Positions 1 through 64,000 of a stretch of 64,000 bases of DNA are shown here, in pieces. Under the pieces are notes generated by a model, which saw only the letters and a list, made by a program, of their open reading frames with translations, had not been told where the DNA came from and searched no databases. Where the stretch lies: positions 1,674,001 through 1,738,000 of the forward strand of contig NZ_CP109132.1 of NCBI RefSeq assembly GCF_035918015.1. The letters are read 5' to 3'. Each line of letters opens with the position of its first letter. Within the stretch, counting starts at the first letter, position 1. The DNA is from Streptomyces sp. NBC_01754 (GTDB lineage: Bacteria > Actinomycetota > Actinomycetes > Streptomycetales > Streptomycetaceae). The translations under genes and the position numbers were made by a program.

Positions 1-904
1 AGGAGGCGGAGTCGGAGGCGTCCGGGGTGCAGACGGGGAGGACGCGGTCGAGCGCGGTTTCGCCGAACAGGCCGGAGGCCAGCTGGGATTCGCGGGCCTT
101 CATCCAGTTGCGGTTGCCCTTGACCGTGTTGATCTCGCCGTTGTGCGCGACGAATCGGTACGGGTGCGCGAGCGGCCAGCTGGGGAAGGTGTTGGTGGAG
201 AACCGTGAGTGGACCAGTGCGACCGCGGTGGCGAAGCGGGGGTCGGAGAGGTCCGGGAAGAACGGCTCCAGCTGCCCGGTGGTGAGCATGCCCTTGTACA
301 CGACCGTGCGGGCGGACAGCGAGGGGAAGTACACCCCGGCCTCACGCTCGGCGCGCTTGCGCAGGACGAACGCCTTGCGGTCGAGCGCGATGCCGGTGGC
401 GGGTCCGGCCTCGGCCCGCGTCCGGGGGGCGCTCGCGGCGACGAACAGCTGGCGGAACTCGGGCATGGTGGCGCGGGCGCCCTTGCCGAGGATGTCCGGC
501 GTGACCGGGACCTGGCGCCAGCCGAGGACGTCGAGGCCCTCTTCGGCGGCGATCTCCTCGATCCGCCGGACGGATGGCGTGGCGTCGTCCGCGGGCAGGA
601 AGGCGGTACCGACGGCGTAGGCGCCGGCCTCGGGGAGGGTGAACCCGGCCTCCTCGCGGAGGAAGGCGTCCGGGACCTGTAGAAGGATGCCGGCTCCGTC
701 ACCCGAGTCGGGTTCGGATCCGGTGGCTCCGCGGTGTTCGAGGTTGCGCAGCACGGTCAGCGCCTGCTCGACCAGTTCATGGCCGGCCACACCGGTCAGG
801 GTGGCCACGAACCCGACACCGCAGGCGTCGTGCTCGTTACGGGGGTCGTACATCCCCTGCTGGGCGGGGCGACCGTCCATGGGCGACCAGGCGTCGGAAC
901 GCAT
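1..904 (-). CDS. gltB: Glutamate synthase large subunit, N-terminal part (runs off the left edge)
   Basis: Only about the first 301 residues are present; the gene continues beyond base 1. This part is the class-II glutamine amidotransferase domain, which releases ammonia from glutamine for transfer to 2-oxoglutarate. DACGVGF at residues 26-32 contains Cys28, which by analogy with the family becomes the N-terminal nucleophile after a short propeptide is removed. NLEHRGA (about 54-60) and a GDGAG glycine motif follow, as in GltB proteins. The ATG at 904 has GGGAGAG just upstream; in-frame ATGs at 880 and 853 also precede Cys28. The small subunit gltD would be expected downstream, outside the window. 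Confidence 0.93.
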   Translation of the reverse strand, partial: MRSDAWSPMDGRPAQQGMYDPRNEHDACGVGFVATLTGVAGHELVEQALTVLRNLEHRGATGSEPDSGDGAGILLQVPDAFLREEAGFTLPEAGAYAVGTAFLPADDATPSVRRIEEIAAEEGLDVLGWRQVPVTPDILGKGARATMPEFRQLFVAASAPRTRAEAGPATGIALDRKAFVLRKRAEREAGVYFPSLSARTVVYKGMLTTGQLEPFFPDLSDPRFATAVALVHSRFSTNTFPSWPLAHPYRFVAHNGEINTVKGNRNWMKARESQLASGLFGETALDRVLPVCTPDASDSAS

Positions 905-1288
905 GGGCTCTCCCGTCGTCGTCGTGGCATGTGCTGTGCCGAGGGACGACGTTGGCCCTCTGCGAAATTTTATGCAGGGTACATGATGGGACGCTTCTCA
1001 AAAAGCGGATTCGTCGTTCCAACATGCGGACACCGCGGAGGCGTGGTGGAGGGGGTCAGGGCCGGACTTAGCCTGGGGACGGCTGTCCGGGCGACCGCAG
1101 GCAGCAGGCGTCGTTGCCTGCGGTGTGTACGCCTTTTTCCCGGCGGTCGTCGAATTGAAACCGCCGAGTAGCGACTACTTATGTGAACCTCTGCATAGTG
1201 TCTCACTTTACTGGCGCCCCTCCCCCGCCGCCCGGCGCCGTGTGCCACGACGTACGCGTCCACGGGGCGCGGCGCCCCCGCGGGGCGG
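905..1288. other. Intergenic region upstream of gltB
   Basis: This 384-base gap lies between gltB and the VIT-family gene, both on the minus strand, so it holds the gltB leader and the end of the upstream transcript. It contains an AT-rich patch near 960-985, unusual here, and a perfect 10-bp inverted repeat at 1094-1124. I could not identify a confident -35/-10 pair or a clear GlnR box, though nitrogen control of gltB would be expected. Short ORFs here lack coding character. Confidence 0.6.
1094..1124. repeat. 10-bp inverted repeat in the gltB leader
   Basis: ACCGCAGGCA at 1094-1103 is perfectly repeated in reverse complement at 1115-1124, with an 11-base loop. On the plus strand a run of five T follows about 10 bases later, so it could terminate transcription entering from that side. 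On the minus strand it would form a hairpin in the gltB leader. Role not established. Confidence 0.5.
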
Positions 1289-2023
1289 TCAGCCGCCCGT
1301 CGCGACGCCGAACAGGGTGCCGAGGCCGTAGGTGATCGCGGCGGCCGCCCCGCCGAGGACGAGCTGGCGCAGCCCGCTGAACCACCAGGTACGCGCCGTC
1401 ACCCGGGCCACGACCGCCCCGCAGCCGAAGAGACCCACGAGGGCGAGCAGCACGGCGGGCCACAGCACGGTGGCACCGAGCAGGTACGGCAGTACGGGAA
1501 GCAGGGCGCCCAGCGCGAAGGCCCCGAAGGAGGACACCGCCGCGACCAGCGGCGAGGGCAGGTCGCCGGGGTCTATGCCGAGTTCTTCGCGGGCGTGGAT
1601 CTCCAGCGCCTGCTCCGGGTCCTTCGACAGCTGGCTCGCCACTTCGCGGGCGAGGGCGGGTTCGACGCCCCGGGACACGTACAGCGCGGCGAGCTCCTCC
1701 ATCTCGTCCTGGGGGTGCTTGCGCAGCTCACGGCGCTCGACGGCGAGCTCGGCCTCGACGAGTTCGCGCTGCGAGGCGACCGAGGTGTACTCGCCGGCCG
1801 CCATGGAGAACGCGCCGGCGGCCAGTCCGGCGAGGCCGGTGATGACGATGGTCTGCTGGGAGACCGCTCCTCCGGCGACGCCCGTCATGAGGGCCAGGTT
1901 GGAGACGAGTCCGTCCATGGCTCCGAACACCGCGGGCCGCAGCCAGCCGCCGTTCACGTCGCGGTGGGTGTGGTTGTCGCGGTGTGCCTCGTGCAGGACT
2001 GCGCCGGTCTCGATGACGGTCAC
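1289..2023 (-). CDS. VIT1/CCC1-family membrane transporter
   Basis: The 244-residue protein resembles the VIT1/CCC1 family of iron/manganese transporters. The N-terminal part contains FGAMDGLVSNLALMTG and GLAAGAFSMAAGEY, glycine-rich membrane segments typical of the family. A charged stretch of roughly 70 residues follows, where cytoplasmic metal-binding helices lie in plant VIT1. Two or three more hydrophobic segments end the protein. The GTG start at 2023 was chosen because GGAGGAGGGGAG lies directly upstream; the frame remains open to 2224 but the extension has no family-like sequence. It is divergent from the ADP-ribosylglycohydrolase operon, with 263 bases between. Substrate specificity cannot be read from the sequence. 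Confidence 0.85.
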   Translation of the reverse strand: MTVIETGAVLHEAHRDNHTHRDVNGGWLRPAVFGAMDGLVSNLALMTGVAGGAVSQQTIVITGLAGLAAGAFSMAAGEYTSVASQRELVEAELAVERRELRKHPQDEMEELAALYVSRGVEPALAREVASQLSKDPEQALEIHAREELGIDPGDLPSPLVAAVSSFGAFALGALLPVLPYLLGATVLWPAVLLALVGLFGCGAVVARVTARTWWFSGLRQLVLGGAAAAITYGLGTLFGVATGG

Positions 2024-2286
2024 GTCTCTCCCCTCCTCCGGGAGCGGGCTCCGTGCGCCCCACTCCCCGTTCCACGCTGTCGAAAGTACGCACGAAAAGC
2101 GCCTCCCGCCAGCAAGGAAGGCCGTACTTACCGCCCTGCGGGGTGCTCTCACCGGCGTCCCTCGTGTGGCCCTTTTACCGGTGCCGCCGGCCAGGACGGG
2201 GGCACCGCGTGGGACACATCGCACAGGGGGCCCGGCAAGGCCGCGGGCCCGAAGGACGGCGCGGCGCGAGCGGGAGGTCGACGCGG

Positions 2287-3498
2287 ATGGAGCGGAAGAC
2301 GGACAGCCGGGCGGTGACCCGCCGGGGCACCTGGACCGGCGGGCCGGCGGGGTACGGCCCGGGCACGCCCGCCGGGGTCGCCGGACGGGCGCGCGGGGCG
2401 CTGCTCGGGCTCGCGGTGGGGGACGCGCTCGGCGCCCCGGCGGAGAACATGCGGCCGTCCGAGATCCGCCGCCGCTGGGGCCGGATCACGGGCTTCGTCA
2501 GCGACGACCCGGCGGGGACGGACGACACCGAGTACGCCGTCTTCTCGGGGCTGCTGCTGGCCCGGCACGGTTCGGCGCTGACGGTCTCCCATGTGGAGCG
2601 GGCCTGGCACCGCTGGATCGCGGACCTGGACGAGGGCCCGTTCCGGGGCGCCGGGTTCAGCGAGCGCGGCACGCTGGAGAACCTGCGGCGCGGGCTGGCC
2701 GCACCGATCTCGGCCCAGCACCGTCATGCGTGGAGCGACGGGCTGGCGATGCGGGCCGCGCCGTTCGGTGTCTTCGCGGCGGGGCGGCCCGCCGAGGCGG
2801 CCCGGCTGGTGGCGGTGGACGGCCGGGTCAGCCATGAGGGGGAGGGCATCTACGGCGGCCAGGCGGTCGCGGCGGGGGTGGCCGCCGCGATGGTGGGCGC
2901 GGGACCGTCGTCGGTGGTGGCCGCCGCGCTGTCGGTCGTGCCGATGGACTCCTGGACCGCCCGTTCGCTGCGCCGCGCGGTCACCGCCGCACAGCGTTCG
3001 TACCCGGACCGGCTGACGGGGGAACGCGCCGTGCGCTCGGCGGTGGTGATCGGCGGCTACCCGTGGACGGACCTGGCGCCGGAGGCGGTGGGCCTGGCCT
3101 TCGGCGCCTTCACGGCGGCGCGCGGCGACTTCCGTACGGCGGTGCTGACGGCGGTGAACATGGGCCGGGACGCCGACACGACGGCCGCGGTGGCGGGTGC
3201 GCTGGCGGGCGCGCTGCACGGGGAGTCGGCGATCCCGCGGGCCTGGGCGTCGGCGATCGGGCCGGTACGCGGCAGCTGCCTGCCGTCGATGCGGGGCTAC
3301 CACGTGCTGGACATCGCGGACCTGCTGACGCCGGACGACCAGGAGGACCTACGGAGGGCGCCGGCCGGCACGTCCGGCGGGGAGCCGGGGCTTGCGGGGT
3401 GCGGACCGGCGCGGGAGGCCCCCGGTGTCTCGTGGACCGCGGCACCGGACGGCGGCGTACGCAGCTCACCGGTCACCGCTCCGGGGACCGCCCGATGA
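2287..3498 (+). CDS. ADP-ribosylglycohydrolase family protein 1
   Basis: First gene of a seven-gene operon. The 403-residue protein has the DraG/ARH fold signatures: GLAVGDALG at about 41-49, GTDDT at 77-81, and GRDADT at 294-299. Asp296 and Asp298, together with the TDDT aspartates, would coordinate the binuclear Mg2+ site. All expected ligands are present, so it is predicted to be a hydrolase of an N- or O-glycosidic bond to ribose. The last 45 or so residues are Gly/Pro/Ala-rich and probably disordered. The ATG at 2287 has GGGAGG 10 bases upstream. The stop overlaps the next start (ATGA). The substrate could be ADP-ribosyl-protein, ADP-ribose derivatives or another ribosyl compound; sequence does not decide. 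Confidence 0.88.
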   Translation: MERKTDSRAVTRRGTWTGGPAGYGPGTPAGVAGRARGALLGLAVGDALGAPAENMRPSEIRRRWGRITGFVSDDPAGTDDTEYAVFSGLLLARHGSALTVSHVERAWHRWIADLDEGPFRGAGFSERGTLENLRRGLAAPISAQHRHAWSDGLAMRAAPFGVFAAGRPAEAARLVAVDGRVSHEGEGIYGGQAVAAGVAAAMVGAGPSSVVAAALSVVPMDSWTARSLRRAVTAAQRSYPDRLTGERAVRSAVVIGGYPWTDLAPEAVGLAFGAFTAARGDFRTAVLTAVNMGRDADTTAAVAGALAGALHGESAIPRAWASAIGPVRGSCLPSMRGYHVLDIADLLTPDDQEDLRRAPAGTSGGEPGLAGCGPAREAPGVSWTAAPDGGVRSSPVTAPGTAR

Positions 3499-4787
3499 GC
3501 GTCCGGCGCGGCACCGCCGCACCGCCCCGTGCCGCCGTCCACACCCGTCCGGCGGACGCCCCGGCACGCACCTCCCCCGGCCGCCGGGACCGGATCGAGG
3601 GGATGCTGCTCGGGCTGGCCGCCGGGGACGCCGCCGGGTGGCCGGCCGCGCGGCACCGGGCGGCGCGGATGCCCGAGTGGACCCGGCGGCTCACCCGCGA
3701 GCTGGACACCTTCGCCGAGCAGAACGCGACCACCACCCTCCCCGTGCCGATCGCGCTCAACCAGCCGCCCGAGCCGCTCCGGCTCGGGCCCTCGGACGAC
3801 GCCGAGTGGGCGGCGTTCACCGCCGGGACGGTGCTCGCCGCCGCGGCCGGCCACGCGTCCGGCCTCCCGCCCGGACGCCGGATGCGGGAAGCGATCGACC
3901 GGTCCTGGAACGCGCTGGCCGCGAAGGTCGCCGCCGCCAGTGCCCAGGCCCCCGAGGTCGAGTCCGCCGTGCTGCCGCTGCGCGCCCGGATCTCCGTACG
4001 GGCCGGGCTCGGCAACCTCGCCGCGGGACTGCGTCCGCCGGCCTCCGGACACGACAACCCGCACTACTTCGACGACGCCGCGTGCGTCCGGGCCGTCGTC
4101 CTCGCCCTCGTGCACCCGGGAGACCCGGCGGCCGCCGCCGCGATCGCCGAGTTCGACGCCCGCTACACCCAGGACGGTGACGGGGTGCACGGCGCCCGTG
4201 CGGTCGCCGCCGCGATCGCCGTGGCGCTCGCCGGTGCGGACGTCGACACCGCGGTGGACGCCGCGCTCGAACAGCTGCCGGAGGGGACCGAGATCGCCCG
4301 CAACGCGGTCCACGCGGTGCGGCTGGCCCGGGAGTTCGCGGGAGAGCGGGCGGGGGCCTTCGCCCTGGTCCCCGTGCTGGAGCACAGGATCGTCGACCAC
4401 GTCTACAGCTACGGGATCGCCGCCGCCGAGACGGTGCCGGTCGCCCTCGCCCTGACGACCGCCGCCCGGGGCGAGATCGCCCAGGCCGTGCCCGCGGCGG
4501 CCTGCCTCTCCCGGGTCGCCGACTCCGCGCCCGCCCTCGCCGGTGCGCTGACCGGCGCGCTGGGCGGGGCCGGCACCGTGCCGACGGGCTGGCGCGAGGC
4601 CTGCCGCACCCTGGCGGGCTGCGCGCTGCCGCGCCTCGCCGGAACCGATCTCATCGAACTCGCCGGGCTGCTGGCAGCCACGGAACCGGCCACCCCGGGT
4701 GGACAATTCCGGCATGACACCCAAAACCTCCACAGCGACCGGGCCGGACACCACCCCGGCTCCCCGCCCGGCACCCACCCTGGATGA
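3495..4787 (+). CDS. ADP-ribosylglycohydrolase family protein 2, degenerate metal site
   Basis: A 430-residue paralogue of the preceding gene, starting at the ATGA overlap. The N-terminal glycine motif is kept (GLAAGDAAG, about 40-48), but TDDT is replaced by SDDA (100-103). The C-terminal GRDADT motif reads SRVADS (339-344), so the first of the two metal-binding aspartates is Val341. By the family mechanism this should weaken or abolish binuclear metal binding, so the protein may be a pseudoenzyme, a binding partner, or use a different chemistry. The surrounding helical pattern (ALAGALTGALGG) is intact, so it is not simply decayed. The last 25 or so residues overlap the next gene and look non-conserved. 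Confidence 0.82.
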   Translation: MSVRRGTAAPPRAAVHTRPADAPARTSPGRRDRIEGMLLGLAAGDAAGWPAARHRAARMPEWTRRLTRELDTFAEQNATTTLPVPIALNQPPEPLRLGPSDDAEWAAFTAGTVLAAAAGHASGLPPGRRMREAIDRSWNALAAKVAAASAQAPEVESAVLPLRARISVRAGLGNLAAGLRPPASGHDNPHYFDDAACVRAVVLALVHPGDPAAAAAIAEFDARYTQDGDGVHGARAVAAAIAVALAGADVDTAVDAALEQLPEGTEIARNAVHAVRLAREFAGERAGAFALVPVLEHRIVDHVYSYGIAAAETVPVALALTTAARGEIAQAVPAAACLSRVADSAPALAGALTGALGGAGTVPTGWREACRTLAGCALPRLAGTDLIELAGLLAATEPATPGGQFRHDTQNLHSDRAGHHPGSPPGTHPG

Positions 4788-5916
4788 ACGCGTCGCCGGC
4801 GCGCTGGTCGGGGCGGCGGTCGGCGACGCGCTCGGCGGCCCCGTCGAGGGCTGGTCCCCCGAGCAGATCGCCGAGCGCCACGGGGGCCGGGTGACCGGTG
4901 TCGTCGGCCCCTGGTACGGCGACGACTGGCGCACCGCCCGCCCGATCGCCCCGTACCACAAGGGCGACGGGCACGTGACCGACGACACCCTGATGACCCA
5001 TGCGCTGGTGCGGGTGTACGAGACCGTGCGCGACCACCTCGACGCGTACGCGGTCGCCGACCACCTCGTCCCCGACCTGATGTCCCGGCCCCGCTGGATC
5101 CCGGAGCTGGAGGCCGAGGCGCTGCCGCTCCAGCGGATCTTCCTGGCCGAGAAGTGGATCGTCACCCGACTGCACTACGGTCACGCCGACCCGCGCGAGG
5201 CGGGCTCCGGGAACATCGTCAACTGCGGGGCGGCGATGTACATGGCGCCCGTCGGCCTGGTGAACGCCGCCCATCCGAAGGCCGCCTACGCGGAGGCGCT
5301 GGACGTCGCCGGGGCGCACCAGTCCTCGTACGGGCGGGAGGCGGCCGGGGTACTCGCCGCCGGGGTGGCGGCCGCGTGCGCGCCCGGCGCGACGCCCGCC
5401 TCCGTCGTCGACACCTGCCTGGCACTCGCCAAGGACGGCACCCGCGCGGCGATCGAGGCCGTGTGCGAAGTCGCCGTGCGGCACACGGACTTCGAGTCCG
5501 CGCTCGCGCCGCTGCGCGCCGCCGTCGCCCCCTTCGACACCGTGGGCCCGCACTACCGCGAGCCCTCGCTGGGCGCCCGGCGGCCCTCCCGGCTGCACTC
5601 GGTCGAAGAGCTGCCCGTCGCGCTCGGCATGCTGCTCGTCGGTGGGGGCGACTACCGGCACACGGTGCTCGGCTCGGTCAACTACGGCCGGGACTGCGAC
5701 TCGATCGCCACCATGAGCGGGGCACTCGCGGGCGCCCTCCACGGCGAACGGGCGGTCCCCGCCGCCTGGGCGACGGCGGTCGCCGACGCCAGCCGCCTCG
5801 ACCTGCGCGCACCGGCACGGGTCCTGGCGGAGGTGGCCCGCGAGATCTTCGTACGGGACACGGCCCGCCGCCGGTCCCACGAGTCGGCGTTCGCCGCACT
5901 GGCAGGACCGCGATGA
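4714..5916 (+). CDS. ADP-ribosylglycohydrolase family protein 3
   Basis: Third paralogue, 400 residues from the ATG at 4714. A GTG at 4699 would add five residues. It overlaps the end of the preceding gene by about 74 bases, the only long overlap in the operon. Family motifs are complete: GAAVGDALGG (33-42), VTDDT (88-92) and GRDCDS (325-330) with Asp327 and Asp329. An insertion of about 30 residues lies between the first glycine motif and TDDT, and the region around 150-170 has a conserved-looking SGNIVNCGAAM segment, so it differs clearly from protein 1. It is predicted to be an active Mg2+-dependent ribosyl hydrolase of unknown substrate. Its stop overlaps the next ATG (ATGA). Confidence 0.87.
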   Translation: MTPKTSTATGPDTTPAPRPAPTLDERVAGALVGAAVGDALGGPVEGWSPEQIAERHGGRVTGVVGPWYGDDWRTARPIAPYHKGDGHVTDDTLMTHALVRVYETVRDHLDAYAVADHLVPDLMSRPRWIPELEAEALPLQRIFLAEKWIVTRLHYGHADPREAGSGNIVNCGAAMYMAPVGLVNAAHPKAAYAEALDVAGAHQSSYGREAAGVLAAGVAAACAPGATPASVVDTCLALAKDGTRAAIEAVCEVAVRHTDFESALAPLRAAVAPFDTVGPHYREPSLGARRPSRLHSVEELPVALGMLLVGGGDYRHTVLGSVNYGRDCDSIATMSGALAGALHGERAVPAAWATAVADASRLDLRAPARVLAEVAREIFVRDTARRRSHESAFAALAGPR

Positions 5917-7280
5917 CGGTACGGCTGACCTGGGTACAGCCCGAGGACCTGGTGGGCCATGAGCTGCGGCAGGCGGCGCAGGACGGCCGGGACACCGGTG
6001 ACGTCGAGCAGCGCTGGCACGCGGCCGGCGGCGCCCCGGCCCCGGAGCGTGACGGGGCCTCCCAGGCGCCCGCCTCACCCGGGCTGCGGGCGCTGGCCGG
6101 GCGGCTGCTGGACGAACTCGCCTCGGCCGAGAGCCCCTTGGCGGCTGACGAGCCGACGGACCTGGCGGCGATCCGGGCCGCGTGCCCCCGGTGGCCGGCG
6201 CCCCGGACCCGGCCGGTGTCCCTCGGACTCGAACGGCTGCACGCCGCCTGGCTGGGCCGGGCCGCCGGCTGCCTGCTCGGCAAACCGGTCGAGAAGCTGC
6301 CGCTCGCGGGCATCCGGGCCCTGGCGCGGGCCACCGGCGACTGGCCGCTCACCACCTGGTTCACCGCACGCGGGCTGCCGGCCGAGGTGGCCGCCGCCCA
6401 CCCGTGGAACCGCCGCTCGGCCGCCACCTCGCTGGCCGAGAACATCGACGGGATGCCGGAGGACGACGACCTCGACTTCCCCCTGCTGGCGCTGCTGCTG
6501 CTCCGGCGCCACGGCCACGGCTTCGGCACGGACGACGTCGCCCGGCTCTGGCTCGACACGCTGCCGGCGGGACGGGTCTTCACCGCCGAGCGCGTCGCGT
6601 ACCGCAATCTGCTCGACGGTGTCGAACCGCCGCTCACCGCCCGGTGGCGCAACCCGTTCCGGGAGTGGATCGGCGCCCAGATCCGGGCCGACGTGCACGG
6701 CTGGACGCATCCGGCGGATCCGGCCGCCGCCGCCGAGCAGGCGTACCGGGACGCGGCGCTCACCCACACCGCCAACGGGGTGTACGGGGCGATGTTCGCC
6801 GCCGCCGCGCTCGCCGAGGCGGCCGGGGGCGAGACGGACGTCCACGGCTGCCTGGCGGCCGGGCTGCGCGTGGTGCCGCCCCGTTCCCGGTACGCGCACG
6901 CGGTGCGCCTGGGCATCGGGACGGCCCGCGCCGAGCGGGACTTCGACCGCGTCGTGGACCGGCTGCACGCCGTCTACGCGGACACCCACCACTGGGTGCA
7001 CGTCCTGCCCAACGCCGCGCTGCTGGCCGCCGCCCTCACCCACGCCGACGGCGACTTCGCCCGCTCGGTCTGCGCCACGGTGTCCGGCGGCTGGGACACC
7101 GACTCCAACGGCGCGACGGCCGGCTCGCTCGCGGGCCTGCTGGCCGGGCGGCCCGCCGCGCTGCCCGAGCGGTTCACGGCCCCGCTGAAGAACCGCCTCG
7201 CCACGTCCGTGCCCGGTTTCGACTCCGTCGGCTTCGACACCCTCGCCGAACTGACCTACCAGGAGGTACGCCGCCCATGA
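5913..7280 (+). CDS. ADP-ribosylglycohydrolase family protein 4, divergent subfamily with N-terminal extension
   Basis: A 455-residue protein. The first 100 or so residues form an extra charged helical region before the hydrolase fold. The usual GD of the first motif is GC (GRAAGCLLGKPVE, 115-127), and TDDT is replaced by EDDDLDF (183-189). The C-terminal GGWDTDS (392-398) keeps Asp395 and Asp397. The GCxLGKPVE / NIDGMPEDDD pattern looks like a coherent subfamily rather than decay, so the protein is probably active on a substrate different from those of its neighbours. The ATG at 5913 overlaps the previous stop, and its own stop overlaps the kinase start. Confidence 0.85.
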   Translation: MTVRLTWVQPEDLVGHELRQAAQDGRDTGDVEQRWHAAGGAPAPERDGASQAPASPGLRALAGRLLDELASAESPLAADEPTDLAAIRAACPRWPAPRTRPVSLGLERLHAAWLGRAAGCLLGKPVEKLPLAGIRALARATGDWPLTTWFTARGLPAEVAAAHPWNRRSAATSLAENIDGMPEDDDLDFPLLALLLLRRHGHGFGTDDVARLWLDTLPAGRVFTAERVAYRNLLDGVEPPLTARWRNPFREWIGAQIRADVHGWTHPADPAAAAEQAYRDAALTHTANGVYGAMFAAAALAEAAGGETDVHGCLAAGLRVVPPRSRYAHAVRLGIGTARAERDFDRVVDRLHAVYADTHHWVHVLPNAALLAAALTHADGDFARSVCATVSGGWDTDSNGATAGSLAGLLAGRPAALPERFTAPLKNRLATSVPGFDSVGFDTLAELTYQEVRRP

Positions 7281-8161
7281 CAGCGATCGCGGTGCTCGGC
7301 AGCACCACCATGGACCTGGTCGCCCGCGTCGCCCGGGCACCCGGGCGCGGGGAGACCGTCACCGGCCGCGAGTTCCGGACCGTGCCCGGCGGCAGGGGAG
7401 CCGACCAGGCCCTCGCGGCGGCACGCGCCGGCGGGGAGGTGGTCATGATCGGTGCGGTCGGCACCGACGAGTACGGCTCGCGGCTGCGTACGAACCTGGA
7501 GCACGCGGGCGTCGACACGGATCTGCTGCACACCGTGGCGGGGCCCAGCGGCACGGCGCACATCGTCGTCGACGACGAGGGCTCCCACGCGACCGTGGTG
7601 ATCCCCGGCGCCAACGGCACCGTCACCACGATCGGCCCCGGCGAACAGGCGGCCATCGCGACGGCCGGGCTGCTCCTGCTCCAACTGGAGCTCCCGCTGA
7701 GCGCGGTGACCGAGGCGGCGCGGAGCGCGCGGTCGCGGGGCGTCCGCACCCTCCTCACCCCCTCCCCCGTGCGGCCCCTGCCGGACGGACTCCTGGACGC
7801 GGTGGACCTGCTGATCCCCAACGAGCACGAGGCGGCCGCGCTCTCCGGGCAGGCCGATCCGCACACGGCCGCCGAGATCCTGCTGCGGCGGGTCCCGGAG
7901 GTGGTGATCACACTCGGCGACCGGGGCTGCCTGTACGCGGCCCGGGGCGGCGAGGCCGTCCGGTTCCCCGCTCCCGAGGTCGTCGCCGTCGACACCACCG
8001 GCGCCGGGGACACCTTCGTCGGCACCCTGGCCGTGGCACTCGGCGAGGGCCGGGCCGTCCCGGAGGCGCTGGCCTGGGCGGCGTCGGCGGCGGCGCTCTG
8101 CGTACAGAAACCCGGGGCGTCGGCCTCGATGCCGTACCGCGGCGAGATCGATGCCGTATGA
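7277..8161 (+). CDS. PfkB-family sugar kinase, ribokinase-like
   Basis: The 294-residue protein has both PfkB signatures: GGRGADQ at 38-44 (ribokinases usually have GGKGANQ) and DTTGAGDTF at 239-247, with Asp245 as the expected catalytic base. The N-terminal sugar-binding segment reads GSTTMD where E. coli ribokinase has GSINAD, so one sugar-contacting Asn is missing and the substrate may not be free ribose. It would phosphorylate a pentose or nucleoside-like product using ATP in the cytoplasm, plausibly a product of the upstream hydrolases. AGGAGGT at 7261-7267 gives a strong ribosome binding site and the start overlaps the previous stop (ATGA). Confidence 0.88.
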   Translation: MTAIAVLGSTTMDLVARVARAPGRGETVTGREFRTVPGGRGADQALAAARAGGEVVMIGAVGTDEYGSRLRTNLEHAGVDTDLLHTVAGPSGTAHIVVDDEGSHATVVIPGANGTVTTIGPGEQAAIATAGLLLLQLELPLSAVTEAARSARSRGVRTLLTPSPVRPLPDGLLDAVDLLIPNEHEAAALSGQADPHTAAEILLRRVPEVVITLGDRGCLYAARGGEAVRFPAPEVVAVDTTGAGDTFVGTLAVALGEGRAVPEALAWAASAAALCVQKPGASASMPYRGEIDAV

Positions 8162-9354
8162 GTACGCCTCCCACGCCTCTGGAAGGCCTGCGGGTCCTGG
8201 ACCTCGCCACGCTGTTCGCCGGTCCCCTCGCGGCCACCGTGCTCGGCGACTTCGGTGCCGAGGTCGTCAAGATCGAACACCCGCGCCGTCCGGACCCCTC
8301 GCGGGGTCACGGGCCCGCGAAGGACGGGATCGGCCTGTGGTGGAAGCTGCTCAGCCGCAACAAGCGGACGATGACACTCGATCTGTCCGCCCCCGGTGGC
8401 CGGGAGGTCCTGCTCCGGCTCGCCGCCGGCGCCGACGTGGTCGTCGAGAACTTCCGGCCGGGGACGCTGGAGCGCTGGGGGCTGGGCTGGGAGGAGCTGA
8501 GCGCCGTCAACCCCCGGCTGGTGCTGGCCCGGGTCACGGCTTTCGGCCAGTTCGGCCCGTACGCGCACCTGCCGGGCTTCGGCACGCTGGCAGAGGCGAT
8601 GAGCGGCTTCGCCGCCGTGACCGGAGAGCCGGACGGCCCGCCCACCCTGCCGCCGTTCGGGCTCGCCGACTCCGTCGCGGCGCTCGCGACGGCGTACGCG
8701 GTGATGACGGCTTTGGCCGGGCGGGAGCGGACCGGGCGGGGGCAGGTGGTCGACCTGGCGATCATCGAGCCCATCCTGACGGTGCTGGGCCCCCAGCCGC
8801 TCTGGTACGACCAGCTCGGATACGTCCAGCCGCGTACCGGCAACCGGTCCCGCAACAACGCCCCGCGCAACACCTACCGGACCTCCGACGGCCACTGGGT
8901 GGCCGTCTCCACCTCGGCCCAGTCGGTCGCGGAGCGGGTCATGCGCCTGGTGGGCCGGCCGGAGCTGATCGACGAGCCGTGGTTCGCGGCGGGCACCACC
9001 CGGGCCGAGCACGCCGACGAACTGGACGAGGCCGTCGGCCACTGGATCGCCCGGCGCACCCGGGAGGAGGCGGTGTCGGCGTTCGAGAAGGCGGAGGCGG
9101 CGATCGCCCCCGTCAACGACGTACGGGACGTGCTGGAGGACCCCCAGTACCGGGCCCTGGACACGGTCACCGAGGTCGACGACCCGGAACTGGGGCCGCT
9201 GCGGATGCAGAACGTCCTCTTCCGGCTCTCGGAGACCCCTGGAGCGATCCGCTGGGCGGGCAGGCCGCACGGCGCGGACACGGAGGAGATCCTGTCGGAG
9301 CTCGGCCTGCCGCCGTCCCGCGTCGCCGCCCTGCGCGCCGAGGGGGCGCTGTGA
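8158..9354 (+). CDS. Family III (CaiB/BaiF) CoA-transferase
   Basis: A 398-residue protein of the formyl-CoA transferase/CaiB family. It begins with PLEGLRVLDLATLFAGP, which includes the usual nucleotide-binding start, and has FGAEVVKIEHP (about 32-42). VENFRPGTLERWGLG (about 95-109) is the family's central motif. Asp171 in FGLADS matches the aspartate that forms the acyl-enzyme anhydride. It would move CoA between two carboxylic acids; donor and acceptor cannot be read from sequence. It overlaps the kinase by ATGA and the lyase by GTGA, so its product is probably used directly by the lyase. Confidence 0.9.
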   Translation: MSTPPTPLEGLRVLDLATLFAGPLAATVLGDFGAEVVKIEHPRRPDPSRGHGPAKDGIGLWWKLLSRNKRTMTLDLSAPGGREVLLRLAAGADVVVENFRPGTLERWGLGWEELSAVNPRLVLARVTAFGQFGPYAHLPGFGTLAEAMSGFAAVTGEPDGPPTLPPFGLADSVAALATAYAVMTALAGRERTGRGQVVDLAIIEPILTVLGPQPLWYDQLGYVQPRTGNRSRNNAPRNTYRTSDGHWVAVSTSAQSVAERVMRLVGRPELIDEPWFAAGTTRAEHADELDEAVGHWIARRTREEAVSAFEKAEAAIAPVNDVRDVLEDPQYRALDTVTEVDDPELGPLRMQNVLFRLSETPGAIRWAGRPHGADTEEILSELGLPPSRVAALRAEGAL

Positions 9355-10202
9355 GCGGCCCGCCACGGGCCCGCAGGGCGGGCGGGGACACAGCGGTGGC
9401 GCTGACCTGGTTGTACGTCCCCGGGGACAGGCCCGAGGTGGTGGGCAAGGCGCTGGACGCGGGTGCGGACGTGGTGATCGTGGACCTGGAGGACGCGGTC
9501 GCCCCGGACCGCCGGGAATACGCCAGGGCGGCCACGGCCGAACTCCTCACCGGTCCGCCCGTCACCGGCGCGGCGGCGGTCCCGGTGCACGTCCGGGTGC
9601 ACGGGGAAGCCGATGTGCGGGCCCTGGCGGGGCTGCCCGGCCTGTCCGGGATACGGCTCCCCAAGATCACCCATGCGGCGTCGGTGCACCATGTCGCCGC
9701 GCTGGCCCCCGGGGTGCCGCTGTATCCGCTGCTGGAGTCGGCGCTGGCGATCGAGCACGCGTACGCGATCGCCGGGGCCCACCCCGATGTCCGCGGCATC
9801 GCCCTGGGCGAGGCGGACCTCCGGGCCGACCTGGGGGTACGCGACGACGCCGGGCTGGACTGGTCGCGTGGCCGGGCGGTGGTCGCCGCCCGGGCGGCCG
9901 GACTGGCCCCGCCGGTGATGTCGGTGTTCCCGGACGTCCGGGACCTGCCGGGGCTCCGGGCCTCGTGCGCGCACGGCCGGCGGCTGGGCCTCCTCGGCCG
10001 GGCCGCGATCCACCCCCGGCAGCTGCCCGTCATCGAACGGGCGTTCCGGCCCACGGGGGAGGAGGTCGAGGCGGCGGAGCGGATCATCGAGGCCGCGCGG
10101 ACCGGGCAGGGCGCGCTGGCCCTGCCGGACGGACGTTTCGTGGACGCGGCGGTGGTGGCCACGGCACGCCGGACCCTGTCACTCGCCGACCGCGAGAGCT
10201 GA
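9351..10202 (+). CDS. CoA-ester lyase, HpcH/HpaI aldolase family (CitE-like)
   Basis: A 283-residue protein of the citrate lyase beta/malyl-CoA lyase type. LYVPGDRPE near the start, VDLEDAV, PLLESALAI, LGEADLRADLG and the GRAAIHPRQL motif near residues 217-226 are all family landmarks. The glutamates and aspartates of LES and GEADL are the expected Mg2+ ligands. It would cleave a 3-hydroxyacyl-CoA into acetyl- or propionyl-CoA and a 2-oxo acid. The GTG at 9351 overlaps the preceding stop (GTGA) and gives the best translational coupling, although a later GTG at 9396 also precedes the first motif. It is the last gene of the operon. Confidence 0.87.
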   Translation: MSGPPRARRAGGDTAVALTWLYVPGDRPEVVGKALDAGADVVIVDLEDAVAPDRREYARAATAELLTGPPVTGAAAVPVHVRVHGEADVRALAGLPGLSGIRLPKITHAASVHHVAALAPGVPLYPLLESALAIEHAYAIAGAHPDVRGIALGEADLRADLGVRDDAGLDWSRGRAVVAARAAGLAPPVMSVFPDVRDLPGLRASCAHGRRLGLLGRAAIHPRQLPVIERAFRPTGEEVEAAERIIEAARTGQGALALPDGRFVDAAVVATARRTLSLADRES

Positions 10203-10281
10203 GGGGGCCCGTTCGGGGATCGGGCGAGGAGCCGGGTCCGCCGGTCCCTGCCGGGCCGGTCTCCTCTCCCGGGGAAACGGG

Positions 10282-10323
10282 GGCGGGCCGGACCCGTGCG
10301 CGTCAGCACCGGTCCGGCCCGCC
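10282..10323. terminator. Bidirectional terminator hairpin
   Basis: GGCGGGCCGGACC at 10282-10294 pairs perfectly with 10311-10323 across a 16-base loop. It sits between the converging CoA-ester lyase and lgt genes and could end both transcripts. No U-tract follows, as is usual in this high-GC sequence. Confidence 0.75.
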
Positions 10324-10337
10324 TCAAGGAGGCCGGG

Positions 10338-11327
10338 TCAGCTCTTCTCGGCCGTCTGCGGGGCGGCCTCGGCGTCGTCCGCCGTATCCGGCCCGCGACC
10401 GTCCTCGACGTCGCCGCCGTCCTTCTCGCCCTTGCCCTTCTCGCCCTTGCCGTCCTCGTCGCTCCCGCCGTTCTCCCCGTCCTCGCCGTCCTCGCCGTCC
10501 TTGGACAGCTCCACCGCGGCCGGCTCGACGATCTCCTCGCGACCGGGGCGCACCCTCGCCGAGATCACCATGTACACGACCGCGAGCACGAAGACGACGA
10601 TCGCCGTCCACACGTTGAGCCGGAGGCCCAGCACGTGGTGCGCCTCGTCCACCCGCATGTACTCGATCCAGCCGCGGCCCGCGCAGTAGGCCGCGACGTA
10701 CAGCGCGAACGCCCGGCCGTGTCCGAGCTTGAAGCGGCGGTCCGCCCAGATGACCAGGAGGCCGACGCCGACGCACCACAGCGATTCGTACAGGAACGTC
10801 GGGTGGTAGGTGCCCGCCATCCGGTTCGTGCCTTCGCTGATCTTCAGCGCCCAGGGGAGATCGGTCTCCCTGCCGTACAGCTCCTGGTTGAACCAGTTGC
10901 CCCAGCGTCCGAACGCCTGGGCGAAGGCGATGCCGGGCGCTAGCGCGTCGGCCCAGGCCGGCAGCGGGATCCCCCGGCGGCGGCAGCCGATCCAGGCACC
11001 GACCGCGCCGAGCGCGATCGCACCCCAGATACCGAGGCCGCCCTGCCAGATCTTGAAGGCGTCGACCCAGTTCTCACCGTCGCTGAAGTACAGCTGGTAG
11101 TCGGTGATGACGTGGTACAGCCTGCCGCCGACCAGGCCGAAGGGGACCGCCCAGACGGCGATGTCGGCGACGGTGCCGGCTTTGCCGCCCCGGGCGACCC
11201 AGCGCTTGTTGCCGTACCAGACGGCGACGAAGACACCGATGATGATGCAGAACGCGTAGCCGCGGAGCGGGATCGGGCCGAGCTCGATGACACCGGTCGA
11301 CGGGCTGGGAATGTAGGCAAAGTTCAT
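10338..11327 (-). CDS. lgt: Prolipoprotein diacylglyceryl transferase
   Basis: Membrane enzyme that transfers diacylglycerol from phosphatidylglycerol to the lipobox cysteine of prolipoproteins, the first step of lipoprotein maturation (lspA at 45446 performs the second). Of 329 residues, about 265 form a multi-span membrane core. The Lgt signature GRWGNWFNQE is at 140-149; YHPTFLYES and GRGWIEYMR follow, as in the family. The C-terminal 65 residues are an acidic Glu/Asp/Gly/Lys-rich tail with GEDGED-type repeats, longer than in enterobacterial Lgt and presumably cytoplasmic. It is last in the minus-strand trp-dsbA-lgt block and converges with the plus-strand operon. Confidence 0.96.
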   Translation of the reverse strand: MNFAYIPSPSTGVIELGPIPLRGYAFCIIIGVFVAVWYGNKRWVARGGKAGTVADIAVWAVPFGLVGGRLYHVITDYQLYFSDGENWVDAFKIWQGGLGIWGAIALGAVGAWIGCRRRGIPLPAWADALAPGIAFAQAFGRWGNWFNQELYGRETDLPWALKISEGTNRMAGTYHPTFLYESLWCVGVGLLVIWADRRFKLGHGRAFALYVAAYCAGRGWIEYMRVDEAHHVLGLRLNVWTAIVVFVLAVVYMVISARVRPGREEIVEPAAVELSKDGEDGEDGENGGSDEDGKGEKGKGEKDGGDVEDGRGPDTADDAEAAPQTAEKS

Positions 11328-11503
11328 GACGAGGTCGACGCTACCCTGCCGGACCGGACCTACGGCAAGCCGTCCGGCAACTTCTGCGTAACGAGCCCCG
11401 TCGGATCACCCGCTCCGCCGGACCGTGCCGGCACCCGCCCCGGAACGTGCCGGCCCCGGTGGCTGCCCCGGGCCGGTCCAGGGGTCCCAGGCCCCCACGG
11501 CTC
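11328..11503. other. Intergenic region between the DsbA-like gene and lgt
   Basis: 176 bases with no convincing ORF. It must contain the lgt leader. I saw several short GC-rich inverted repeats but no clear promoter or terminator. Confidence 0.4.
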
Positions 11504-12325
11504 CTACGACCCCGAGGGACTCGCGCCCACCGTGCCGGGCTTCTCGCCCTTGTTCGCGTCGGCCACCCACTTCTTGAGGTTGGCGACGGAGATCTGCTCG
11601 TCCCCCTTCTTCGGGAAGACGGACTCGCCGTTGAGCAACGCGGTCGGTGTACCGGGGAAACCCCCCTCGGAGAAGGCCTTGTTGGACTTCCTGACCCAGC
11701 TGTCGTGCGTGCCGTCCTCCACACAGCTGCGGAAGGCCGGGGTGTCCAGACCCTCCACGCTGCCCGCCAGCTCGATCAGCCTGCTGTTGCTGCCGAAGGC
11801 GTCGTCGGTCTCGGCGGGCTGGTCGCGGTAGAGGACGTCGTGGTACGCGGCGAACCTGCCGGCGTCCTGGGCGCAGGCGGCCGCGTTGGCCGCGCGCAGG
11901 GAGCCGCTGCCGCCGAGGTTGCCGTCGATGATCGTGGCGAGGTGGTACTCGACCTTGATCTGTCCGCTCTGCGCGAGGTCCGTGATCGTGTCCCGGAAGG
12001 CGTTCTCGAACTGGGCGCAGACCGGGCAGCGGAAGTCCTCCCAGATGGTGAGCGTGGACGGGGCGTCGTCGGCGCCGACCTGGAGGGCCAGGCCGTCCTT
12101 CCCGGTCGCGCCGGACGGGGTGACCGCGGGTCCGGCCTCCGCGGCCGGGTCGTCCTTGCCCGCGTTGGCGGCGATCAGGCCCACGACGGCGGCCAGCGCC
12201 AGCACCCCCACGACGGCGGTCGCGACGATCAGCGTGCGGCGGCGGCGCTCGCGCGCCCGGTCCCGCTCACGCTGCTGGGCGAGCCGCTCGCGCGCGGCCC
12301 TCTTCGGCTCTTGGTTCTCGCTCAC
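11504..12325 (-). CDS. DsbA-like thioredoxin-fold protein, membrane-anchored
   Basis: A 273-residue protein. A basic N-terminus rich in Arg and Glu (residues 1-30) is followed by one membrane segment (31-53) with no cleavage motif. An Ala/Gly/Pro linker leads to a DsbA-type domain facing outside. The redox motif is CPVC at 100-103, and PGTPT, containing the expected cis-proline, lies in the C-terminal third. It probably oxidises or isomerises disulfides of exported proteins. The GTG at 12325 was preferred; an in-frame TTG at 12334 is possible and neither has a strong ribosome binding site. A close architectural paralogue is at 39739-40554. Confidence 0.88.
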   Translation of the reverse strand: MSENQEPKRAARERLAQQRERDRARERRRRTLIVATAVVGVLALAAVVGLIAANAGKDDPAAEAGPAVTPSGATGKDGLALQVGADDAPSTLTIWEDFRCPVCAQFENAFRDTITDLAQSGQIKVEYHLATIIDGNLGGSGSLRAANAAACAQDAGRFAAYHDVLYRDQPAETDDAFGSNSRLIELAGSVEGLDTPAFRSCVEDGTHDSWVRKSNKAFSEGGFPGTPTALLNGESVFPKKGDEQISVANLKKWVADANKGEKPGTVGASPSGS

Positions 12326-12338
12326 ACCGCGCAAACGA

Positions 12339-12368
12339 ACCGGGGAGACGCCTCAGCGCCTCCCCGGT
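12339..12368 (-). terminator. Hairpin downstream of trpA
   Basis: ACCGGGGAG at 12339-12347 pairs with CTCCCCGGT at 12360-12368. A further 3-bp CGC/GCG stem inside gives a tight loop. It lies between trpA and the DsbA-like gene, so it may partly separate trp transcription from dsbA-lgt. Confidence 0.6.
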
Positions 12369-12400
12369 CCCAGGTCCACCCGAACGGGTGACGATCATGC

Positions 12401-13213
12401 TCAGCGCCTTCGAACGCCTTCGGCCAGCTCGCCCGCCAGCGCACGGACGGCATCCAGGCCCGCGGCCTCGTCGGGCGCGTCCAGCATCCGCTTGACGAAG
12501 GCCGATCCGACGATCACCCCGTCGGCGAAGCCCGCGACCTGCCGGGCGTGCTCCCGGGTGGACACCCCGATCCCGACGCAGACCGGCAGGTCACTGGTGG
12601 CACGGGTGCGCCGCACCAGGTCCTGGGCCTGCTCGCCGACGGACTCCCGGGTGCCGGTGACGCCCATCAGCGAGGCCGCGTAGACGAAGCCGGAACCGGC
12701 CGCCGTGATCTCGGCCAGGCGGGCGTCCCTGCTGCTCGGCGCGACGACGAAGACGGTGGCCAGGGAGTGCTTCTCGGCGTGCTCGCGCCACAGCGCGGAC
12801 TCCTGGACCGGCAGGTCGGGCAGGATGCACCCGGCGCCGCCCGCCTCGGCCAGCTCGGCGGTGAAGCGTTCCACGCCGTAGCGGTCGATCGGGTTCCAGT
12901 ACGTCATGACGAGGATCGGGGCCCCCGTCGCCTCGTACGCCTCCCGGACCGTGCGCATGATGTCGGCGATCCGGACGCCGCCGCGCAGCGCGATGTCGTC
13001 GGCGGTCTGGATGACCGGCCCGTCGAGCACCGGGTCGCTGTGCGGCAGGCCCACCTCGACGACGTCGGCGCCTCCCGCGACGGCCGCCCTGACCGCCGCG
13101 ATGCCGCCGTCGACGGTCGGGAAGCCGCCGGGCAGGTAGGCGATGAGCGCCGCCCTGTCCTCGGAGGCCGCCTTCGCCAGGGTCGTACTCAGCAGTTCCC
13201 GGTTGCCGCTCAC
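12401..13213 (-). CDS. trpA: Tryptophan synthase alpha chain
   Basis: Cleaves indole-3-glycerol phosphate to indole and glyceraldehyde 3-phosphate; indole passes through a tunnel to TrpB. The 270 residues form a TIM barrel with the family motif [15 protein letters not shown], whose Glu and final Asp correspond to the catalytic pair (Glu49 and Asp60 in Salmonella). GVTGTR and GIGVST, the phosphate-binding loops, come later. The start is the GTG of a GTGA overlap with trpB, which fits translational coupling of the two subunits. Confidence 0.97.
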
Positions 13214-14490
13214 TTCGTGACCTCCACGTCTCCGTCGGCCACGTCGGCCTCGACGACCGCGTCGGCACCGTCGTACAGGCCGAAGTACCGGGCGGCGGTG
13301 TCCATGTCCTTGTCGCCCCGGCCGGACAGGTTGACCACGATCAGCCCGTCCTCGCCGAGCTCCTTGCCGACCTCCAGGGCCCCGGCCAGCGCGTGGGCGC
13401 TCTCGATGGCCGGGATGATGCCCTCGGTGCGGGACAGCAGGCGCAGCGCCCGCATGGCGGCGTCGTCGGTGACCGCGCGGTACTCGCCGCGTCCGGAGTC
13501 CTTGAGGTAGGCGTGCTCCGGGCCGATGCCCGGGTAGTCCAGCCCGGCCGAGATGGAGTACGGCTCGGTGATCTGGCCCTCGTCGTCCTGGAGGACGTAG
13601 GAGCGGGAGCCGTGCAGGATCCCGGGTTCGCCCGCGGTCAGGGTCGCCGCGTGCTCGCCGGTCTCCACGCCGTGCCCGGCGGGCTCGCAGCCGATGAGCC
13701 GGACGCCGTCGTCGGGGATGAAGGCGTGGAAGAGGCCGATGGCGTTGGAGCCGCCGCCGACGCAGGCGATCGCGGCGTCCGGCAGCCGGCCCGCCCGCTG
13801 GAGGATCTGGCGGCGCGCCTCGACGCCGATCACGCGGTGGAAGTCACGGACCATCGCCGGGAAGGGGTGGGGCCCCGCGACGGTGCCGAAGAGGTAGTGC
13901 GTGCGGTCGACGTCGGCGACCCAGTCGCGGAACGCCTCGTTGATGGCGTCCTTGAGGGTCCGGGAGCCGGACTTCACGGCGATGACCTCGGCGCCGAGCA
14001 TCCGCATCCGCGCCACGTTCAGCGCCTGCCGCTCGGTGTCGATCTCGCCCATGTAGATGGTGCACTCGAGGCCGAAGAGGGCGCAGGCGGTGGCCGTGGC
14101 GACGCCGTGCTGTCCGGCCCCGGTCTCCGCGATGACCCGGGTCTTGCCCATGCGGCGGGTGAGGAGGGCCTGGCCGAGGACGTTGTTGATCTTGTGGGAA
14201 CCGGTGTGGTTCAGGTCCTCGCGCTTGAGGAGGATCCGGGCCCCCCCGGCGTGTCCGGCGAAGCGCGGGACCTCGGTCAGCGCGCTGGGCCGGCCGGTGT
14301 AGTCGGCCATGAGCGCGTTGAGCTCGGCGGCGAAGGCGGGGTCGGCCTTGGCCTTTTCGTACTCGACGGCCACCTCGTCCACGGCGGCGACCAGCGCCTC
14401 CGGGATGAACGTGCCACCGAACGCGCCGAAGTACCCCTCGGCGTCGGGGACCAGACCCTCGGGGTCCGGGATGAAGAAGTCGGACGACAT
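13210..14490 (-). CDS. trpB: Tryptophan synthase beta chain
   Basis: PLP enzyme that condenses indole and serine to tryptophan. The 426 residues have the PLP lysine in HTGSHKINN and the cofactor phosphate loop GGGSNAIG. The N-terminus ([13 protein letters not shown]) and ETGAGQHG are family hallmarks. The ATG at 14490 is preceded by AAGGAG. The C-terminus adds about 20 acidic residues beyond the conserved end. It lies downstream of trpM and upstream of trpA. Confidence 0.97.
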
Positions 14491-14647
14491 GGTGTGACGT
14501 GCTCCTTGGGCGTGCAGCGGATGGGTTCACCGTATGCGCCGTGCGTGGAGCGCCACGCCGGCCGGGGACGGTCGGGCGTGGGGGGACGTGCGGAGCCTCC
14601 CGGTCACCAGGAAGCGGTCACCGGGAGGGTGCGACGGCCGGGGCTCG

Positions 14648-14848
14648 CTACGGCGCGGACCCCGTGCACCATCGCATGCCGTTGACCTGTCCCGGTTCGT
14701 CACCGATGACGTACCGCACGCGCCTCCCGTGCACACGCCGGGCGGGCGCGCGGCAGCCGCGGGGGCGGCAGCCGCGTGCCAGGGGGGCGTGCGGGTCCGG
14801 GGCCGGTGCGGGGCACAGGCCCCGGCGCGCGGGGCGGACGGTGGGCAC
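14648..14848 (-). CDS. trpM: Small basic protein TrpM, putative tryptophan biosynthesis modulator
   Basis: A 66-residue ORF starting with GTG 8 bases after the trpC stop and ending before trpB. The product is strongly basic with several Cys (GCRPRGCRAPARR) and ends with a segment that looks conserved: HGRRVRYVIGDEPGQVNGMRW. In Streptomyces coelicolor a small gene, trpM, occupies this place and has been reported to modulate tryptophan synthesis and development; from memory its product is about 63 residues. The position and size match. The weak ribosome binding site and the basic composition leave the exact start uncertain; later in-frame GTG codons exist. The longer frame running into trpC is a shadow. 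Confidence 0.68.
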   Translation of the reverse strand: MPTVRPARRGLCPAPAPDPHAPLARGCRPRGCRAPARRVHGRRVRYVIGDEPGQVNGMRWCTGSAP

Positions 14849-14856
14849 GGTGCGGG

Positions 14857-15666
14857 TCAGCCCCGTCCGTGCCGGAGTGCGGGGTGGGCGCCGGCGGCGA
14901 CCAGGTCGGCGACCGCGGCCCGGGGATCGCGGCCGGTGACCAGGGACTCGCCCACCAGCACCGAGTCGGCGCCGGCGTTGGCGTACGCGATGAGGTCGTG
15001 CGGGCCGCGGACACCGGACTCGGCGACCTTGACGATGTGCTCGGGGATCTCGGGGGCGACGCGCTCGAAGGTGGAGCGGTCGACCTTGAGGTCCTTGAGG
15101 TTGCGCGCGTTGACACCGATGATCTTCGCCCCGGCGTCCACGGCGCGCTCCGCCTCCTCCTCGTCGTGGGCCTCGACGAGCGGTGTCAGACCGATCGACT
15201 CGGCACGCTCGATCAGCGAGACCAGGGCCTCCTGGTCGAGGGCGGCGACGATCAGCAGGGCGAGGTCGGCGCCGTACGCGCGCGCCTCCCACAGCTGGTA
15301 GGAGGTGACGATGAAGTCCTTGCGCAGGATCGGGATGTCGACCTTGGCGCGGACGGCCTCCAGATCGGCGAGCGAGCCGCCGAAGCGGCGCTCCTCGGTG
15401 AGGACCGAGATGACGGACGCGCCGCCGGCCTCGTAGTCCGCGGCGAGCGCGGCCGGGTCGGCGATGGCGGCCAGGGCCCCCTTGGAGGGACTGGAGCGCT
15501 TGACCTCGCAGATGACGGTCACACCCTCGCCGCGCAGCGCGGCGACTCCGTCCCTGGCCCGGGGAGCACGCGCCGCGCGTTCCTTGAGCTCGTCGAGGCT
15601 CACGCGCGCCTGCCGCTCCGCGAGGTCGGCGCGGACGCCGTCGATGATCTCGTCGAGCACACTCAC
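14857..15666 (-). CDS. trpC: Indole-3-glycerol phosphate synthase
   Basis: Ring-closing decarboxylation of CdRP to indole-3-glycerol phosphate. The 269-residue TIM barrel carries [10 protein letters not shown] with the catalytic Lys, [17 protein letters not shown] and AESGV, all standard for TrpC. The GTG at 15666 has GAAGGGGG upstream; a frame extension to 15747 is not conserved-looking. No trpF or trpD is in this window; PriA at 21324 should provide the isomerase step before TrpC. Confidence 0.96.
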
Positions 15667-15778
15667 GCGAGCGGCCCCCTTCCGGAACGGTGATGGAACA
15701 GGATCAGCCGTATCGATGGTATCCGCAGGAGGGCTCCGGGCCCGCATCCGGCATCGCTACGTCCCAACAGCTGGGCAT

Positions 15779-16345
15779 TCACGGCGCCAGCGCCGACCCG
15801 AAGGGCAGGTTCCGGACGACCGTGAAGACCAGCAGCACCGCACCGACGCCCCACCAGTAGCGGGGTGCGAGGTCGACGCGCAGCGGCTTCCCGCGGGCGG
15901 CCCGGACCGTCCAGAGCAGCCATACCGCGGCGAAGACGGCGTACCCGGCGACGGCCACGGCGTTGGCGCCCGCCGCCGTGACGAGGTCGCCGTGGGCGAA
16001 GGCGTGGGCACTGCGCAGTCCGCCGCAGCCGGGGCAGAGCAGCCCGGTGAGGCGGAGCATGGGGCAGACCGGGTAGTGGCCCGGCTCGTTGGGGTCGACG
16101 GTGGCCACGTAGCCGAACGCGCCGACGACGACGGCCATGACGCCGACGGGGGTGAGGATCCGGCGGAGCCGGGCGGCCGGACGGGGAGCGTCCGGGAGCA
16201 CGGGACCCGGATACGGCGGCCCCGGGAGCGGCGGCCCCGGGGGTGTACGGGGCGCGGACACCGGGTCCGGGGGGCCAGGGGGGCCTGGTGTACGGGTCGC
16301 GGGGGCCGGGTCGGGGGCGGTGGGGGAAGAGGCTGAGGCGTCCAC
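15779..16345 (-). CDS. DUF2752 membrane protein
   Basis: A 188-residue protein. The first 60 residues are Pro/Gly-rich and probably cytoplasmic. Three hydrophobic segments follow. The DUF2752 hallmark CPGCGGLRSAHAF starts at 104, with another Cys at 94, so a metal or disulfide site in a small membrane protein is likely. The function of this family is not known to me. It lies between trpE and trpC with other small membrane genes. The start is GTG at 16345. Confidence 0.82.
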   Translation of the reverse strand: MDASASSPTAPDPAPATRTPGPPGPPDPVSAPRTPPGPPLPGPPYPGPVLPDAPRPAARLRRILTPVGVMAVVVGAFGYVATVDPNEPGHYPVCPMLRLTGLLCPGCGGLRSAHAFAHGDLVTAAGANAVAVAGYAVFAAVWLLWTVRAARGKPLRVDLAPRYWWGVGAVLLVFTVVRNLPFGSALAP

Positions 16346-16363
16346 CCGGCGATTGTCCCCGCT

Positions 16364-16405
16364 GACGCGGAAAGGCGCAGCCCACCAGGGGCTGCGCCTC
16401 GCGTC
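16364..16405 (-). terminator. Long hairpin between two small membrane genes
   Basis: AGGCGCAGCCC at 16373-16383 pairs perfectly with 16389-16399 around a 5-base loop. GACGCG at 16364-16369 pairs with 16400-16405, extending the stem with a bulge. It probably terminates or attenuates transcription coming from trpE toward trpC. Confidence 0.7.
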
Positions 16406-16425
16406 GTGTCCTGCCGGTCCGGTGC

Positions 16426-16677
16426 TCAGCTCGCGGTCTGGGACCGCGCGGCGCTGGACCGGGCGGCGGCCTGGTCCGCCGTCTCCTTCGGCATGCCGAG
16501 GCCGGCGATCTTCATGACGAACCCGACGACTCCGCCGATGAGGACCACGCCGATGCCGGCCCAGAAGCCCGCCGGGTTAGCCGCCACCATGAAGACTCCG
16601 GCGACGCAGAAGCCGATGAAGGAGATGATGACACCGGTCCAGGCGGCCGGGGTGTGTCCGTGGCTGCTGCCCGCCAT
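16426..16677 (-). CDS. HGxxPAAW-family small membrane protein
   Basis: An 83-residue protein that starts with the short motif HGHTPAAW, which gives the family its name, followed by two membrane helices separated by a Gly/Pro turn. The tail is polar (Ala/Ser/Thr-rich). The ATG at 16677 has AGAGGAG 6 bases upstream. The family is common beside the trp genes in Streptomyces. I know of no assigned function. Confidence 0.82.
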   Translation of the reverse strand: MAGSSHGHTPAAWTGVIISFIGFCVAGVFMVAANPAGFWAGIGVVLIGGVVGFVMKIAGLGMPKETADQAAARSSAARSQTAS

Positions 16678-16771
16678 GAGTTGCTCCTCTTGGTGTTGCG
16701 CTGAAGGTATCGCTGTACAGAAAGCTCACCGTCATTGTCCCGTACGGGCCGGTAGGAGGTGAGGTGGGGGG

Positions 16772-17431
16772 TCATGGCTCGCGCGTCGGGTCCTCGCCGC
16801 GGTCCAGTGACTTCCACAGGTCCTCGGGGCGGTCGGGGTCCGGGGCGGTGCGGGGGGCCTTGCGGGGGCGCGGGGTTCCGTCGCGTTCGTACCGGCCCGA
16901 CATGGCGGGCCAGCGGCGGCCGTAGCGCAGGGCGAGCAGGCCTGCGAGCAGGATCAGCAGTCCGCCGGCGGCCGTGAGGTAGGGCCAGACGGTGTGGCTG
17001 AGGGCCTCGACGGTGGCCGCGGTGTTCCCGGTGGTCTGCGCGGCCCGCTCGTCGAGGGCGGCGCTGTCCGAGGCGCCGGCGTAGGCGCTCAGTCCGGCGC
17101 CGAGGCCGCTGACGGCCAGGAGCCCGGCGACGACGAGCCGTCCGGGGCCCCGGACGGCGAAGACCGCCACGAGGGCCGCGAGACCGACCACGGCGAGGGC
17201 GGCGGGCAGGCCCGTGACGTCCCGGCCGTCCGCGCTGAGCGGGAGGGTGCCGCCACCGACGGCCGTCCGCCCCTCGGCCCAGGTCCGGCCGGAGGCGAGG
17301 AGGACGACGGTGGCGCCGGCCGCTCCGAGCAGCAGGCCCGCGGCCAGACTGCGGCGGCTTCCGGGGCTGTCGGGGGCCGGGGCGGTCCGGGCACGGGGCT
17401 GGGGTACGGGGGCGGCACTCACGTACTCCAC
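16772..17431 (-). CDS. Trp-region conserved membrane protein (TIGR02234-like)
   Basis: A 219-residue protein with four hydrophobic segments. A gap between segments 1 and 2 contains TWAEG, and SHTVWPYLTA precedes segment 4. It ends in a charged cytoplasmic tail. Its place directly after trpE, with the GTG start overlapping the trpE stop by one base (TAGTG), matches the actinobacterial Trp-operon-associated membrane protein family. The function is unknown; a role in aromatic amino acid or precursor transport is only a guess from context. Confidence 0.82.
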   Translation of the reverse strand: MEYVSAAPVPQPRARTAPAPDSPGSRRSLAAGLLLGAAGATVVLLASGRTWAEGRTAVGGGTLPLSADGRDVTGLPAALAVVGLAALVAVFAVRGPGRLVVAGLLAVSGLGAGLSAYAGASDSAALDERAAQTTGNTAATVEALSHTVWPYLTAAGGLLILLAGLLALRYGRRWPAMSGRYERDGTPRPRKAPRTAPDPDRPEDLWKSLDRGEDPTREP

Positions 17432-18939
17432 TATCCCTCACCGCCTCCGCCGGAGCGGAGGCGGTTCGCCGTGTGCACCGCGCGCAGCACCGCGGCGGCC
17501 TTGTTGCGGCACTCGGTGTCCTCGGCCACGGGGTCGGAGTCGGCGACGACACCGGCCCCCGCCTGGACGTAGGCGGTGCCGTCACGGAGCAGGGCCGTCC
17601 GGATGGCGATGGCGGTGTCGGAGTCCCCGGCGAAGTCGAGATAGCCGACGCAGCCGCCGTAGAGCCCGCGGCGGGTGGGTTCGAGCTCCTCGATGATCTG
17701 GAGGGCCCGTGGCTTGGGCGCGCCGGAGAGGGTGCCCGCGGGGAAGCACGCGGTGAGCACGTCGAAGGCGCTGCGGCCCTCGGCGACGCGCCCGGTGACG
17801 GTGGAGACGATGTGCATCACGTGCGAGTAGCGCTCGACCGACATGAAGTCGACGACCTCGACGCTGCCGGGGGCGCAGACGCGGCCCAGGTCGTTGCGGC
17901 CGAGGTCCACGAGCATCAGGTGCTCGGCGCGCTCCTTGGGGTCGGCGAGCAGTTCCTCGGCGAGCGCCTGGTCCTCCTGCGGGGTGGCGCCGCGGTGCCG
18001 GGTCCCGGCGATCGGGTGGACCATCGCCCGGCCGTCCTCGACCTTGACCAGCGCCTCGGGGCTGGAGCCGACGACGTCGAACCCGTCGAGGCGCAGGAGG
18101 TACATGTACGGCGACGGGTTGGTGGCGCGCAGGACCCGGTAGACGTCCAGCGCGCTCGCGGTGCACGGGGTCTCGAAGCGCTGCGAGGGGACGACCTGGA
18201 AGGCCTCGCCGGCCCGGATGCGCTCCTTGACGTCGTCGACGGCGTCCCGGTAGTCCTGTCCGCCCCACCGGGCGGTGTACGGCGGGAGCGCGGAGGGCGG
18301 GAGCACGGCGGGGGCGTTCTCCACCGGCCGGGACAGGTCGCGCTCCATGGCGTCGAGCCGGGCGACGGCGTCCGCGTACGCCTCGTCGACGCCGGTGTCC
18401 GTGGCGTTGTGGTTGATCGCGTTGGCGATCAGGAGGACCGTGCCGTCGCCGTGGTCCAGCACGGCGAGGTCCGAGGTGAGCATCATGGTCAGCTCGGGCA
18501 GCTCCAGGTCGTCGCCGCCGTGTTCGGTGATCTTCTCCAGCCGGCGTACGACGTCGTAGCCGAGGTAGCCGACCATGCCCCCGGTGAAGGGCGGCAGCCC
18601 CGCGTCGCCGACGAGGTCGCGGGGGGTGTGGAACGCCTCCACGGTGACGCGCAGGGCGTGCAGCGGGTCCCCGTCGAGGGGGACGCCGACGGGCGGGATG
18701 CCGATCCAGTGGGCCTCGCCGTCGCGGACGGTGAGGGTGGCGGCGCTGCGTACCCCGATGAAGGAGTAACGGGACCAGGTGCGGCCGTTCTCCGCGGATT
18801 CGAGGAGGAACGTGCCGGTCCGCTCGGCCGCGAGTTTGCGGTAGAGCCCCACCGGGGTGTCACCGTCCGCGAGGAGCCGGCGGCTGACGGGGATGACACG
18901 CCGGTCGACGGCGAGTGTGCGGAAGGTCTCGAGATCCAT
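17431..18939 (-). CDS. trpE: Anthranilate synthase component I
   Basis: Converts chorismate to anthranilate, the committed step to tryptophan, with ammonia from a TrpG-type subunit not found in this window. At 502 residues it is the usual size for a stand-alone TrpE. FLLES at 44-48 is the tryptophan feedback site; Ser48 corresponds to the serine whose change gives feedback resistance in other bacteria. The chorismate-binding domain includes [28 protein letters not shown] and [10 protein letters not shown]. The ATG at 18939 is 11 bases after hisI, so the two are probably co-transcribed. Confidence 0.97.
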
Positions 18940-18950
18940 GGCGGCTGACC

Positions 18951-19331
18951 TTACCGGGGTGTGGTGAGGGGCAGGACGTCCTCGTCGAAGCAGGTGCGGT
19001 CGCCGGTGTGACAGGCGGCACCCGTCTGGTCGACCTTCACCAGGACGGTGTCGGCGTCGCAGTCCAGGGCGACGGACTTCACCCGCTGGACGTGGCCGGA
19101 GGTGTCGCCCTTGACCCAGTACTCCTGACGGCTGCGCGACCAGTAGGTGCAGCGGCCCGTGGTCAGGGTGCGGTGCAGCGCCTCGTCGTCCATCCAGCCG
19201 AGCATGAGCACCTCACCGGTGTCGTACTGCTGTGCGATGGCCGGGACCAGTCCGTCGGGGCCGCGCCTGAGGCGGGCGGCGACGGCCGGATCGAGGCTGC
19301 TGGCGGGCGTGGGGCCGGGCGTGCTGGTCAT
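18951..19331 (-). CDS. hisI: Phosphoribosyl-AMP cyclohydrolase
   Basis: Third step of histidine synthesis: opens the purine ring of PR-AMP. At 126 residues it is the single-domain form without the HisE pyrophosphohydrolase. [21 protein letters not shown], and the metal-ligand region LDCDADTVL with Cys at CHTGDRTCF are as in the family. It is separated from the main his operon by the TIGR03085 gene and lies just upstream of trpE, coupling a His gene to a Trp gene. The ATG at 19331 may be leaderless: CACAAT ends seven bases before it on the minus strand. Confidence 0.95.
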
Positions 19332-19337
19332 ACGCCC

Positions 19338-19343
19338 ATTGTG
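19338..19343 (-). promoter_or_regulatory. Candidate -10 box for leaderless hisI transcript
   Basis: On the minus strand CACAAT lies seven bases before the hisI ATG, a spacing at which transcription would start at or next to the start codon. No good -35 was found and there is no ribosome binding site. Confidence 0.35.
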
Positions 19344-19402
19344 CCGCGCCCCGGTGGAGCCTTCGGGCGCGCGTCCACTGGGCGGACGGTGCGCACCGGC
19401 CG

Positions 19403-19408
19403 TACGCT
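19403..19408 (+). promoter_or_regulatory. Candidate -10 box for leaderless transcript of the TIGR03085 gene
   Basis: TACGCT ends seven bases before the ATG at 19416, and no ribosome binding site is present, so the mRNA may start at the start codon. The -35 is not evident. Confidence 0.4.
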
Positions 19409-19415
19409 GGCGGGC

Positions 19416-20048
19416 ATGTCGACCCATGCGAAGCGTGAACGTCTTCTGCTCGCCGACTTGTTGGAGGCGGCGGGCCCGGAGGCCCTTACTCTGTGCAACG
19501 GCTGGAAGACCCGGGACCTGGCCGCCCACGTCGTGGTGCGCGAGCGCCGGGCGGACGCGGCGGGCGGGATCCTGCTGGGCGCCCTGAAGAACCGGCTGGA
19601 GCGGGTGCAGGCCGAGTTCGCCGAGAAGCCCTACGAGGAACTGATCCAGCTCATCCGTACCGGGCCGCCCCGGATGTCGCCGTTCGGCCTGAAGCAGGTC
19701 GACGAGGCGGCCAACACCGTGGAGTTCTACATCCACGCGGAGGACGTGCGGCGGGCCCAGCCCGAGTGGTCGCGGCGCGAGCTGGACCCGGTCTTCGCCG
19801 ACGTGCTGTGGTCGCGCACCGAGAGGACGGCGCGGGTGATGGGACGCCGGGCCCCGGTGGGTCTGGTGCTGCGCCGCCCGGACGGCCAGACGGTGGTGGC
19901 CCACAAGGGCACCCCGGTGGTGACGGTCACCGGCGAGCCGGGGGAACTGCTGCTGTTCGCGGCCGGGCGTCAGGACGCGGCCCGGGTGGAGCTGGACGGC
20001 GACAAGGACGCGCTGGCCAGGCTGCACACGGCGGAGCTCGGGCTGTAG
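19416..20048 (+). CDS. TIGR03085 family protein (DinB/maleylpyruvate-isomerase-like)
   Basis: A 210-residue protein starting with a helix and [19 protein letters not shown], the pattern of actinobacterial DinB/MDMPI-like metal-binding proteins; His in AAHVVVRE is a likely metal ligand, with HAEDVRRA later as another. Family members may be thiol-dependent transferases, including mycothiol-dependent ones, but this one's substrate is unknown. It is alone on the plus strand, divergent from hisI and convergent with hisF, so its link to the histidine pathway is only positional. Confidence 0.8.
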
Positions 20049-20061
20049 CCCCGGTCCGGGC

Positions 20062-20111
20062 GGGGGCCGGGGGCGGAACCCGGGTCACGGGAGGGTACGC
20101 CCCCGGCCCCC
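20062..20111. terminator. Hairpin between convergent TIGR03085 gene and hisF
   Basis: GGGGGCCGGGGGC at 20062-20074 is perfectly complementary to 20099-20111, with a 24-base loop. It lies 14 bases after the plus-strand stop and 66 bases after the hisF stop, so it could end both transcripts. Confidence 0.7.
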
Positions 20112-20176
20112 GGTGCGTCCCGGGTCAGGGCATCGGCGAGATCGCCGGTCTCCGCGACCGGCCGCCCGCCGGTCCG

Positions 20177-20932
20177 TCAGCGCACCGGGTGTCCGGCCTC
20201 CCTCAGCGCGCCCTTCACCTCGGAGATCCGCAGGTCACCGAAGTGGAAGACGGACGCGGCCAGGACCGCGTCGGCGCCCGCGTCGACGGCGGGCGCGAAG
20301 TCCTGGAGGCGGCCCGCGCCACCGGAGGCGATGACGGGGACGGTGACGTGCGCCCGTACCGCCCCGATCATCTCGGTGTCGTAGCCGTCCTTGGTGCCGT
20401 CGGCGTCCATGGAGTTGAGCAGGATCTCCCCGGCCCCGAGCTCGGCGGCCCGGTGCGCCCATTCCACGACGTCGATGCCGGTGCCCCGGCGTCCGCCGTG
20501 CGTGGTCACCTCGAAGGTGCCCCCGGGGGTGCGGCGGGCGTCGACGGAGAGCACCAGCACCTGACGTCCGAAGCGTTCGGCGATCTCCCGGATCAGCTCG
20601 GGGCGGGCGATGGCCGCGGTGTTGACGCCGACCTTGTCGGCCCCGGCCCGCAGCAGCTTGTCCACGTCGTCCGGGGTGCGGACGCCGCCGCCCACGGTGA
20701 GCGGGATGAACACCTGCTCGGCGGTGCGCCGCACCACGTCGTAGGTGGTCTCGCGGTCGCCGCTGGACGCGGTGATGTCCAGGAAGGTCAGCTCGTCGGC
20801 GCCCTCGGCGTCGTACAGCCTGGCCATCTCGACGGGGTCGCCCGCGTCGCGCAGGTTCTGGAAGTTGACGCCCTTGACCACCCGGCCGCCGTCCACGTCC
20901 AGGCACGGGATGACCCGTACGGCGAGACTCAT
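20177..20932 (-). CDS. hisF: Imidazole glycerol phosphate synthase, cyclase subunit
   Basis: Pairs with HisH to make imidazole-glycerol phosphate and AICAR from PRFAR. The 251-residue TIM barrel starts with [16 protein letters not shown]; Asp12 is the expected acid/base. SVDARR in mid-protein carries the second catalytic aspartate. VGGGVRT and ASGGAG bind phosphate. The ATG overlaps the RidA-like stop (ATGA). Confidence 0.97.
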
Positions 20933-21327
20933 CGGGTACCTCCCCGGTAGGCCTCGACCTCGACCTCGACGACCAGGCTCGGATCGACGAACCCGGAGAC
21001 GATGACCATGGAGGCGGCGGGGCGGACGTCGTCGAACAGCTCCTTGTGGGCCCGGCCCACCTCGTCCACGTCCCGGCCGTGGGTGAGGTACATCCGGGTA
21101 CGGACGACGTCCTCACGGCCCAGGCCCGCCTGGGCCAGCGCCTCGAAGGCGGCCTCGAAGGCGGTGACGGTCTGGTCGTACGGGCCGTCGGCGGCGATCG
21201 GGCCGTCGGCCACCGCGGTGCACCCGGAGACCAGGACGAGCCCGCCCGGCAGCTCCACCGCGCGGGAGCAGCCGAGCCTCTCCTCCCACGGGGCGCCGGA
21301 GGAGATGCGGCGTACGGAGTCCGTCAT
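20929..21327 (-). CDS. RidA (YjgF/YER057c) family protein
   Basis: A 132-residue protein with the trimeric RidA fold pattern: a beta-rich N-terminus ([11 protein letters not shown]), a central helix ([16 protein letters not shown]) and VVRTRMYL, and a C-terminal [14 protein letters not shown] strand. RidA proteins deaminate reactive enamine/imine intermediates from PLP enzymes. Its insertion between priA and hisF, with ATGA overlaps on both sides, implies co-translation with histidine synthesis. The substrate here is unknown; the 20 or so N-terminal residues differ from canonical RidA, so it may belong to another Rid subgroup. Confidence 0.85.
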
Positions 21328-22049
21328 CCGGAGACCGCCTCGAGGGCCTCTTCCAGGGTGAACGCCTTGGCGTAGAGCGCCTTGCCGACGATCGCGCCCT
21401 CGACGCCCTCGGGTACGAGCGAGGAGATGGCCCGCAGGTCGTCGAGCGAGGAGACGCCGCCGGAGGCGACGACCGGCCTGTCGGTGACGGCGCAGACGTT
21501 CTTCAGGAGTTCCAGGTTGGGCCCCTGGAGCGTGCCGTCCTTGGCGATGTCGGTGACGACGTAGCGGGCGCAGCCCTCGGAGTCGAGGCGGGCGAGCGTC
21601 TCGTAGAGGTCGCCGCCGTCGCGGGTCCAGCCCCGGCCGCGCAGGGTGGTGCCGCGGACGTCGAGGCCGACGGCGATCTGGTCGCCGTGCTCGGCGATGA
21701 CCTTGGCGACCCACTCGGGGGTCTCCAGGGCGGCGGTGCCGAGGTTGACGCGGCGGCAGCCGGTGGCGAGGGCCGCGGCGAGCGAGGCGTCGTCGCGGAT
21801 GCCGCCGGAGAGCTCGACCTTGATGTCCATGGCGCCGGCCACCTCGGCGATCAGCGCACGGTTGTCGCCGGTGCCGAAGGCGGCGTCCAGGTCGACCAGG
21901 TGCAGCCACTCGGCGCCGGCGCTCTGCCAGGCGAGGGCGGCGTCCAGCGGGGAGCCGTAGGAGGTCTCGGAGCCCGACTCGCCGTGTACGAGGCGGACGG
22001 CCTGGCCGTCGCGGACGTCGACGGCGGGGAGCAGTTCAAGCTTCGGCAT
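21324..22049 (-). CDS. priA: Bifunctional phosphoribosyl isomerase PriA (HisA/TrpF)
   Basis: A 241-residue TIM barrel that performs the HisA isomerisation of ProFAR and, in Streptomyces and mycobacteria, the TrpF isomerisation of PRA. Asp11, Asp130 and Asp171 are in place, the residues known to matter in the S. coelicolor enzyme. [14 protein letters not shown] and KVELSGGIR are also family-typical. No trpF occurs in the window even though five trp genes do, supporting dual use. The ATG overlaps the hisH stop by one base (TAATG). Confidence 0.95.
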
Positions 22050-22693
22050 TACAGCGTCTCGATCCAGTTGGTCAGCAGCTGGGCGCCGGCGTCGCCGGAC
22101 TTCTCGGGGTGGAACTGGGTGGCCCACAGCGCGCCGTTCTCCACGGCGGCCACGAACCGCTCGCCGTGCGTGGCCCAGGTGACCTTGGGGGCACGGATCT
22201 TGGCGTTGGTGACTTCGAGGGACCAGTCGTGCGCCGCGTAGGAGTGCACGAAGTAGTACCGGGCGCCGGCGTCGAGGCCGGCGAAGAGCTGGGAGCCCTC
22301 GGGGGCCTCGACGGTGTTCCAGCCCATGTGCGGGACGACGTCGGCCCTGAGGGGCCCGACGGTGCCGGGCCACTCGTCGAGGCCCTCCGTCTCGACACCG
22401 TGCTCGATACCGCGCTCGAAGAGGACCTGCATACCGACGCAGATGCCCATGACGGGACGGCCGCCGGCCAGTCTGCGGCCGACGACCCATTCGCCGCGGG
22501 CCTTTTTGAGCCCCTCCATGCAGGCGGCGAAGGCGCCGACGCCGGGGACGAGCAGTCCGTCGGCGTTCATCGCGGTGTCGAAGTCGCGGGTGATCTCGAC
22601 GTCCGCGCCGACACGGGCCAGGGCCCGCTCGGCGGAACGCACGTTGCCGAAGCCGTAGTCGAAGACGACGACGGTCTTCTTCCTGTCGCTCAC
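22049..22693 (-). CDS. hisH: Imidazole glycerol phosphate synthase, glutaminase subunit
   Basis: Class-I glutamine amidotransferase supplying ammonia to HisF. It has 214 residues from the GTG at 22693. Catalytic Cys85 sits in MGICVGMQ; the His-Glu pair is in TQFHPEKSG (His195 and Glu197). DYGFGNVRS at the start is characteristic. The open frame extends to 22750 but the extension is not conserved-looking. It is 11 bases downstream of the small membrane gene. Confidence 0.96.
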
Positions 22694-22704
22694 AGTCTCG
22701 AACC

Positions 22705-22872
22705 TCAGTCCCAGATTCCCTGGATCCGCATGACGCCCGCCACCAGGCACATCACGGAGCCGATTCCGAGGAGCACGACGACGCCTTTCGGCAGGCCCTG
22801 CTTCCAGAAGGAGTAGACGCCGCCGGCCAGGAAGAGGCCGACGACGATCAGCACGGTGTTCAGGCCGGTCAC
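22705..22872 (-). CDS. 55-residue membrane protein inside the his operon
   Basis: The GTG at 22872 overlaps the hisB stop (GTGA), and the ORF ends 11 bases before hisH. The product has two hydrophobic segments (about 5-20 and 29-47) joined by a short basic loop, KQGLPKG. Such a short gene could be overlooked, but the precise overlap and the operon position argue that it is expressed. No function is known to me. Confidence 0.75.
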
Positions 22873-23462
22873 AGGGCGCCCTTCGTGGACGGGATGATGC
22901 CGGCCGCGCGCGGGTCGTGCTCGCTGGCGTACCGCAGGGCGCGGGCCAGGGCCTTGAACTGGCACTCCACGATGTGGTGGGCGTTGCGCCCGTACGGCAC
23001 GTGGACGTGCAGGGCGATCTGCGCCTGCGCGACGAACGACTCCAGGATGTGCCGGGTCATCGTCGTGTCGTACTCGCCGATCATCGGCGCCATCTTCTCC
23101 GGCTCGGTGTGCACCAGGTAGGGGCGGCCGGAGAGGTCGACGGTGACCTGGGCGAGCGACTCGTCCAGGGGGACCGTGCAGTTACCGAAGCGGTAGATGC
23201 CGACCTTGTCGCCGAGCGCCTGCCGGAAGGCGCCCCCGAGGGCGAGGGCGGTGTCCTCGATCGTGTGGTGCGAGTCGATGTGCAGGTCGCCCTCGGTCTT
23301 GACCGTGAGGTCGAACAGCCCGTGCCGGCCGAGCTGGTCGAGCATGTGGTCGTAGAAACCGACGCCGGTCGCGACGTCGACCTTCCCGGTGCCGTCGAGG
23401 TCGATCTCGACGAGTACGGAGGTCTCCTTGGTGGTCCGTTCCACCCTGCCTACGCGGCTCAT
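22869..23462 (-). CDS. hisB: Imidazoleglycerol-phosphate dehydratase
   Basis: A 197-residue single-function dehydratase, without the phosphatase domain of enterobacterial HisB. The two internal repeats carry the Mn2+-binding histidines: FYDHML and [10 protein letters not shown] in the first half, and MTRHILESF and [12 protein letters not shown] in the second. The start ATG overlaps the hisC stop (ATGA). Confidence 0.97.
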
Positions 23463-24571
23463 GCGTCGTGCTCCTTCTTCAGTTCGCGCACCGCATCGAG
23501 GAACGCGTCGTTCTCTTCCGGGGTTCCCGCGGTCACCCGCAGCCATCCCGGTACGCCGTTGTCCCGGACCAGGACGCCCCGGTCGAGGATGTGCTGCCAG
23601 GCGGTGTGGCTGTCGGCGAAGCGGCCGAACTGGACGAAGTTGGCGTCCGAGTCGGTGACGTCGAAGCCGCGTGCCCGCAGTCCGTCCACCAGCCGGTCGC
23701 GCTCGCTCTTGAGCCGGTCGACGTACCCGAGCAGCGTATCGGTGTGCTCCAGGGCGGCGAGCGCGGTGGCCTGGGTGATCGAGGAGAGGTGGTAGGGCAG
23801 CCGGACCAGCTGGACCGCGTCGACCACGGCCGGGTCGGCGGCGAAGTAGCCGAGGCGCAGCCCGGCGGCGCCGAACGCCTTCGACATGGTGCGCGAGAGC
23901 ACCAGGTGGCGGCGGCCGTCGATCAGCGGGAGCAGTGAGGGACGGTGGCTGAACTCGCCGTACGCCTCGTCGACGACGACCATCGCGGGTCCGGCGGCCT
24001 GTGCGGCCTCGTACAGCTCCACGACGGTGTCCGCGTCGACGGCGGTGCCGGTGGGGTTGTTGGGCGAGGTGACGAAGACCACGTCGGGGCGGTGTTCGGC
24101 GACGGTCTTCCTCGCCGCGTCGACGTCGATGGTGAAGTCGCCGTGGCGCGGCCCGGAGATCCAGCCGGTGCCGGTGCCCCGGGCGATGAGGGCGTGCATC
24201 GAGTACGAGGGCTCGAAGCCGATCGCGGTGCGCCCGGGGCCGCCGAAGGTCTGGAGCAGCTGCTGGAGGACCTCGTTGGAGCCGTTGGCGGCCCAGACGT
24301 TCTCCGGACCGACCGGGTGTCCGGCGGTGCGGGTGAGGTAGCGGGCCAGCTCGGTGCGCAGCCGTACGGCGTCGCGGTCGGGGTAGCGGTTGAGGCCGCG
24401 GGCGGCCTCCCGGACGCGTTCGGCGATGCGGTCGACGAGCGCGTCGGGCAGCGGGTAGGGGTTCTCGTTGGTGTTGAGCCGGACCGCTACGTCGAGCTGG
24501 GGCGCCCCGTACGGGGACTGGCCGCGCAGTTCGTCGCGGACGGGGAGCTCGTCCCAGGGGTTGTGCGTCAC
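23459..24571 (-). CDS. hisC: Histidinol-phosphate aminotransferase
   Basis: PLP-dependent class-I/II aminotransferase, 370 residues, converting imidazole-acetol phosphate to histidinol phosphate. NTNENPYP near the N-terminus, [16 protein letters not shown] and the PLP lysine in [16 protein letters not shown] are all present. The start is the GTG of a GTGA overlap with hisD. The frame is open upstream into hisD but only this part matches HisC. Confidence 0.97.
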
Positions 24572-25908
24572 TGCTGGGGCACCTTCCATCCGAACCGGGC
24601 CTTGATCGCGGCGCCGTGCGCGGGGAGGTCCTCCGCCTCGGCGAGGGTCACCACATGGTGGGCGACCTCCGCGAGCGCGTCCCGGCTGTAGTCGATGATG
24701 TGGATGCCGCGCAGGAAGGACTGCACGGACAGGCCCGAGGAGTGGCACGCGCAACCGCCGGTGGGCAGGACGTGGTTGGAGCCGGCGCAGTAGTCGCCGA
24801 GGGAGACGGGCGCGTAGGGGCCGACGAAGACCGCCCCGGCGTTGCGGACCCGGCCGGCGACGGCGGCGGCGTCGGCGGTCTGGATCTCCAGGTGCTCGGC
24901 GGCGTACGCGTCGACGACCTTCAGGCCGTCCTCGATGTCCGCGACCAGGACGATCGCGGACTGGCGGCCGGTCAGGGCGGGTTCGATCCGGTCGGTGACG
25001 TGCTTGGCCGCGGCGACCTGGGAGGCCAGCTCGGCCTCCGTGGCGGCGGCCAGCTCCTCGGAGTCGGTGACGAGTACGGCGGCGGCCATCGGGTCGTGCT
25101 CGGCCTGGCTGATGAGGTCGGCGGCGACGTGCACCGGGTCGGCGCCCGCGTCCGCGAGGATCGCGATCTCGGTGGGCCCGGCCTCGGCGTCGATGCCGAC
25201 GCGGCCCTTGAGCAGGCGCTTGGCGGCGGCGACGTAGATGTTTCCGGGGCCGGTGACCAGGTTGACGGGCAGGCAGTCCTCGGTGCCGTACGCGAACATC
25301 GCGACGGCCTGGGCGCCTCCGGCCGCGTACACCTCGTCGACGCCGAGCAGGGCGCAGGCGGCCAGGATCGTCGGGTGGGGCAGTCCGACGCCCCATCCGT
25401 TGTCGGAGAGGCCCTTCTGCGGCGGGGAGGCGACGGCGACGCCCTCGACGCCCGCCTCCTGGGCGGGGACGACGTTCATCACGACGGAGGACGGGTAGAC
25501 CGAGCGTCCGCCCGGGACGTAGAGCCCGACGCGTTCGACGGGCACCCACTTCTCGGTGACCGTGCCGCCGGGGACGACCTGGGTGGTGTGCGTGGTGCGG
25601 CGCTGCTCGCGGTGGACGAGGCGGGCACGGCGGATCGACTCCTCCAGCGCCGCGCGTACGGCGGGTTCGAGCTCCTCCAGGGCGGCGGTGATCGCGGCGG
25701 CCGGGACCCGCAGCGCGCCGGGGCGGACGCCGTCGAACTTCTCTCCCCACTCGATCACTGCCGCGGAGCCACGATGGCGCACGTCCTCGCAGATCGGCCG
25801 CACCGTCTCCAGGGCGGCCTCCACGTCGAACTCGGCACGGAGCAGCAGGTCGCGCAGGTCGCCGCCCTCGGGGAGGGCGGTGCCGCGCAGATCGATTCGA
25901 GGGATCAC
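24568..25908 (-). CDS. hisD: Histidinol dehydrogenase
   Basis: First gene of the his operon, 446 residues. It oxidises histidinol to histidine in two NAD-dependent steps. [13 protein letters not shown] in related enzymes appears here as [27 protein letters not shown] and NHVLPTGG, which contributes Zn ligands, are also in place. The GTG at 25908 has no clear ribosome binding site and an AT-rich GAGAATT nearby, so the message may be leaderless or have a very short leader. A palindrome at 25949-25965 lies upstream. Confidence 0.97.
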
Positions 25909-25948
25909 GCCCCAATTCTCTCAGACCGCCCGTGACGTCCGGCCGCCC

Positions 25949-25965
25949 GTATCACTGGCTGATAC
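25949..25965. promoter_or_regulatory. Palindromic candidate operator upstream of hisD
   Basis: GTATCA-N5-TGATAC, a perfect 6-bp inverted repeat, centred about 49 bases before the hisD start and 112 bases before the divergent gene. Spacing and symmetry suit a dimeric repressor. The regulator is not identified. Confidence 0.5.
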
Positions 25966-26068
25966 ATCTCACCATCTCTCCCGCTGACCAACGGTGTTCA
26001 GTTCGTCACACAAAGGGAAGAACGCCTCTACGGGGCGCGGGAGGTTCCGCGCACGTGGAGGTGAGGCA

Positions 26069-27670
26069 GTGACCGAACCGCACGACGGAGAGATCCCCGA
26101 CGGCCTCAGCGCCGCCGAGCTCGGTATGTGGCAGTCCTTCCGCAACGGCACGACCTACGACCTGCGCACCCGCGATCCGGTGCGTGACGACCCCTTCGCC
26201 CCGTTCCCCTGGGGTCCCGAGCGCAGTGTGGACGCGCGTACGGTGGCACGCCTGCTCCTGGACGGTCCGCCGGCGCGCCCGGGGCGGGTGGCCGCGCTCA
26301 AGCTCAGGGGCGTGCGGATCGCCGGGAAGCTGGACCTGGCGGGCGGCAGGGTCTCCCCGTACGTGGAGTTCACGGGGTGCCGCTTCGAGCAGGAGGTCGT
26401 CCTGCCCGAGTGCCGCTTCACGACGCTGCGGATGGTGGGCTGCTCGGTGCCGAGGCTGGACGCCGCGCGGCTGCACACGGAGGGCGATCTGCATCTGCCG
26501 CGCTGCCGGGTCGAGCGGGGCATCCGGCTGACCGACGCCCAGATCGGCACGGACCTGCTGCTCAACCAGCTCTCCGTGGGGCCGGACCGGCGGGGCCGCG
26601 CCTTCGTCGGCGACGGGATGTCGGTGGCGCAGGACCTACAGGCTGAGATGATCGAGACCCGTGGCGAGCTGAGCCTGCGCGGGGCGACCGTCGGGGGCTC
26701 GCTGAGCCTGCGCGGCAGCCGGCTGCGGGCCGTGGACGGGCGACGCGCCCTGAACGCCCCGCAGCTCAGCGTGGAGCGCACGCTGTACATGACCGAGGCC
26801 TGGGTGAGCGTGGAGACGGGTAACCAGGGCACCACTCCCCCCTACGGCATCGCGCACGGCTCGGGCCCGGTCCCCGGGACGCTTGCCCAGGTGTTCGAGT
26901 GCCGGGGCGCGGTGCGGCTGGACGACGGGCGGTTCGGGGACGCGGTGGACCTCCACAAGGCCCGGTTCGTCCTGGGCGGGCCGGAGGAGCTGTCACTGCG
27001 CCGGATCGTCACACCCGAACTGCGCTTCAACGCGGAGCGTCCGGAGAAGGGCCGGGTGGTGCTCAACGGCGCGAGGGTGGTGACGCTGATCGACGTCTCG
27101 ACCAGCTGGCCCGGCCCGGGCGGGCTGGCCATGGGCGGCTTCGTGTACGAGAACCTCGTCCCGTACGGCCACTTCCCGCTCTCCCGCCGCCTGGAGTGGG
27201 TGCTGGCCGCGACCCCGGAGTACGTACCGGAGCCGTACGAGCGCCTCGCGACCGTGCTGCGCAGCTGCGGGGAGGACGCGGACGCCCGCGAGGTCCTGCT
27301 CGCCAAGCAGCGCCGCCGCCGAGAGACGCTGCCGGCGGCGGGCCGGGCCTGGGGCTACCTCCAGGACTGGGCGGTGGCGTACGGCTACCGGCCGGGGCGG
27401 GCCCTGGTGTGGATGGCGGTGCTGTGGGCCGCGGGGACGGTGGCGTTCTCGCGGTGCCAGCCACTGGCGATCAAGGACGACGAGCATCCGCAGTGGAACG
27501 CCGCGCTGTTCGCGCTGGATCTGCTGGTGCCGGTGATCGATCTCGGGCAGGCCGGTTACTGGCGGCTGGAGGGCGGCTGGCAGTGGACGGCCGCGGGCCT
27601 CGTCCTGGCGGGTTGGATACTGGCCACCACGGTGGCGACGGGCGCCTCCCGGCTGCTGCGCCGGAACTGA
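26069..27670 (+). CDS. Membrane-anchored protein with repetitive beta-rich domain, function unknown
   Basis: A 533-residue protein from the GTG at 26069, preceded by GGAGGTGAG. Residues about 80-350 show a regular repetition of short strands separated by polar turns (for example LKLRGVRIAGKLDL, VEFTGCRF, LSLRGATVGGSLSLRGS), as in pentapeptide-like or bactofilin-like beta-solenoids. Two membrane segments follow at about 443-461 and 505-523, so the repetitive domain is probably cytoplasmic. Streptomyces homologues are often labelled oxidoreductase, but I see no Rossmann or cofactor motif to support that. Confidence 0.75.
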   Translation: MTEPHDGEIPDGLSAAELGMWQSFRNGTTYDLRTRDPVRDDPFAPFPWGPERSVDARTVARLLLDGPPARPGRVAALKLRGVRIAGKLDLAGGRVSPYVEFTGCRFEQEVVLPECRFTTLRMVGCSVPRLDAARLHTEGDLHLPRCRVERGIRLTDAQIGTDLLLNQLSVGPDRRGRAFVGDGMSVAQDLQAEMIETRGELSLRGATVGGSLSLRGSRLRAVDGRRALNAPQLSVERTLYMTEAWVSVETGNQGTTPPYGIAHGSGPVPGTLAQVFECRGAVRLDDGRFGDAVDLHKARFVLGGPEELSLRRIVTPELRFNAERPEKGRVVLNGARVVTLIDVSTSWPGPGGLAMGGFVYENLVPYGHFPLSRRLEWVLAATPEYVPEPYERLATVLRSCGEDADAREVLLAKQRRRRETLPAAGRAWGYLQDWAVAYGYRPGRALVWMAVLWAAGTVAFSRCQPLAIKDDEHPQWNAALFALDLLVPVIDLGQAGYWRLEGGWQWTAAGLVLAGWILATTVATGASRLLRRN

Positions 27671-27711
27671 CCGCCGCTCCCGTCCCTCCCGGCGGATGCC
27701 TGAGCTCACGG

Positions 27712-27788
27712 GCCTCGAACGGCTGCTCCGACCCGTCCGGGAGACCGGGCCGGAGCGGCCCGAGGGGCGAATTCAAGCCGTTCGAGGC
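27712..27788. terminator. Large nested inverted repeat, probable terminator
   Basis: GCCTCGAACGGCT at 27712-27724 is a perfect reverse complement of 27776-27788. Inside it GCTCCG at 27725-27730 pairs with 27751-27756. A T/C-rich stretch (27790-27818) follows on the plus strand, so it can end the upstream plus-strand transcript. It is 42 bases after that stop codon. Confidence 0.6.
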
Positions 27789-27901
27789 ACCTTTCTTTGC
27801 TCTTTCTTGAATCTTTCCAGGGCAACCCTCGCGCTCGCCACAGAAGCTTCACAGGGTCCCTCTGGCGCCGCCTCCGTGACCGCTTTTCAATGGTCTGCAC
27901 C

Positions 27902-28924
27902 ATGGCATTCCTCCGCGCACTGCTTCGCTCCGCGCGCACGCTCCGGTACGGACCGGTGCTGTCCGCCGCGCTGCCCGCCGACGAGGCGGTGCTGCTCGAC
28001 GCCCCCGACGAGCGGCTCTCCCCCGCGTTGGTGGCGGCCGCCCTGGGGGACTTCGAACCCGCCGCGAAGCTCCTCGCCACCACGCGGGACGCCGACGAGT
28101 GGGAGGCACGCGACCGCTGCCTGGCCCGGCTGGTGACGTTCGCCGACAGCCGCGACGGCTGGCTGCGGCACTGGCTGGCGGCCGCCCCGGCCGATCCGGA
28201 CGCACTGCTCGTCAAGGCCGGGCTGGCGGTCCGGCGGGCCTGGGCGTCCCCGGCCCACGCGGAACTCCTGCGCGAGGTGGGCCCGCTGATCACGGCGGCG
28301 GCCGAGGCGGATCCCCGGGACCCGGTGCCGTGGCGGCTCGCGCTCGACCACGCCCGGGGGACGCACGCCCCGCACACCGTCTTCGAGGCCTTGTGGGAGC
28401 AGGCGCTGCTCCGCTCCACACACCACTACGGCTGCCATGTCGCCGCGCTCCAGTACCTCTCGGCCGCCTGGTACGGCTCGCACCGCGAGTGCTTCGACTT
28501 CGCCGAGCGGGCGGCCGAGGACGCCGTCGCCGACTCGCTGGTGCAGGCGCTGCCGGTCCGGGCGGCGTTCGCACTCCTGAGCGACGCCGGCGCCGCCGGG
28601 CGGGCCACGTCCGTACAGCGGGACCGGATCGACGCGGCCGCCGACCTCGCGATCGGGCTCTCCACGGGATTCCCCGCCGGTGACCCCTGGCCCGCCGAGG
28701 TCCGTAACCTCCTCGCCTGCGTGCTGGCGGCACGGGGGCGTGCGGACGAGGCACTGGAGCAGTTCCGGCTCATCGGGGCCTACGCCACGTCGTTCCCCTG
28801 GGCGTCGGTGGCCGACGACGCGCTGGGCGGATTCCTCGACACCAGGGCGGCGGTACGGCTCCGGGTGGCCTCTTCCACACCGTTGCGCGGACGGGCCGGT
28901 CACGGCGGACCGCGCGGCCATTAG
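27902..28924 (+). CDS. TPR-like helical protein, function unknown
   Basis: A 340-residue protein, almost wholly alpha-helical, with recurring Ala/Leu-rich helix pairs. The C-terminal part (AEVRNLLACVLAARGRADEALEQFRLIG) looks like a tetratricopeptide unit. HTVFEALWEQALL and YLSAAWYGSHRECFDFAE suggest a conserved core. The ATG at 27902 was preferred; one at 27890 would add four residues, and neither has a ribosome binding site. I do not recognise a characterised family. It is 11 bases before the start of the LON-domain gene but that gene seems to have its own promoter. Confidence 0.7.
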   Translation: MAFLRALLRSARTLRYGPVLSAALPADEAVLLDAPDERLSPALVAAALGDFEPAAKLLATTRDADEWEARDRCLARLVTFADSRDGWLRHWLAAAPADPDALLVKAGLAVRRAWASPAHAELLREVGPLITAAAEADPRDPVPWRLALDHARGTHAPHTVFEALWEQALLRSTHHYGCHVAALQYLSAAWYGSHRECFDFAERAAEDAVADSLVQALPVRAAFALLSDAGAAGRATSVQRDRIDAAADLAIGLSTGFPAGDPWPAEVRNLLACVLAARGRADEALEQFRLIGAYATSFPWASVADDALGGFLDTRAAVRLRVASSTPLRGRAGHGGPRGH

Positions 28925-28927
28925 GCT
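28922..28927 (+). promoter_or_regulatory. Candidate -10 box for a leaderless LON-domain gene
   Basis: TAGGCT, a good Streptomyces -10, ends eight bases before the GTG at 28936, so transcription should begin at or near the start codon. GTCACG about 17 bases further upstream is a weak -35. Confidence 0.55.
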
Positions 28928-28935
28928 TGAGCGTT

Positions 28936-29721
28936 GTGACCACCGCTCGACTGCCTCTCTTCCCGCTGAACGCGGTGCTGTTCCCCGGCCTCGTGCTGCC
29001 GCTCAACGTCTTCGAGGAGCGTTATCGCGCCATGATGCGCGAGCTCGCGGCGGCCGACGAGGAGGCACCGCGCCGTTTCGTGGTCGTCGCTGTCCGCGAC
29101 GGCCGCGAGAGTGCCCCCACGGGTACGGGGATGCCGGGCCGGGCCCCGGAGCCGGGCACCGTCGAACGCGCCCCGGGCGAGGGCTTCGGCCCCGACCCGA
29201 TCCAGGCCTTCCACCGGGTGGGATGCGTCGCGGACGCGGCGAAGATCCGGGAACGGGCCGACGGCAGCTTCGAGGTCCTGGCGACCGGCACCGTCCGGGT
29301 CCGGCTGCTCTCGGTCGACGCGAGCGGCCCGTATCTGACCGCCGAGGTGGAGGATCTCCCGGAGAACCCGGCCGCCGAGAGCGACGAGGCGGAGGGCACG
29401 TCCGCGCAGGAGGAGGCGGCGGCCCTCTCCGAAGGCGTTCTGCGGGCGTTCCGCGGCTACCAGAAGCGGCTCGCCGGAGCCAGCGAGCGCTCCCTGATCA
29501 CCGGGGCGGACCTGCCGGACGACCCGTCGGTCGTCTCGTACCTGGTGGCCGCGGCGGCCCTCTTGGACATCCCGACGAAACAGCGGCTGCTCCAGGCGCC
29601 GGACACCGCGACCCGGCTGCGCGAGGAGCTGGCCCTCCTGCGCAAGGAGACGGCCGTCATCCGGCATCTGCCGTCACTGCCGGCCATCGACCTGACCCGC
29701 GCCCCCACCAACCCCAACTGA
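28936..29721 (+). CDS. LON peptidase substrate-binding-domain protein
   Basis: A 261-residue protein consisting of the N-terminal (substrate-recognition) domain of Lon without ATPase or protease parts. LPLFPLNAVLFPGLVLPLNVFEERY at the start is diagnostic, although longer than in some homologues. GTVRVRLL and the central helix-rich region follow. An insert at about 60-80 is Gly/Pro-rich. Stand-alone forms occur widely in actinobacteria; whether they bind misfolded proteins is not established. The start GTG has a TAGGCT box just upstream. Confidence 0.88.
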   Translation: MTTARLPLFPLNAVLFPGLVLPLNVFEERYRAMMRELAAADEEAPRRFVVVAVRDGRESAPTGTGMPGRAPEPGTVERAPGEGFGPDPIQAFHRVGCVADAAKIRERADGSFEVLATGTVRVRLLSVDASGPYLTAEVEDLPENPAAESDEAEGTSAQEEAAALSEGVLRAFRGYQKRLAGASERSLITGADLPDDPSVVSYLVAAAALLDIPTKQRLLQAPDTATRLREELALLRKETAVIRHLPSLPAIDLTRAPTNPN

Positions 29722-29736
29722 CCGAGGACCCCGGCC

Positions 29737-30240
29737 GTGGCGAAGAAGCCGAAGAAGCAGCGGCAGCCGGGCGGCACCCCGGCGACGGTCGCGCTGACCG
29801 CGTCGGGCACCGCCTTCACGCTCCACTCCTACGACCACGACCCGGCCTCCCCGTCGTACGGCGAGGAGGCGGCCGAGGCACTGGGCGTCCCTGCGGCCCG
29901 GGTGTTCAAGACCCTGGTCGCGGACGTGGACGGCGAGCTGGTCGTCGCGGTCGTACCGGTGGCGGGTTCGCTGGACCTGAAGGCCCTGGCGGCCGCGGTG
30001 GGCGGCAAGCGGGCCGCGATGGCTGACCCGGCGGCCGCGGAACGCACCACGGGCTACGTCCGGGGCGGCATCTCCCCCCTGGGCCAGCGCAAACACCTGC
30101 GCACGGTACTGGACGCCTCGGCGGACGGGCACGCCACGGTCTGCGTCTCGGCGGGCCGCCGCGGCCTGGAGGTCGAACTCACCCCCGCGGCCCTGACCAC
30201 CCTGACGGGGGCCACCCTGGCCCCGATCGGCCGGCTGTAG
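29737..30240 (+). CDS. YbaK-type aminoacyl-tRNA deacylase (Cys-tRNA(Pro) deacylase-like)
   Basis: A 167-residue protein of the YbaK/ProX editing family, which hydrolyses mischarged tRNA such as Cys-tRNA(Pro). The catalytic-region lysine is Lys58 in RVFKTLV, followed by VPVAGSLDLKALA and GYVRGGISPLGQRK, both typical. The N-terminal 12 residues are basic and variable. The GTG at 29737 follows the preceding stop by 15 bases, so co-transcription is likely. Confidence 0.9.
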   Translation: MAKKPKKQRQPGGTPATVALTASGTAFTLHSYDHDPASPSYGEEAAEALGVPAARVFKTLVADVDGELVVAVVPVAGSLDLKALAAAVGGKRAAMADPAAAERTTGYVRGGISPLGQRKHLRTVLDASADGHATVCVSAGRRGLEVELTPAALTTLTGATLAPIGRL

Positions 30241-30258
30241 CCGGGACACGGTCCCGGC
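30240..30258. terminator. Short hairpin after the YbaK gene
   Basis: GCCGGGAC, three-base loop ACG, GTCCCGGC. It begins at the last base of the stop codon and could also end the converging DUF2567 transcript. Confidence 0.6.
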
Positions 30259-30491
30259 TCGGGTCCCGGGGGCCACGCCGAGGCCCGCCCGGCGTTCGAG
30301 GACCGGGCTCCCGGCTCGGTACCGGTTGGGCTCGCCTGGTCAGCTGTCGCGGGAGGACAGCGCCGACGGTGCGGAGACGGCGCCGGCTTGACACCGGGAC
30401 CGACAGGGCAAAGCCCCGGTTACGGAGAGGGGTGGGCAGGGGACACACCCGCCGCAGCCGCGCCCCGGTCAGCTCCCCCGCGTCGCACGCC

Positions 30492-31220
30492 CTACGACTT
30501 CCGCGGCCAGCCGCCCCCGGAACCGTCCCCCGCCCCGGGACCAGGCACGTCCTCGGACTCGGGCAGGCCCCCGGAACCCTGCGCGGGACCGGCCCCCCAG
30601 AAGGCGCCCCAGTCCGGCTCGGGATCCCTCGGCCCGAACACCCACGTCAGCAGCAGGTGCACGATCATCGCCGCGATCGGCCAGGCCAGGATCGCCGCCC
30701 CCACCGCACGCAGCTCCAGCGGCGCGTCGAACACCACGCCCTTGCCGACCTCCTTGGCATGGGCCACCACGTCCGACGTCGGCCCCAGCCACGTCCCCAC
30801 CCTCCACGCGACCAGCGAGCCGAGCAGCCCGCCCAGGGCGAGGCCCACCACCAGCGGGATGCCGCCGCGCCTGCGCAGGAGGAAGACGGCCGCGGCGGAC
30901 AGCAGGCCGAAACCGAGGGCCAGCAGCACGAAGGTGCCGTCCGCCCCGATGGCCTCCTCGCCCTCGCTGTCCTTGAGGTACACGGCCGTGTCGTCGGAGA
31001 CCAGCGGCACACGCGGCGCCAGCCACAGCCACAGCAGACCGAGCCCGATGCCCACCACCGTCAGCAGCAGGGCGGTCACGGCGCCCTGCACCAGCTCCGC
31101 GCGCCGCTCCGCCACCGTCGGCGCCGCCAGGGCGCCGGGCGCGAGGTGCGGCCCGGAGGGCGGGGCCCGCCACGGGTCGTGGGGGTCGGGCTGGTGCGGC
31201 GGCGTCGACGGTGCGTTCAC
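30492..31220 (-). CDS. DUF2567 membrane protein
   Basis: A 242-residue protein. A Pro/His-rich start of about 40 residues is followed by four hydrophobic segments. Between the first and second is an extracytoplasmic part with VSDDTAVYLKDSEGEEAIGADG, the pattern of DUF2567. The C-terminus is Gly/Pro/Ser-rich. The GTG at 31220 is used; upstream frame is not conserved-looking. The family's function is unknown. It is downstream of the ABC exporter genes on the same strand. Confidence 0.75.
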   Translation of the reverse strand: MNAPSTPPHQPDPHDPWRAPPSGPHLAPGALAAPTVAERRAELVQGAVTALLLTVVGIGLGLLWLWLAPRVPLVSDDTAVYLKDSEGEEAIGADGTFVLLALGFGLLSAAAVFLLRRRGGIPLVVGLALGGLLGSLVAWRVGTWLGPTSDVVAHAKEVGKGVVFDAPLELRAVGAAILAWPIAAMIVHLLLTWVFGPRDPEPDWGAFWGAGPAQGSGGLPESEDVPGPGAGDGSGGGWPRKS

Positions 31221-31320
31221 GGTGACATCGTGCCAGGCCGCCCCGGCGGACGCCGCACCGGACCGGACACGGCCCCGGACCCGGCGCCCACCGCCCGGAC
31301 CGGCACACCCCGGCCCGGCC

Positions 31321-32172
31321 TCAGCGCACCGCGGCCCGCCGGTACGCCCATGTGGCCACGGCCAGCGACAGCACACCCACCGCGGCACACACCGCGAGGT
31401 CGAAGCCCACCAGCGCCCAGTCCGGGTGGGCGTCGAAGGACCGGGACAAGGCCTCCACCCCGTACGTCGACGGCAGCAGGTCACGCGCCCAGCCGACCGG
31501 CCCCGGAAGCCGCTCGGCGGGCAGCACGCCCAGCAGCAGCGCCGCGGACATGCCCAGCTGCCCGAGCAGCGTCGCCAGCTCGGCCCGCGGCGCCAACAGC
31601 CCCAGCGCCGCCCCCAGGCCGGACAGCGCGGCCCCGGACAGCGGGATGACGGCGACCAGGACCCAGAGGTGGGTCAGGGGCAGCCCGAACAGCACACTGC
31701 CCGCCACCGCCGTGACCACGGTCCCCGGCACGGTGAAGGAGGCGTACGCGCCCGCCGCCCCCAGCACCACCGCGGCCGGCGGCACCGGCAGGGTGGCGTA
31801 GTGGTCGAGGCCGCCGCCCGCGCGGAGCTGGCCGAAGTACTGGGCGAGCAGGTTGAGCGCGACGAAGGCCACGACCAGCACGCTGGAACCGGCGACGACC
31901 GCCCGCGCCTCGGTGCCGCCGTCGACGACCCCGCGCATCAGCACCATGATCCCGACGGACTGGAAGGTCGCGACGAACAGCAGCGGGATCCGGGCCACCC
32001 GCGCCCGGGACAGCTGCGCCCGGTAGACCGCGGCCAGCGAGGGCAGCAGCCGGGCCCGCGGCGCGAGGGGGGCGGGGGCGGTACGCGTGGAGGTACCCGG
32101 CCGGCCGGCGGTGTCCCGGACCGGCGGTCCGGGCGCCCTCTGCGCGGCCTCCGCGGGAAGGATGCTCGTCAC
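31321..32172 (-). CDS. ABC transporter permease (ABC-2 type)
   Basis: A 283-residue protein with six hydrophobic segments after a 45-residue Pro/Ala-rich cytoplasmic N-terminus. The arrangement and the size match ABC-2 export permeases. It starts 38 bases after the ATPase gene, so the two should form one exporter. The cargo cannot be inferred; drug, lipid or antibiotic export are all possible. The start is GTG at 32172. Confidence 0.82.
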   Translation of the reverse strand: MTSILPAEAAQRAPGPPVRDTAGRPGTSTRTAPAPLAPRARLLPSLAAVYRAQLSRARVARIPLLFVATFQSVGIMVLMRGVVDGGTEARAVVAGSSVLVVAFVALNLLAQYFGQLRAGGGLDHYATLPVPPAAVVLGAAGAYASFTVPGTVVTAVAGSVLFGLPLTHLWVLVAVIPLSGAALSGLGAALGLLAPRAELATLLGQLGMSAALLLGVLPAERLPGPVGWARDLLPSTYGVEALSRSFDAHPDWALVGFDLAVCAAVGVLSLAVATWAYRRAAVR

Positions 32173-32209
32173 CTGGCGCTGCTCCCCTTCGACTTCGAAC
32201 AGTTCGTGT

Positions 32210-33238
32210 TCACGCCTTCACCAGCCCTCCGGCGGCACCCGCCGCCCGCGCCGCGTTGCCGCCGAGCGCCAGATAGACGTCCTCCAGACTGGGCGTGGCC
32301 AGTGTGAAGTCGTCCAGCGAGGAGAACGCCGCCCCGCCGGTCACCGCGGCGACCGCCGCCCGCGCCTCGTCCGGGCCGAGCCGCAGCACCCAGCGGCGCC
32401 CCGACTCCTGCGCCGACGCGCGGAGCGCCGCCACCTCCGGGACGTCCAGCGGTGCGCGCTCACGCCACACCAGCTCCACGCGGACCTCGCCGGCCACCCG
32501 CTCCTTGAGCCCGGTGGGGGTGTCACAGGCGATGACCTTGCCGCACTCCATGACCGCGACCCGGTCCAGGACGGTCTCGGCCTCGATCACGTTGTGGGTG
32601 ACGAGCAGGACCGTCGCGCCGTGTTCGGCGCGCCGCCGGTCGACGGCGGACCAGACGGCACGCCGGGCGACCGGGTCCATGCCGGTCGTCGGTTCGTCGA
32701 GGACGAGGAGGGGCCGCTCACCGACGAGTGTGGCGGCGAAGCAGGCCAGCCTCCGCTGGCCGCCGGACAGCTTCTTCAGGGGCCGCCCGGCGAGCGCGGT
32801 GAGCCCCAGCTCCTCCAGTACGGCGTCCCGCGCGTCCCGGGCCTCACGGACCGGCAGCCCGCGCAGCCGCCCGGTGGTCTCGGCGGCGAGGGACACGGTC
32901 AGCTCGTCGAGCGCGGTGGACTCCTGCCCGAGGTAGCCGATGAGCCGGGAGGCCCGCTCGGGATGGCGCACGAGGTCGTGCCCCAGCACCTCGACGCTGC
33001 CGGAGTCGGGCCGCATCAGCCCGGTGAGCTGGCGTACGAGCGTGGACTTGCCGGCCCCGTTGGGTCCGAGCAGCCCGAAGATCTCGCCGCGTCGGACGTC
33101 GAGGCTGATCCCGTCGGTGGCCCGCACCTCGGGGGTGGCGGCGCGGCCACGCCCGCCACGCACGGCGGGGTAGGTCTTGACCAGCTCACGCACCGCGCAC
33201 ACGGTCCCGGTCTCTGCCTGTGCTGCGCCCGTACTCAC
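32210..33238 (-). CDS. ABC transporter ATP-binding protein
   Basis: A 342-residue ATPase with Walker A (GPNGAGKST), Q-loop (GYLGQES), signature LSGGQ, Walker B LLVLDEP and the H-loop (VTHN). About 100 residues after the H-loop form a C-terminal domain like those in DrrA-type drug exporters. It works with the adjacent permease. The GTG start at 33238 has no strong ribosome binding site. Confidence 0.92.
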   Translation of the reverse strand: MSTGAAQAETGTVCAVRELVKTYPAVRGGRGRAATPEVRATDGISLDVRRGEIFGLLGPNGAGKSTLVRQLTGLMRPDSGSVEVLGHDLVRHPERASRLIGYLGQESTALDELTVSLAAETTGRLRGLPVREARDARDAVLEELGLTALAGRPLKKLSGGQRRLACFAATLVGERPLLVLDEPTTGMDPVARRAVWSAVDRRRAEHGATVLLVTHNVIEAETVLDRVAVMECGKVIACDTPTGLKERVAGEVRVELVWRERAPLDVPEVAALRASAQESGRRWVLRLGPDEARAAVAAVTGGAAFSSLDDFTLATPSLEDVYLALGGNAARAAGAAGGLVKA

Positions 33239-33336
33239 GAGGCACCACCCTACAGGCCGCCTTCCGGCGGCCGTCGGCGTACGGGGGTTCCGGAACTTCC
33301 CAGGTCAGGACCGTGTTCTCCGGCTCGTTCCGAACA

Positions 33337-33372
33337 GCCCGCGAGATCCGTGCGGCCCGCGAGATCTGCGCG
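33337..33372. repeat. 18-bp imperfect tandem duplication
   Basis: GCCCGCGAGATCCGTGCG at 33337-33354 is repeated at 33355-33372 with two changes, in the intergenic region between the NYN-domain gene and the ABC ATPase gene. It may be a slippage product or a paired binding site. Confidence 0.6.
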
Positions 33373-33426
33373 GGGGCCGGGGCCGAGCGGCCCCCGGTCC
33401 GGCGCGGTTCGGCGGGCGGGCCCGCC

Positions 33427-34764
33427 CTACTCGCCCGCCGGGGCCTGTCCGGCCGCGGTCGTCACGTCGATCTCGCGCCAGAATCCCGCCCGGATGGCAT
33501 AGCGGTCGTGCTCGTCGATCTGGTCGTCCTTGTGCGCGAGCAGCCCGAACCGGGCCGCGTAGCGGAGCAGTTCGCCGTCGATCCGGTGCGGGATCCGGGG
33601 ATACATGGTGGAGAGTTTTTGCAGGTGGGCCGTTTCCGGGAGGCGTTCCATCCAGCGCCGGGCGAAGACCTGTCCCACTTCGAAGGGGTCGCCGCCGACG
33701 GTGGTGATGTCCTCCTCCCGGTCCGCCCAGCGCTGCTCGGCGCTGGTGAGCTGGGCCAGGGTCGGCAGGGACACGGTCTCCGACGGCTCACCGAGCGGTC
33801 CGCCGCGCTCCACCCATCCCTTGTCGGACGACCAGCGCAGCGTGGCGTTGCCGACCGGCTGCTGTGCGGGGGCAGGGGCGGGGACGGCCCGGTCCCCGGC
33901 GGCGCGGAGGGCCGCCAGGTCCTTGGGAGTGGGGACGCCTTTGGGCTGGGTGGTGGGCTGCGGATGCGCGGTGGGCCGGGCGGCCGCTCCGGCGGTGCCG
34001 TTACGGGCGGCCGCGGCCTGTGCCTCCGAGGCGCGCTCGGCCGAGGCGGCGAGCGCGGCCTCGGGCAGCGGGGCGGAGAGGATCGCGGCGATCTCCGGGC
34101 GCGGGACGGGCGGGGGGGCGCAGACGCCGCCGGTGTCCTTGGCGCGTACCGCCTGGGTGATCCAGGTCCGGTCGAGCACCCGGCGCTCGTCGGCCTCGGC
34201 GACCAGGTCCTCGGACTGGTTGTAGTCCCCGTCGGCGGCCTGGACCGCCCAGAGGTGGACGGCCACGCCGTGTTCCTTGGCGGACATCAGTCCGGGCAGC
34301 AGGTCGCCGTCGCCGGTCACCAGCACCACGTCGGAGCAGGCACGGTTCCTGGCCAGCTCGGTGAGTTCGGCGTGCATCGCCGCGTCGACGCCCTTCTGCG
34401 CCCACCTCCCGTCACTGCGGGTGAGGGCGCCCAGCCGGACCGTCACCCTCGGCATCACCCGCAGCCGTCGGTGCTCCGGCTGCGGTACCCGGTCGGGGGC
34501 GCCGTCGAACCAGTAGATACGGAGCAGGGGTTGTTCCGTATCGGCTTCGGCACGCTCCCGCAGCCCCTGGATCAGTGCGGTGTGATCGACGGTGATGCGG
34601 GAACGGGCGGGCTCTCCGGCCAGCAGGCTCGCGGCTGCACCCAGCAGATAGCCGGCGTCCACCAGGACGACGCAACGGTCCACGCGTTCCACCCTCTTCC
34701 AGGGATTCGGGAACGGATCGGTGGACCTGGTCGTGGGGGCGGTCCGCCGGTCCGGGGTTCGCAT
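33427..34764 (-). CDS. NYN-domain putative ribonuclease
   Basis: A 445-residue protein. The NYN (PIN-like) domain spans about 28-200: LVDAGYL with Asp36, KGVDAAM with Asp127, and VTGDGDLLPG with Asp151-Asp154 form the acidic metal-binding cluster expected of a nuclease. A Pro/Ala/Gln-rich linker (about 220-310) leads to a C-terminal domain of about 130 residues with GGDPFEVGQVFARRW, resembling a winged or OST-HTH-like RNA-binding domain, though I cannot assign it. The ATG at 34764 has AAGGAA upstream. It may act on RNA in regulation or quality control. Confidence 0.83.
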   Translation of the reverse strand: MRTPDRRTAPTTRSTDPFPNPWKRVERVDRCVVLVDAGYLLGAAASLLAGEPARSRITVDHTALIQGLRERAEADTEQPLLRIYWFDGAPDRVPQPEHRRLRVMPRVTVRLGALTRSDGRWAQKGVDAAMHAELTELARNRACSDVVLVTGDGDLLPGLMSAKEHGVAVHLWAVQAADGDYNQSEDLVAEADERRVLDRTWITQAVRAKDTGGVCAPPPVPRPEIAAILSAPLPEAALAASAERASEAQAAAARNGTAGAAARPTAHPQPTTQPKGVPTPKDLAALRAAGDRAVPAPAPAQQPVGNATLRWSSDKGWVERGGPLGEPSETVSLPTLAQLTSAEQRWADREEDITTVGGDPFEVGQVFARRWMERLPETAHLQKLSTMYPRIPHRIDGELLRYAARFGLLAHKDDQIDEHDRYAIRAGFWREIDVTTAAGQAPAGE

Positions 34765-34963
34765 ACTCAGGGTTTCCTTCGAGTCTGCCTGACGGAGCGG
34801 GCGTTGACGTCGGGAACTCGATCATCGGCGTGGCGGATCGGGAAAACGGCGCATGATACAGGTCGCATCACACTGAGTAATGATCCAATATGCGGCTTAT
34901 CGGGTGGTATGTGAATCTGACAGCGGTCCTGGCCCGCACGATTCCCCACAGGAGGCATCACCC

Positions 34964-35137
34964 ATGGCCAAGAACAAGAACCGCAAGCAGAGCAGTCGGC
35001 ACGACCGGGTCTCCCCCGCCGAGCGCGGCACGGACGACGCCAAGTCGACCGCGTTCGAGTCGCAGGAGCGGTCGCAGGCCCAGGGCAGCCCCGCGGACGT
35101 GGCGCGTAAGCACCAGCGCCGCTTCGGCCACAACTGA
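34964..35137 (+). CDS. Small charged hydrophilic protein (57 residues)
   Basis: The ORF begins 9 bases after AGGAGG (34950-34955), one of the best ribosome binding sites in the window. The product is rich in Lys, Arg, Ser, Gln, starts MAKNKNRKQSS and ends RKHQRRFGHN; it is probably unfolded or nucleic-acid associated. Similar short proteins are widespread in Streptomyces, but I know of no function. It is followed by a strong hairpin. Confidence 0.78.
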   Translation: MAKNKNRKQSSRHDRVSPAERGTDDAKSTAFESQERSQAQGSPADVARKHQRRFGHN

Positions 35138-35142
35138 CCGGT

Positions 35143-35204
35143 TCCCGCAGCCGGCCAGAGGGGTGCCCCGCCAGTGGCGGGGCACCCCTCTGGCGGCTGC
35201 GGGA
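35143..35204. terminator. Very long bidirectional terminator hairpin
   Basis: The arm at 35143-35172 and the arm at 35176-35204 form a 29-bp stem with one bulged G and a three-base loop. It lies 6 bases after the small protein's stop and 11 bases from the dnaE stop. One hairpin serves two convergent genes. Confidence 0.85.
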
Positions 35205-35214
35205 CGGTGCTCCC

Positions 35215-38200
35215 TCAGCCGGCCAGGCAGGACGGTCCGAGCAGCACCTTCAGGTCGCCGAAGAGCGCCGGGTCGGCCTTGACGCGGTGCCGGTCGAGCC
35301 GCAGGACGGTGGTCTTACGGGGGCCCTGGAGTCTGATGCGCACCTCGGTGTCGCCCCGGTGGTTGCCGAGGACCTCACCGAGCCGGCTCACCATCGGCGG
35401 GGTGACCCGGACCGTGGGGATGGTCAGCACGATCGGCGCGTTGGTCCCGGCGTTGGAGATGTCGGGCACCTGCATCTCCATGGCGACCAGGCGCGGCACG
35501 TCCTCGCGCTTGTCCAGGCGGCCCTTGACGAAGACGACCGTGTCCTCGACGAGCTGGGTGGAGACCAGCTGGTAGGTGGCGGGGAAGAACATGCACTCGA
35601 TGGAGCCCGCGAGGTCCTCGACGGTGGCGATCGCCCAGGCGTTGCCCTGCTTGGTCATCTTGCGCTGGAGCCCGGAGATGATGCCGCCGACGGTGACGAT
35701 CGCGCCGTCGGGGTGCTCGCCACCGGTCAGCTGGGAGATCGAGGCGTCCGACTTGTCGGAGAGCACGTGCTCCAGGCCGAAGAGCGGGTGGTCGGAGACG
35801 TACAGACCGAGCATCTCCCGCTCCTGGGCGAGCAGGTAGGACTTCTCCCACTCGATGTCGGAGAACTCCACGTCGAGCCCGAAGCCCGGCTCGTCGCTCT
35901 CCTCCTCGCCCATGCCGCCGAAGAGGTCGAACTGCCCTTCGGCCTCCTTGCGCTTGACCTGCACCACGTTGTCGATCATCGGTTCGTGGTGGGCGACGAG
36001 GCCCTTACGGGTGTGGCCCATCTCGTCGAAGGCGCCGGCCTTGATGAGCGATTCCACGGTGCGCTTGTTGCAGACGACCGCCTCGACCTTGTCCAGGAAG
36101 TCCGGGAAGGTGGAGTACTTCCCCTTGGCCTTGCGGCACCGGATGATCGAGTCCACGACGTTCTGCCCGACGTTGCGGACGGCGGTGAGCCCGAAGAGGA
36201 TCACGTCGTCACCCTGGGCGGCGAAGTTGGACTCGGACTCGTTGACGTTGGGCGGCAGCACCTTGATGCCCATGCGGCGGCACTCGTTGAGGTAGACCGC
36301 CGACTTGTCCTTGTCGTCCTTGACCGATGTCAGCAGCGCCGCCATGTACTCCGCGGGGTAGTTCGCCTTGAGGTACGCGGTCCAGTAGGTGACCAGGCCG
36401 TACGCGGAGGAGTGCGCCTTGTTGAACGCGTAGCCGGCGAAGGGCACCAGGACGTCCCAGAGCGCCTGGATCGCCGCGTCCGAGTAGCCGTTCTTCTTGG
36501 CGCCGGCCTGGAAGAGGACGAAGTTCTTGGCCAGCTCCTCGGGCTTCTTCTTGCCCATCACGCGGCGCAGGATGTCGGCCTCGCCGAGCGAGTAGCCGGC
36601 GATGATCTGGGCGGCCTTCTGGACCTGCTCCTGGTAGACGATGAGGCCGTAGGTCAGACCGAGCGTCTCCTGGAGCGGCTCCTCCAGCTCCGGGTGGATC
36701 GGGGTGATCTCCTGGCGGCCGTTCTTGCGCTCGGCGTAGTTCGTGTGCGAGTTCATGCCCATCGGGCCCGGCCGGTAGAGGGCCGAGACGGCGGAGATGT
36801 CCTCGAAGTTGTCGGGCTGCATCTGGCGCAGCAGCGAGCGCATGGGCCCGCCGTCGAACTGGAACACCCCGAGCGTGTCACCGCGGCAGAGCAGTTCGTA
36901 CGTCTTGGGGTCGTCCAGCGGCAGGGAGAGCATCTCCAGGTCGATGCCCTTGTTGGCCTTCACCATCTTGATGGCGTCGTCCATGATCGTCAGGTTGCGC
37001 AGGCCCAGGAAGTCCATCTTGAGCAGGCCGAGCGACTCGCACTGGGGGTAGTCCCACTGCGTGATGGTGACGCCGTCGGTGTGCCGTACCCAGACCGGGG
37101 CGTGGTCGACGATGGGTTCGCTGGACATGATCACGCCCGCCGCGTGCACGCCCATCTGCCTCACGAGGCCCTCGACGCCCTTGGCGGTGTCGATGACCTT
37201 CTTGACGTCCGGCTCGTTCTCGTACATGCCCCGGATCTCGCCCGCCTCGCCGTAGCGCGGGTGCTTGGGGTCGGTGATGCCGCTGAGGTCGATGCCCTTG
37301 CCGAGGACGTCGGCGGGCATGGCCTTGGTCAGCCGGTCGCCCATGGCGTACGGGTAGCCGAGGACGCGGGCGGAGTCCTTGATCGCGTTCTTGGCCTTGA
37401 TCTTGCCGTAGGTGCCGATCATGGCGACCTTGTCGGCGCCGTACTTCTCGGTGACGTACCTGATCACCTCGACGCGCCGGCGCTCGTCGAAGTCGATGTC
37501 GACGTCGGGCATGGAGACGCGCTCGGGGTTGAGGAACCGCTCGAAGATCAGCCCGTGCTGGATCGGGTCGAGGTCGGTGATGCCCATGGCGTACGCGACG
37601 ATCGAACCGGCGGCCGAACCCCGGCCGGGGCCGACGGCGATGCCGTTGTTCTTGGCCCACATGATGAAGTCGGCGACGACCAGGAAGTACCCCGGGAACC
37701 CCATCTGGATGATGATGTCCATCTCGTACTCGGCCTGCTTCTGCCGGTCCTCGGGGACACCGCCGGGGTAGCGGCGGCCCATGCCGACCCGGACCTCCTC
37801 CTGGAACCAGGTGACCTCGGTGTAGCCCTCCGGGATCTCGAACTTCGGCATCAGGTCGCGCTTCTCGAACATGCCGGTGGTGTCGATCTGCTGCGCGACC
37901 AGCAGGGTGTTGGCACAGCCCTGCTGCCAGGCGTCGGAGGAGTCGATCGCGTACATCTCGTCCGTGGACTTGATGTAGTAGCCGGTACCGTCGAAGCGGA
38001 AGCGGTCCGGGTCGGAGAGGTTCTTGCCGGTCTGGATGCAGAGCAAGGCGTCGTGCGCGGTGGCCTCGTGGGCGTACGTGTAGTGCGAGTCGTTCGTCAC
38101 CAGCGGCGGGATGTCCAGCTTCTTGCCGATCTCCAGCAGCCCGTCACGGACCCGGCGCTCGATCTCGATGCCGTGGTCCATCAGCTCCAGGAAGTACCTG

Positions 38201-38754
38201 CCCTCGCCGAAGATGTCCTTGTAGTCGGAGGCGGCCTGGACCGCCTCGTCGAACTGCCCGAGCCGCAACCGGGTCTGCACCTCGCCGGAGGGGCATCCGG
38301 TGGAGGCGATGAGGCCCTCGGACCACTGGGCGATGGTCTCCTTGTCCATACGCGGCCACTTCTGCAGCCAGCCCTCGGCGTACGCGTCGGAGGAGAGCCG
38401 GAAGAGGTTGTGCAGACCGGTGCTGTTCGCCGCCCAGATCGTCTTGTGGGTGTAACCACCCGAACCGGATACGTCGTCGCGCTTCTGGTGCGGCTGTCCC
38501 CACTGGATCTTCCGCTTGTGCTTGCGCGACTCGGGGGCGATGTACGCCTCGATCCCGATGATCGGCGTGACCCCGGCCTTCTGGGCCGAGTGGAAGAAGT
38601 CGTACGCCCCGTGGAGGTTGCCGTGGTCGGTCATCGCGATATGGGACATGTCCATGCTGTTGCAGGCGTCGAACATGTCCTTGAGCCGCGCGGCACCGTC
38701 CAGCAGCGAGTACTGGGTGTGGACGTGCAGGTGCGTGAAGGGCGGCTTGCTCAC
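35215..38754 (-). CDS. dnaE: DNA polymerase III alpha subunit
   Basis: Replicative polymerase subunit, 1179 residues, the usual DnaE1 size. The PHP domain at the N-terminus begins with THLHVHTQYSLLDG (His10, His12) and includes MTDHGNLHG. The C-family polymerase active site PDVDIDFD lies at about 415-422, with GPGRGSAAGS upstream. The OB-fold near the end (VTVGGIISGLQRKM) is normal. The GTG at 38754 has GGAGG at suitable distance. Long plus-strand frames across this gene are shadows. Confidence 0.97.
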   Translation of the reverse strand: MSKPPFTHLHVHTQYSLLDGAARLKDMFDACNSMDMSHIAMTDHGNLHGAYDFFHSAQKAGVTPIIGIEAYIAPESRKHKRKIQWGQPHQKRDDVSGSGGYTHKTIWAANSTGLHNLFRLSSDAYAEGWLQKWPRMDKETIAQWSEGLIASTGCPSGEVQTRLRLGQFDEAVQAASDYKDIFGEGRYFLELMDHGIEIERRVRDGLLEIGKKLDIPPLVTNDSHYTYAHEATAHDALLCIQTGKNLSDPDRFRFDGTGYYIKSTDEMYAIDSSDAWQQGCANTLLVAQQIDTTGMFEKRDLMPKFEIPEGYTEVTWFQEEVRVGMGRRYPGGVPEDRQKQAEYEMDIIIQMGFPGYFLVVADFIMWAKNNGIAVGPGRGSAAGSIVAYAMGITDLDPIQHGLIFERFLNPERVSMPDVDIDFDERRRVEVIRYVTEKYGADKVAMIGTYGKIKAKNAIKDSARVLGYPYAMGDRLTKAMPADVLGKGIDLSGITDPKHPRYGEAGEIRGMYENEPDVKKVIDTAKGVEGLVRQMGVHAAGVIMSSEPIVDHAPVWVRHTDGVTITQWDYPQCESLGLLKMDFLGLRNLTIMDDAIKMVKANKGIDLEMLSLPLDDPKTYELLCRGDTLGVFQFDGGPMRSLLRQMQPDNFEDISAVSALYRPGPMGMNSHTNYAERKNGRQEITPIHPELEEPLQETLGLTYGLIVYQEQVQKAAQIIAGYSLGEADILRRVMGKKKPEELAKNFVLFQAGAKKNGYSDAAIQALWDVLVPFAGYAFNKAHSSAYGLVTYWTAYLKANYPAEYMAALLTSVKDDKDKSAVYLNECRRMGIKVLPPNVNESESNFAAQGDDVILFGLTAVRNVGQNVVDSIIRCRKAKGKYSTFPDFLDKVEAVVCNKRTVESLIKAGAFDEMGHTRKGLVAHHEPMIDNVVQVKRKEAEGQFDLFGGMGEEESDEPGFGLDVEFSDIEWEKSYLLAQEREMLGLYVSDHPLFGLEHVLSDKSDASISQLTGGEHPDGAIVTVGGIISGLQRKMTKQGNAWAIATVEDLAGSIECMFFPATYQLVSTQLVEDTVVFVKGRLDKREDVPRLVAMEMQVPDISNAGTNAPIVLTIPTVRVTPPMVSRLGEVLGNHRGDTEVRIRLQGPRKTTVLRLDRHRVKADPALFGDLKVLLGPSCLAG

Positions 38755-38961
38755 GGCGCTGTGCCTCCGGGGGAACGGCGAGGGCGAGTGGGGGACAGCG
38801 TGGAAGTCTACGTCTCTTCGGTGACGGACGGCGGGCACTCCGGCGCGTGGCCGTCCGTTGGAGGGGCGGGGGCCCACCCGCCTCCTGTCGCGCCCGGCCG
38901 CACGCCCGGGTCGCGGCACCTTAGCCCTCGCTTACGGGCGGGCATGGCACACTCGTCGGCG

Positions 38962-39687
38962 ATGGACGTATCAGGGACCCCGATCAGAGCGGTACGCGCG
39001 GCGTTGTTCACCGCGCTCGTCGTCACGCTCTCCTCCGCGTCCCACGTGCTGCTCTCCCAGGTGCCGCTGCCGCTGGCGTCGGTGGCGCTGCTGACGGGCG
39101 TCGTCTTCGCGACGGCGTTCGCGCTGGCCGGCCGGGAGCGGGGCTTCGGCGCGATCGCCGGACTGCTGGTTCCGCTGGAGCTGGCGGCCGACACCGTCTT
39201 CACCACCGGCCAGCACCTCTGCTACGGGGCGGCGGGCGGCCCGATCGCCGGCCCGCTGCGCTCGGTGGGCGTGGACGTGCTCTGCGGCGGCGGGGCCCAC
39301 GCGGGCTCCGACCGGCTCTCCGGCGTCGCCGCGGTGGGCACACCGCTGACCGGGATGCCGGGCACGGGCGACCGGGCGGCCGCCCTGCTGGCCTCCCCCG
39401 GTCCGGCCGTGCCGTGGCTGCTGCTCGCCGCCCATGTGGCGGTGGGGCTGCTGGCCGCGGCCTGGCTGCGGCACGGCGAGTCCGCCCTGGCGGCCCTGCT
39501 GCGGGCGGCCGCCGCCGTCGCCTTCCGGCCGCTGCTGACCGCGGTCGCCGCCGTGGGGGCCACGGCGCGTCCCGTCCGGCCCGGCACCCGCCCCGCCGGA
39601 CGTCCGGGCCCGCTCCTCGCGGCCCGTCTCCTCGTGCACTCCGTGGGACGGAGGGGACCGCCGCGCTCGGCCCGGGCCTTCGCCTGA
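38962..39687 (+). CDS. Multi-span membrane protein, function unknown
   Basis: A 241-residue protein with about four to five hydrophobic segments in the first 180 residues: AALFTALVVTLSSASHVLLS, ASVALLTGVVFATAFAL, and later AVPWLLLAAHVAVGLLAAAWL. A Cys-containing loop (GQHLCYGAAGG, VDVLCGGGAHAG) lies between. The C-terminus is Pro/Arg-rich. ATG 38962 was chosen; ATG 38944 would add six residues. It is immediately upstream of a DsbA-like gene with 51 bases between, so the two may be co-transcribed. I do not recognise the family. Confidence 0.75.
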   Translation: MDVSGTPIRAVRAALFTALVVTLSSASHVLLSQVPLPLASVALLTGVVFATAFALAGRERGFGAIAGLLVPLELAADTVFTTGQHLCYGAAGGPIAGPLRSVGVDVLCGGGAHAGSDRLSGVAAVGTPLTGMPGTGDRAAALLASPGPAVPWLLLAAHVAVGLLAAAWLRHGESALAALLRAAAAVAFRPLLTAVAAVGATARPVRPGTRPAGRPGPLLAARLLVHSVGRRGPPRSARAFA

Positions 39688-39738
39688 GTACGCGGTGACA
39701 CCCCCCGAACCACCCCCACGCACACACGGAGAACAACC

Positions 39739-40554
39739 ATGAGCAAGCGCAACAGCCAGGCCAGCAAGTCCGCCGCACGTGAGCGGCTGCGCGCCGAGCG
39801 CGAACGCCAGGCCAAGAGGGACAAGGTCCGTAAGCAGGTCGTCGTCGCCGTCTCGGTGGTCGGCGTCCTGGCGGTCGCGGGCGCCGTCGGCTACGGCGTG
39901 ATGGAGCTGAACAAGCCCTCCGCCTGGGAGGCCGCCGCCGACGCCAAGAACGTGACCGCCCCGAAGAACACCTCGGGCGACGACGGCACCGAGGTGGTCA
40001 TCGGTAAGTCGAGCGCCAAGAAGACCCTGGAGCTGTACGAGGACTCCCGCTGCCCCGTCTGCGCCACGTTCGAGCAGGCGATCGGCGAGACGATCGCCAA
40101 GGACGTCGAGGCCGGCAAGTACAAGATCAAGTACGTCGGCGCCACCTTCATCGACAACGCGGCCAACGGCGAGGGCTCCAAGAACGCCCTGAGCGCCCTG
40201 GGCGCCGCGCTCGACGTGAGCCCCGAGGCGTTCCTCGACTACAAGGCGGCGCTGTACTCCGCCGAGTACCACCCCGAGGAGATGGACGACAAGTTCGCGA
40301 AGGACGACTACCTCATCGAGGTGGCGAACTCGGTCGACGCGCTCAAGGGCGACAAGGGGTTCGAGAAGGCCGTCAAGGAGGGCACCTACGACGCCTGGGC
40401 GATGAAGATGTCCAAGGCGTTCGACAAGAGCGGGGTGCAGGGCACCCCCACGCTCATGATGGACGGCAAGAAGGTCACCAGCGAGGGCAGCGAGAACGCC
40501 CCCATGACGGAGGCCGAGTTCAACACCGCGATCACGGCGGCCCTGAAGGGCTGA
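39739..40554 (+). CDS. DsbA-like thioredoxin-fold protein, membrane-anchored (second copy)
   Basis: A 271-residue protein with the same architecture as the gene at 11504-12325: a very basic N-terminus with an ERLRAERERQAK pattern, a single membrane segment (33-55), a linker and an extracytoplasmic DsbA domain with CPVC at 105-108. GVQGTPTLMM contains the cis-Pro loop. It is Lys-richer than the first copy and has a long central acidic helix. A putative thiol oxidant/isomerase for exported proteins. GGAGAACAACC precedes the ATG. Confidence 0.88.
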   Translation: MSKRNSQASKSAARERLRAERERQAKRDKVRKQVVVAVSVVGVLAVAGAVGYGVMELNKPSAWEAAADAKNVTAPKNTSGDDGTEVVIGKSSAKKTLELYEDSRCPVCATFEQAIGETIAKDVEAGKYKIKYVGATFIDNAANGEGSKNALSALGAALDVSPEAFLDYKAALYSAEYHPEEMDDKFAKDDYLIEVANSVDALKGDKGFEKAVKEGTYDAWAMKMSKAFDKSGVQGTPTLMMDGKKVTSEGSENAPMTEAEFNTAITAALKG

Positions 40555-40583
40555 CGGAGGGACCCGCGGCCCGGGCGCGGACC

Positions 40584-40634
40584 ACGGCCGGCGGGCGCGA
40601 ACGGCCGGCGGGCGCGAACGGCCGGCGGGCGGGC
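40584..40634. repeat. 17-bp tandem repeat, about three copies
   Basis: Units of ACGGCCGGCGGGCGCGA at 40584-40600 and 40601-40617, and a third nearly complete unit from 40618. It is in the intergenic region after the DsbA-like gene and just before a hairpin. No coding role. Confidence 0.8.
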
Positions 40635-40655
40635 GGACCTCCTCCGTGGTCCGCT

Positions 40656-40685
40656 CGCTCCGCCGGGGGCTTCTCCGGCGGAGCG
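40656..40685. terminator. Hairpin between convergent DsbA-like and hydrolase genes
   Basis: CGCTCCGCCGG at 40656-40666 pairs perfectly with 40675-40685 around an eight-base loop. Suitable as a bidirectional terminator. Confidence 0.72.
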
Positions 40686-40762
40686 GTACGTGGAGCGGGG
40701 GCGGGCCGGACCCGTGAGCGCGGGTTCCAGGGGTCGTCGCGACACCGCGCGTCCGCGTACCC

Positions 40763-41332
40763 CTACAGCGTGGCGAGGAAGCCGAGGGCGACCTTCCAGG
40801 TCAGGTCCGCGGCGGGCTTGTCGAAGTCCGGCAGGTCCGGGTCGGTGTAGAGGTGTCCGGCCCCCGGGTAGCGGTAGACCTCCACGTCCGCCCCCGTCCG
40901 CTGCATCTGGAGGTACCAGCTGTTCAGCCAGTCCGGCGACTCGAACGCGTCGGGATCGGCGACGTGCAGCTGGACGGGAAGTTCGTCCACCGAGGCGTTC
41001 TCGGCGATGTCCGAGGTGCCGTGGAGCAGCAGCAGCCCGCGCGCCTTGGCGTCCCCGAGCGCGAGCGTCTGCGCCACCGACGCCCCGAACGAGAACCCGG
41101 CGTACACGAGGCCCTGTTCCGAACAGGGCGCCGCGGCCAGCACGGCACGTTTCAGCAGCTCGTCCTTGCCGACCCGCTCCTTGAAAGCCGTCCCCTCCTC
41201 GACCGTGTCGAAGGTGTGCCCCTCGAAGAGATCGGGCACGCGCACCTCGTGCCCGGCTGCGCGCAGCCGGTCCGCAGCCGCGTGCACAGCCGGCCGCACA
41301 CCGTAGGTCGAGTGGAAAAGCATGATGTTCAT
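40763..41332 (-). CDS. Dienelactone hydrolase family protein
   Basis: A 189-residue alpha/beta hydrolase. The nucleophile motif is GFSFGAS with Ser81, where classical dienelactone hydrolases have Cys in GFCFGG, so a serine esterase mechanism is likely. HVADPDAF supplies a candidate Asp (126 or 128) and GAGHLYTDP the catalytic His160. It starts with ATG 41332, ten residues before GVRPAV. The natural ester is unknown. It is divergent from the MscS gene with about 45 bases between. Confidence 0.87.
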   Translation of the reverse strand: MNIMLFHSTYGVRPAVHAAADRLRAAGHEVRVPDLFEGHTFDTVEEGTAFKERVGKDELLKRAVLAAAPCSEQGLVYAGFSFGASVAQTLALGDAKARGLLLLHGTSDIAENASVDELPVQLHVADPDAFESPDWLNSWYLQMQRTGADVEVYRYPGAGHLYTDPDLPDFDKPAADLTWKVALGFLATL

Positions 41333-41377
41333 GGATCCATCGTGCCAGCTGTGTCCCAAGACTTGGAGGACGAGGGA

Positions 41378-42514
41378 ATGGAGAACGTACTGCGCCCGCT
41401 GCTGGTGGTGGGCGGGTCGCTGGTGCTGACGCTGGTGCTGGGCTGGGTGGTCGACGTCCTGTTGCGCCGTGCCGACGCCCGGCACCACGAGACACCGCTC
41501 TGGGGCCTCCTGCGACGCTGCCGGCCGCCTCTGCAGGTGGTGCTCGGCACCGCACTGCTGCGGGCCACCTTCTCCCAGATACGGGTCGACGTCGTACAGG
41601 ACCACCGGGAGGGGATCGGCCGGCTGCTGACCCTGGTGCTGATCGCGGCGTCGGCGTGGCTCGTCCTGCGCGTCGCGGCCACCGTCGTGGAGTCCTCGTT
41701 CGCCCGCTACGCGTCGGCCTCCCGCGACCCGGCCCGGGTGCGCCGGGTCCGTACCCAGGTGACGCTCATCCAGCGTGTGGTGACCGCCGTGGTGGCCACG
41801 GTCGCGATCGCGGCGATGCTGCTGACCTTCCCGGCGATGCGCACGGTGGGCACCTCGATGCTGGCCTCGGCCGGCGTGGTCGGCATCGTCGCCGGTGTCG
41901 CCGCCCAGTCGACGCTCGGCAACCTCTTCGCGGGGTTCCAGATCGCCTTCGGCGACATGGTGCGGCTCGGGGACACCGTGGTGGTGGACGGCGAATGGGG
42001 CACCATCGACGAGATCACGCTGACCTTCCTGACGGTGCGCACATGGGACGACCGGCGCATCACCATGCCGGTGTCCTACTTCACCAGCCAGCCCTTCGAG
42101 AACTGGTCGCGCGGCGGGGTCCAGATGACCGGCACGGTCTACTTCCAGCTCGACCACTCGGCCCCCGTCCCCGCGATGCGCGATCAGCTGCGCGACATCC
42201 TCGGCGAGTGCGCGGCCTGGGACGGCCGTGACTGGTCCCTGGCCGTGACGGACACCACCCCGACCACGATCCAGGTCCGGGCCGTGGTCACCGCGAAGGA
42301 CGCCGACGACATCTGGACGGTGCGCTGCGCGGTACGCGAGCAGATGATCGCCTGGCTGCGCGACCACCACCCGTACGCGCTGCCGCGGGTCGCGACGGCC
42401 CCCGCCTCCCTGCCGCCGGACGCCCCCTGGACGTCGCTGACCGGTACGGGCGCCGACCGGGACATCGCCCCACTCACCGACCGGGACATGGCCCCGCGCA
42501 CGGGCCGCGGCTGA
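41378..42514 (+). CDS. MscS-family mechanosensitive channel
   Basis: A 378-residue protein with three or four membrane segments followed by the MscS beta domain. The pore-lining helix region contains GVVGIVAGVAAQSTLGNLFAG, with the glycine/alanine pattern typical of MscS TM3. GDTVVVDGEWGTIDEITLTFLTVRTWDDRRITMPVS is the conserved cytoplasmic beta domain. The ATG at 41378 has GGAGGA upstream; a GTG at 41351 would add nine residues. It probably opens on hypo-osmotic shock. Confidence 0.9.
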   Translation: MENVLRPLLVVGGSLVLTLVLGWVVDVLLRRADARHHETPLWGLLRRCRPPLQVVLGTALLRATFSQIRVDVVQDHREGIGRLLTLVLIAASAWLVLRVAATVVESSFARYASASRDPARVRRVRTQVTLIQRVVTAVVATVAIAAMLLTFPAMRTVGTSMLASAGVVGIVAGVAAQSTLGNLFAGFQIAFGDMVRLGDTVVVDGEWGTIDEITLTFLTVRTWDDRRITMPVSYFTSQPFENWSRGGVQMTGTVYFQLDHSAPVPAMRDQLRDILGECAAWDGRDWSLAVTDTTPTTIQVRAVVTAKDADDIWTVRCAVREQMIAWLRDHHPYALPRVATAPASLPPDAPWTSLTGTGADRDIAPLTDRDMAPRTGRG

Positions 42515-42568
42515 CCCGCCGCGGGGGCCGGCGGCGCCCGGCCTCCGGTGGCGGTCCCGCTGCCTGCG

Positions 42569-44146
42569 TCAGCGCAGGCTGCGTACGTCCAGGTAGCGCA
42601 GCACCCGGTCCACGATCTCCGGGTCGGAGCCGGGTTCGTTGCGGGCGGACAGCACCTCGTGGCGGGCGGCGGACATCATGTCGCGCTGGACGCGGCCGAC
42701 CACCTGGAAGCGCTCCGCGCGCCGGGCGTACGCCTCGCGCCGCTCCTCGTCGACCATGTCGGGGCTGATCCGCGCCCCGATGTCGTACGCGGCGCGGTGG
42801 AGGCGTTCGAGGACGTCGTCCGGAAGGTCCTCGTGCTCCTCGATCTCCGCGAGCCGGCGTTTGGCCGCCCCCGCCGCGCGGACGGCGAGGTCGCGTTCCA
42901 GGGCCCGCTCGGCGTCCGTGTCCGCCCGTACGCCGAGCTTGCGCACGAGCCAGGGCAGGGTGAGTCCCTGGACGACGAGAGTGGCCATGATGACGACGAA
43001 GGCGATGAAGACGATCTCGTCCCGGCCGGGGAACGGCTTGCCGTCGTCCGTCTCCAGCGGGATGGCGAGGGCCAGCGCGACCGAGGCCACCCCGCGCATG
43101 CCCGCCCACCACACGACGACGGTCTCCCGCCAGCTGGTGGGGATCTCCTCGCTGTAGTCGCGCCGGGTGTGCAGCCGCTTGGCGAGCCAGGTCGCGGGGA
43201 GCAGCCACAGGAGCCGTACGGCGACGACGACCGCGACGACCGCGAGCCCCCAGCCCAGCAGCTCCGGCAGACGTCCGCCGGCCGTGCCGAAGACGCTGTG
43301 GAGTTCGAGTCCGATGAGGCCGAAGGCGACCCCGGTGACGAGGGTGTCGACGATCTCCCAGAAGGAACGGCCGGTGAGCCGCCCCTGGACGTCGTCGGCG
43401 TCCGCGGTGTGCTCGGCGAGGAAGAGCGCCGTGGTCAGGACGGCCAGCACGCCGGAGCCCATCAGCTCCTCGGCGAGCACGTAGCTCACGAACGGCACCA
43501 GCAGGGTCAGCCCGACCTGGAGGGTGGCGTCCCCGAGCAGGCCCATGAGTTTGATGGTGAGCCAGCCGAGCACCAGGCCGACCACGACGGCGACGACCGC
43601 GGAGAGCACCAGCAGCCCGAACGCCTCGGGCAGCGAGAACGTCCCGCTCACGGCGGCGGCGATCGCCACGTGGTAAAGGACGATGGCGGTGACGTCGTTG
43701 AACAGCCCCTCCCCCTCCAGGGTCGAGACGATTCGGCGGGGCAGTCCGAGGGATCCCGCCACGGCCGAGGCGGCGACCGGGTCGGGCGGGGCGACCAGGG
43801 CGCCGAGCGCCAGGGCGGCCGCGACGGGCAGTCCCGGGACGATCGCGTCGGCGACGGCGGCGACGGCGGCCGTCGTGACGAAGACGAGGGCGACCGCCAG
43901 CAGGAAGATGGGCCGTTTGTTGGCCGCGAACTGCCGCCACGAGGTGCGCTGCACGGCGGCGTAGAGCAGTGGGGGCAGCAGGGCGGGGAGGATGACCTCC
44001 GGCGGGACGTCGACGTCGGGGACGAAGCTGGCGAAGGCCATCGCGACCCCGAGCAGCGTCATCAGCACCGGGGCCGGCAGTCCGAGCCGTTGGCCCAGTG
44101 GCACCGTGACCACCGCTCCGAGCAGCAGCAGGAGCAGGAGTGTCAT
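42569..44146 (-). CDS. Na+/H+ antiporter (CPA1/NhaP-type)
   Basis: A 525-residue protein with about twelve membrane segments and a cytoplasmic C-terminal domain of about 120 residues rich in Arg/Glu. APPDPVAASAVAGSLGLPRR in the fifth segment holds the ion-binding Asp, followed by EGEGLFNDVTAIVL, the CPA1 signature. GMRGVASVALALAIP is also typical. It would exchange Na+ or K+ for H+ at the plasma membrane. The start is ATG 44146, just after GGAGCAGGAG. Confidence 0.92.
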   Translation of the reverse strand: MTLLLLLLLGAVVTVPLGQRLGLPAPVLMTLLGVAMAFASFVPDVDVPPEVILPALLPPLLYAAVQRTSWRQFAANKRPIFLLAVALVFVTTAAVAAVADAIVPGLPVAAALALGALVAPPDPVAASAVAGSLGLPRRIVSTLEGEGLFNDVTAIVLYHVAIAAAVSGTFSLPEAFGLLVLSAVVAVVVGLVLGWLTIKLMGLLGDATLQVGLTLLVPFVSYVLAEELMGSGVLAVLTTALFLAEHTADADDVQGRLTGRSFWEIVDTLVTGVAFGLIGLELHSVFGTAGGRLPELLGWGLAVVAVVVAVRLLWLLPATWLAKRLHTRRDYSEEIPTSWRETVVVWWAGMRGVASVALALAIPLETDDGKPFPGRDEIVFIAFVVIMATLVVQGLTLPWLVRKLGVRADTDAERALERDLAVRAAGAAKRRLAEIEEHEDLPDDVLERLHRAAYDIGARISPDMVDEERREAYARRAERFQVVGRVQRDMMSAARHEVLSARNEPGSDPEIVDRVLRYLDVRSLR

Positions 44147-44314
44147 CTGGCCCACGGGTCCGCCTTCCGCAGCGTGTCCGGGCCGGGGCCCGGTGATCAG
44201 CCGACGAGGGCGCCCAGCCTGCCACGCGCGGTCAGCGGTTCCCGTGGCGCCCCGGCGCGGCACGCACGCGGAACACGCGCCGGGCGGAACCGGCGGTGGC
44301 CGTGGCGGCGGCCG

Positions 44315-44484
44315 TCAGAGCGCGCGCCGCATCGCCCGGTGCGCGATCCGTCGTAGGCGTCGTACTCGATCTCCTCGGGGACGTTCTGCTCCCCGACGAA
44401 GACCTCCCTGCGGAGCTGGAAGCAGGCGGCCAGGTCGCTCTCCCCGGCGGCCCTGCGGGTACCGGCGAACGCGGGGGCGCTCAC
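44315..44484 (-). pseudogene. GNAT acetyltransferase (ElaA-like), internal deletion
   Basis: The first 45 codons from the GTG at 44484, which overlaps the rluD stop (GTGA), read like an ElaA/GNAT N-terminus: GESDLAACFQLRREVFVGEQ followed by NVPEEIEYDAYD. The frame then leaves the family. In the next frame the bases at 44315-44347 encode IAHRAMRRAL and a stop, which matches the usual end of such proteins (IPHRAMRRAL). So the middle of the gene, with the acetyl-CoA binding core, is missing and the two ends were joined out of frame near 44348. About 100 codons seem lost compared with the usual 150-residue length. The open frame of the N-terminal part continues to 44197. Confidence 0.75.
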
Positions 44485-45422
44485 CGGCTCTCGGCGGCGA
44501 CGGTCTCCAGGGCCCGCTCGAGGTCGTCCGGGTAGCCGCTGGAGAACTCGACCCAGCCGCCGTCCGCCGGGTGCTCGAAACCGAGCCGGACCGCGTGCAG
44601 CCACTGCCGGGTGAGCCCCAGCCGCTTGGCCATCGTGGGGTCGGCGCCGTACGTCAGGTCGCCGACGCAGGGGTGGCGGTGCGCGGACATGTGCACCCTG
44701 ATCTGGTGGGTGCGCCCGGTCTCCAGCTTGATGTCGAGCAGACTGGCCGCGCGGTAGGCCTCGACGAGGTCGTAGTGGGTCACCGACGGCTTGCCCTCGG
44801 CCGTCACGGCCCACTTGTAGTCGTGCTGGGGGTGGCGGCCGACGGGGGCGTCGATGGTGCCGCTCATCGGGTCCGGGTGGCCCTGGACCAGTGCGTGGTA
44901 CTTCTTCTCGACGACCCGGTCGCGGAACTGCGCCTTGAGCAGGGTGTAGGCCCGCTCCGACTTGGCGACGACCATCAGACCGGAGGTGCCGACGTCCAGC
45001 CGGTGCACGATCCCCTGGCGTTCGGCGGCGCCCGACGTCGAGATGCGGTAGCCGGCCGCCGCCAGCCCGCCGATGACGGTGGTGCCGGTCCAGCCGGGGC
45101 TGGGGTGGGCGGCGACGCCGACCGGCTTCATGATGACGACGATGTCCTCGTCGTCGTGCACGATCTCCATGCCCTCGACGGGTTCGGCGACGATCTGGAC
45201 GGGAGCGGGCGCCTGCGGCATCTCCACTTCCAGCCAGGCCCCGCCGTGCACCCGCTCGGACTTCCCGGCCACCGCACCGTCCACCTGGACCTTCCCCGCG
45301 GCGGCCAGATCGGCGGCCTTGGTGCGGGAGAAACCGAACAGCCGGGAGATGACGGCGTCGACACGCTCGCCCTCCAGGCCGTCGGGGACGGGCAGGGTGC
45401 GGACCTCGGGATACGTACTCAC
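44481..45422 (-). CDS. rluD: RluA-family pseudouridine synthase (RluD-like)
   Basis: A 313-residue protein. An S4 RNA-binding domain is at about 18-75; the synthase core carries HRLDVGTSG with catalytic Asp143. [18 protein letters not shown] and [11 protein letters not shown] follow, as in RluD, which modifies the helix 69 loop of 23S rRNA. The target rRNA position is inferred only from the family; RluA paralogues are similar. The start GTG is 23 bases after lspA, and the next gene overlaps the stop (GTGA). Confidence 0.9.
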
Positions 45423-45445
45423 GCGTCGAGTATGCCTTGCGGCGG

Positions 45446-46054
45446 CTAGTCCTTGTGCACGGTCCCGTCGGGGTCCAGGCCCTTGAAGGAAAGGATCACG
45501 ATCAGGAAGCCGCCGCAGACGATCGCGGAGTCGGCGAGGTTGAAGACGGCGAAGTGCGCGGGGGAGATGAAGTCCACCACCGCGCCCTCGAACACGCCGG
45601 GCGCCCGGAAGACGCGGTCGGTGAGGTTGCCGAGCGCCCCGCCGAGCAGCAGCCCCAGGGCGATGGCCCAGGGCAGACTGTAGAGCTTGCGCGCGAGACG
45701 GATGATCACGATGATCACGACCGCCGCGATGGCCGTGAAGATCACGGTGAACGCCTCGCCGAAGCTGAAGGCGGCACCCGCGTTGCGGATCACCTCCAGC
45801 TTCAGCCAGTCGCCGATGATCTCGACGGGCTGCTGATGCTCCAGCTTCGCGACCACGATCATCTTGCTGCCCAGGTCCAGCAGGTAGGCCAGCACGGCCA
45901 CGCAGAGGAGGACGAGGATCTTCTTCCGGCGCCGGCCGCCGACGGCACCGTCGGCCGGGCCGGTGGCCTCGGAGGGCTGCTGGGGCTCCGCCCCGTCAGC
46001 CCCCTCGGCGTCGGGGATGTCCGGCGTACCGATGATGCGCTCCGCCTCTGCCAC
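45446..46054 (-). CDS. lspA: Lipoprotein signal peptidase
   Basis: Signal peptidase II, which cuts lipoprotein signal peptides after Lgt has added lipid. It has 202 residues: an acidic 40-residue cytoplasmic N-terminus and four membrane segments. Catalytic Asp146 lies in GNLTDRVFR and Asp175 in [18 protein letters not shown] in the second loop is a family motif. The start is GTG at 46054. Co-located with rluD as in many bacteria. Confidence 0.95.
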
Positions 46055-46112
46055 GTGAGTCCCTCAACCTAGGTACCTGATTGAGGACGAGGGTACGACA
46101 ACGCCCGGGGCG

Positions 46113-46592
46113 TCAGCCCCGCCGCTCCTGCTTCTGCTTGTCCTCCACGCAGAGTGTGGCCCTGGGGAAGGCCTGCATCCGCGCCTTGCCGATCGGTTTG
46201 CCGCAGACCTCGCAGAGACCGTAGGTCCCGGCGTCGAGCCGGGCGAGGGCGCGTTCGGTCTGCTCCAGCGTCTCCTGGGCGTGGGCCGCCAGCGACAGCT
46301 CGTGTTCCCGGGTGATGTTCTTGGTGCCGGTGTCCGCGTCGTCGTCGCCGGCGCCGTCCCCGGAGTCCCGCATCAGTCCGGCCAGCGCCGCGCCCGACGT
46401 CTCCAGCTCACTGCGCAGCCTCACGGCCTCCCCGGCCAGCTCCGTCCGCGCGTCGGCGACCTCCTCGGGGGTCCAGGGGTCCTCCCCGGGCCTGACCGCG
46501 AGCTCTCCGGCCACCTCGGCGGCCGGGGTCACCGCAGTCGCGACGCCCTCCCCCGCGGCCGTGTTCCGGTCCGCGTTCTTCTTGGCTACCAC
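46113..46592 (-). CDS. TraR/DksA-family zinc-finger protein
   Basis: A 159-residue protein from the GTG at 46592, chosen because AGGAG lies 8 bases upstream. It has a coiled coil at about 44-115 and the DksA-type tail LDAGTYGLCEVCGKPIGKARMQAFP, beginning near residue 119. Cys127, Cys130 and Cys148 are present, but the fourth zinc ligand is replaced (CVED), so the finger is incomplete. It may modulate RNA polymerase. The frame continues upstream as AKNSSTAKKSA-type Lys/Ala/Ser-rich sequence (to about 46780), like the N-terminal tails of other actinobacterial TraR proteins, but has no start codon there. Confidence 0.83.
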   Translation of the reverse strand: MVAKKNADRNTAAGEGVATAVTPAAEVAGELAVRPGEDPWTPEEVADARTELAGEAVRLRSELETSGAALAGLMRDSGDGAGDDDADTGTKNITREHELSLAAHAQETLEQTERALARLDAGTYGLCEVCGKPIGKARMQAFPRATLCVEDKQKQERRG

Positions 46593-47021
46593 CGTGTGGG
46601 CTCCTGTCTGCTCGGCGGCCGGTGCCGCCCTCGTGGCCTTGGACGCCTTCGCGGACTGCTCCGAAGCCGTCCCGGCCGTGCTCCGACCGGTCGTGTCGTG
46701 ACCGGCCGCGCTCTTCTTCGCCGTGCTGCTGTTCTTCGCCGTGCCCCTGCTCGCCGCGGCCCCTTCACATAGTGTGATCTTGCACGCGAATCGTGCTGGG
46801 ACGATAAGTCGGCCCCGGCCCCGCGGCAACGGGGCACGCCGCCGGTTCGCCCCTCCGCGCGCCGGACCGCGATCCGCCTGAAAGCGTTGTGCCCAGCTCC
46901 CCGCCGGGTAATCCGCCCGGTCGTCCGCCCACGGGACGCCTCCGGACCGCTCGGGACCCGTCCGGCCATTCGGGTCGGTCGGCCCCGGAAAAACGGGTCG
47001 GCCCTCGCCCCTACGGGCCCG
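46593..47021. other. Region between the TraR/DksA gene and the ileS leader
   Basis: About 430 bases without an annotated gene. The part 46593-46780 stays open in the TraR/DksA frame and has Lys/Ala/Ser-rich coding character, so it could be a genuine extension started at an unusual codon, or a promoter region. The rest (46781-47021) contains the divergent promoter area for the TraR gene and ileS. Nothing else was recognised. Confidence 0.45.
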
Positions 47022-47027
47022 TACACT
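47022..47027 (+). promoter_or_regulatory. Candidate -10 box for ileS
   Basis: TACACT on the plus strand, placing the transcript start near 47034 and so just upstream of the T-box leader. No convincing -35 was found at 16-18 bases spacing. Confidence 0.45.
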
Positions 47028-47034
47028 GAGCGCA

Positions 47035-47316
47035 GCGAGAGGCATGGATGGGACGAGTAGCGTCGTACGCAGCCCAGCAGCGACCCGGGGACGGTGGAAG
47101 CCCGGGGGCGTGCACGTCGTGAAGATCACCCCGGAGCCGCCGGAAGAAAGCCTTGGACTGTGGGCTCCGCCCACGGGCACAAGGCCGGTAGACCCGGCAT
47201 CGCGACCCCAATGAGGGGGCCACGGGCGCACGCCCGGGGCCAAGGAGGGTGGTACCGCGGGAGCCGGCCGGTTCTCGTCCCTCCGACGGAAGTGGAAGCC
47301 GTCCGCCGGAGGAAGC
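47035..47316 (+). promoter_or_regulatory. T-box leader of ileS, translational type
   Basis: The leader contains the T-box sequence AGGGTGGTACCGCGG at 47246-47260, which pairs with the CCA end of uncharged tRNA. Upstream, GTGAAGATCACC holds ATC at 47125-47127, a candidate isoleucine specifier codon, consistent with the ileS gene downstream. The downstream part can form a second hairpin in which CCTCC (47280-47284) pairs with the GGAGG at 47308-47312, the ribosome binding site. That arrangement predicts regulation of translation, not of transcription, as known for actinobacterial ileS T-boxes. The stem I region is short. Confidence 0.85.
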
Positions 47317-47322
47317 CCGCAC

Positions 47323-50300
47323 ATGACATCGCCTCAGTACCGCCAGGTACCCGCCCAGGTCGACCTGCCCGCCCTCGAACACGCCGTGCTCGACTTCTGG
47401 CGCGAGAGCGAGGTCTTCGCCAAGAGCCTCGCCCGGTCCGAGGGCCGCCCCGAGTGGGTGTTCTACGAGGGCCCGCCCACCGCCAACGGCATGCCCGGTG
47501 CCCACCACATCGAGGCCCGCGTCTTCAAGGACGTCTTCCCGCGCTTCCGCACCATGCAGGGCTACCACGTCGGCCGCAAGGCGGGCTGGGACTGCCACGG
47601 CCTGCCGGTCGAGCTCGCGGTGGAGAAGGAGCTGGGCTTCAACGGCAAGAAGGACATCGAGGCGTACGGCATCGCGCGGTTCAACGCGAAGTGCCGGGAG
47701 TCGGTGACCCGCCACACGGACGCGTTCGCCGAGCTGACGACCCGCATGGGGTACTGGGTCGACCTGGACGACGCCTACCGCACGATGGACCCGGAGTACG
47801 TCGACTCCGTGTGGTGGTCGCTGAAGGAGATCTTCAAGAAGGACCTCCTGGTCCAGGACCACCGGGTCGCCCCCTGGTGCCCTCGCTGCGGCACCGGCCT
47901 CTCGGACCACGAGCTGGCCCAGGGCTACGAGACGGTCGTCGACCCCTCGGTCTTCGTCCGCTTCCCGCTGACGAGCGGCCCGCTGGCCGGCGAGGCGGCG
48001 CTGCTGGTCTGGACGACCACCCCCTGGACCCTGGTCTCCAACACGGCGGTCGCCGCGCACCCGGAGGTCCGCTACGTCGTGGCGGCGAACGGCGAGGAGA
48101 AGCTCGTCGTCGCCGAACCGCTGCTGGAGAAGGCGCTGGGCGAGGGCTGGGAGCTCACCGGGCAGTCGTTCACGGGCCGCGAGATGGAGCGCTGGAGCTA
48201 CGAACGCCCGTTCCAGCTGGTCGACTTCCCCGCGGAGGCGCACTACGTCGTCAACGCCGAGTACGTCACGACCGAGGACGGCACGGGTCTGGTCCACCAG
48301 TCCCCCGCCTTCGGCGCCGACGACCTCGCCGTCTGCCGCTCCTACGGCCTCCCGGTCGTCAACCCGGTGCGCCCCGACGGCACCTTCGAGGAGGACCTGC
48401 CGCTGGTCGGCGGCGTCTTCTTCAAGAAGGCCGACGAGGCACTGACCGAGGACCTGGCCGCCCAGGGCAAGCTCTTCCGCCACGTCCCGTACGAGCACAG
48501 CTACCCGCACTGCTGGCGCTGCCACACCGCCCTGCTGTACTACGCGCAGCCGTCCTGGTACATCCGTACGACCGCCGTCAAGGACCGGATGCTGGCGGAG
48601 AACGAGAAGACCAACTGGTTCCCGGACTCGGTCAAGCACGGCCGGTTCGGTGACTGGCTCGACAACAACGTCGACTGGGCACTCTCCCGCAACCGCTACT
48701 GGGGCACCCCGCTGCCGATCTGGCGCTGCGAGGACGGCCACCTCACCTGCGTGGGTTCCCGCGCCGAACTGACCGAGCTGACCGGCACCGACCAGTCGGG
48801 CCTGGATCCGCACCGGCCGTTCATCGACGAGATCACGTTCACCTGCGCCCAGGAGAACTGCCAGCTGGAGGCGTACCGCGTCCCGGAGGTCATCGACGCC
48901 TGGTACGACTCGGGTTCGATGCCGTTCGCGCAGTGGGGCTATCCCTACAAGAACAAGGACGTCTTCGAGAGCCGCTATCCGGCGCAGTTCATCTCGGAGG
49001 CCATCGACCAGACCCGCGGCTGGTTCTACACGCTGATGGCGGTCGGCACCCTCGTCTTCGACAAGTCGAGTTACGAGAACGTGGTCTGCCTCGGCCACAT
49101 CCTCGCCGAGGACGGCCGCAAGATGTCCAAGCACCTGGGCAACATCCTCCAGCCGATCCCGCTGATGGACCAGCACGGGGCCGACGCCGTGCGCTGGTTC
49201 ATGGCGGCGGGCGGCTCCCCGTGGGCGGCCCGCCGGGTGGGCCACGGCACGATCCAGGAGGTCGTCCGCAAGACGCTCCTCACGTACTGGAACACGGTCG
49301 CCTTCCAGGCCCTGTACGCCCGTACGTCGAACTGGGCGCCCTCCGAGGCGGATCCGGCCCCGGCCGAGCGCACCGTCCTGGACCGCTGGCTGCTGAGCGA
49401 ACTGGGCGCCCTGGTCGAGCAGGTCACCGAGGCGCTGGAGGCATACGACACCCAGCGCGCCGGCAAGCTGCTCTCGGCGTTCGTCGACGACCTGTCCAAC
49501 TGGTACGTCCGCCGCTCCCGCCGCCGCTTCTGGCAGGGCGACAAGGCGGCGCTGCGCACCCTGCACGACGTCGTGGAGACGGTGACCCGGCTGATGGCGC
49601 CGCTGACGCCGTTCATCACGGAGCGGGTCTGGCAGGACCTGGTCGTCCCGGTGACCCCGAACGCCCCGGAGTCGGTGCACCTGGCCTCGTGGCCGAAGGC
49701 GGACCCGGCGTCCGTCGACCCGGTGCTCTCCACGCAGATGGCGCTGGTCCGCCGCCTGGTCGAGCTGGGCCGGGCCACCCGGGCCGAGTCCGGGGTCAAG
49801 ACCCGCCAGCCGCTGTCCCGCGCGCTGGTGGCCGCGTCAGGTTTCGAGTCCCTCTCCCCCGAACTGCGCGCCCAGATCACCCAGGAGCTCAACGTCTCCT
49901 CCCTGGCCTCGCTGTCGGAGGTCGGCGGTTCGCTGGTCGACACCACGGCGAAGGCCAACTTCCGGGCGCTGGGCAAGCGGTTCGGCAAGGGCGTCCAGGC
50001 GGTGGCCAAGGCCGTCGCGAACGCGGACGCGGCGGCGCTCTCGCTGGCCCTGCGCGAGGACGGCACGGCGTCGGTCGAGGTGGAGGGCGAGCGGATCAGT
50101 CTCTCCCCGGAGGAGGTCATCGTCACGGAGACCCCGCGCGAGGGCTGGTCGGTGGCGTCCGACTCCGGCGCGACGGTCGCCCTGGACCTGGAGATCACCC
50201 CGGAACTGCGGGCGGCCGGTCTGGCCCGTGACGCGATCCGGCTGATCCAGGAGGCCCGCAAGAACAGCGGCCTGGACGTGGCGGACCGGATCGCGGTCCG

Positions 50301-50475
50301 CTGGACGTCGCCGGTCCCCGCCACGGCCGAGGCCCTGACCGCGCACGCCTCCCTGATCGCGGACGAGGTCCTGGCGGTGGACTACGCCGAGGGCGAGGCG
50401 GACGACTCCTACGGCGCCCCGTTCGAGGACGAGGGCCTGGACCTCACGTTCCGCCTCCGCAGGACGGAAGCCTGA
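47323..50475 (+). CDS. ileS: Isoleucyl-tRNA synthetase
   Basis: A 1050-residue class-Ia synthetase. The HIGH equivalent is GAHH at 59-62 in PPTANGMPGAHHIEARVF, and KMSKH is at 600-604. CPRCGTGL and CWRCHTALLYYAQ lie in the CP1/editing region. Length and the shape of the HIGH region are closer to the eukaryotic-like IleRS2 class than to the about 940-residue bacterial type with a C-terminal zinc finger, which I do not see. IleRS2 enzymes tend to resist mupirocin; that is inference. The ATG is preceded by GGAGGAAGCC. Confidence 0.96.
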   Translation: MTSPQYRQVPAQVDLPALEHAVLDFWRESEVFAKSLARSEGRPEWVFYEGPPTANGMPGAHHIEARVFKDVFPRFRTMQGYHVGRKAGWDCHGLPVELAVEKELGFNGKKDIEAYGIARFNAKCRESVTRHTDAFAELTTRMGYWVDLDDAYRTMDPEYVDSVWWSLKEIFKKDLLVQDHRVAPWCPRCGTGLSDHELAQGYETVVDPSVFVRFPLTSGPLAGEAALLVWTTTPWTLVSNTAVAAHPEVRYVVAANGEEKLVVAEPLLEKALGEGWELTGQSFTGREMERWSYERPFQLVDFPAEAHYVVNAEYVTTEDGTGLVHQSPAFGADDLAVCRSYGLPVVNPVRPDGTFEEDLPLVGGVFFKKADEALTEDLAAQGKLFRHVPYEHSYPHCWRCHTALLYYAQPSWYIRTTAVKDRMLAENEKTNWFPDSVKHGRFGDWLDNNVDWALSRNRYWGTPLPIWRCEDGHLTCVGSRAELTELTGTDQSGLDPHRPFIDEITFTCAQENCQLEAYRVPEVIDAWYDSGSMPFAQWGYPYKNKDVFESRYPAQFISEAIDQTRGWFYTLMAVGTLVFDKSSYENVVCLGHILAEDGRKMSKHLGNILQPIPLMDQHGADAVRWFMAAGGSPWAARRVGHGTIQEVVRKTLLTYWNTVAFQALYARTSNWAPSEADPAPAERTVLDRWLLSELGALVEQVTEALEAYDTQRAGKLLSAFVDDLSNWYVRRSRRRFWQGDKAALRTLHDVVETVTRLMAPLTPFITERVWQDLVVPVTPNAPESVHLASWPKADPASVDPVLSTQMALVRRLVELGRATRAESGVKTRQPLSRALVAASGFESLSPELRAQITQELNVSSLASLSEVGGSLVDTTAKANFRALGKRFGKGVQAVAKAVANADAAALSLALREDGTASVEVEGERISLSPEEVIVTETPREGWSVASDSGATVALDLEITPELRAAGLARDAIRLIQEARKNSGLDVADRIAVRWTSPVPATAEALTAHASLIADEVLAVDYAEGEADDSYGAPFEDEGLDLTFRLRRTEA

Positions 50476-50480
50476 CCCAC

Positions 50481-50520
50481 CCGCGAAGGCCCGGCCGGCG
50501 GTCCGGCCGGGCCTTCGCGG
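50481..50520. terminator. First of two terminator hairpins after ileS
   Basis: The arms 50481-50498 and 50503-50520 form a perfect 18-bp stem with the four-base loop CGGT, starting six bases after the ileS stop. Confidence 0.85.
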
Positions 50521-50546
50521 CCCCCGCCCCGCACCCCGTACGACAA

Positions 50547-50582
50547 AGGGCCGGGCCCCGGGAAATCCCGGGGCCCGGCCCT
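50547..50582. terminator. Second terminator hairpin, facing divIVA
   Basis: The arms 50547-50562 and 50567-50582 form a perfect 16-bp stem around AAAT. It precedes the divIVA stop on the other strand, so the two convergent genes have one strong hairpin each. Confidence 0.85.
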
Positions 50583-50622
50583 CAGCCTGCCGACGGCTAC
50601 GCGCTCACCGAGCGCGCGCCGC

Positions 50623-51858
50623 TCAGTTGTCGTCCTCGTCGATCAGGAACCCGCGCATCGGCGACGGCGCCTGCTGCATCGGCTGCGGCGCCTGCGGCCG
50701 CACCGGTGCCATCGGCTGCGTCATCGCGGGCGACATCTGCTGCTGCCCGCCGTACGACGGCGCACCGCCCATCGACTGGTTGCCGCCACCCATCTGCGGG
50801 TTGCCGTGACCGCCGTGGTTGCTGCCCATCGAGTGCCCCATGGCCCCCGCACCGGCCGGAGCCAGCGAAGGCGACGGCGGCAGGGAGGCGGCGGCGGGCG
50901 TACGCGGCGGAGCCAGCGAGTCGTCGGCCTGGGTCTCCAGCTGGCGCAGCTGGCTCTCCAGGTACGACTTCAGACGGGTCCGGTACTCGCGCTCGAAGCC
51001 GCGCAGGTCCTCGACCTTGCGCTCCAGCGTCGCGCGGGCCGACTCCAGCGATCCCATCGCCACGCGGTGCTTCTCCTGCGCGTCCCGCTCGAGCGCGTCC
51101 GCCTTGGCACGCGCGTCACGCTCGAGACCCTCGGCACGGCTGCGCGCCTCGCCGACGATCTTGTTGGCCTCGGAACGGGCCTCCGCGATCGCCTGGTCGG
51201 CGGTCTGCTGGGCGAGGGAGAGGACACGGGCGGCGCTGTCGCCACCGGGACCCTGACCGGGCTGCTGCATCTGCTGCTGCTGCATCTGCGGCGGCATCTG
51301 CTGCTGCTGAGGGGCGTGACCACCGGGGCCGCCCATCGGACCGCCCATGGGGCCGCCCTGCATCGGACCGGGGCCGTGCGGGCCCTGCGGACCGGGACCG
51401 TGACCGCCCTGGGGGCCGCCGTGACCACCCTGAGGACCGTGACCACCCTGAGGGCCGTGACCACCCTGAGGGCCGTGACCACCCTGGGGACCGTGACCAC
51501 CCTGGGGACCGTGTGCACTGGGACCGGCAGGCAGCTGCGGAGCGCCACCGGGCAGCTGGGGGGGACCCATCTGCGGGGGCTGCTGCTGCACCGGCGGGCC
51601 CGATATGGCGGCGGGCACCGGACCACCGGGCCGTTCCTGCTGCTCCGGTGGTTTACGCATGGCCTGCTGTTGGTTCTGCGCGGCCGCGCGCGTGGCGGCG
51701 GCCAGCTTGGCACGCAGGTCCTCGTTCTCACGGAGCAGACGGGTCAGTTCCGCTTCGACCTCGTCGAGAAAGGCATCGACCTCGTCCTCGTCATAGCCTT
51801 CTCGGAGGCGGACGGTCGTGAACTGCTTGTTCCGCACGTCCTCGGGGGTCAACGGCAT
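50623..51858 (-). CDS. divIVA: DivIVA (Wag31-like) polar growth scaffold
   Basis: The 411-residue coiled-coil protein marks hyphal tips and directs polar wall growth in Streptomyces. The N-terminal membrane-binding domain is [12 protein letters not shown] through a coiled coil to about 60. A Pro/Gln/Gly-rich linker (60-205) contains five HGPQGG repeats (116-145). The second coiled coil spans about 207-310, and the C-terminus is Gly/Met/Pro-rich ending FLIDEDDN. The usual size is similar. It is the last gene of the dcw block on this strand. RBS near the ATG: GGTGAAGAAGAG. Confidence 0.95.
51424..51513 (-). repeat. Five 18-bp in-frame repeats inside divIVA
   Basis: Each 18-bp unit encodes HGPQGG. 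Five perfect protein copies (residues 116-145) are followed by a variant HGGPQGG. Unit number is likely to vary between strains by slippage. Confidence 0.85.
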
Positions 51859-51907
51859 CTCTTCTTCACCTCTACGTAGTCGTCGGCAGTCGGCAAGACC
51901 GTATCGT

Positions 51908-52204
51908 TCACACGCTGCTCGCTAGCTTGCCCACGATGCTGAGCAGAATGTAGACGATGATCATCAGAACGAAGAAGGACAGGTCAAGTGCCACGCCCCC
52001 GAGACGCAACGGCGGTATGAACCGCCGCAGAAGCTTCAGCGGTGGATCGGTGACAGTGTAAGTGCCCTCGAGAACGACCACCATCGCCTTGCCTGGTTGC
52101 CATGAACGTGCGAACTGGAAGACGTAGTCCATGACCAGCCGGAAGATCAGCACGATGAGGAAACACATCAGCGCGATATAGACCACATCCAGTGCGACGC
52201 CCAT
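51908..52204 (-). CDS. YggT-family membrane protein
   Basis: A 98-residue protein with two membrane helices on either side of a polar loop ([18 protein letters not shown]), which is the YggT pattern. The gene commonly lies between sepF and divIVA in Gram-positive bacteria and is thought to act in division or membrane organisation, but its role is not settled. The ATG start is 52204. Confidence 0.85.
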
Positions 52205-52295
52205 GTCCCGCGCTTCCCTCTCCCCTGGCTCTCGTCAGCTCCGGCCTCCCGGCCGGCACCGGCCTCCCGGCCGGGTTGTTCCGTGTGTCGTGTTC

Positions 52296-52907
52296 TCAGC
52301 TCTGGTTGAAGAACCCGCCCTCTGCGATGCGGGCCTTGTCCTCCGCCGTGACATCGACGTTAGCAGGCGACAACAGGAACACCTTCTGCGTCACTCGTTC
52401 AATGCTGCCATGGAGACCGAAGACGAGTCCCGCGGCGAAGTCGACAAGTCGCTTCGCGTCGGTGTCGTCCATCTCGGTGAGGTTCATGATCACCGGAGTG
52501 CCCTCGCGGAAGTGTTCCCCGATGGTACGGGCCTCGTTGTAGGTCCGGGGGTGCAGCGTGGTGATGCGGTACGGCTCCCGCTCGGACACGACCTTGGGCA
52601 TGATCACCGGCGCGTTCTTCTCCAGGTTCGGACGGTCAGGTGTGATGGACGCCACGGGTGCGATCCGGGCGGGTCGCCCGCTGTCCGCCGGCAGCTGAAC
52701 CGGCTCACGCGGCGCGGGCGGCTGCACCGTACGCACCGGCTCGTCACGCTCCCGCTCCACCTGGTGCGCGGGCTGGTGCCGCCGCCGGTCCCGCTCGGGC
52801 TCCGGCTCGGGTTCGAATTCGTCGTCGGGGTCGAACCCCGGACCGTCGTACCCATCGTCCTCCACGAGGCCGAGGTAGACCGCCATCTTGCGCATCGCGC
52901 CGGCCAT
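52296..52907 (-). CDS. sepF: Cell division protein SepF
   Basis: SepF tethers FtsZ to the membrane. The N-terminal [18 protein letters not shown] is the amphipathic membrane helix, residues about 20-80 form an acidic/Arg-rich linker, and the folded domain (100-195) has [20 protein letters not shown] and [20 protein letters not shown]. The length of 203 is usual. It lies within the ftsZ block; with FtsA absent in actinobacteria it is the likely FtsZ anchor. Confidence 0.95.
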
Positions 52908-53035
52908 GTTCCGAGTCCTCCGCTCTGTGGTGGATCGGCATTCGCGTCACCAAGTGCCCGAGATCCACTCCGGTCTCGCCCACATCGGGCGGCAATGACC
53001 ATATTTTCTGCTGTGGTCCGACCTGCTTCGCGACG

Positions 53036-53755
53036 TTACCCGAGCCGGGGTCGGTCTCCGAGTACCGCCGTACCGACGCGTACATGTGTCGCCCCGGCCG
53101 CCACCGCGTCCTCGAGGTCTCCGCTCATCCCCGCGGAGACCATGTTCGCAGCCGGATGGTTCCCGCGCAGGCGGGACGAGAATTCCATCAGCCGGTCGAA
53201 GGCGGCCCGTTGGCGGCCCGCGTACGGACCGGCGAGCGGGGCGACCGTCATCAGACCGTCGAGCCGCAGACCGGGAGCGGACTCCACCGCGGCGGCCAAC
53301 TCCTCGATCCCGTCCGGTGCGACACCTCCCCGGCCACCGCGTTCGCCGCTCTCCGCGTCCAGGGCGACCTGGAGAAGGCAGCCCAGTTCGCGTCCGCGCC
53401 GCACGGCCGCCGACGAGAGTGCGGTCACCAGCTTGACCCGGTCGACCGACTGCACGACATCGGCATAACCAACCACAGAACGGACCTTATTGGTCTGCAA
53501 CTGTCCGACGAAGTGCCAGGTGAGCGACAGATCCGAGCACGCTTCGGCCTTCGGCCCCGCGTCCTGGTCACGGTTCTCCGCGACATGACGCACACCGAGT
53601 TCGTGCAGAATCCGCACATCGCTCGCGGGGTAGGTCTTGGTGACCACGATGAGGGTCACCTCGTCCCGCTCGCGCCCGGCCGAGGCACAGGCCGAGGCGA
53701 TACGCCCCTCCACCTGTGCCAGGTTCGCGGCGAGTTGCCGCCTACGGTCCGTCAT
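53036..53755 (-). CDS. YggS-family PLP homeostasis protein
   Basis: A 239-residue single-domain PLP-binding protein of the COG0325 family, with the PLP lysine Lys40 in VVTKTYPASD. HFVGQLQTNK and SAGMSGDLEDAV are characteristic. It influences PLP levels and amino acid metabolism. It starts three bases after the pgeF stop. The N-terminus is slightly more Arg-rich than in E. coli YggS. Confidence 0.9.
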   Translation of the reverse strand: MTDRRRQLAANLAQVEGRIASACASAGRERDEVTLIVVTKTYPASDVRILHELGVRHVAENRDQDAGPKAEACSDLSLTWHFVGQLQTNKVRSVVGYADVVQSVDRVKLVTALSSAAVRRGRELGCLLQVALDAESGERGGRGGVAPDGIEELAAAVESAPGLRLDGLMTVAPLAGPYAGRQRAAFDRLMEFSSRLRGNHPAANMVSAGMSGDLEDAVAAGATHVRVGTAVLGDRPRLG

Positions 53756-53758
53756 GCC

Positions 53759-54514
53759 CTATCCGTCCAGCCAGACATAAGCCGCGAGCCGACCCGTGGT
53801 GCGGTCGCGGCGGTACGAGAAGTGATCGCCGGATTCCCGGGTGCAGAACGGCGAGCTGTGCCGGTCCCGTACCCCGAGGGCCTCCAGTTGCGCGTGGACC
53901 CCGGCGGTGACGTCCACGGAGGGGGTGCCCCAGCCAGTGGTCGCCCACGACTCGGGCACGGCCCGGGCCACCTCGGCCCGCATGGCCTCCGGGACCTCGT
54001 AGCACCGGCCGCAGACCGACGGCCCGGTGTGCGCGGTGATCCGGGCCGGTTCGGCGCCCAGCTCGGCCATGGCCTCGACGGCGGCCGGTACGACCCCCGC
54101 GACCAGGCCCGGCCGGCCCGCGTGGGCCGCGGCGGCCACACCGGCCACCGGATCGGCCAGCAGGACGGGCGTGCAGTCGGCGGTGAGCACCGCGAGCGGG
54201 AGTCCGCGCCGGGCCGTCACCACCGCGTCCACCGCGGGGATGTCGGACGCCTCGCCCCACGGGCCGTCGACCACGGCGACCTCACGGCCGTGCACCTGGT
54301 TCATCCAGACGACCCGTTCCGGGTCCAGACCGAGGTGACGGGCGGCGAGCCCGCGGTTCGTGAGCACCGAGGCGGGGTCGTCACCGACCGCACCGCCGAG
54401 GTTGAGCCGCTCGTACGGAGCGGCGCTCACCCCGCCCCACCTGTCGGTGAAGGCGAAGTGCGCGCCGCCCGTGGAAGCCACCGCGGTCCGCACCGCGTGT
54501 TGCGGAACTATCAC
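53759..54514 (-). CDS. pgeF: Peptidoglycan editing factor PgeF (laccase-domain)
   Basis: A 251-residue protein of the YfiH/DUF152 family, which in E. coli prevents L-Ser from replacing L-Ala in muropeptides, a role that fits this cell-wall block. His75 in MNQVHG, Cys114 in [10 protein letters not shown] and His131 in [10 protein letters not shown] are the conserved metal/active-site residues. The GTG at 54514 overlaps the ftsZ stop (GTGA). Confidence 0.92.
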
Positions 54515-55734
54515 TTCAAGAAGTCCGGTACGTCCAGCTCTTCGGCCTGGGCGTCCTGGTAGGGACGGGCCGTCGGGACGTGCGGCGGGCTGAGCGGCGG
54601 CAGCGACGAACCCTCGTTCGCCTGCGAGGCCGGCTGCTCGGCCGGGGCCTGCTGGGGCTCCTCGCGCGGGGGCAGCGAGCCCAGCTGGCCGGCCGAGCGC
54701 ACCGGTTCGGCGCTCCGGGCCGGCGGGGCCGGCTCGTCACGCTTGCCGGAGCTCGCTCCGAGGACGGTCTCGCGGCGGGCGGGCGGCTGTCCGCCGTCGA
54801 AGCCGGCGGCGATCACGGTGACCCGCACCTCGTCGCCCAGCGCGTCGTCGATGACCGCGCCGAAGATGATGTTCGCCTCGGGGTGGGCCGCCTCGCTCAC
54901 CAGCTGCGCGGCCTCGTTGATCTCGAAGAGACCGAGGTCGCTGCCGCCGGAGATGGAGAGCAGGACACCGCGGGCGCCGTCGATGGACGCCTCCAGGAGC
55001 GGCGAGGAGATCGCCATCTCCGCGGCGGCCACCGCGCGGTCGTCGCCGCGCGCCGAACCGATGCCCATGAGCGCCGAACCGGCCTCGGACATGACCGACT
55101 TGACGTCGGCGAAGTCGAGGTTGATCAGGCCGGGGGTGGTGATGAGGTCGGTGATGCCCTGGACACCCGAGAGCAGCACCTGGTCGGCCGACTTGAAGGC
55201 GTCGAGCACGCTGACCTGGCGGTCCGAGATGGACAGCAGCCGGTCGTTGGGGATGACGATGAGGGTGTCGACCTCTTCGCGGAGCTCGGCGATGCCGTCC
55301 TCCGCCTGGTTGGCGCGGCGCCGGCCCTCGAAGGTGAACGGGCGGGTGACCACACCGATCGTCAGGGCGCCCAGGGAGCGCGCGATGTTGGCCACGACCG
55401 GCGCGCCGCCGGTGCCCGTGCCGCCGCCTTCGCCGGCGGTGACGAAGACCATGTCGGCCCCCTTGAGGACCTCCTCGATCTCGTCGCGGTGGTCCTCCGC
55501 CGCCTTGCGGCCGACGGCCGGGTTGGCCCCGGCGCCGAGGCCCCGGGTGAGTTCACGGCCGACGTCCAGCTTGACGTCGGCGTCGCTCATCAGCAGTGCC
55601 TGCGCATCGGTGTTGATCGCGATGAACTCGACGCCCTTGAGGCCGACCTCGATCATTCGGTTGATGGCATTGACACCACCGCCGCCGACACCGATGACCT
55701 TGATGACTGCGAGGTAGTTCTGCGGTGCTGCCAC
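54511..55734 (-). CDS. ftsZ: Cell division protein FtsZ
   Basis: Tubulin-like GTPase of 407 residues that forms the Z-ring. The GTP-binding G-box GGGTGTG is at 103-109, the T7 loop NLDFADVK near 204-211. The C-terminal linker is Pro/Gln/Ala-rich (about 315-395), followed by the short conserved tail DVPDFLK that binds SepF and other partners. The GTG at 55734 was chosen by the GAGAGG ribosome binding site and the start of the conserved sequence. Confidence 0.97.
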
Positions 55735-55829
55735 GTCGAAGGCCTCTCGCCTCGAGTTACGTGTCGTCGCTCTGCGGTGGCACCGCCGCGACAACGGATG
55801 TCGATGGGGACGGTCCGAACGCCGACCCA

Positions 55830-55854
55830 AACCCTAACGTTCAAGTTTAGGGTT
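55830..55854. repeat. 8-bp inverted repeat downstream of the ftsZ promoter
   Basis: AACCCTAA at 55830-55837 and TTAGGGTT at 55847-55854, with a nine-base spacer. On the minus strand it falls in the 5' untranslated region of the main candidate promoter and could be an operator or a leader hairpin. Confidence 0.55.
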
Positions 55855-55890
55855 ACCAGTGTGTCTGCTTGCTGGACTCTTCCGAACAGG

Positions 55891-55920
55891 ACACTAAGTC
55901 GACAAGTGGCGCGTGTTCAA
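55891..55920 (-). promoter_or_regulatory. Candidate sigma-HrdB-type promoter of ftsZ
   Basis: On the minus strand TTGAAC, 18-base spacer, TAGTGT. Both hexamers match the housekeeping consensus well. The transcript would start near 55884, about 150 bases before the ftsZ GTG. Confidence 0.7.
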
Positions 55921-55929
55921 CGAACACGC
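55911..55929. promoter_or_regulatory. Palindromic operator overlapping the ftsZ promoter -35
   Basis: GCGTGTTC-AAC-GAACACGC, an 8-bp perfect inverted repeat with a three-base centre. The -35 hexamer (55915-55920) lies inside it, so a bound dimer would block or alter RNA polymerase contact. The regulator is not known to me. Confidence 0.6.
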
Positions 55930-56010
55930 CGAACCTCCCGTTTTTCTTTTCACCCTATGTGATCACCCGTAGCGCTGACCAACCAGGGTGCTGGCCAGGC
56001 CATATGTGCG

Positions 56011-56805
56011 TCAACTCTTCGATACGGCCGGGGCGGTGGGGGCACTCACGTCGAAGTGTCCCGCTTTGGGAGCGGCTTTCATGAGCGCGGTGAGCACGCG
56101 GGCCTTCACGGGCCCCCGTTCACCACTGCCCCACATCACCGTGCGCCCCCGTGTCAGTTCCAGGACGACGGAGTCGTACGAAGTGATCCGCACGGTCTCC
56201 GTCTCCTGGGCCACCTTCCCCGGAAGGTCGCCCGCAACCCGGACTCCTTCTCGCAACAGACGGTCACCGCCGTAGCGTTTCAGGCTCGGCGACCGGTCGG
56301 GTGCGAGCTTCAGCAGCGGTACGTGACCGGGTCGTTCGTCGACCGTCGCGAAGCGCACGCCTTTCGCATCCACTTCGACGAACTTCCCGCCCTTTTCGAC
56401 CACAAGGACCGGCTTTCGTTCGATCACCTTAAGGCCGATACCGTGCGGCCATGACCGTACGACATCCACGGAGTCGATACGGGGCACCTTCTGGCGCAAC
56501 CGGGCCTCGATCGCACCCGTGTCCACGGACACCAGCGGGGAGCCGACCGGAACCGCCGCGGCGGCCTCCACCTCGGCCCGGGTCAGGACGTCGGTGCCGG
56601 TGGTGGTGACCCGCTCGACCCGGAACCAGGACGAGCCGTAGAGCACCCAGAGGGTGGCGACGGCGATCAGGGCCACGCCAACTCCGCCCAGGAGCAGACG
56701 CGTACGGCGGCTCAGCCGCCGCCTCCCCGGATCGACGCTCGGGGGCCCGGCAGGGGTGTCGGCCCGCTTGGCTGCGCCGCGCGGGGCGGTCGTCGGTCCG
56801 GCCAC
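56011..56805 (-). CDS. ftsQ: Cell division protein FtsQ (DivIB)
   Basis: A 264-residue bitopic membrane protein of the divisome. A basic Pro/Ala-rich cytoplasmic N-terminus is followed by one membrane span (about 38-58) and the POTRA domain (WFRVERVTTTGTDVLTRAEVE) with the beta domain behind it. The GTG at 56805 has GAAGGAG 6 bases upstream. Between murG and ftsZ, the usual dcw position (murC is absent in this place). Confidence 0.92.
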   Translation of the reverse strand: MAGPTTAPRGAAKRADTPAGPPSVDPGRRRLSRRTRLLLGGVGVALIAVATLWVLYGSSWFRVERVTTTGTDVLTRAEVEAAAAVPVGSPLVSVDTGAIEARLRQKVPRIDSVDVVRSWPHGIGLKVIERKPVLVVEKGGKFVEVDAKGVRFATVDERPGHVPLLKLAPDRSPSLKRYGGDRLLREGVRVAGDLPGKVAQETETVRITSYDSVVLELTRGRTVMWGSGERGPVKARVLTALMKAAPKAGHFDVSAPTAPAVSKS

Positions 56806-56854
56806 GCTCGCTCCTTCGCCGGACCCGGGGCGCACGCCCCGGGTCCGCACCGCC

Positions 56855-57949
56855 TCACGCCTGGCGGCGTGCGGCAATCGCCTCGTACACCATGCCGACG
56901 AGCAGGTCGTCGGCGTCCCGTCGCCCGAACTCGGCGGCGGCGCGGGACATCTCGTACAGCCGGTGCGGGTCGGCCAGCACCGGCAGGACGTTGCCCTGCA
57001 CCCACTCCGGGGTGAGCGCCGCGTCGTCCACCAGCAGCCCGCCTCCCGCGTTCACCACCGGCTGGGCGTTGAGCCGCTGTTCCCCGTTGCCGATGGGCAG
57101 CGGGACGTAGGCGGCGGGGAGCCCGACGGCGGACAGTTCGGCGACGGTCATCGCGCCCGCGCGGCAGAGCATCATGTCGGCCGCGGCGTACGCGAGGTCC
57201 ATCCGGTCCACATACGGTACCGGGATATAGGGGGGCATCCCGGGCATGTTGTCGATGTGCGGCAATTCGTTCTTCGGGCCGACCACGTGCAGGATCTGGA
57301 TTCCGGACCGCTGGAGCAGCGGCGCGACCCGCTGGACGACCTCGTTGAGGTGGCGGGCGCCCTGCGAACCTCCCGAGACCAGCAGCGTCGGGAGGTTGGG
57401 GTCCAGACCGAACGCCTCGCGCGCCTCGGGGCGCATCCGGGCCCGGTCGAGGGTGGCGATGGTGCGGCGCAGCGGGATGCCGATGTAGCGGGCGCCGCGC
57501 AGCTTGCTGTCCGGGGTGGAGACGGCGACCCCGTGGGCGTACCGCGAGCCGATCTTGTTGGCCAGCCCCGGACGGGCGTTGGCCTCGTGGACCACGATCG
57601 GGACGCCCGCGCGCTTGGCGGCGAGGTAGCCCGGGAGGGCGACGTACCCGCCGAATCCGACCACGCAGTCGGCCTTGGTCCGCTCCAGGATCTGCTCGGC
57701 GGCCTTGATGGTGCCCCGCAGCCGGCCAGGCACGGTGATCAGCTCGGGTGTGGGTTTACGTGGCAGCGGCACGGCGGGGATCAGCGCCAGTTCGTACCCC
57801 CGCTCGGGTACGAGCCTGGTCTCGAGTCCTCGTTCCGTGCCGAGGGCAGTGATTCCCACGGTCGGGTCCTGCCTGCGCAGGGCGTCTGCGAGGGCAAGCG
57901 CGGGCTCGATGTGGCCGGCGGTCCCCCCACCGGCGAGTACGACATGCAC
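56855..57949 (-). CDS. murG: UDP-GlcNAc:undecaprenyl-pyrophosphoryl-MurNAc-pentapeptide transferase
   Basis: The 364-residue GT-B glycosyltransferase that makes lipid II on the inner face of the membrane. GGGTAGH at 7-13 is the first glycine loop; VGFGGYVALPG, HEANARPG and GGSQGA (second glycine loop) come in order. The start ATG 57949 is six bases after the ftsW stop. Confidence 0.97.
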   Translation of the reverse strand: MHVVLAGGGTAGHIEPALALADALRRQDPTVGITALGTERGLETRLVPERGYELALIPAVPLPRKPTPELITVPGRLRGTIKAAEQILERTKADCVVGFGGYVALPGYLAAKRAGVPIVVHEANARPGLANKIGSRYAHGVAVSTPDSKLRGARYIGIPLRRTIATLDRARMRPEAREAFGLDPNLPTLLVSGGSQGARHLNEVVQRVAPLLQRSGIQILHVVGPKNELPHIDNMPGMPPYIPVPYVDRMDLAYAAADMMLCRAGAMTVAELSAVGLPAAYVPLPIGNGEQRLNAQPVVNAGGGLLVDDAALTPEWVQGNVLPVLADPHRLYEMSRAAAEFGRRDADDLLVGMVYEAIAARRQA

Positions 57950-57955
57950 CGAAAT

Positions 57956-59398
57956 TCACCGCTCTCCGGACGGACGCTTCTTGATGCGCCGTCTCATCGT
58001 CTTCCATCTGACCCCGGGCCTCCGCACGGCCAGGGCCGCTTTCGCCGCAGGATCCTGTCGCGCGAACGCGATCATGAGTCCGACGGCGAACATGGTCGGC
58101 AGCAGGGCGGAACCCCCGTAGGAGAACAGCGGAAGCGGAACCCCGGCGATCGGCAGCAGACCGAGCACCGCACCGATGTTGATCATGGCTTGAACCATGA
58201 TCCACGTGGTCACACCTCCCGCTGCGTACCTCACGAAGGGGTCCTCCGTGCGTCCGGCCACGCGGATACCCGCATAGCCTAGAGCCGCGAACAGGGCGAG
58301 TACCGACAGCGTCCCCGCCAGGCCCAGTTCCTCCCCGGTGATGGCGAAGATGAAGTCGGTGTGCGGTTCGGGCAGTTGACCCCATTTTTCCACACTCGCA
58401 CCCAGTCCGTAACCGAACCATCCGCCGGACGCCAGTGCGTAGATCCCGTGGACGGCCTGCCAGCAGCCGCCTTCGGGCGTGGGTTCACTGGCGCCCATGC
58501 AGGCGAGCCGGGACATCCGGTTGGGGCTGGTCTTGATGAACAGGAAGGCGAGGGCGCCGGCGAGAACGAGGACCCCGGCGAAGAGCCGGGTGGGGGCGCC
58601 GGCCAGCCAGAGCAGTCCGAACAGGATCGCGGTGAGGATGATCGCGGTGCCCATGTCACCACCGAGCATGATGAGTCCGAGCAGCATGAAGGCGCCCGGG
58701 ACCAGCGGGACGAGCATGTGCTTCCACTGCGTCAGCAGCCGCTTCTCCTGTTTGCGGGCGATCAGGTCGGCCCCCCAGAGGATGAGGGCCAGCTTGCCGA
58801 ACTCACTGGGCTGGAGCTGGAAGGGGCCGCCGATGTAGATCCAGTTCTGGTTGCCGTTGACCGACATCCCCACCCCCGGCACCTGGACCAGGACCATCAG
58901 GAAGACGGTGACCACCAGCAGCGGATAGGCCAGGGCACGGTGCAGCTTCACCGGCATCTTCGCGGCCAGCAGCATCAGTCCTGCACCGATCACGGCGGCG
59001 AGGAACTGCTTGCGGAAGAAATAGGTGCTGGGTCTGGAGAGTTGCAGCGCCTTGATCATGGAGGCCGAGTAGACCATCACGAGCCCGAGCACGGTGAGCA
59101 GCAGACCGGCGCCGAGGATCACGTAGTACGCGGTCAGCGGACGGTCCCAGGTACGGCGGACCCGCTCGTACGTACGCCGGAGGGCCGCCCCGCGGGGCGG
59201 CCGGGGCGAGGGCCCCGGGGCCCGGGATCCGCCGCGGGCGGCGGAGGGCCGCCGTGGGCCGGTGGCGGGGCGGCTCCGCAGCGCCATGCCCACGGAGGTC
59301 GGCTGGGCGAGCAGACGCGGGGTGAGCGCCCGGCTGATCGCCGTGGTCACCCGCGAGCGGCCCGCTCCGCGCGCGGCTGGGCTCTCGTCGGCCGGCAT
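57956..59398 (-). CDS. ftsW: SEDS-family peptidoglycan polymerase FtsW
   Basis: A 480-residue membrane protein, the glycosyltransferase that polymerises septal peptidoglycan. After an unusually long Arg/Pro/Ala-rich cytoplasmic N-terminus of about 85 residues come ten membrane segments. QPSEFGKLALILWGADL and SYGGSALL are SEDS motifs; the loop between segments 7 and 8 (with GIYALASGGWFGYGLG) is conserved. ATG 59398 has GGAGGGG upstream; GTG 59416 is less likely. Confidence 0.95.
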   Translation of the reverse strand: MPADESPAARGAGRSRVTTAISRALTPRLLAQPTSVGMALRSRPATGPRRPSAARGGSRAPGPSPRPPRGAALRRTYERVRRTWDRPLTAYYVILGAGLLLTVLGLVMVYSASMIKALQLSRPSTYFFRKQFLAAVIGAGLMLLAAKMPVKLHRALAYPLLVVTVFLMVLVQVPGVGMSVNGNQNWIYIGGPFQLQPSEFGKLALILWGADLIARKQEKRLLTQWKHMLVPLVPGAFMLLGLIMLGGDMGTAIILTAILFGLLWLAGAPTRLFAGVLVLAGALAFLFIKTSPNRMSRLACMGASEPTPEGGCWQAVHGIYALASGGWFGYGLGASVEKWGQLPEPHTDFIFAITGEELGLAGTLSVLALFAALGYAGIRVAGRTEDPFVRYAAGGVTTWIMVQAMINIGAVLGLLPIAGVPLPLFSYGGSALLPTMFAVGLMIAFARQDPAAKAALAVRRPGVRWKTMRRRIKKRPSGER

Positions 59399-59515
59399 TG
59401 TCGCTGTCCCCTCCACTGCTCGTGCCCGGGGCTGCCGCCGGGGCCCGGGAGCGACGGCAGCGCTCTGCTCACGCCCCGTCCGTCCCTGGACGGTACGGTG
59501 CGAGGTCCGGCTCCG

Positions 59516-60949
59516 TCAGCCGCGCTCGTCGGCGAGTTCGCGGACCGCGTCCGCGAACGCCTCGCCCCGCTTGTTGTAGTTGACGAACATGTCCATCGAG
59601 GCACAGGCCGGTGCCAGCAGTACGGTGTCGCCGCTCCGGGCGAGCCGCGCGGCTTCCCGGACCGCTTCGGACATCGCCCCAGTGTCGGTCCGGTCCAGGT
59701 CGACGACCGGTACCTCGGGGGCGTGTCGCGCCAGTGCTTCGCGGATCAGCGCCCGGTCGGCGCCCATCAGCACGACGCCCCGCAGCCGCTTCGCCGCTCC
59801 GGTCACGAGTGCGTCGAAGGTGGCGCCCTTGGCGAGGCCCCCGGCGATCCACACGATCGGTTCGTAGGCGGCGAGCGACGCCTCGGCCGCGTGGGTGTTG
59901 GTGGCCTTGGAGTCGTCGATGTACATCACCGAGGCGACGTCCGCGACGTGTTCGATACGGTGGGCGTCGGGGCGGAAGGCCCGCAGCCCGTCGCGTACGG
60001 CCGCGGGCTCCACGCCGAAGGCGCGGGCGAGCGCGGCGGCGGCCAGGGCGTTGGCGATGTTGTGGGGGGCGGGCGGGTTCACGTCCCCGACCAGGGCGAG
60101 TTCCTGGGCCTGCTTCTGCCGGTCCGCGACGAAGGCCCGGTCGACGAGGATGCCGTCGACCACACCGAGCTGCGAGGGGCCGGGGGTGCCGAGTGTGAAG
60201 CCGATCGCCCGGCATCCCTCCTCGACGTCGGCCGCGCGCACCAGCTCCTCGGTCGCGGTGTCCTGCGCGTTGTAGACGCAGGCGACGCGGTTGCCCTCGT
60301 AGATCCGGCCCTTGTCGGCGGTGTAGGCGTCCATGGAGCCGTGCCAGTCGAGGTGGTCCGGGGCCAGGTTGAGTACGGCCGCGGAGTCGGCGCGCAACGA
60401 GGGTGCCCAGTGCAGCTGGTAGCTGGACAGCTCGACGGCGAGTACGTCGTAGGTCTGCTCGCCGAGCACCGCGTCCAGCAGGGAGACCCCGATGTTGCCG
60501 ACCGCGGCCGTGCGCAGGCCCGCCGCTTCGAGGATCGAGGCGAGCATGCGCACGGTCGTGGTCTTGCCGTTGGTGCCGGTGACCGCGAGCCACGGCGCGG
60601 CACCGGGGCCCCGCAGGCGCCAGGCGAGTTCGACGTCGCCCCAGACGGGGACGTCCGCCTCGGCGGCCGCCCGGAAGAGCGGTTTGCCGGGCTTCCAGCC
60701 GGGGGCCGTGACGACGAGCTCGGTGGACGGGGGCAGGGTGTCGCCGTCGCCGAGGCGCACGGTGATGCCGAGCGCCTCCAGTTCGGCGGCCTGGGCGCGG
60801 GAACGCTCGTCGTCGCCGTCGTTGACGACGGTGACCAGCGCCCCGCGCTCGTGCAGGGCACGGGCTGCGGGGATGCCGCTGACGCCGAGACCGGCGACCG
60901 TGACGTGCTTGCCCTGCCAGTCCACCGTGCTCACTTCTTGGCTGCCCAT
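59516..60949 (-). CDS. murD: UDP-N-acetylmuramoyl-L-alanine--D-glutamate ligase
   Basis: Adds D-Glu to UDP-MurNAc-L-Ala. The 477-residue ligase has a Rossmann N-domain (VAGLGVSGIPAARAL), the ATP loop TGTNGKTTT, and NLAPDHLDWHGSM and DDSKATNTHA in the central and C-domains. ATG 60949 overlaps the mraY end by 19 bases; the GTG at 60934 would give a four-base GTGA overlap and five fewer residues, and either may be used. There is a 117-base gap to ftsW with a few short hairpins. Confidence 0.96.
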   Translation of the reverse strand: MGSQEVSTVDWQGKHVTVAGLGVSGIPAARALHERGALVTVVNDGDDERSRAQAAELEALGITVRLGDGDTLPPSTELVVTAPGWKPGKPLFRAAAEADVPVWGDVELAWRLRGPGAAPWLAVTGTNGKTTTVRMLASILEAAGLRTAAVGNIGVSLLDAVLGEQTYDVLAVELSSYQLHWAPSLRADSAAVLNLAPDHLDWHGSMDAYTADKGRIYEGNRVACVYNAQDTATEELVRAADVEEGCRAIGFTLGTPGPSQLGVVDGILVDRAFVADRQKQAQELALVGDVNPPAPHNIANALAAAALARAFGVEPAAVRDGLRAFRPDAHRIEHVADVASVMYIDDSKATNTHAAEASLAAYEPIVWIAGGLAKGATFDALVTGAAKRLRGVVLMGADRALIREALARHAPEVPVVDLDRTDTGAMSEAVREAARLARSGDTVLLAPACASMDMFVNYNKRGEAFADAVRELADERG

Positions 60950-62001
60950 CCTGCGTAGAAGAGGCCGAGTCCGACGATCACGCACATGCCCTGGATGATC
61001 CAGAAGCGGACCACGACAAGGACCTCGGACCACCCCTTGAGTTCGAAGTGGTGCTGGAGCGGCGCCATGCGGAAGACCCGCTTGCCGGTCATCTTGAAGG
61101 AACCGACCTGGATGACCACCGACATGGTGATCATCACGAAGAGGCCGCCGAGGATGGCCATCAGGAACTCGGTGCGGGAGCAGATCGCGAGACCCGCGAG
61201 CGCGCCGCCGAGGGCGAGCGAACCCGTGTCGCCCATGAAGATCTTCGCGGGCGAGGTGTTCCACCACAGGAAGCCGAAGCAGGCGCCCATGAGGGCGGAG
61301 GCGACGACCGCGAGGTCGAGCGGATCGCGCACCTCGAAGCAGGCGCTGGGGTTGGTCAGGGTCTGCGCGTTCGCGCAGGACTCCTGGAACTGCCAGAGCC
61401 CGATGAAGGTGTAGGCGCCGAAGACCATCACCGAGGCTCCGGTGGCCAGTCCGTCCAGACCGTCCGTGAGGTTCACACCGTTGGACATGGCGAGGATCAT
61501 GAACAGCGCCCAGACGCAGAACAGCACCGGGCCGATCGACCATCCGAAGTCCTCGACGAACGAGAGCCTGGTGGAGGCCGGGGTGTTGCCGTGGATGTCC
61601 GCGAACTGGAGCGAGAGCACCGCGAAGGCGATGCCGACGATCAGCTGGCCGGCCATCTTCGCCTTGGCGCGCAGTCCGAGCGAACGCTGCTTGACGATCT
61701 TGATGTAGTCGTCGAGGAAGCCGACGAGCCCCATCCCGGCCATCAGGAACAGGACGAGGAGGCCCGAGAAACGCATGTCCTCGCCGGTGATCACCTTCGC
61801 CAGGACGTACGCGATGATCGTCGCCAGGATGAAGGCGATGCCGCCCATGGTGGGCGTGCCCTTCTTGCTGCCGTGCGTGCGCGGCCCGTCGTCCCGGATG
61901 AACTGCCCGTAGCCCTTTCGGGCCAGGAGCTTGATCAGCAGCGGAGTGCCGACCAGGGTCAGGAAGAGCCCTATGGCTCCCGCGAAGAGGATCTGCCTCA
62001 T
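60931..62001 (-). CDS. mraY: Phospho-N-acetylmuramoyl-pentapeptide-transferase
   Basis: Makes lipid I by moving the MurNAc-pentapeptide onto undecaprenyl phosphate. 356 residues with about ten membrane segments. FLDDYIKI carries the aspartate pair, NLTDGLDGLA and GDTGSLALG are the other metal/active-site signatures, and MAPLQHHFELKGW near the end is a loop conserved in MraY. The start overlaps the murF stop (ATGA). Confidence 0.97.
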   Translation of the reverse strand: MRQILFAGAIGLFLTLVGTPLLIKLLARKGYGQFIRDDGPRTHGSKKGTPTMGGIAFILATIIAYVLAKVITGEDMRFSGLLVLFLMAGMGLVGFLDDYIKIVKQRSLGLRAKAKMAGQLIVGIAFAVLSLQFADIHGNTPASTRLSFVEDFGWSIGPVLFCVWALFMILAMSNGVNLTDGLDGLATGASVMVFGAYTFIGLWQFQESCANAQTLTNPSACFEVRDPLDLAVVASALMGACFGFLWWNTSPAKIFMGDTGSLALGGALAGLAICSRTEFLMAILGGLFVMITMSVVIQVGSFKMTGKRVFRMAPLQHHFELKGWSEVLVVVRFWIIQGMCVIVGLGLFYAGWAAKK

Positions 62002-63419
62002 CGGACGGCGACCTCGCCCTCGGTCGCGTTCTCCAGCAGCGCCAGGGCGACCTTCTCCAGGCCGACCGACCGGGACGCCTTCACCAGCACGACGTCTCCC
62101 GGGCGCAGTTCACTGCGCAACAGGTCGACGGCCGCCTGTGCGTCGGACACGTGCACCGACTCCTCACCCCACGAACCCTCGTTATATGCGCCCAGTTGCA
62201 GCCAGGAGGCTTCTCTTCCCCCGACAGCGACGAGCTTGCTGACGTTGAGCCGGACGGCGAGCCGTCCGACCGCGTCGTGCTCGGCGAGTGACGCGTCACC
62301 GAGCTCGGCCATCTGACCGAGCACCGCCCACGTGCGCCCCCCGTTCGCCCGTGCGGCTCTGCCCATGGCGGCCAGCGCACGGAGTGCGGCTTTCATGGAT
62401 TCGGGGTTCGCGTTGTAGGCGTCATTGACGATCGTCACACCGTCCGGTCGCTCGGTGACCTCCATGCGCCAGCGGGAGAGGGTGCCCGCCACGGAGAGCG
62501 CCTCGGCGATCTCAGTCACGGACATGCCCAACTCATGGGCGACGGCGGCCGCGGCGAGCGCGTTCGACACGTGGTGCTCACCGTACAGGCGCAAGGTCAC
62601 GTCGCTGCACCCGGTGGGTGTGTGAAGCGCGAACGCGGGGCGTCCGTCGTCCGTGAGCCGGACGTTCTCTCCCCGTACGTCCGCATCCGGGGCCTCCCCG
62701 AAGAAGACGACCCGGGCGCTCGTGCGGGCGGCCATGGCACGCACGAGCGGGTCGTCGGCGTTGAGCACGGCCACGCCGTCCCCGGGAAGCGCCTCCACGA
62801 GCTCCCCCTTGGCCTCGGCGATCGCCTCGCGGCTGCCGAACTCGCCGATGTGGGCGGACCCGACGTTGAGCACCAGGCCGATCGACGGCGGGGTCAGTTC
62901 GGTCAGGTAGCGGATGTGTCCCACGCCCCGGGCACCCATCTCCAGGACCAGGTGGCGGGTCTCGGCGGTGGCGCTCAGCGCGGTGACCGGCAGGCCGATC
63001 TCGTTGTTCAGCGAGCCGGGGGTCCAGACCGTGGGCGCCCTGTGCGCCAGGAGCTGGGCGATCAGGTCCTTGGTGGAGGTCTTGCCCGCCGAGCCGGTGA
63101 GCGCGACGACGGCGGTGCCCAGACGCGCGACGACGGCGCGGGCGAGGGCGCCGAGCGCGGACACGACGTCGTCGACGACGATCGCCGGGACGCCGACGGG
63201 ACGGACGGCGAGTACGGCCACGGCGCCCGCCTCGACGGCGGCGCGCGCGTAGTCGTGGCCGTCGACGCGCTCGCCCGCGAACGCCGCGAACAGGGATCCC
63301 CGCCGCACCTCCCGGGAGTCGATGACGACGGGGCCGGTGACGGTGAGGGACCGGTCCGGCATGTCGTGCGGCTGACCACCGACGATGTCGGCGATCTCGG
63401 CGAGGGAAAGGGCGATCAC
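61998..63419 (-). CDS. murF: UDP-N-acetylmuramoyl-tripeptide--D-alanyl-D-alanine ligase
   Basis: The last cytoplasmic ligase, 473 residues. It has TGSAGKTSTKD (ATP loop), LEMGARGVGHI and NDAYNANPESMKAAL, all typical. The GTG at 63419 is four bases after the murE stop; the frame upstream belongs to murE. It precedes mraY with an ATGA overlap. Confidence 0.96.
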   Translation of the reverse strand: MIALSLAEIADIVGGQPHDMPDRSLTVTGPVVIDSREVRRGSLFAAFAGERVDGHDYARAAVEAGAVAVLAVRPVGVPAIVVDDVVSALGALARAVVARLGTAVVALTGSAGKTSTKDLIAQLLAHRAPTVWTPGSLNNEIGLPVTALSATAETRHLVLEMGARGVGHIRYLTELTPPSIGLVLNVGSAHIGEFGSREAIAEAKGELVEALPGDGVAVLNADDPLVRAMAARTSARVVFFGEAPDADVRGENVRLTDDGRPAFALHTPTGCSDVTLRLYGEHHVSNALAAAAVAHELGMSVTEIAEALSVAGTLSRWRMEVTERPDGVTIVNDAYNANPESMKAALRALAAMGRAARANGGRTWAVLGQMAELGDASLAEHDAVGRLAVRLNVSKLVAVGGREASWLQLGAYNEGSWGEESVHVSDAQAAVDLLRSELRPGDVVLVKASRSVGLEKVALALLENATEGEVAVR

Positions 63420-63423
63420 TTGG

Positions 63424-64000
63424 TCATCCCTGACTGTTGTTCTCGTGGGTGGGTGCGCGGCCGGCGGGCACGTCGGTGCCTCCCAGGGAACGCTCGATGG
63501 CCTCGCGCAGGACCTGGCGGTCGTCGAACGGGCGTACCACGCCATGGATGTCCTGGCCCTGTTCGTGTCCCTTGCCGGCCACCAGGACGGTGTCGCCCGG
63601 CTCGGCCCGGGCGACGGCCGCGGCGACGGCCGCGGCGCGGTCCGCGTCGACGAGGACGTCTCCGCGCTCGTGGACGGGCACCTCGGCGGCGCCGGAGAGC
63701 ATGGCGGCGAGGATCGCGAGGGGGTCCTCGGAGCGGGGGTTGTCGGAGGTCAGCACGGCGGTGTCGGCGAGCCGCGCGGCGGCGGCGCCCATCGGCCCGC
63801 GCTTGGTGGTGTCGCGGTCGCCTCCGCAGCCGAGCACGATGTGCACCCGGCCCTCGGTGACCTTGCGCAGCGAGCGGAGCACCGACTCGACGGCGTCGGT
63901 CTTGTGCGCGTAGTCGACGACCGCGAGGTACCGCTGTCCCGCGTCGACGCGTTCGAGCCGTCCCGGCACACCGGGGACGGCCGCGACACCGTCGGCGGCG
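63424..64000 (-). CDS. murE: UDP-MurNAc-tripeptide synthetase, C-terminal part (runs off the right edge)
   Basis: About 192 residues of the C-terminal domain are present; the N-terminus lies beyond base 64000. DYAHKTDAVESVL and GCGGDRDTTKRGPM are MurE signatures, and SDNPRSEDP contains the DNPR motif that goes with a diaminopimelate substrate, as expected for Streptomyces (LL-DAP). GDTVLVAGKGHEQGQ follows. The ending APTHENNSQG is unique. Confidence 0.95.
   Translation of the reverse strand, partial: AADGVAAVPGVPGRLERVDAGQRYLAVVDYAHKTDAVESVLRSLRKVTEGRVHIVLGCGGDRDTTKRGPMGAAAARLADTAVLTSDNPRSEDPLAILAAMLSGAAEVPVHERGDVLVDADRAAAVAAAVARAEPGDTVLVAGKGHEQGQDIHGVVRPFDDRQVLREAIERSLGGTDVPAGRAPTHENNSQG

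Follow-up and report, generated by a model that had tools for sequence, protein, structure and literature searches.

What is a run of four ADP-ribosylglycohydrolase (ARH) homologues doing in one operon with a sugar kinase and two CoA enzymes? The question is raised by seven same-strand genes, here called A–G, at positions 2287–10202 (+) of a stretch of 64,000 nucleotides from Streptomyces sp. NBC_01754 (NZ_CP109132.1, positions 1,674,001–1,738,000), referred to below as the window. On balance we favour the view that they represent, in its Streptomyces version, an operon with which actinobacteria break down an imported compound of a furanose, ribose being the likeliest, and an organic acid, often an ester.

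Gene content and layout

Coordinates were read from the sequence and the gene products were assigned as follows.

A, 2287–3498, + strand: ARH/DraG fold family protein 1 (PF03747, 6e-62, 210 bits); TDDTE ... GRDADT, full di-metal motifs
B, 3495–4787, + strand: ARH-family protein 2 (PF03747, 3e-33, 116 bits); SDDAE ... SRVADSAP, one metal ligand missing
C, 4714–5916 (alternative start GTG 4699), + strand: ARH-family protein 3 (PF03747, 2e-50, 173 bits); full di-metal motifs
D, 5913–7280, + strand: ARH-family protein 4 with a long N-terminal extension (PF03747, 1e-46, 161 bits, residues 111–419); EDDD ... DTDS
E, 7277–8161, + strand: ribokinase-type PfkB kinase (PfkB, 2e-62); three atypical sugar-pocket residues
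F, 8158–9354, + strand: family III (CaiB/BaiF) CoA-transferase (CoA_transf_3, 9e-127)
G, 9351–10202, + strand: CitE/RipC-like CoA-ester C–C lyase (HpcH_HpaI, 7e-27)

The Pfam matches bear out the first-pass annotation, which had described a seven-gene operon of four ARH homologues, a PfkB kinase, a CoA-transferase and a CoA-ester lyase. A–D all exceed the curated PF03747 cut-off of 26.2 bits and make up four of the seven PF03747 matches in the genome. The short overlaps noted earlier at every junction except one longer one were also found: five junctions overlap by four bases (ATGA at A/B, C/D, D/E and E/F, GTGA at F/G) and B/C by 74 bases, or 89 if C starts at GTG 4699. A scan of 1900–10400 gave neither a sigma-70-like promoter nor a terminator match on the + strand, although in a genome of this kind such a result carries little weight. 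When the genes were compared with those of other genomes of the genus, in two comparisons, dN/dS was 0.12–0.39, indicating purifying selection on all seven, B included (about 0.2).

Conservation of the operon

A related operon is present in many soil and freshwater actinobacteria, and the Streptomyces form is a pared-down version of it. An operon-type D was found at 44 loci, the window included; 33 of these carry all of A–G and 43 carry the CoA pair (F and G) beside D, so the association of the genes is not due to chance. One locus, G104 (L020), has A–D without E, F and G.

Outside the genus, a LacI regulator, two permeases and a solute-binding protein adjoin 24 of 25 operon loci, the remaining locus ending at a contig edge; the importer is of the SBP_bac_1/CUT1 type. 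A glycosidase-fold protein, K, and an esterase often accompany the operon there. At the thresholds used, LacI, the binding protein and the permeases lie beside the operon neither in the window nor at any of the 20 loci within the genus, and K is likewise missing from the Streptomyces loci. The best homologue of the binding protein in the genome of the window is 28% identical. The locus in the window was accordingly rejected as a LacI-controlled CUT1 ABC sugar operon, since LacI, SBP_bac_1 and two BPD_transp_1 permeases are not adjacent to it.

A wider set of 80 named loci was drawn from 240 by taking those with the best match to K, and is biased toward loci holding K because it was chosen in this way. 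In these best 80 the binding protein was found in 76, the permeases in 75 and 75, LacI in 74, C in 76, D in 77, E in 64, F in 73 and G in 73. The seven genes had been proposed as one set. Their recurrent linkage was upheld, but the natural unit is a different one: the widespread core consists of LacI, the ABC importer, C, D, the kinase, K and the CoA pair, and A–B is a separable add-on module outside it.

It had also been expected that the hydrolases would not regularly occur without the kinase and the CoA enzymes. This held for the CoA pair, which is rarely absent (one of the 44 loci above; seven of the best 80 of 240, two of them near a contig end); L072, L073, L074, L107 and L138 have no linked F–G though sequence remains. 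It did not hold for the kinase, missing within the genus from seven of 20 loci and from 16 of the best 80 of 240, two of which are cut by the contig start.

An esterase gene lies inside or at most 300 bases from 16 of these best 80 operons and is divergent from LacI in seven further loci; the three copies scanned belong to PF00756. The recurring esterases look secreted.

The ARH-family proteins

A, C and D retain the DD and DxD(T/S) motifs, the Asp residues of which we take to form the di-metal site of the ARH/DraG family. They are invariant in 45/45 relatives of A, DD and DxDS are kept in 45/45 relatives of C, and the metal Asp residues of D are present in 54/55, the other row being gapped. 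B differs: all 46 sequences have another residue in place of the leading Asp of DxDT (Val in 22, Leu in 17, Thr in 3, Gln in 3 and Asn in 1), and aligning 39 B rows of less than 600 residues together with A and C confirmed the loss. The different active-site variants remarked on earlier are thus real and common to the relatives. Judged from these residues, B is likely to be a non-catalytic or altered partner of A.

A scored 78.1 bits against the DraG model TIGR02662 (cut-off 337.05) and 53.6 bits against the Tri1 model NF041672 (cut-off 490), with lower scores or no match for B, C and D. DraG and Tri1 as specific enzymes were ruled out, as A–D fall far under these NCBIfam equivalog cut-offs. 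The nearest solved relatives by sequence are the DraG entries 2woe and 2woc for A, and MJ1187 (1t5j) followed by DraG for C; for D, a sequence search of the PDB at E 0.001 gave no match.

PF03747 membership and the intact metal sites of A, C and D would suit enzymes that strip ADP-ribose from proteins or nucleic acids, the downstream genes being merely co-transcribed. We consider this very unlikely given the recurrent linkage to an importer, LacI, K, an esterase and CoA pairs of more than one origin; moreover, no ADP-ribosyltransferase was recognised among the selected neighbours scanned with Pfam. SCO2028–SCO2031 are listed as uncharacterised DraG/ARH homologues of Streptomyces coelicolor (PMC9411070) and three of them are listed in PMC5087735; purified SCO2028 and SCO2030 showed no detectable activity on U-alpha-ADPr, the one substrate concerned (PMC13036486). 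SCO2028–SCO2031 are presumably the four hydrolase genes of the operon, in which case the gene numbering would make SCO2028 and SCO2030 A and C.

Turnover of NAD or ADP-ribose, suggested in the first-pass annotation, is likewise disfavoured: the importer belongs to a type that handles glycosides, and the recurring neighbours scanned with Pfam included no recognisable Nudix-like gene.

The kinase

E scored 283.1 bits against the ribokinase model TIGR02152 (cut-off 299.65), and its relatives scored 315.8 (the L008 orthologue, above the cut-off), 296.6, 295.7, 271.5, 255.4 and 239.2. At the positions that we take to be the ribose contacts of Escherichia coli ribokinase (N14, D16, K43, N46, E143 and D255; compared by the letters of 1gqt), E of the window has T, D, R, D, E and D, so that three contacts are changed. 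All six are kept in 64/64 named relatives, 25/25 other relatives and 12/13 copies of the genus. Another ribokinase-like gene (283–303.5 bits) was found in 9/9 genomes tested that lack a linked E; this says little, because 2/3 tested genomes retaining E have a second one too. Through the type of its kinase, the operon favours ribose as the only part of the earlier guess (NAD-, ADP-ribose- or nucleoside-derived compounds) to be kept.

A ribokinase-type E would also fit salvage of an unusual (modified or alpha-configured) nucleoside, in which the ARH proteins act as N-ribosidases and F–G degrade a base-derived acid; yegTUV and psuGK of E. coli follow a similar logic. Homologues of F cluster with genes for amidohydrolase, Asp/Glu racemase, Amdase, isochorismatase and CN-hydrolase, as is usual where rings or amides are broken down. 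The importer, however, is an SBP_bac_1-type system accompanied by LacI rather than a nucleoside permease, the recurring neighbours are an esterase and a glycosidase-fold protein, and those examined included no recognisable gene for a deaminase or for ring opening. We therefore regard nucleoside salvage as rather unlikely.

The CoA-transferase and the lyase

F matches CoA_transf_3 (PF02515) with 423.6 bits, and the Asp of its GLADS motif, presumably at the catalytic Asp position of family III CoA-transferases, is present in 116/116 sequences. G matches PF03328 with 94.7 bits, and the Arg, Glu and Asp sites that we take to be the catalytic and metal residues of CitE-like lyases are invariant in 116/116. 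Its best NCBIfam model is RipC_Ccl (NF038242) at 139.7 bits (relatives 132.4 and 149.1); as the cut-off is 375 bits, G was rejected as a RipC/Ccl citramalyl-CoA lyase proper. F passes no equivalog cut-off; its best model, succinate–glutarate CoA-transferase, is far under the cut-off.

Neither the F nor the G genes of the operons form one clade (p-AU 1.5e-12 for F and 1.75e-6 for G). Low-GC freshwater rows have an unusual composition; after six-state recoding against this bias a single clade was still rejected, strongly for G (1.2e-7) and more weakly for F (0.020). The CoA chemistry has thus either become linked to the hydrolases repeatedly or been replaced in place. F is present in 63/246 genomes, some without a D match, and is therefore not specific to this pathway. 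Elsewhere, homologues of F–G adjoin DctM, MmgE/PrpD, Asp/Glu racemase and PEP-mutase/ICL genes.

The nearest model for F, distant as it is, would also be in keeping with another furanose of plant glycosides (apiose or arabinofuranose) carrying, for example, hydroxymethylglutarate or malate, the hydrolases cutting these furanosides. The hosts include the plant-polymer degraders Kribbella, Cellulosimicrobium, Promicromonospora and Micromonospora, and secreted-looking esterases and the glycosidase-fold protein recur. Against this, the ribokinase-type pocket is kept in the relatives of E, and within the operon no gene was recognised as a furanosidase from any of the known plant-glycan families; the proposal appears quite improbable.

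Proposed pathway

The earlier catabolic reading, in which the hydrolases release a sugar for the kinase and an acid for the CoA steps, gains support from the importer/LacI context, the ribokinase type and the repeated CoA pair; the substrate, the bond cut and the acid are given here as our best estimate. The substrate would be an acid-bearing furanoside, probably a riboside. In the full form of the operon, LacI would control the CUT1 ABC importer, and the ARH-fold proteins C and D would hydrolyse glycosidic bonds, assisted in some lineages by the A–B pair and by K. Ribokinase E would pass ribose into the pentose phosphate pathway. F would move CoA onto the released (hydroxy)dicarboxylate, and G would cleave the acyl-CoA to a 2-oxoacid plus acetyl-CoA (or propionyl-CoA). 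Because the seven genes do not include an itaconyl-CoA hydratase, an already hydroxylated substrate is expected. The Streptomyces locus has no importer, LacI or K, so the compound would there enter by another route or be made in the cell.

More tentatively, the genes may represent an undescribed Actinomycetes-wide pathway in which ARH-fold ribosidases, with B serving in a hydrolase pair as a conserved subunit that does not catalyse, act on an imported acylated ribofuranoside, the acid being degraded by CoA transfer and retro-Claisen cleavage. We found no published description of such a pathway. If this proposal is true, S. coelicolor, for which eight DraG/ARH homologues have been counted, would use four of them as catabolic enzymes; gene neighbourhoods make that the more likely role if SCO2028–SCO2031 are these genes. 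The assignment would shift the choice of enzymes to be tested for signalling and would open a testable pathway, for which the importer's binding protein (Kribbella, Amycolatopsis or freshwater Nanopelagicaceae) offers a direct handle on the substrate.

Comparison with known systems

Like DraG and the ARH enzymes (ADP-ribosyl-[dinitrogen reductase] glycohydrolase, ARH1 and ARH3), A–D match PF03747 across the whole domain and A, C and D retain the metal-binding Asp motifs; unlike them, the operon hydrolases belong to importer-linked catabolic operons. With the itaconate/citramalate and malyl-CoA routes (RipC/Ccl, Rv2498c) the operon shares a CoA-transferase plus a CitE-like lyase, G being nearest to the RipC_Ccl and CitE models, although F and G lie far under the equivalog cut-offs. 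The ribose-scavenging (rus) locus of Bacteroides thetaiotaomicron and E. coli yegTUV combine an ARH-family hydrolase, a transporter and a sugar kinase of the PfkB type, a combination that is also found in this operon family. The latter differs in its CUT1 ABC/LacI setting, in its two to four ARH proteins, in the glycosidase-fold/FGE protein and in having a CoA-transferase and a CoA-ester lyase.

Operon layout

Seven contiguous, gapless genes were located on the plus strand of the window at 2287–10202.

Genes of the operon and their neighbours
A, B, C and D, + strand: PF03747 (ADP-ribosylglycohydrolase, ARH) proteins (Pfam)
E, 7277–8161, + strand: PfkB kinase (Pfam)
F, + strand: family III CoA-transferase (Pfam)
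G, + strand: HpcH/HpaI (CitE-like) lyase (Pfam)
Upstream of A, opposite strand: VIT-family gene (Pfam)
Downstream of G, convergent: lgt-like ORF (identity read from the sequence)

The first-pass annotation had described such a set joined by ATGA/GTGA junctions except for one longer overlap, and this was borne out by sequence reading and Pfam: ATGA occurs at A/B, C/D, D/E and E/F and GTGA at F/G, while B and C overlap by 74 bases (89 if GTG at 4699 is the start of C). Four of the seven PF03747 matches in the genome are A–D.

Conservation across genomes

D was searched against 246 genomes of the class, giving matches in 52. Stretches around chosen matches were fetched (60), and 44, the window's own included, were classed as operon-type (D at ≥380 bits in tblastn). 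The sample held 24 Streptomyces genomes, and their 20 loci comprised 13 ABCDEFG, six ABCD-FG and one BCD-FG at a contig edge. The 24 loci of other genera comprised 20 ABCDEFG and one each of ABCD-FG, CDEFG (contig edge), CD-FG and, in G104, ABCD alone. F and G were thus linked in 43 of the 44 operon-type loci and E in 34. Hydrolases regularly lacking the kinase and CoA enzymes had been proposed as evidence against a joint operon; this was found for the kinase (unlinked in 10/44) but hardly for F–G (1/44).

A tree built from 91 ARH proteins set each of the four hydrolases A–D apart on one side of a branch across families (SH-aLRT 96–100), which argues that they are ancient, co-inherited paralogues; the tree contradicts a recent tandem burst as their origin.

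In eight Kribbella loci C and D are separated by about 2.5 kb of inserted DNA (L079, 5325–7814); by eye, the minus strand of the L079 insertion encodes a PhoD-type phosphatase-like and a second protein. Separately, a D-type ARH gene in L049 (G110:C69) adjoins a ribokinase-like kinase and oligopeptide-type ABC genes, with dihydrodipicolinate-synthase-type lyase-, epimerase- and sialidase-like proteins nearby (by eye). Another D-type ARH in Streptomyces (L046, L047, L067) lies near genes of shared clusters, whose L047 members are phosphatidylserine decarboxylase, CDP-alcohol transferase, methylmalonyl-CoA mutase-like and HpcH/HpaI genes.

Hydrolase active sites

The two Asp motifs of the ARH family are ligands of two metal ions. 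Both were kept when A and C were aligned with 45 relatives each, and D with 55 (one of them gapped). In B aligned with its relatives the first motif, DD, was retained (45/46 at each Asp) and the first Asp of DxDT was lost in 46/46 (Val 22, Leu 17, Thr 3, Gln 3, Asn 1), and the same loss was seen when 39 B rows were aligned together with A and C. The active-site variants noticed earlier are therefore real, with B the altered member. In two genome pairs the dN/dS of B was 0.20–0.21 (all seven genes, 0.12–0.39), and B is constrained as strongly as the other operon genes.

A and B were adjacent at every locus where both were found. Three loci (L045, L052 and L066) have A–B with LacI and solute-binding genes, without C or linked F–G; L045 also carries one D and a kinase, and L052 ends in an F fragment that is part of a separate cluster (L159). 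A–B would be a module in its own right, with B a non-catalytic or altered partner.

Kinase and recurring esterase

The best model for E was TIGR02152 (window copy 283 bits against a cut-off of 299.65; a Streptomyces orthologue, 315.8) and the nearest solved structures were ribokinases; E is predicted to be a ribokinase-type enzyme. At six positions of Escherichia coli ribokinase that we take to be the ribose contacts (residue letters checked against the structure), all six residues were kept in 64/64 relatives of E from the named loci, 25/25 others (four from outside operon-type loci) and 12/13 from Streptomyces. The sole exception was the window's E, where three pocket changes (N14T, K43R and N46D, E. 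coli numbering) may reflect a changed or waning sugar specificity. E was absent from 7/20 Streptomyces loci. Another ribokinase-like gene (283–303.5 bits) was present in all nine tested genomes without linked E (seven Streptomyces, G148 and G239); among three tested E-keeping genomes, the window's genome and G035 had an extra one and G161 had none.

An esterase homologue lies within, or at most 300 bases from, the operon in 16 of 80 named loci, the best 80 of 240 by match to K, a glycosidase-fold protein in operons of other genera. It separates K from F in three loci (L104, L108 and L145), stands immediately 3' of K in L136 and L138, and comes after G in 11; a homologue of the L076 esterase is divergent from LacI in seven others (L022, L025, L028, L031, L036, L037 and L041). 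These counts are lower bounds, with flanks ending at about 10 kb. Three copies scanned with Pfam (L138, L076 and L112) were all PF00756, and the L076 and L145 proteins have, by eye, an apparent N-terminal signal peptide. Because an esterase recurs beside the operon, an ester in the substrate is suggested.

CoA-transferase and lyase

Catalytic residues were intact in 116/116 aligned copies of F and of G. F also occurs beyond the operon and so is not confined to it (matches at E 1e-150 in 63/246 genomes). A second F-like CaiB gene (71% identity) lies about 160 kb upstream in the window's genome (L150, G000:C1:1504000–1523500), and F homologues elsewhere have DctM transporter, MmgE/PrpD, Asp/Glu racemase, RraA-like, cyclase and amidohydrolase genes in their vicinity, a setting typical of the breakdown of carboxylic acids and rings.

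Neighbours of the L150 gene (CN-hydrolase, isochorismatase, Amdase, a FAD/PEP-mutase fusion and IclR) form an unexplained catabolic cluster. CaiB, a putative cyclase and MmgE/PrpD form a module with CitE close by in L156 and L170 and, in similar form by eye, in L161 and L166, in different genomes; L156 and L170 add an amidohydrolase.

Neither the F tree (49 rows) nor the G tree (44 rows) joined all operon copies; L042 and L075, the operon copies of freshwater (Nanopelagicaceae-like) type, grouped with non-operon copies L170 and L171 of related small genomes. Forcing operon copies together was rejected in AU tests using 16 of 26 operon rows, with L168 and L172 dropped (G, 16 versus 16 rows, p-AU 1.75e-6; F, 16 versus 21 rows, p-AU 1.5e-12). 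Since all four G rows and one F row of the freshwater/small-genome group have an unusual letter make-up, six-state recoding was applied (G p-AU 1.2e-7, F p-AU 0.020), and the four rows remained grouped. Thus, a CoA-transferase/lyase pair came to be linked with the hydrolases on more than one occasion, or was replaced in place. Among small genomes without linked F–G, L072 and L074 have F elsewhere and L073 (0.9 Mb record) has none. We take the CoA chemistry to belong with the hydrolases.

Proposed pathway and published work

The catabolic reading of the operon was partly supported and can be extended. Beside the observed gene content, linkage, motifs and non-single origin of the CoA pair, a single pathway is proposed, in which a furanoside bearing an acid part would be imported (in Streptomyces, obtained by another route) and hydrolysed by C and D with K, plus A–B where present. 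The sugar, presumably ribose, would pass to E, and the acid, possibly a dicarboxylate released from an ester-containing substrate, to F and then G.

A passage of PMC9411070 lists S. coelicolor SCO2028–SCO2031 among uncharacterised DraG/ARH homologues, one of PMC5087735 so names SCO2028–2030, and one of PMC5036795 assigns SCO2038 to the trp locus. Because the numbering is consecutive and trpA- and trpB-like ORFs lie, by eye, just downstream of the operon in the window, SCO2028–SCO2031 probably correspond to A–D. Among the literature matches listed, no paper describes the seven-gene set as a pathway. In combining ARH-family hydrolases with CoA chemistry, the set would represent a form of importer-linked sugar catabolism not yet described.
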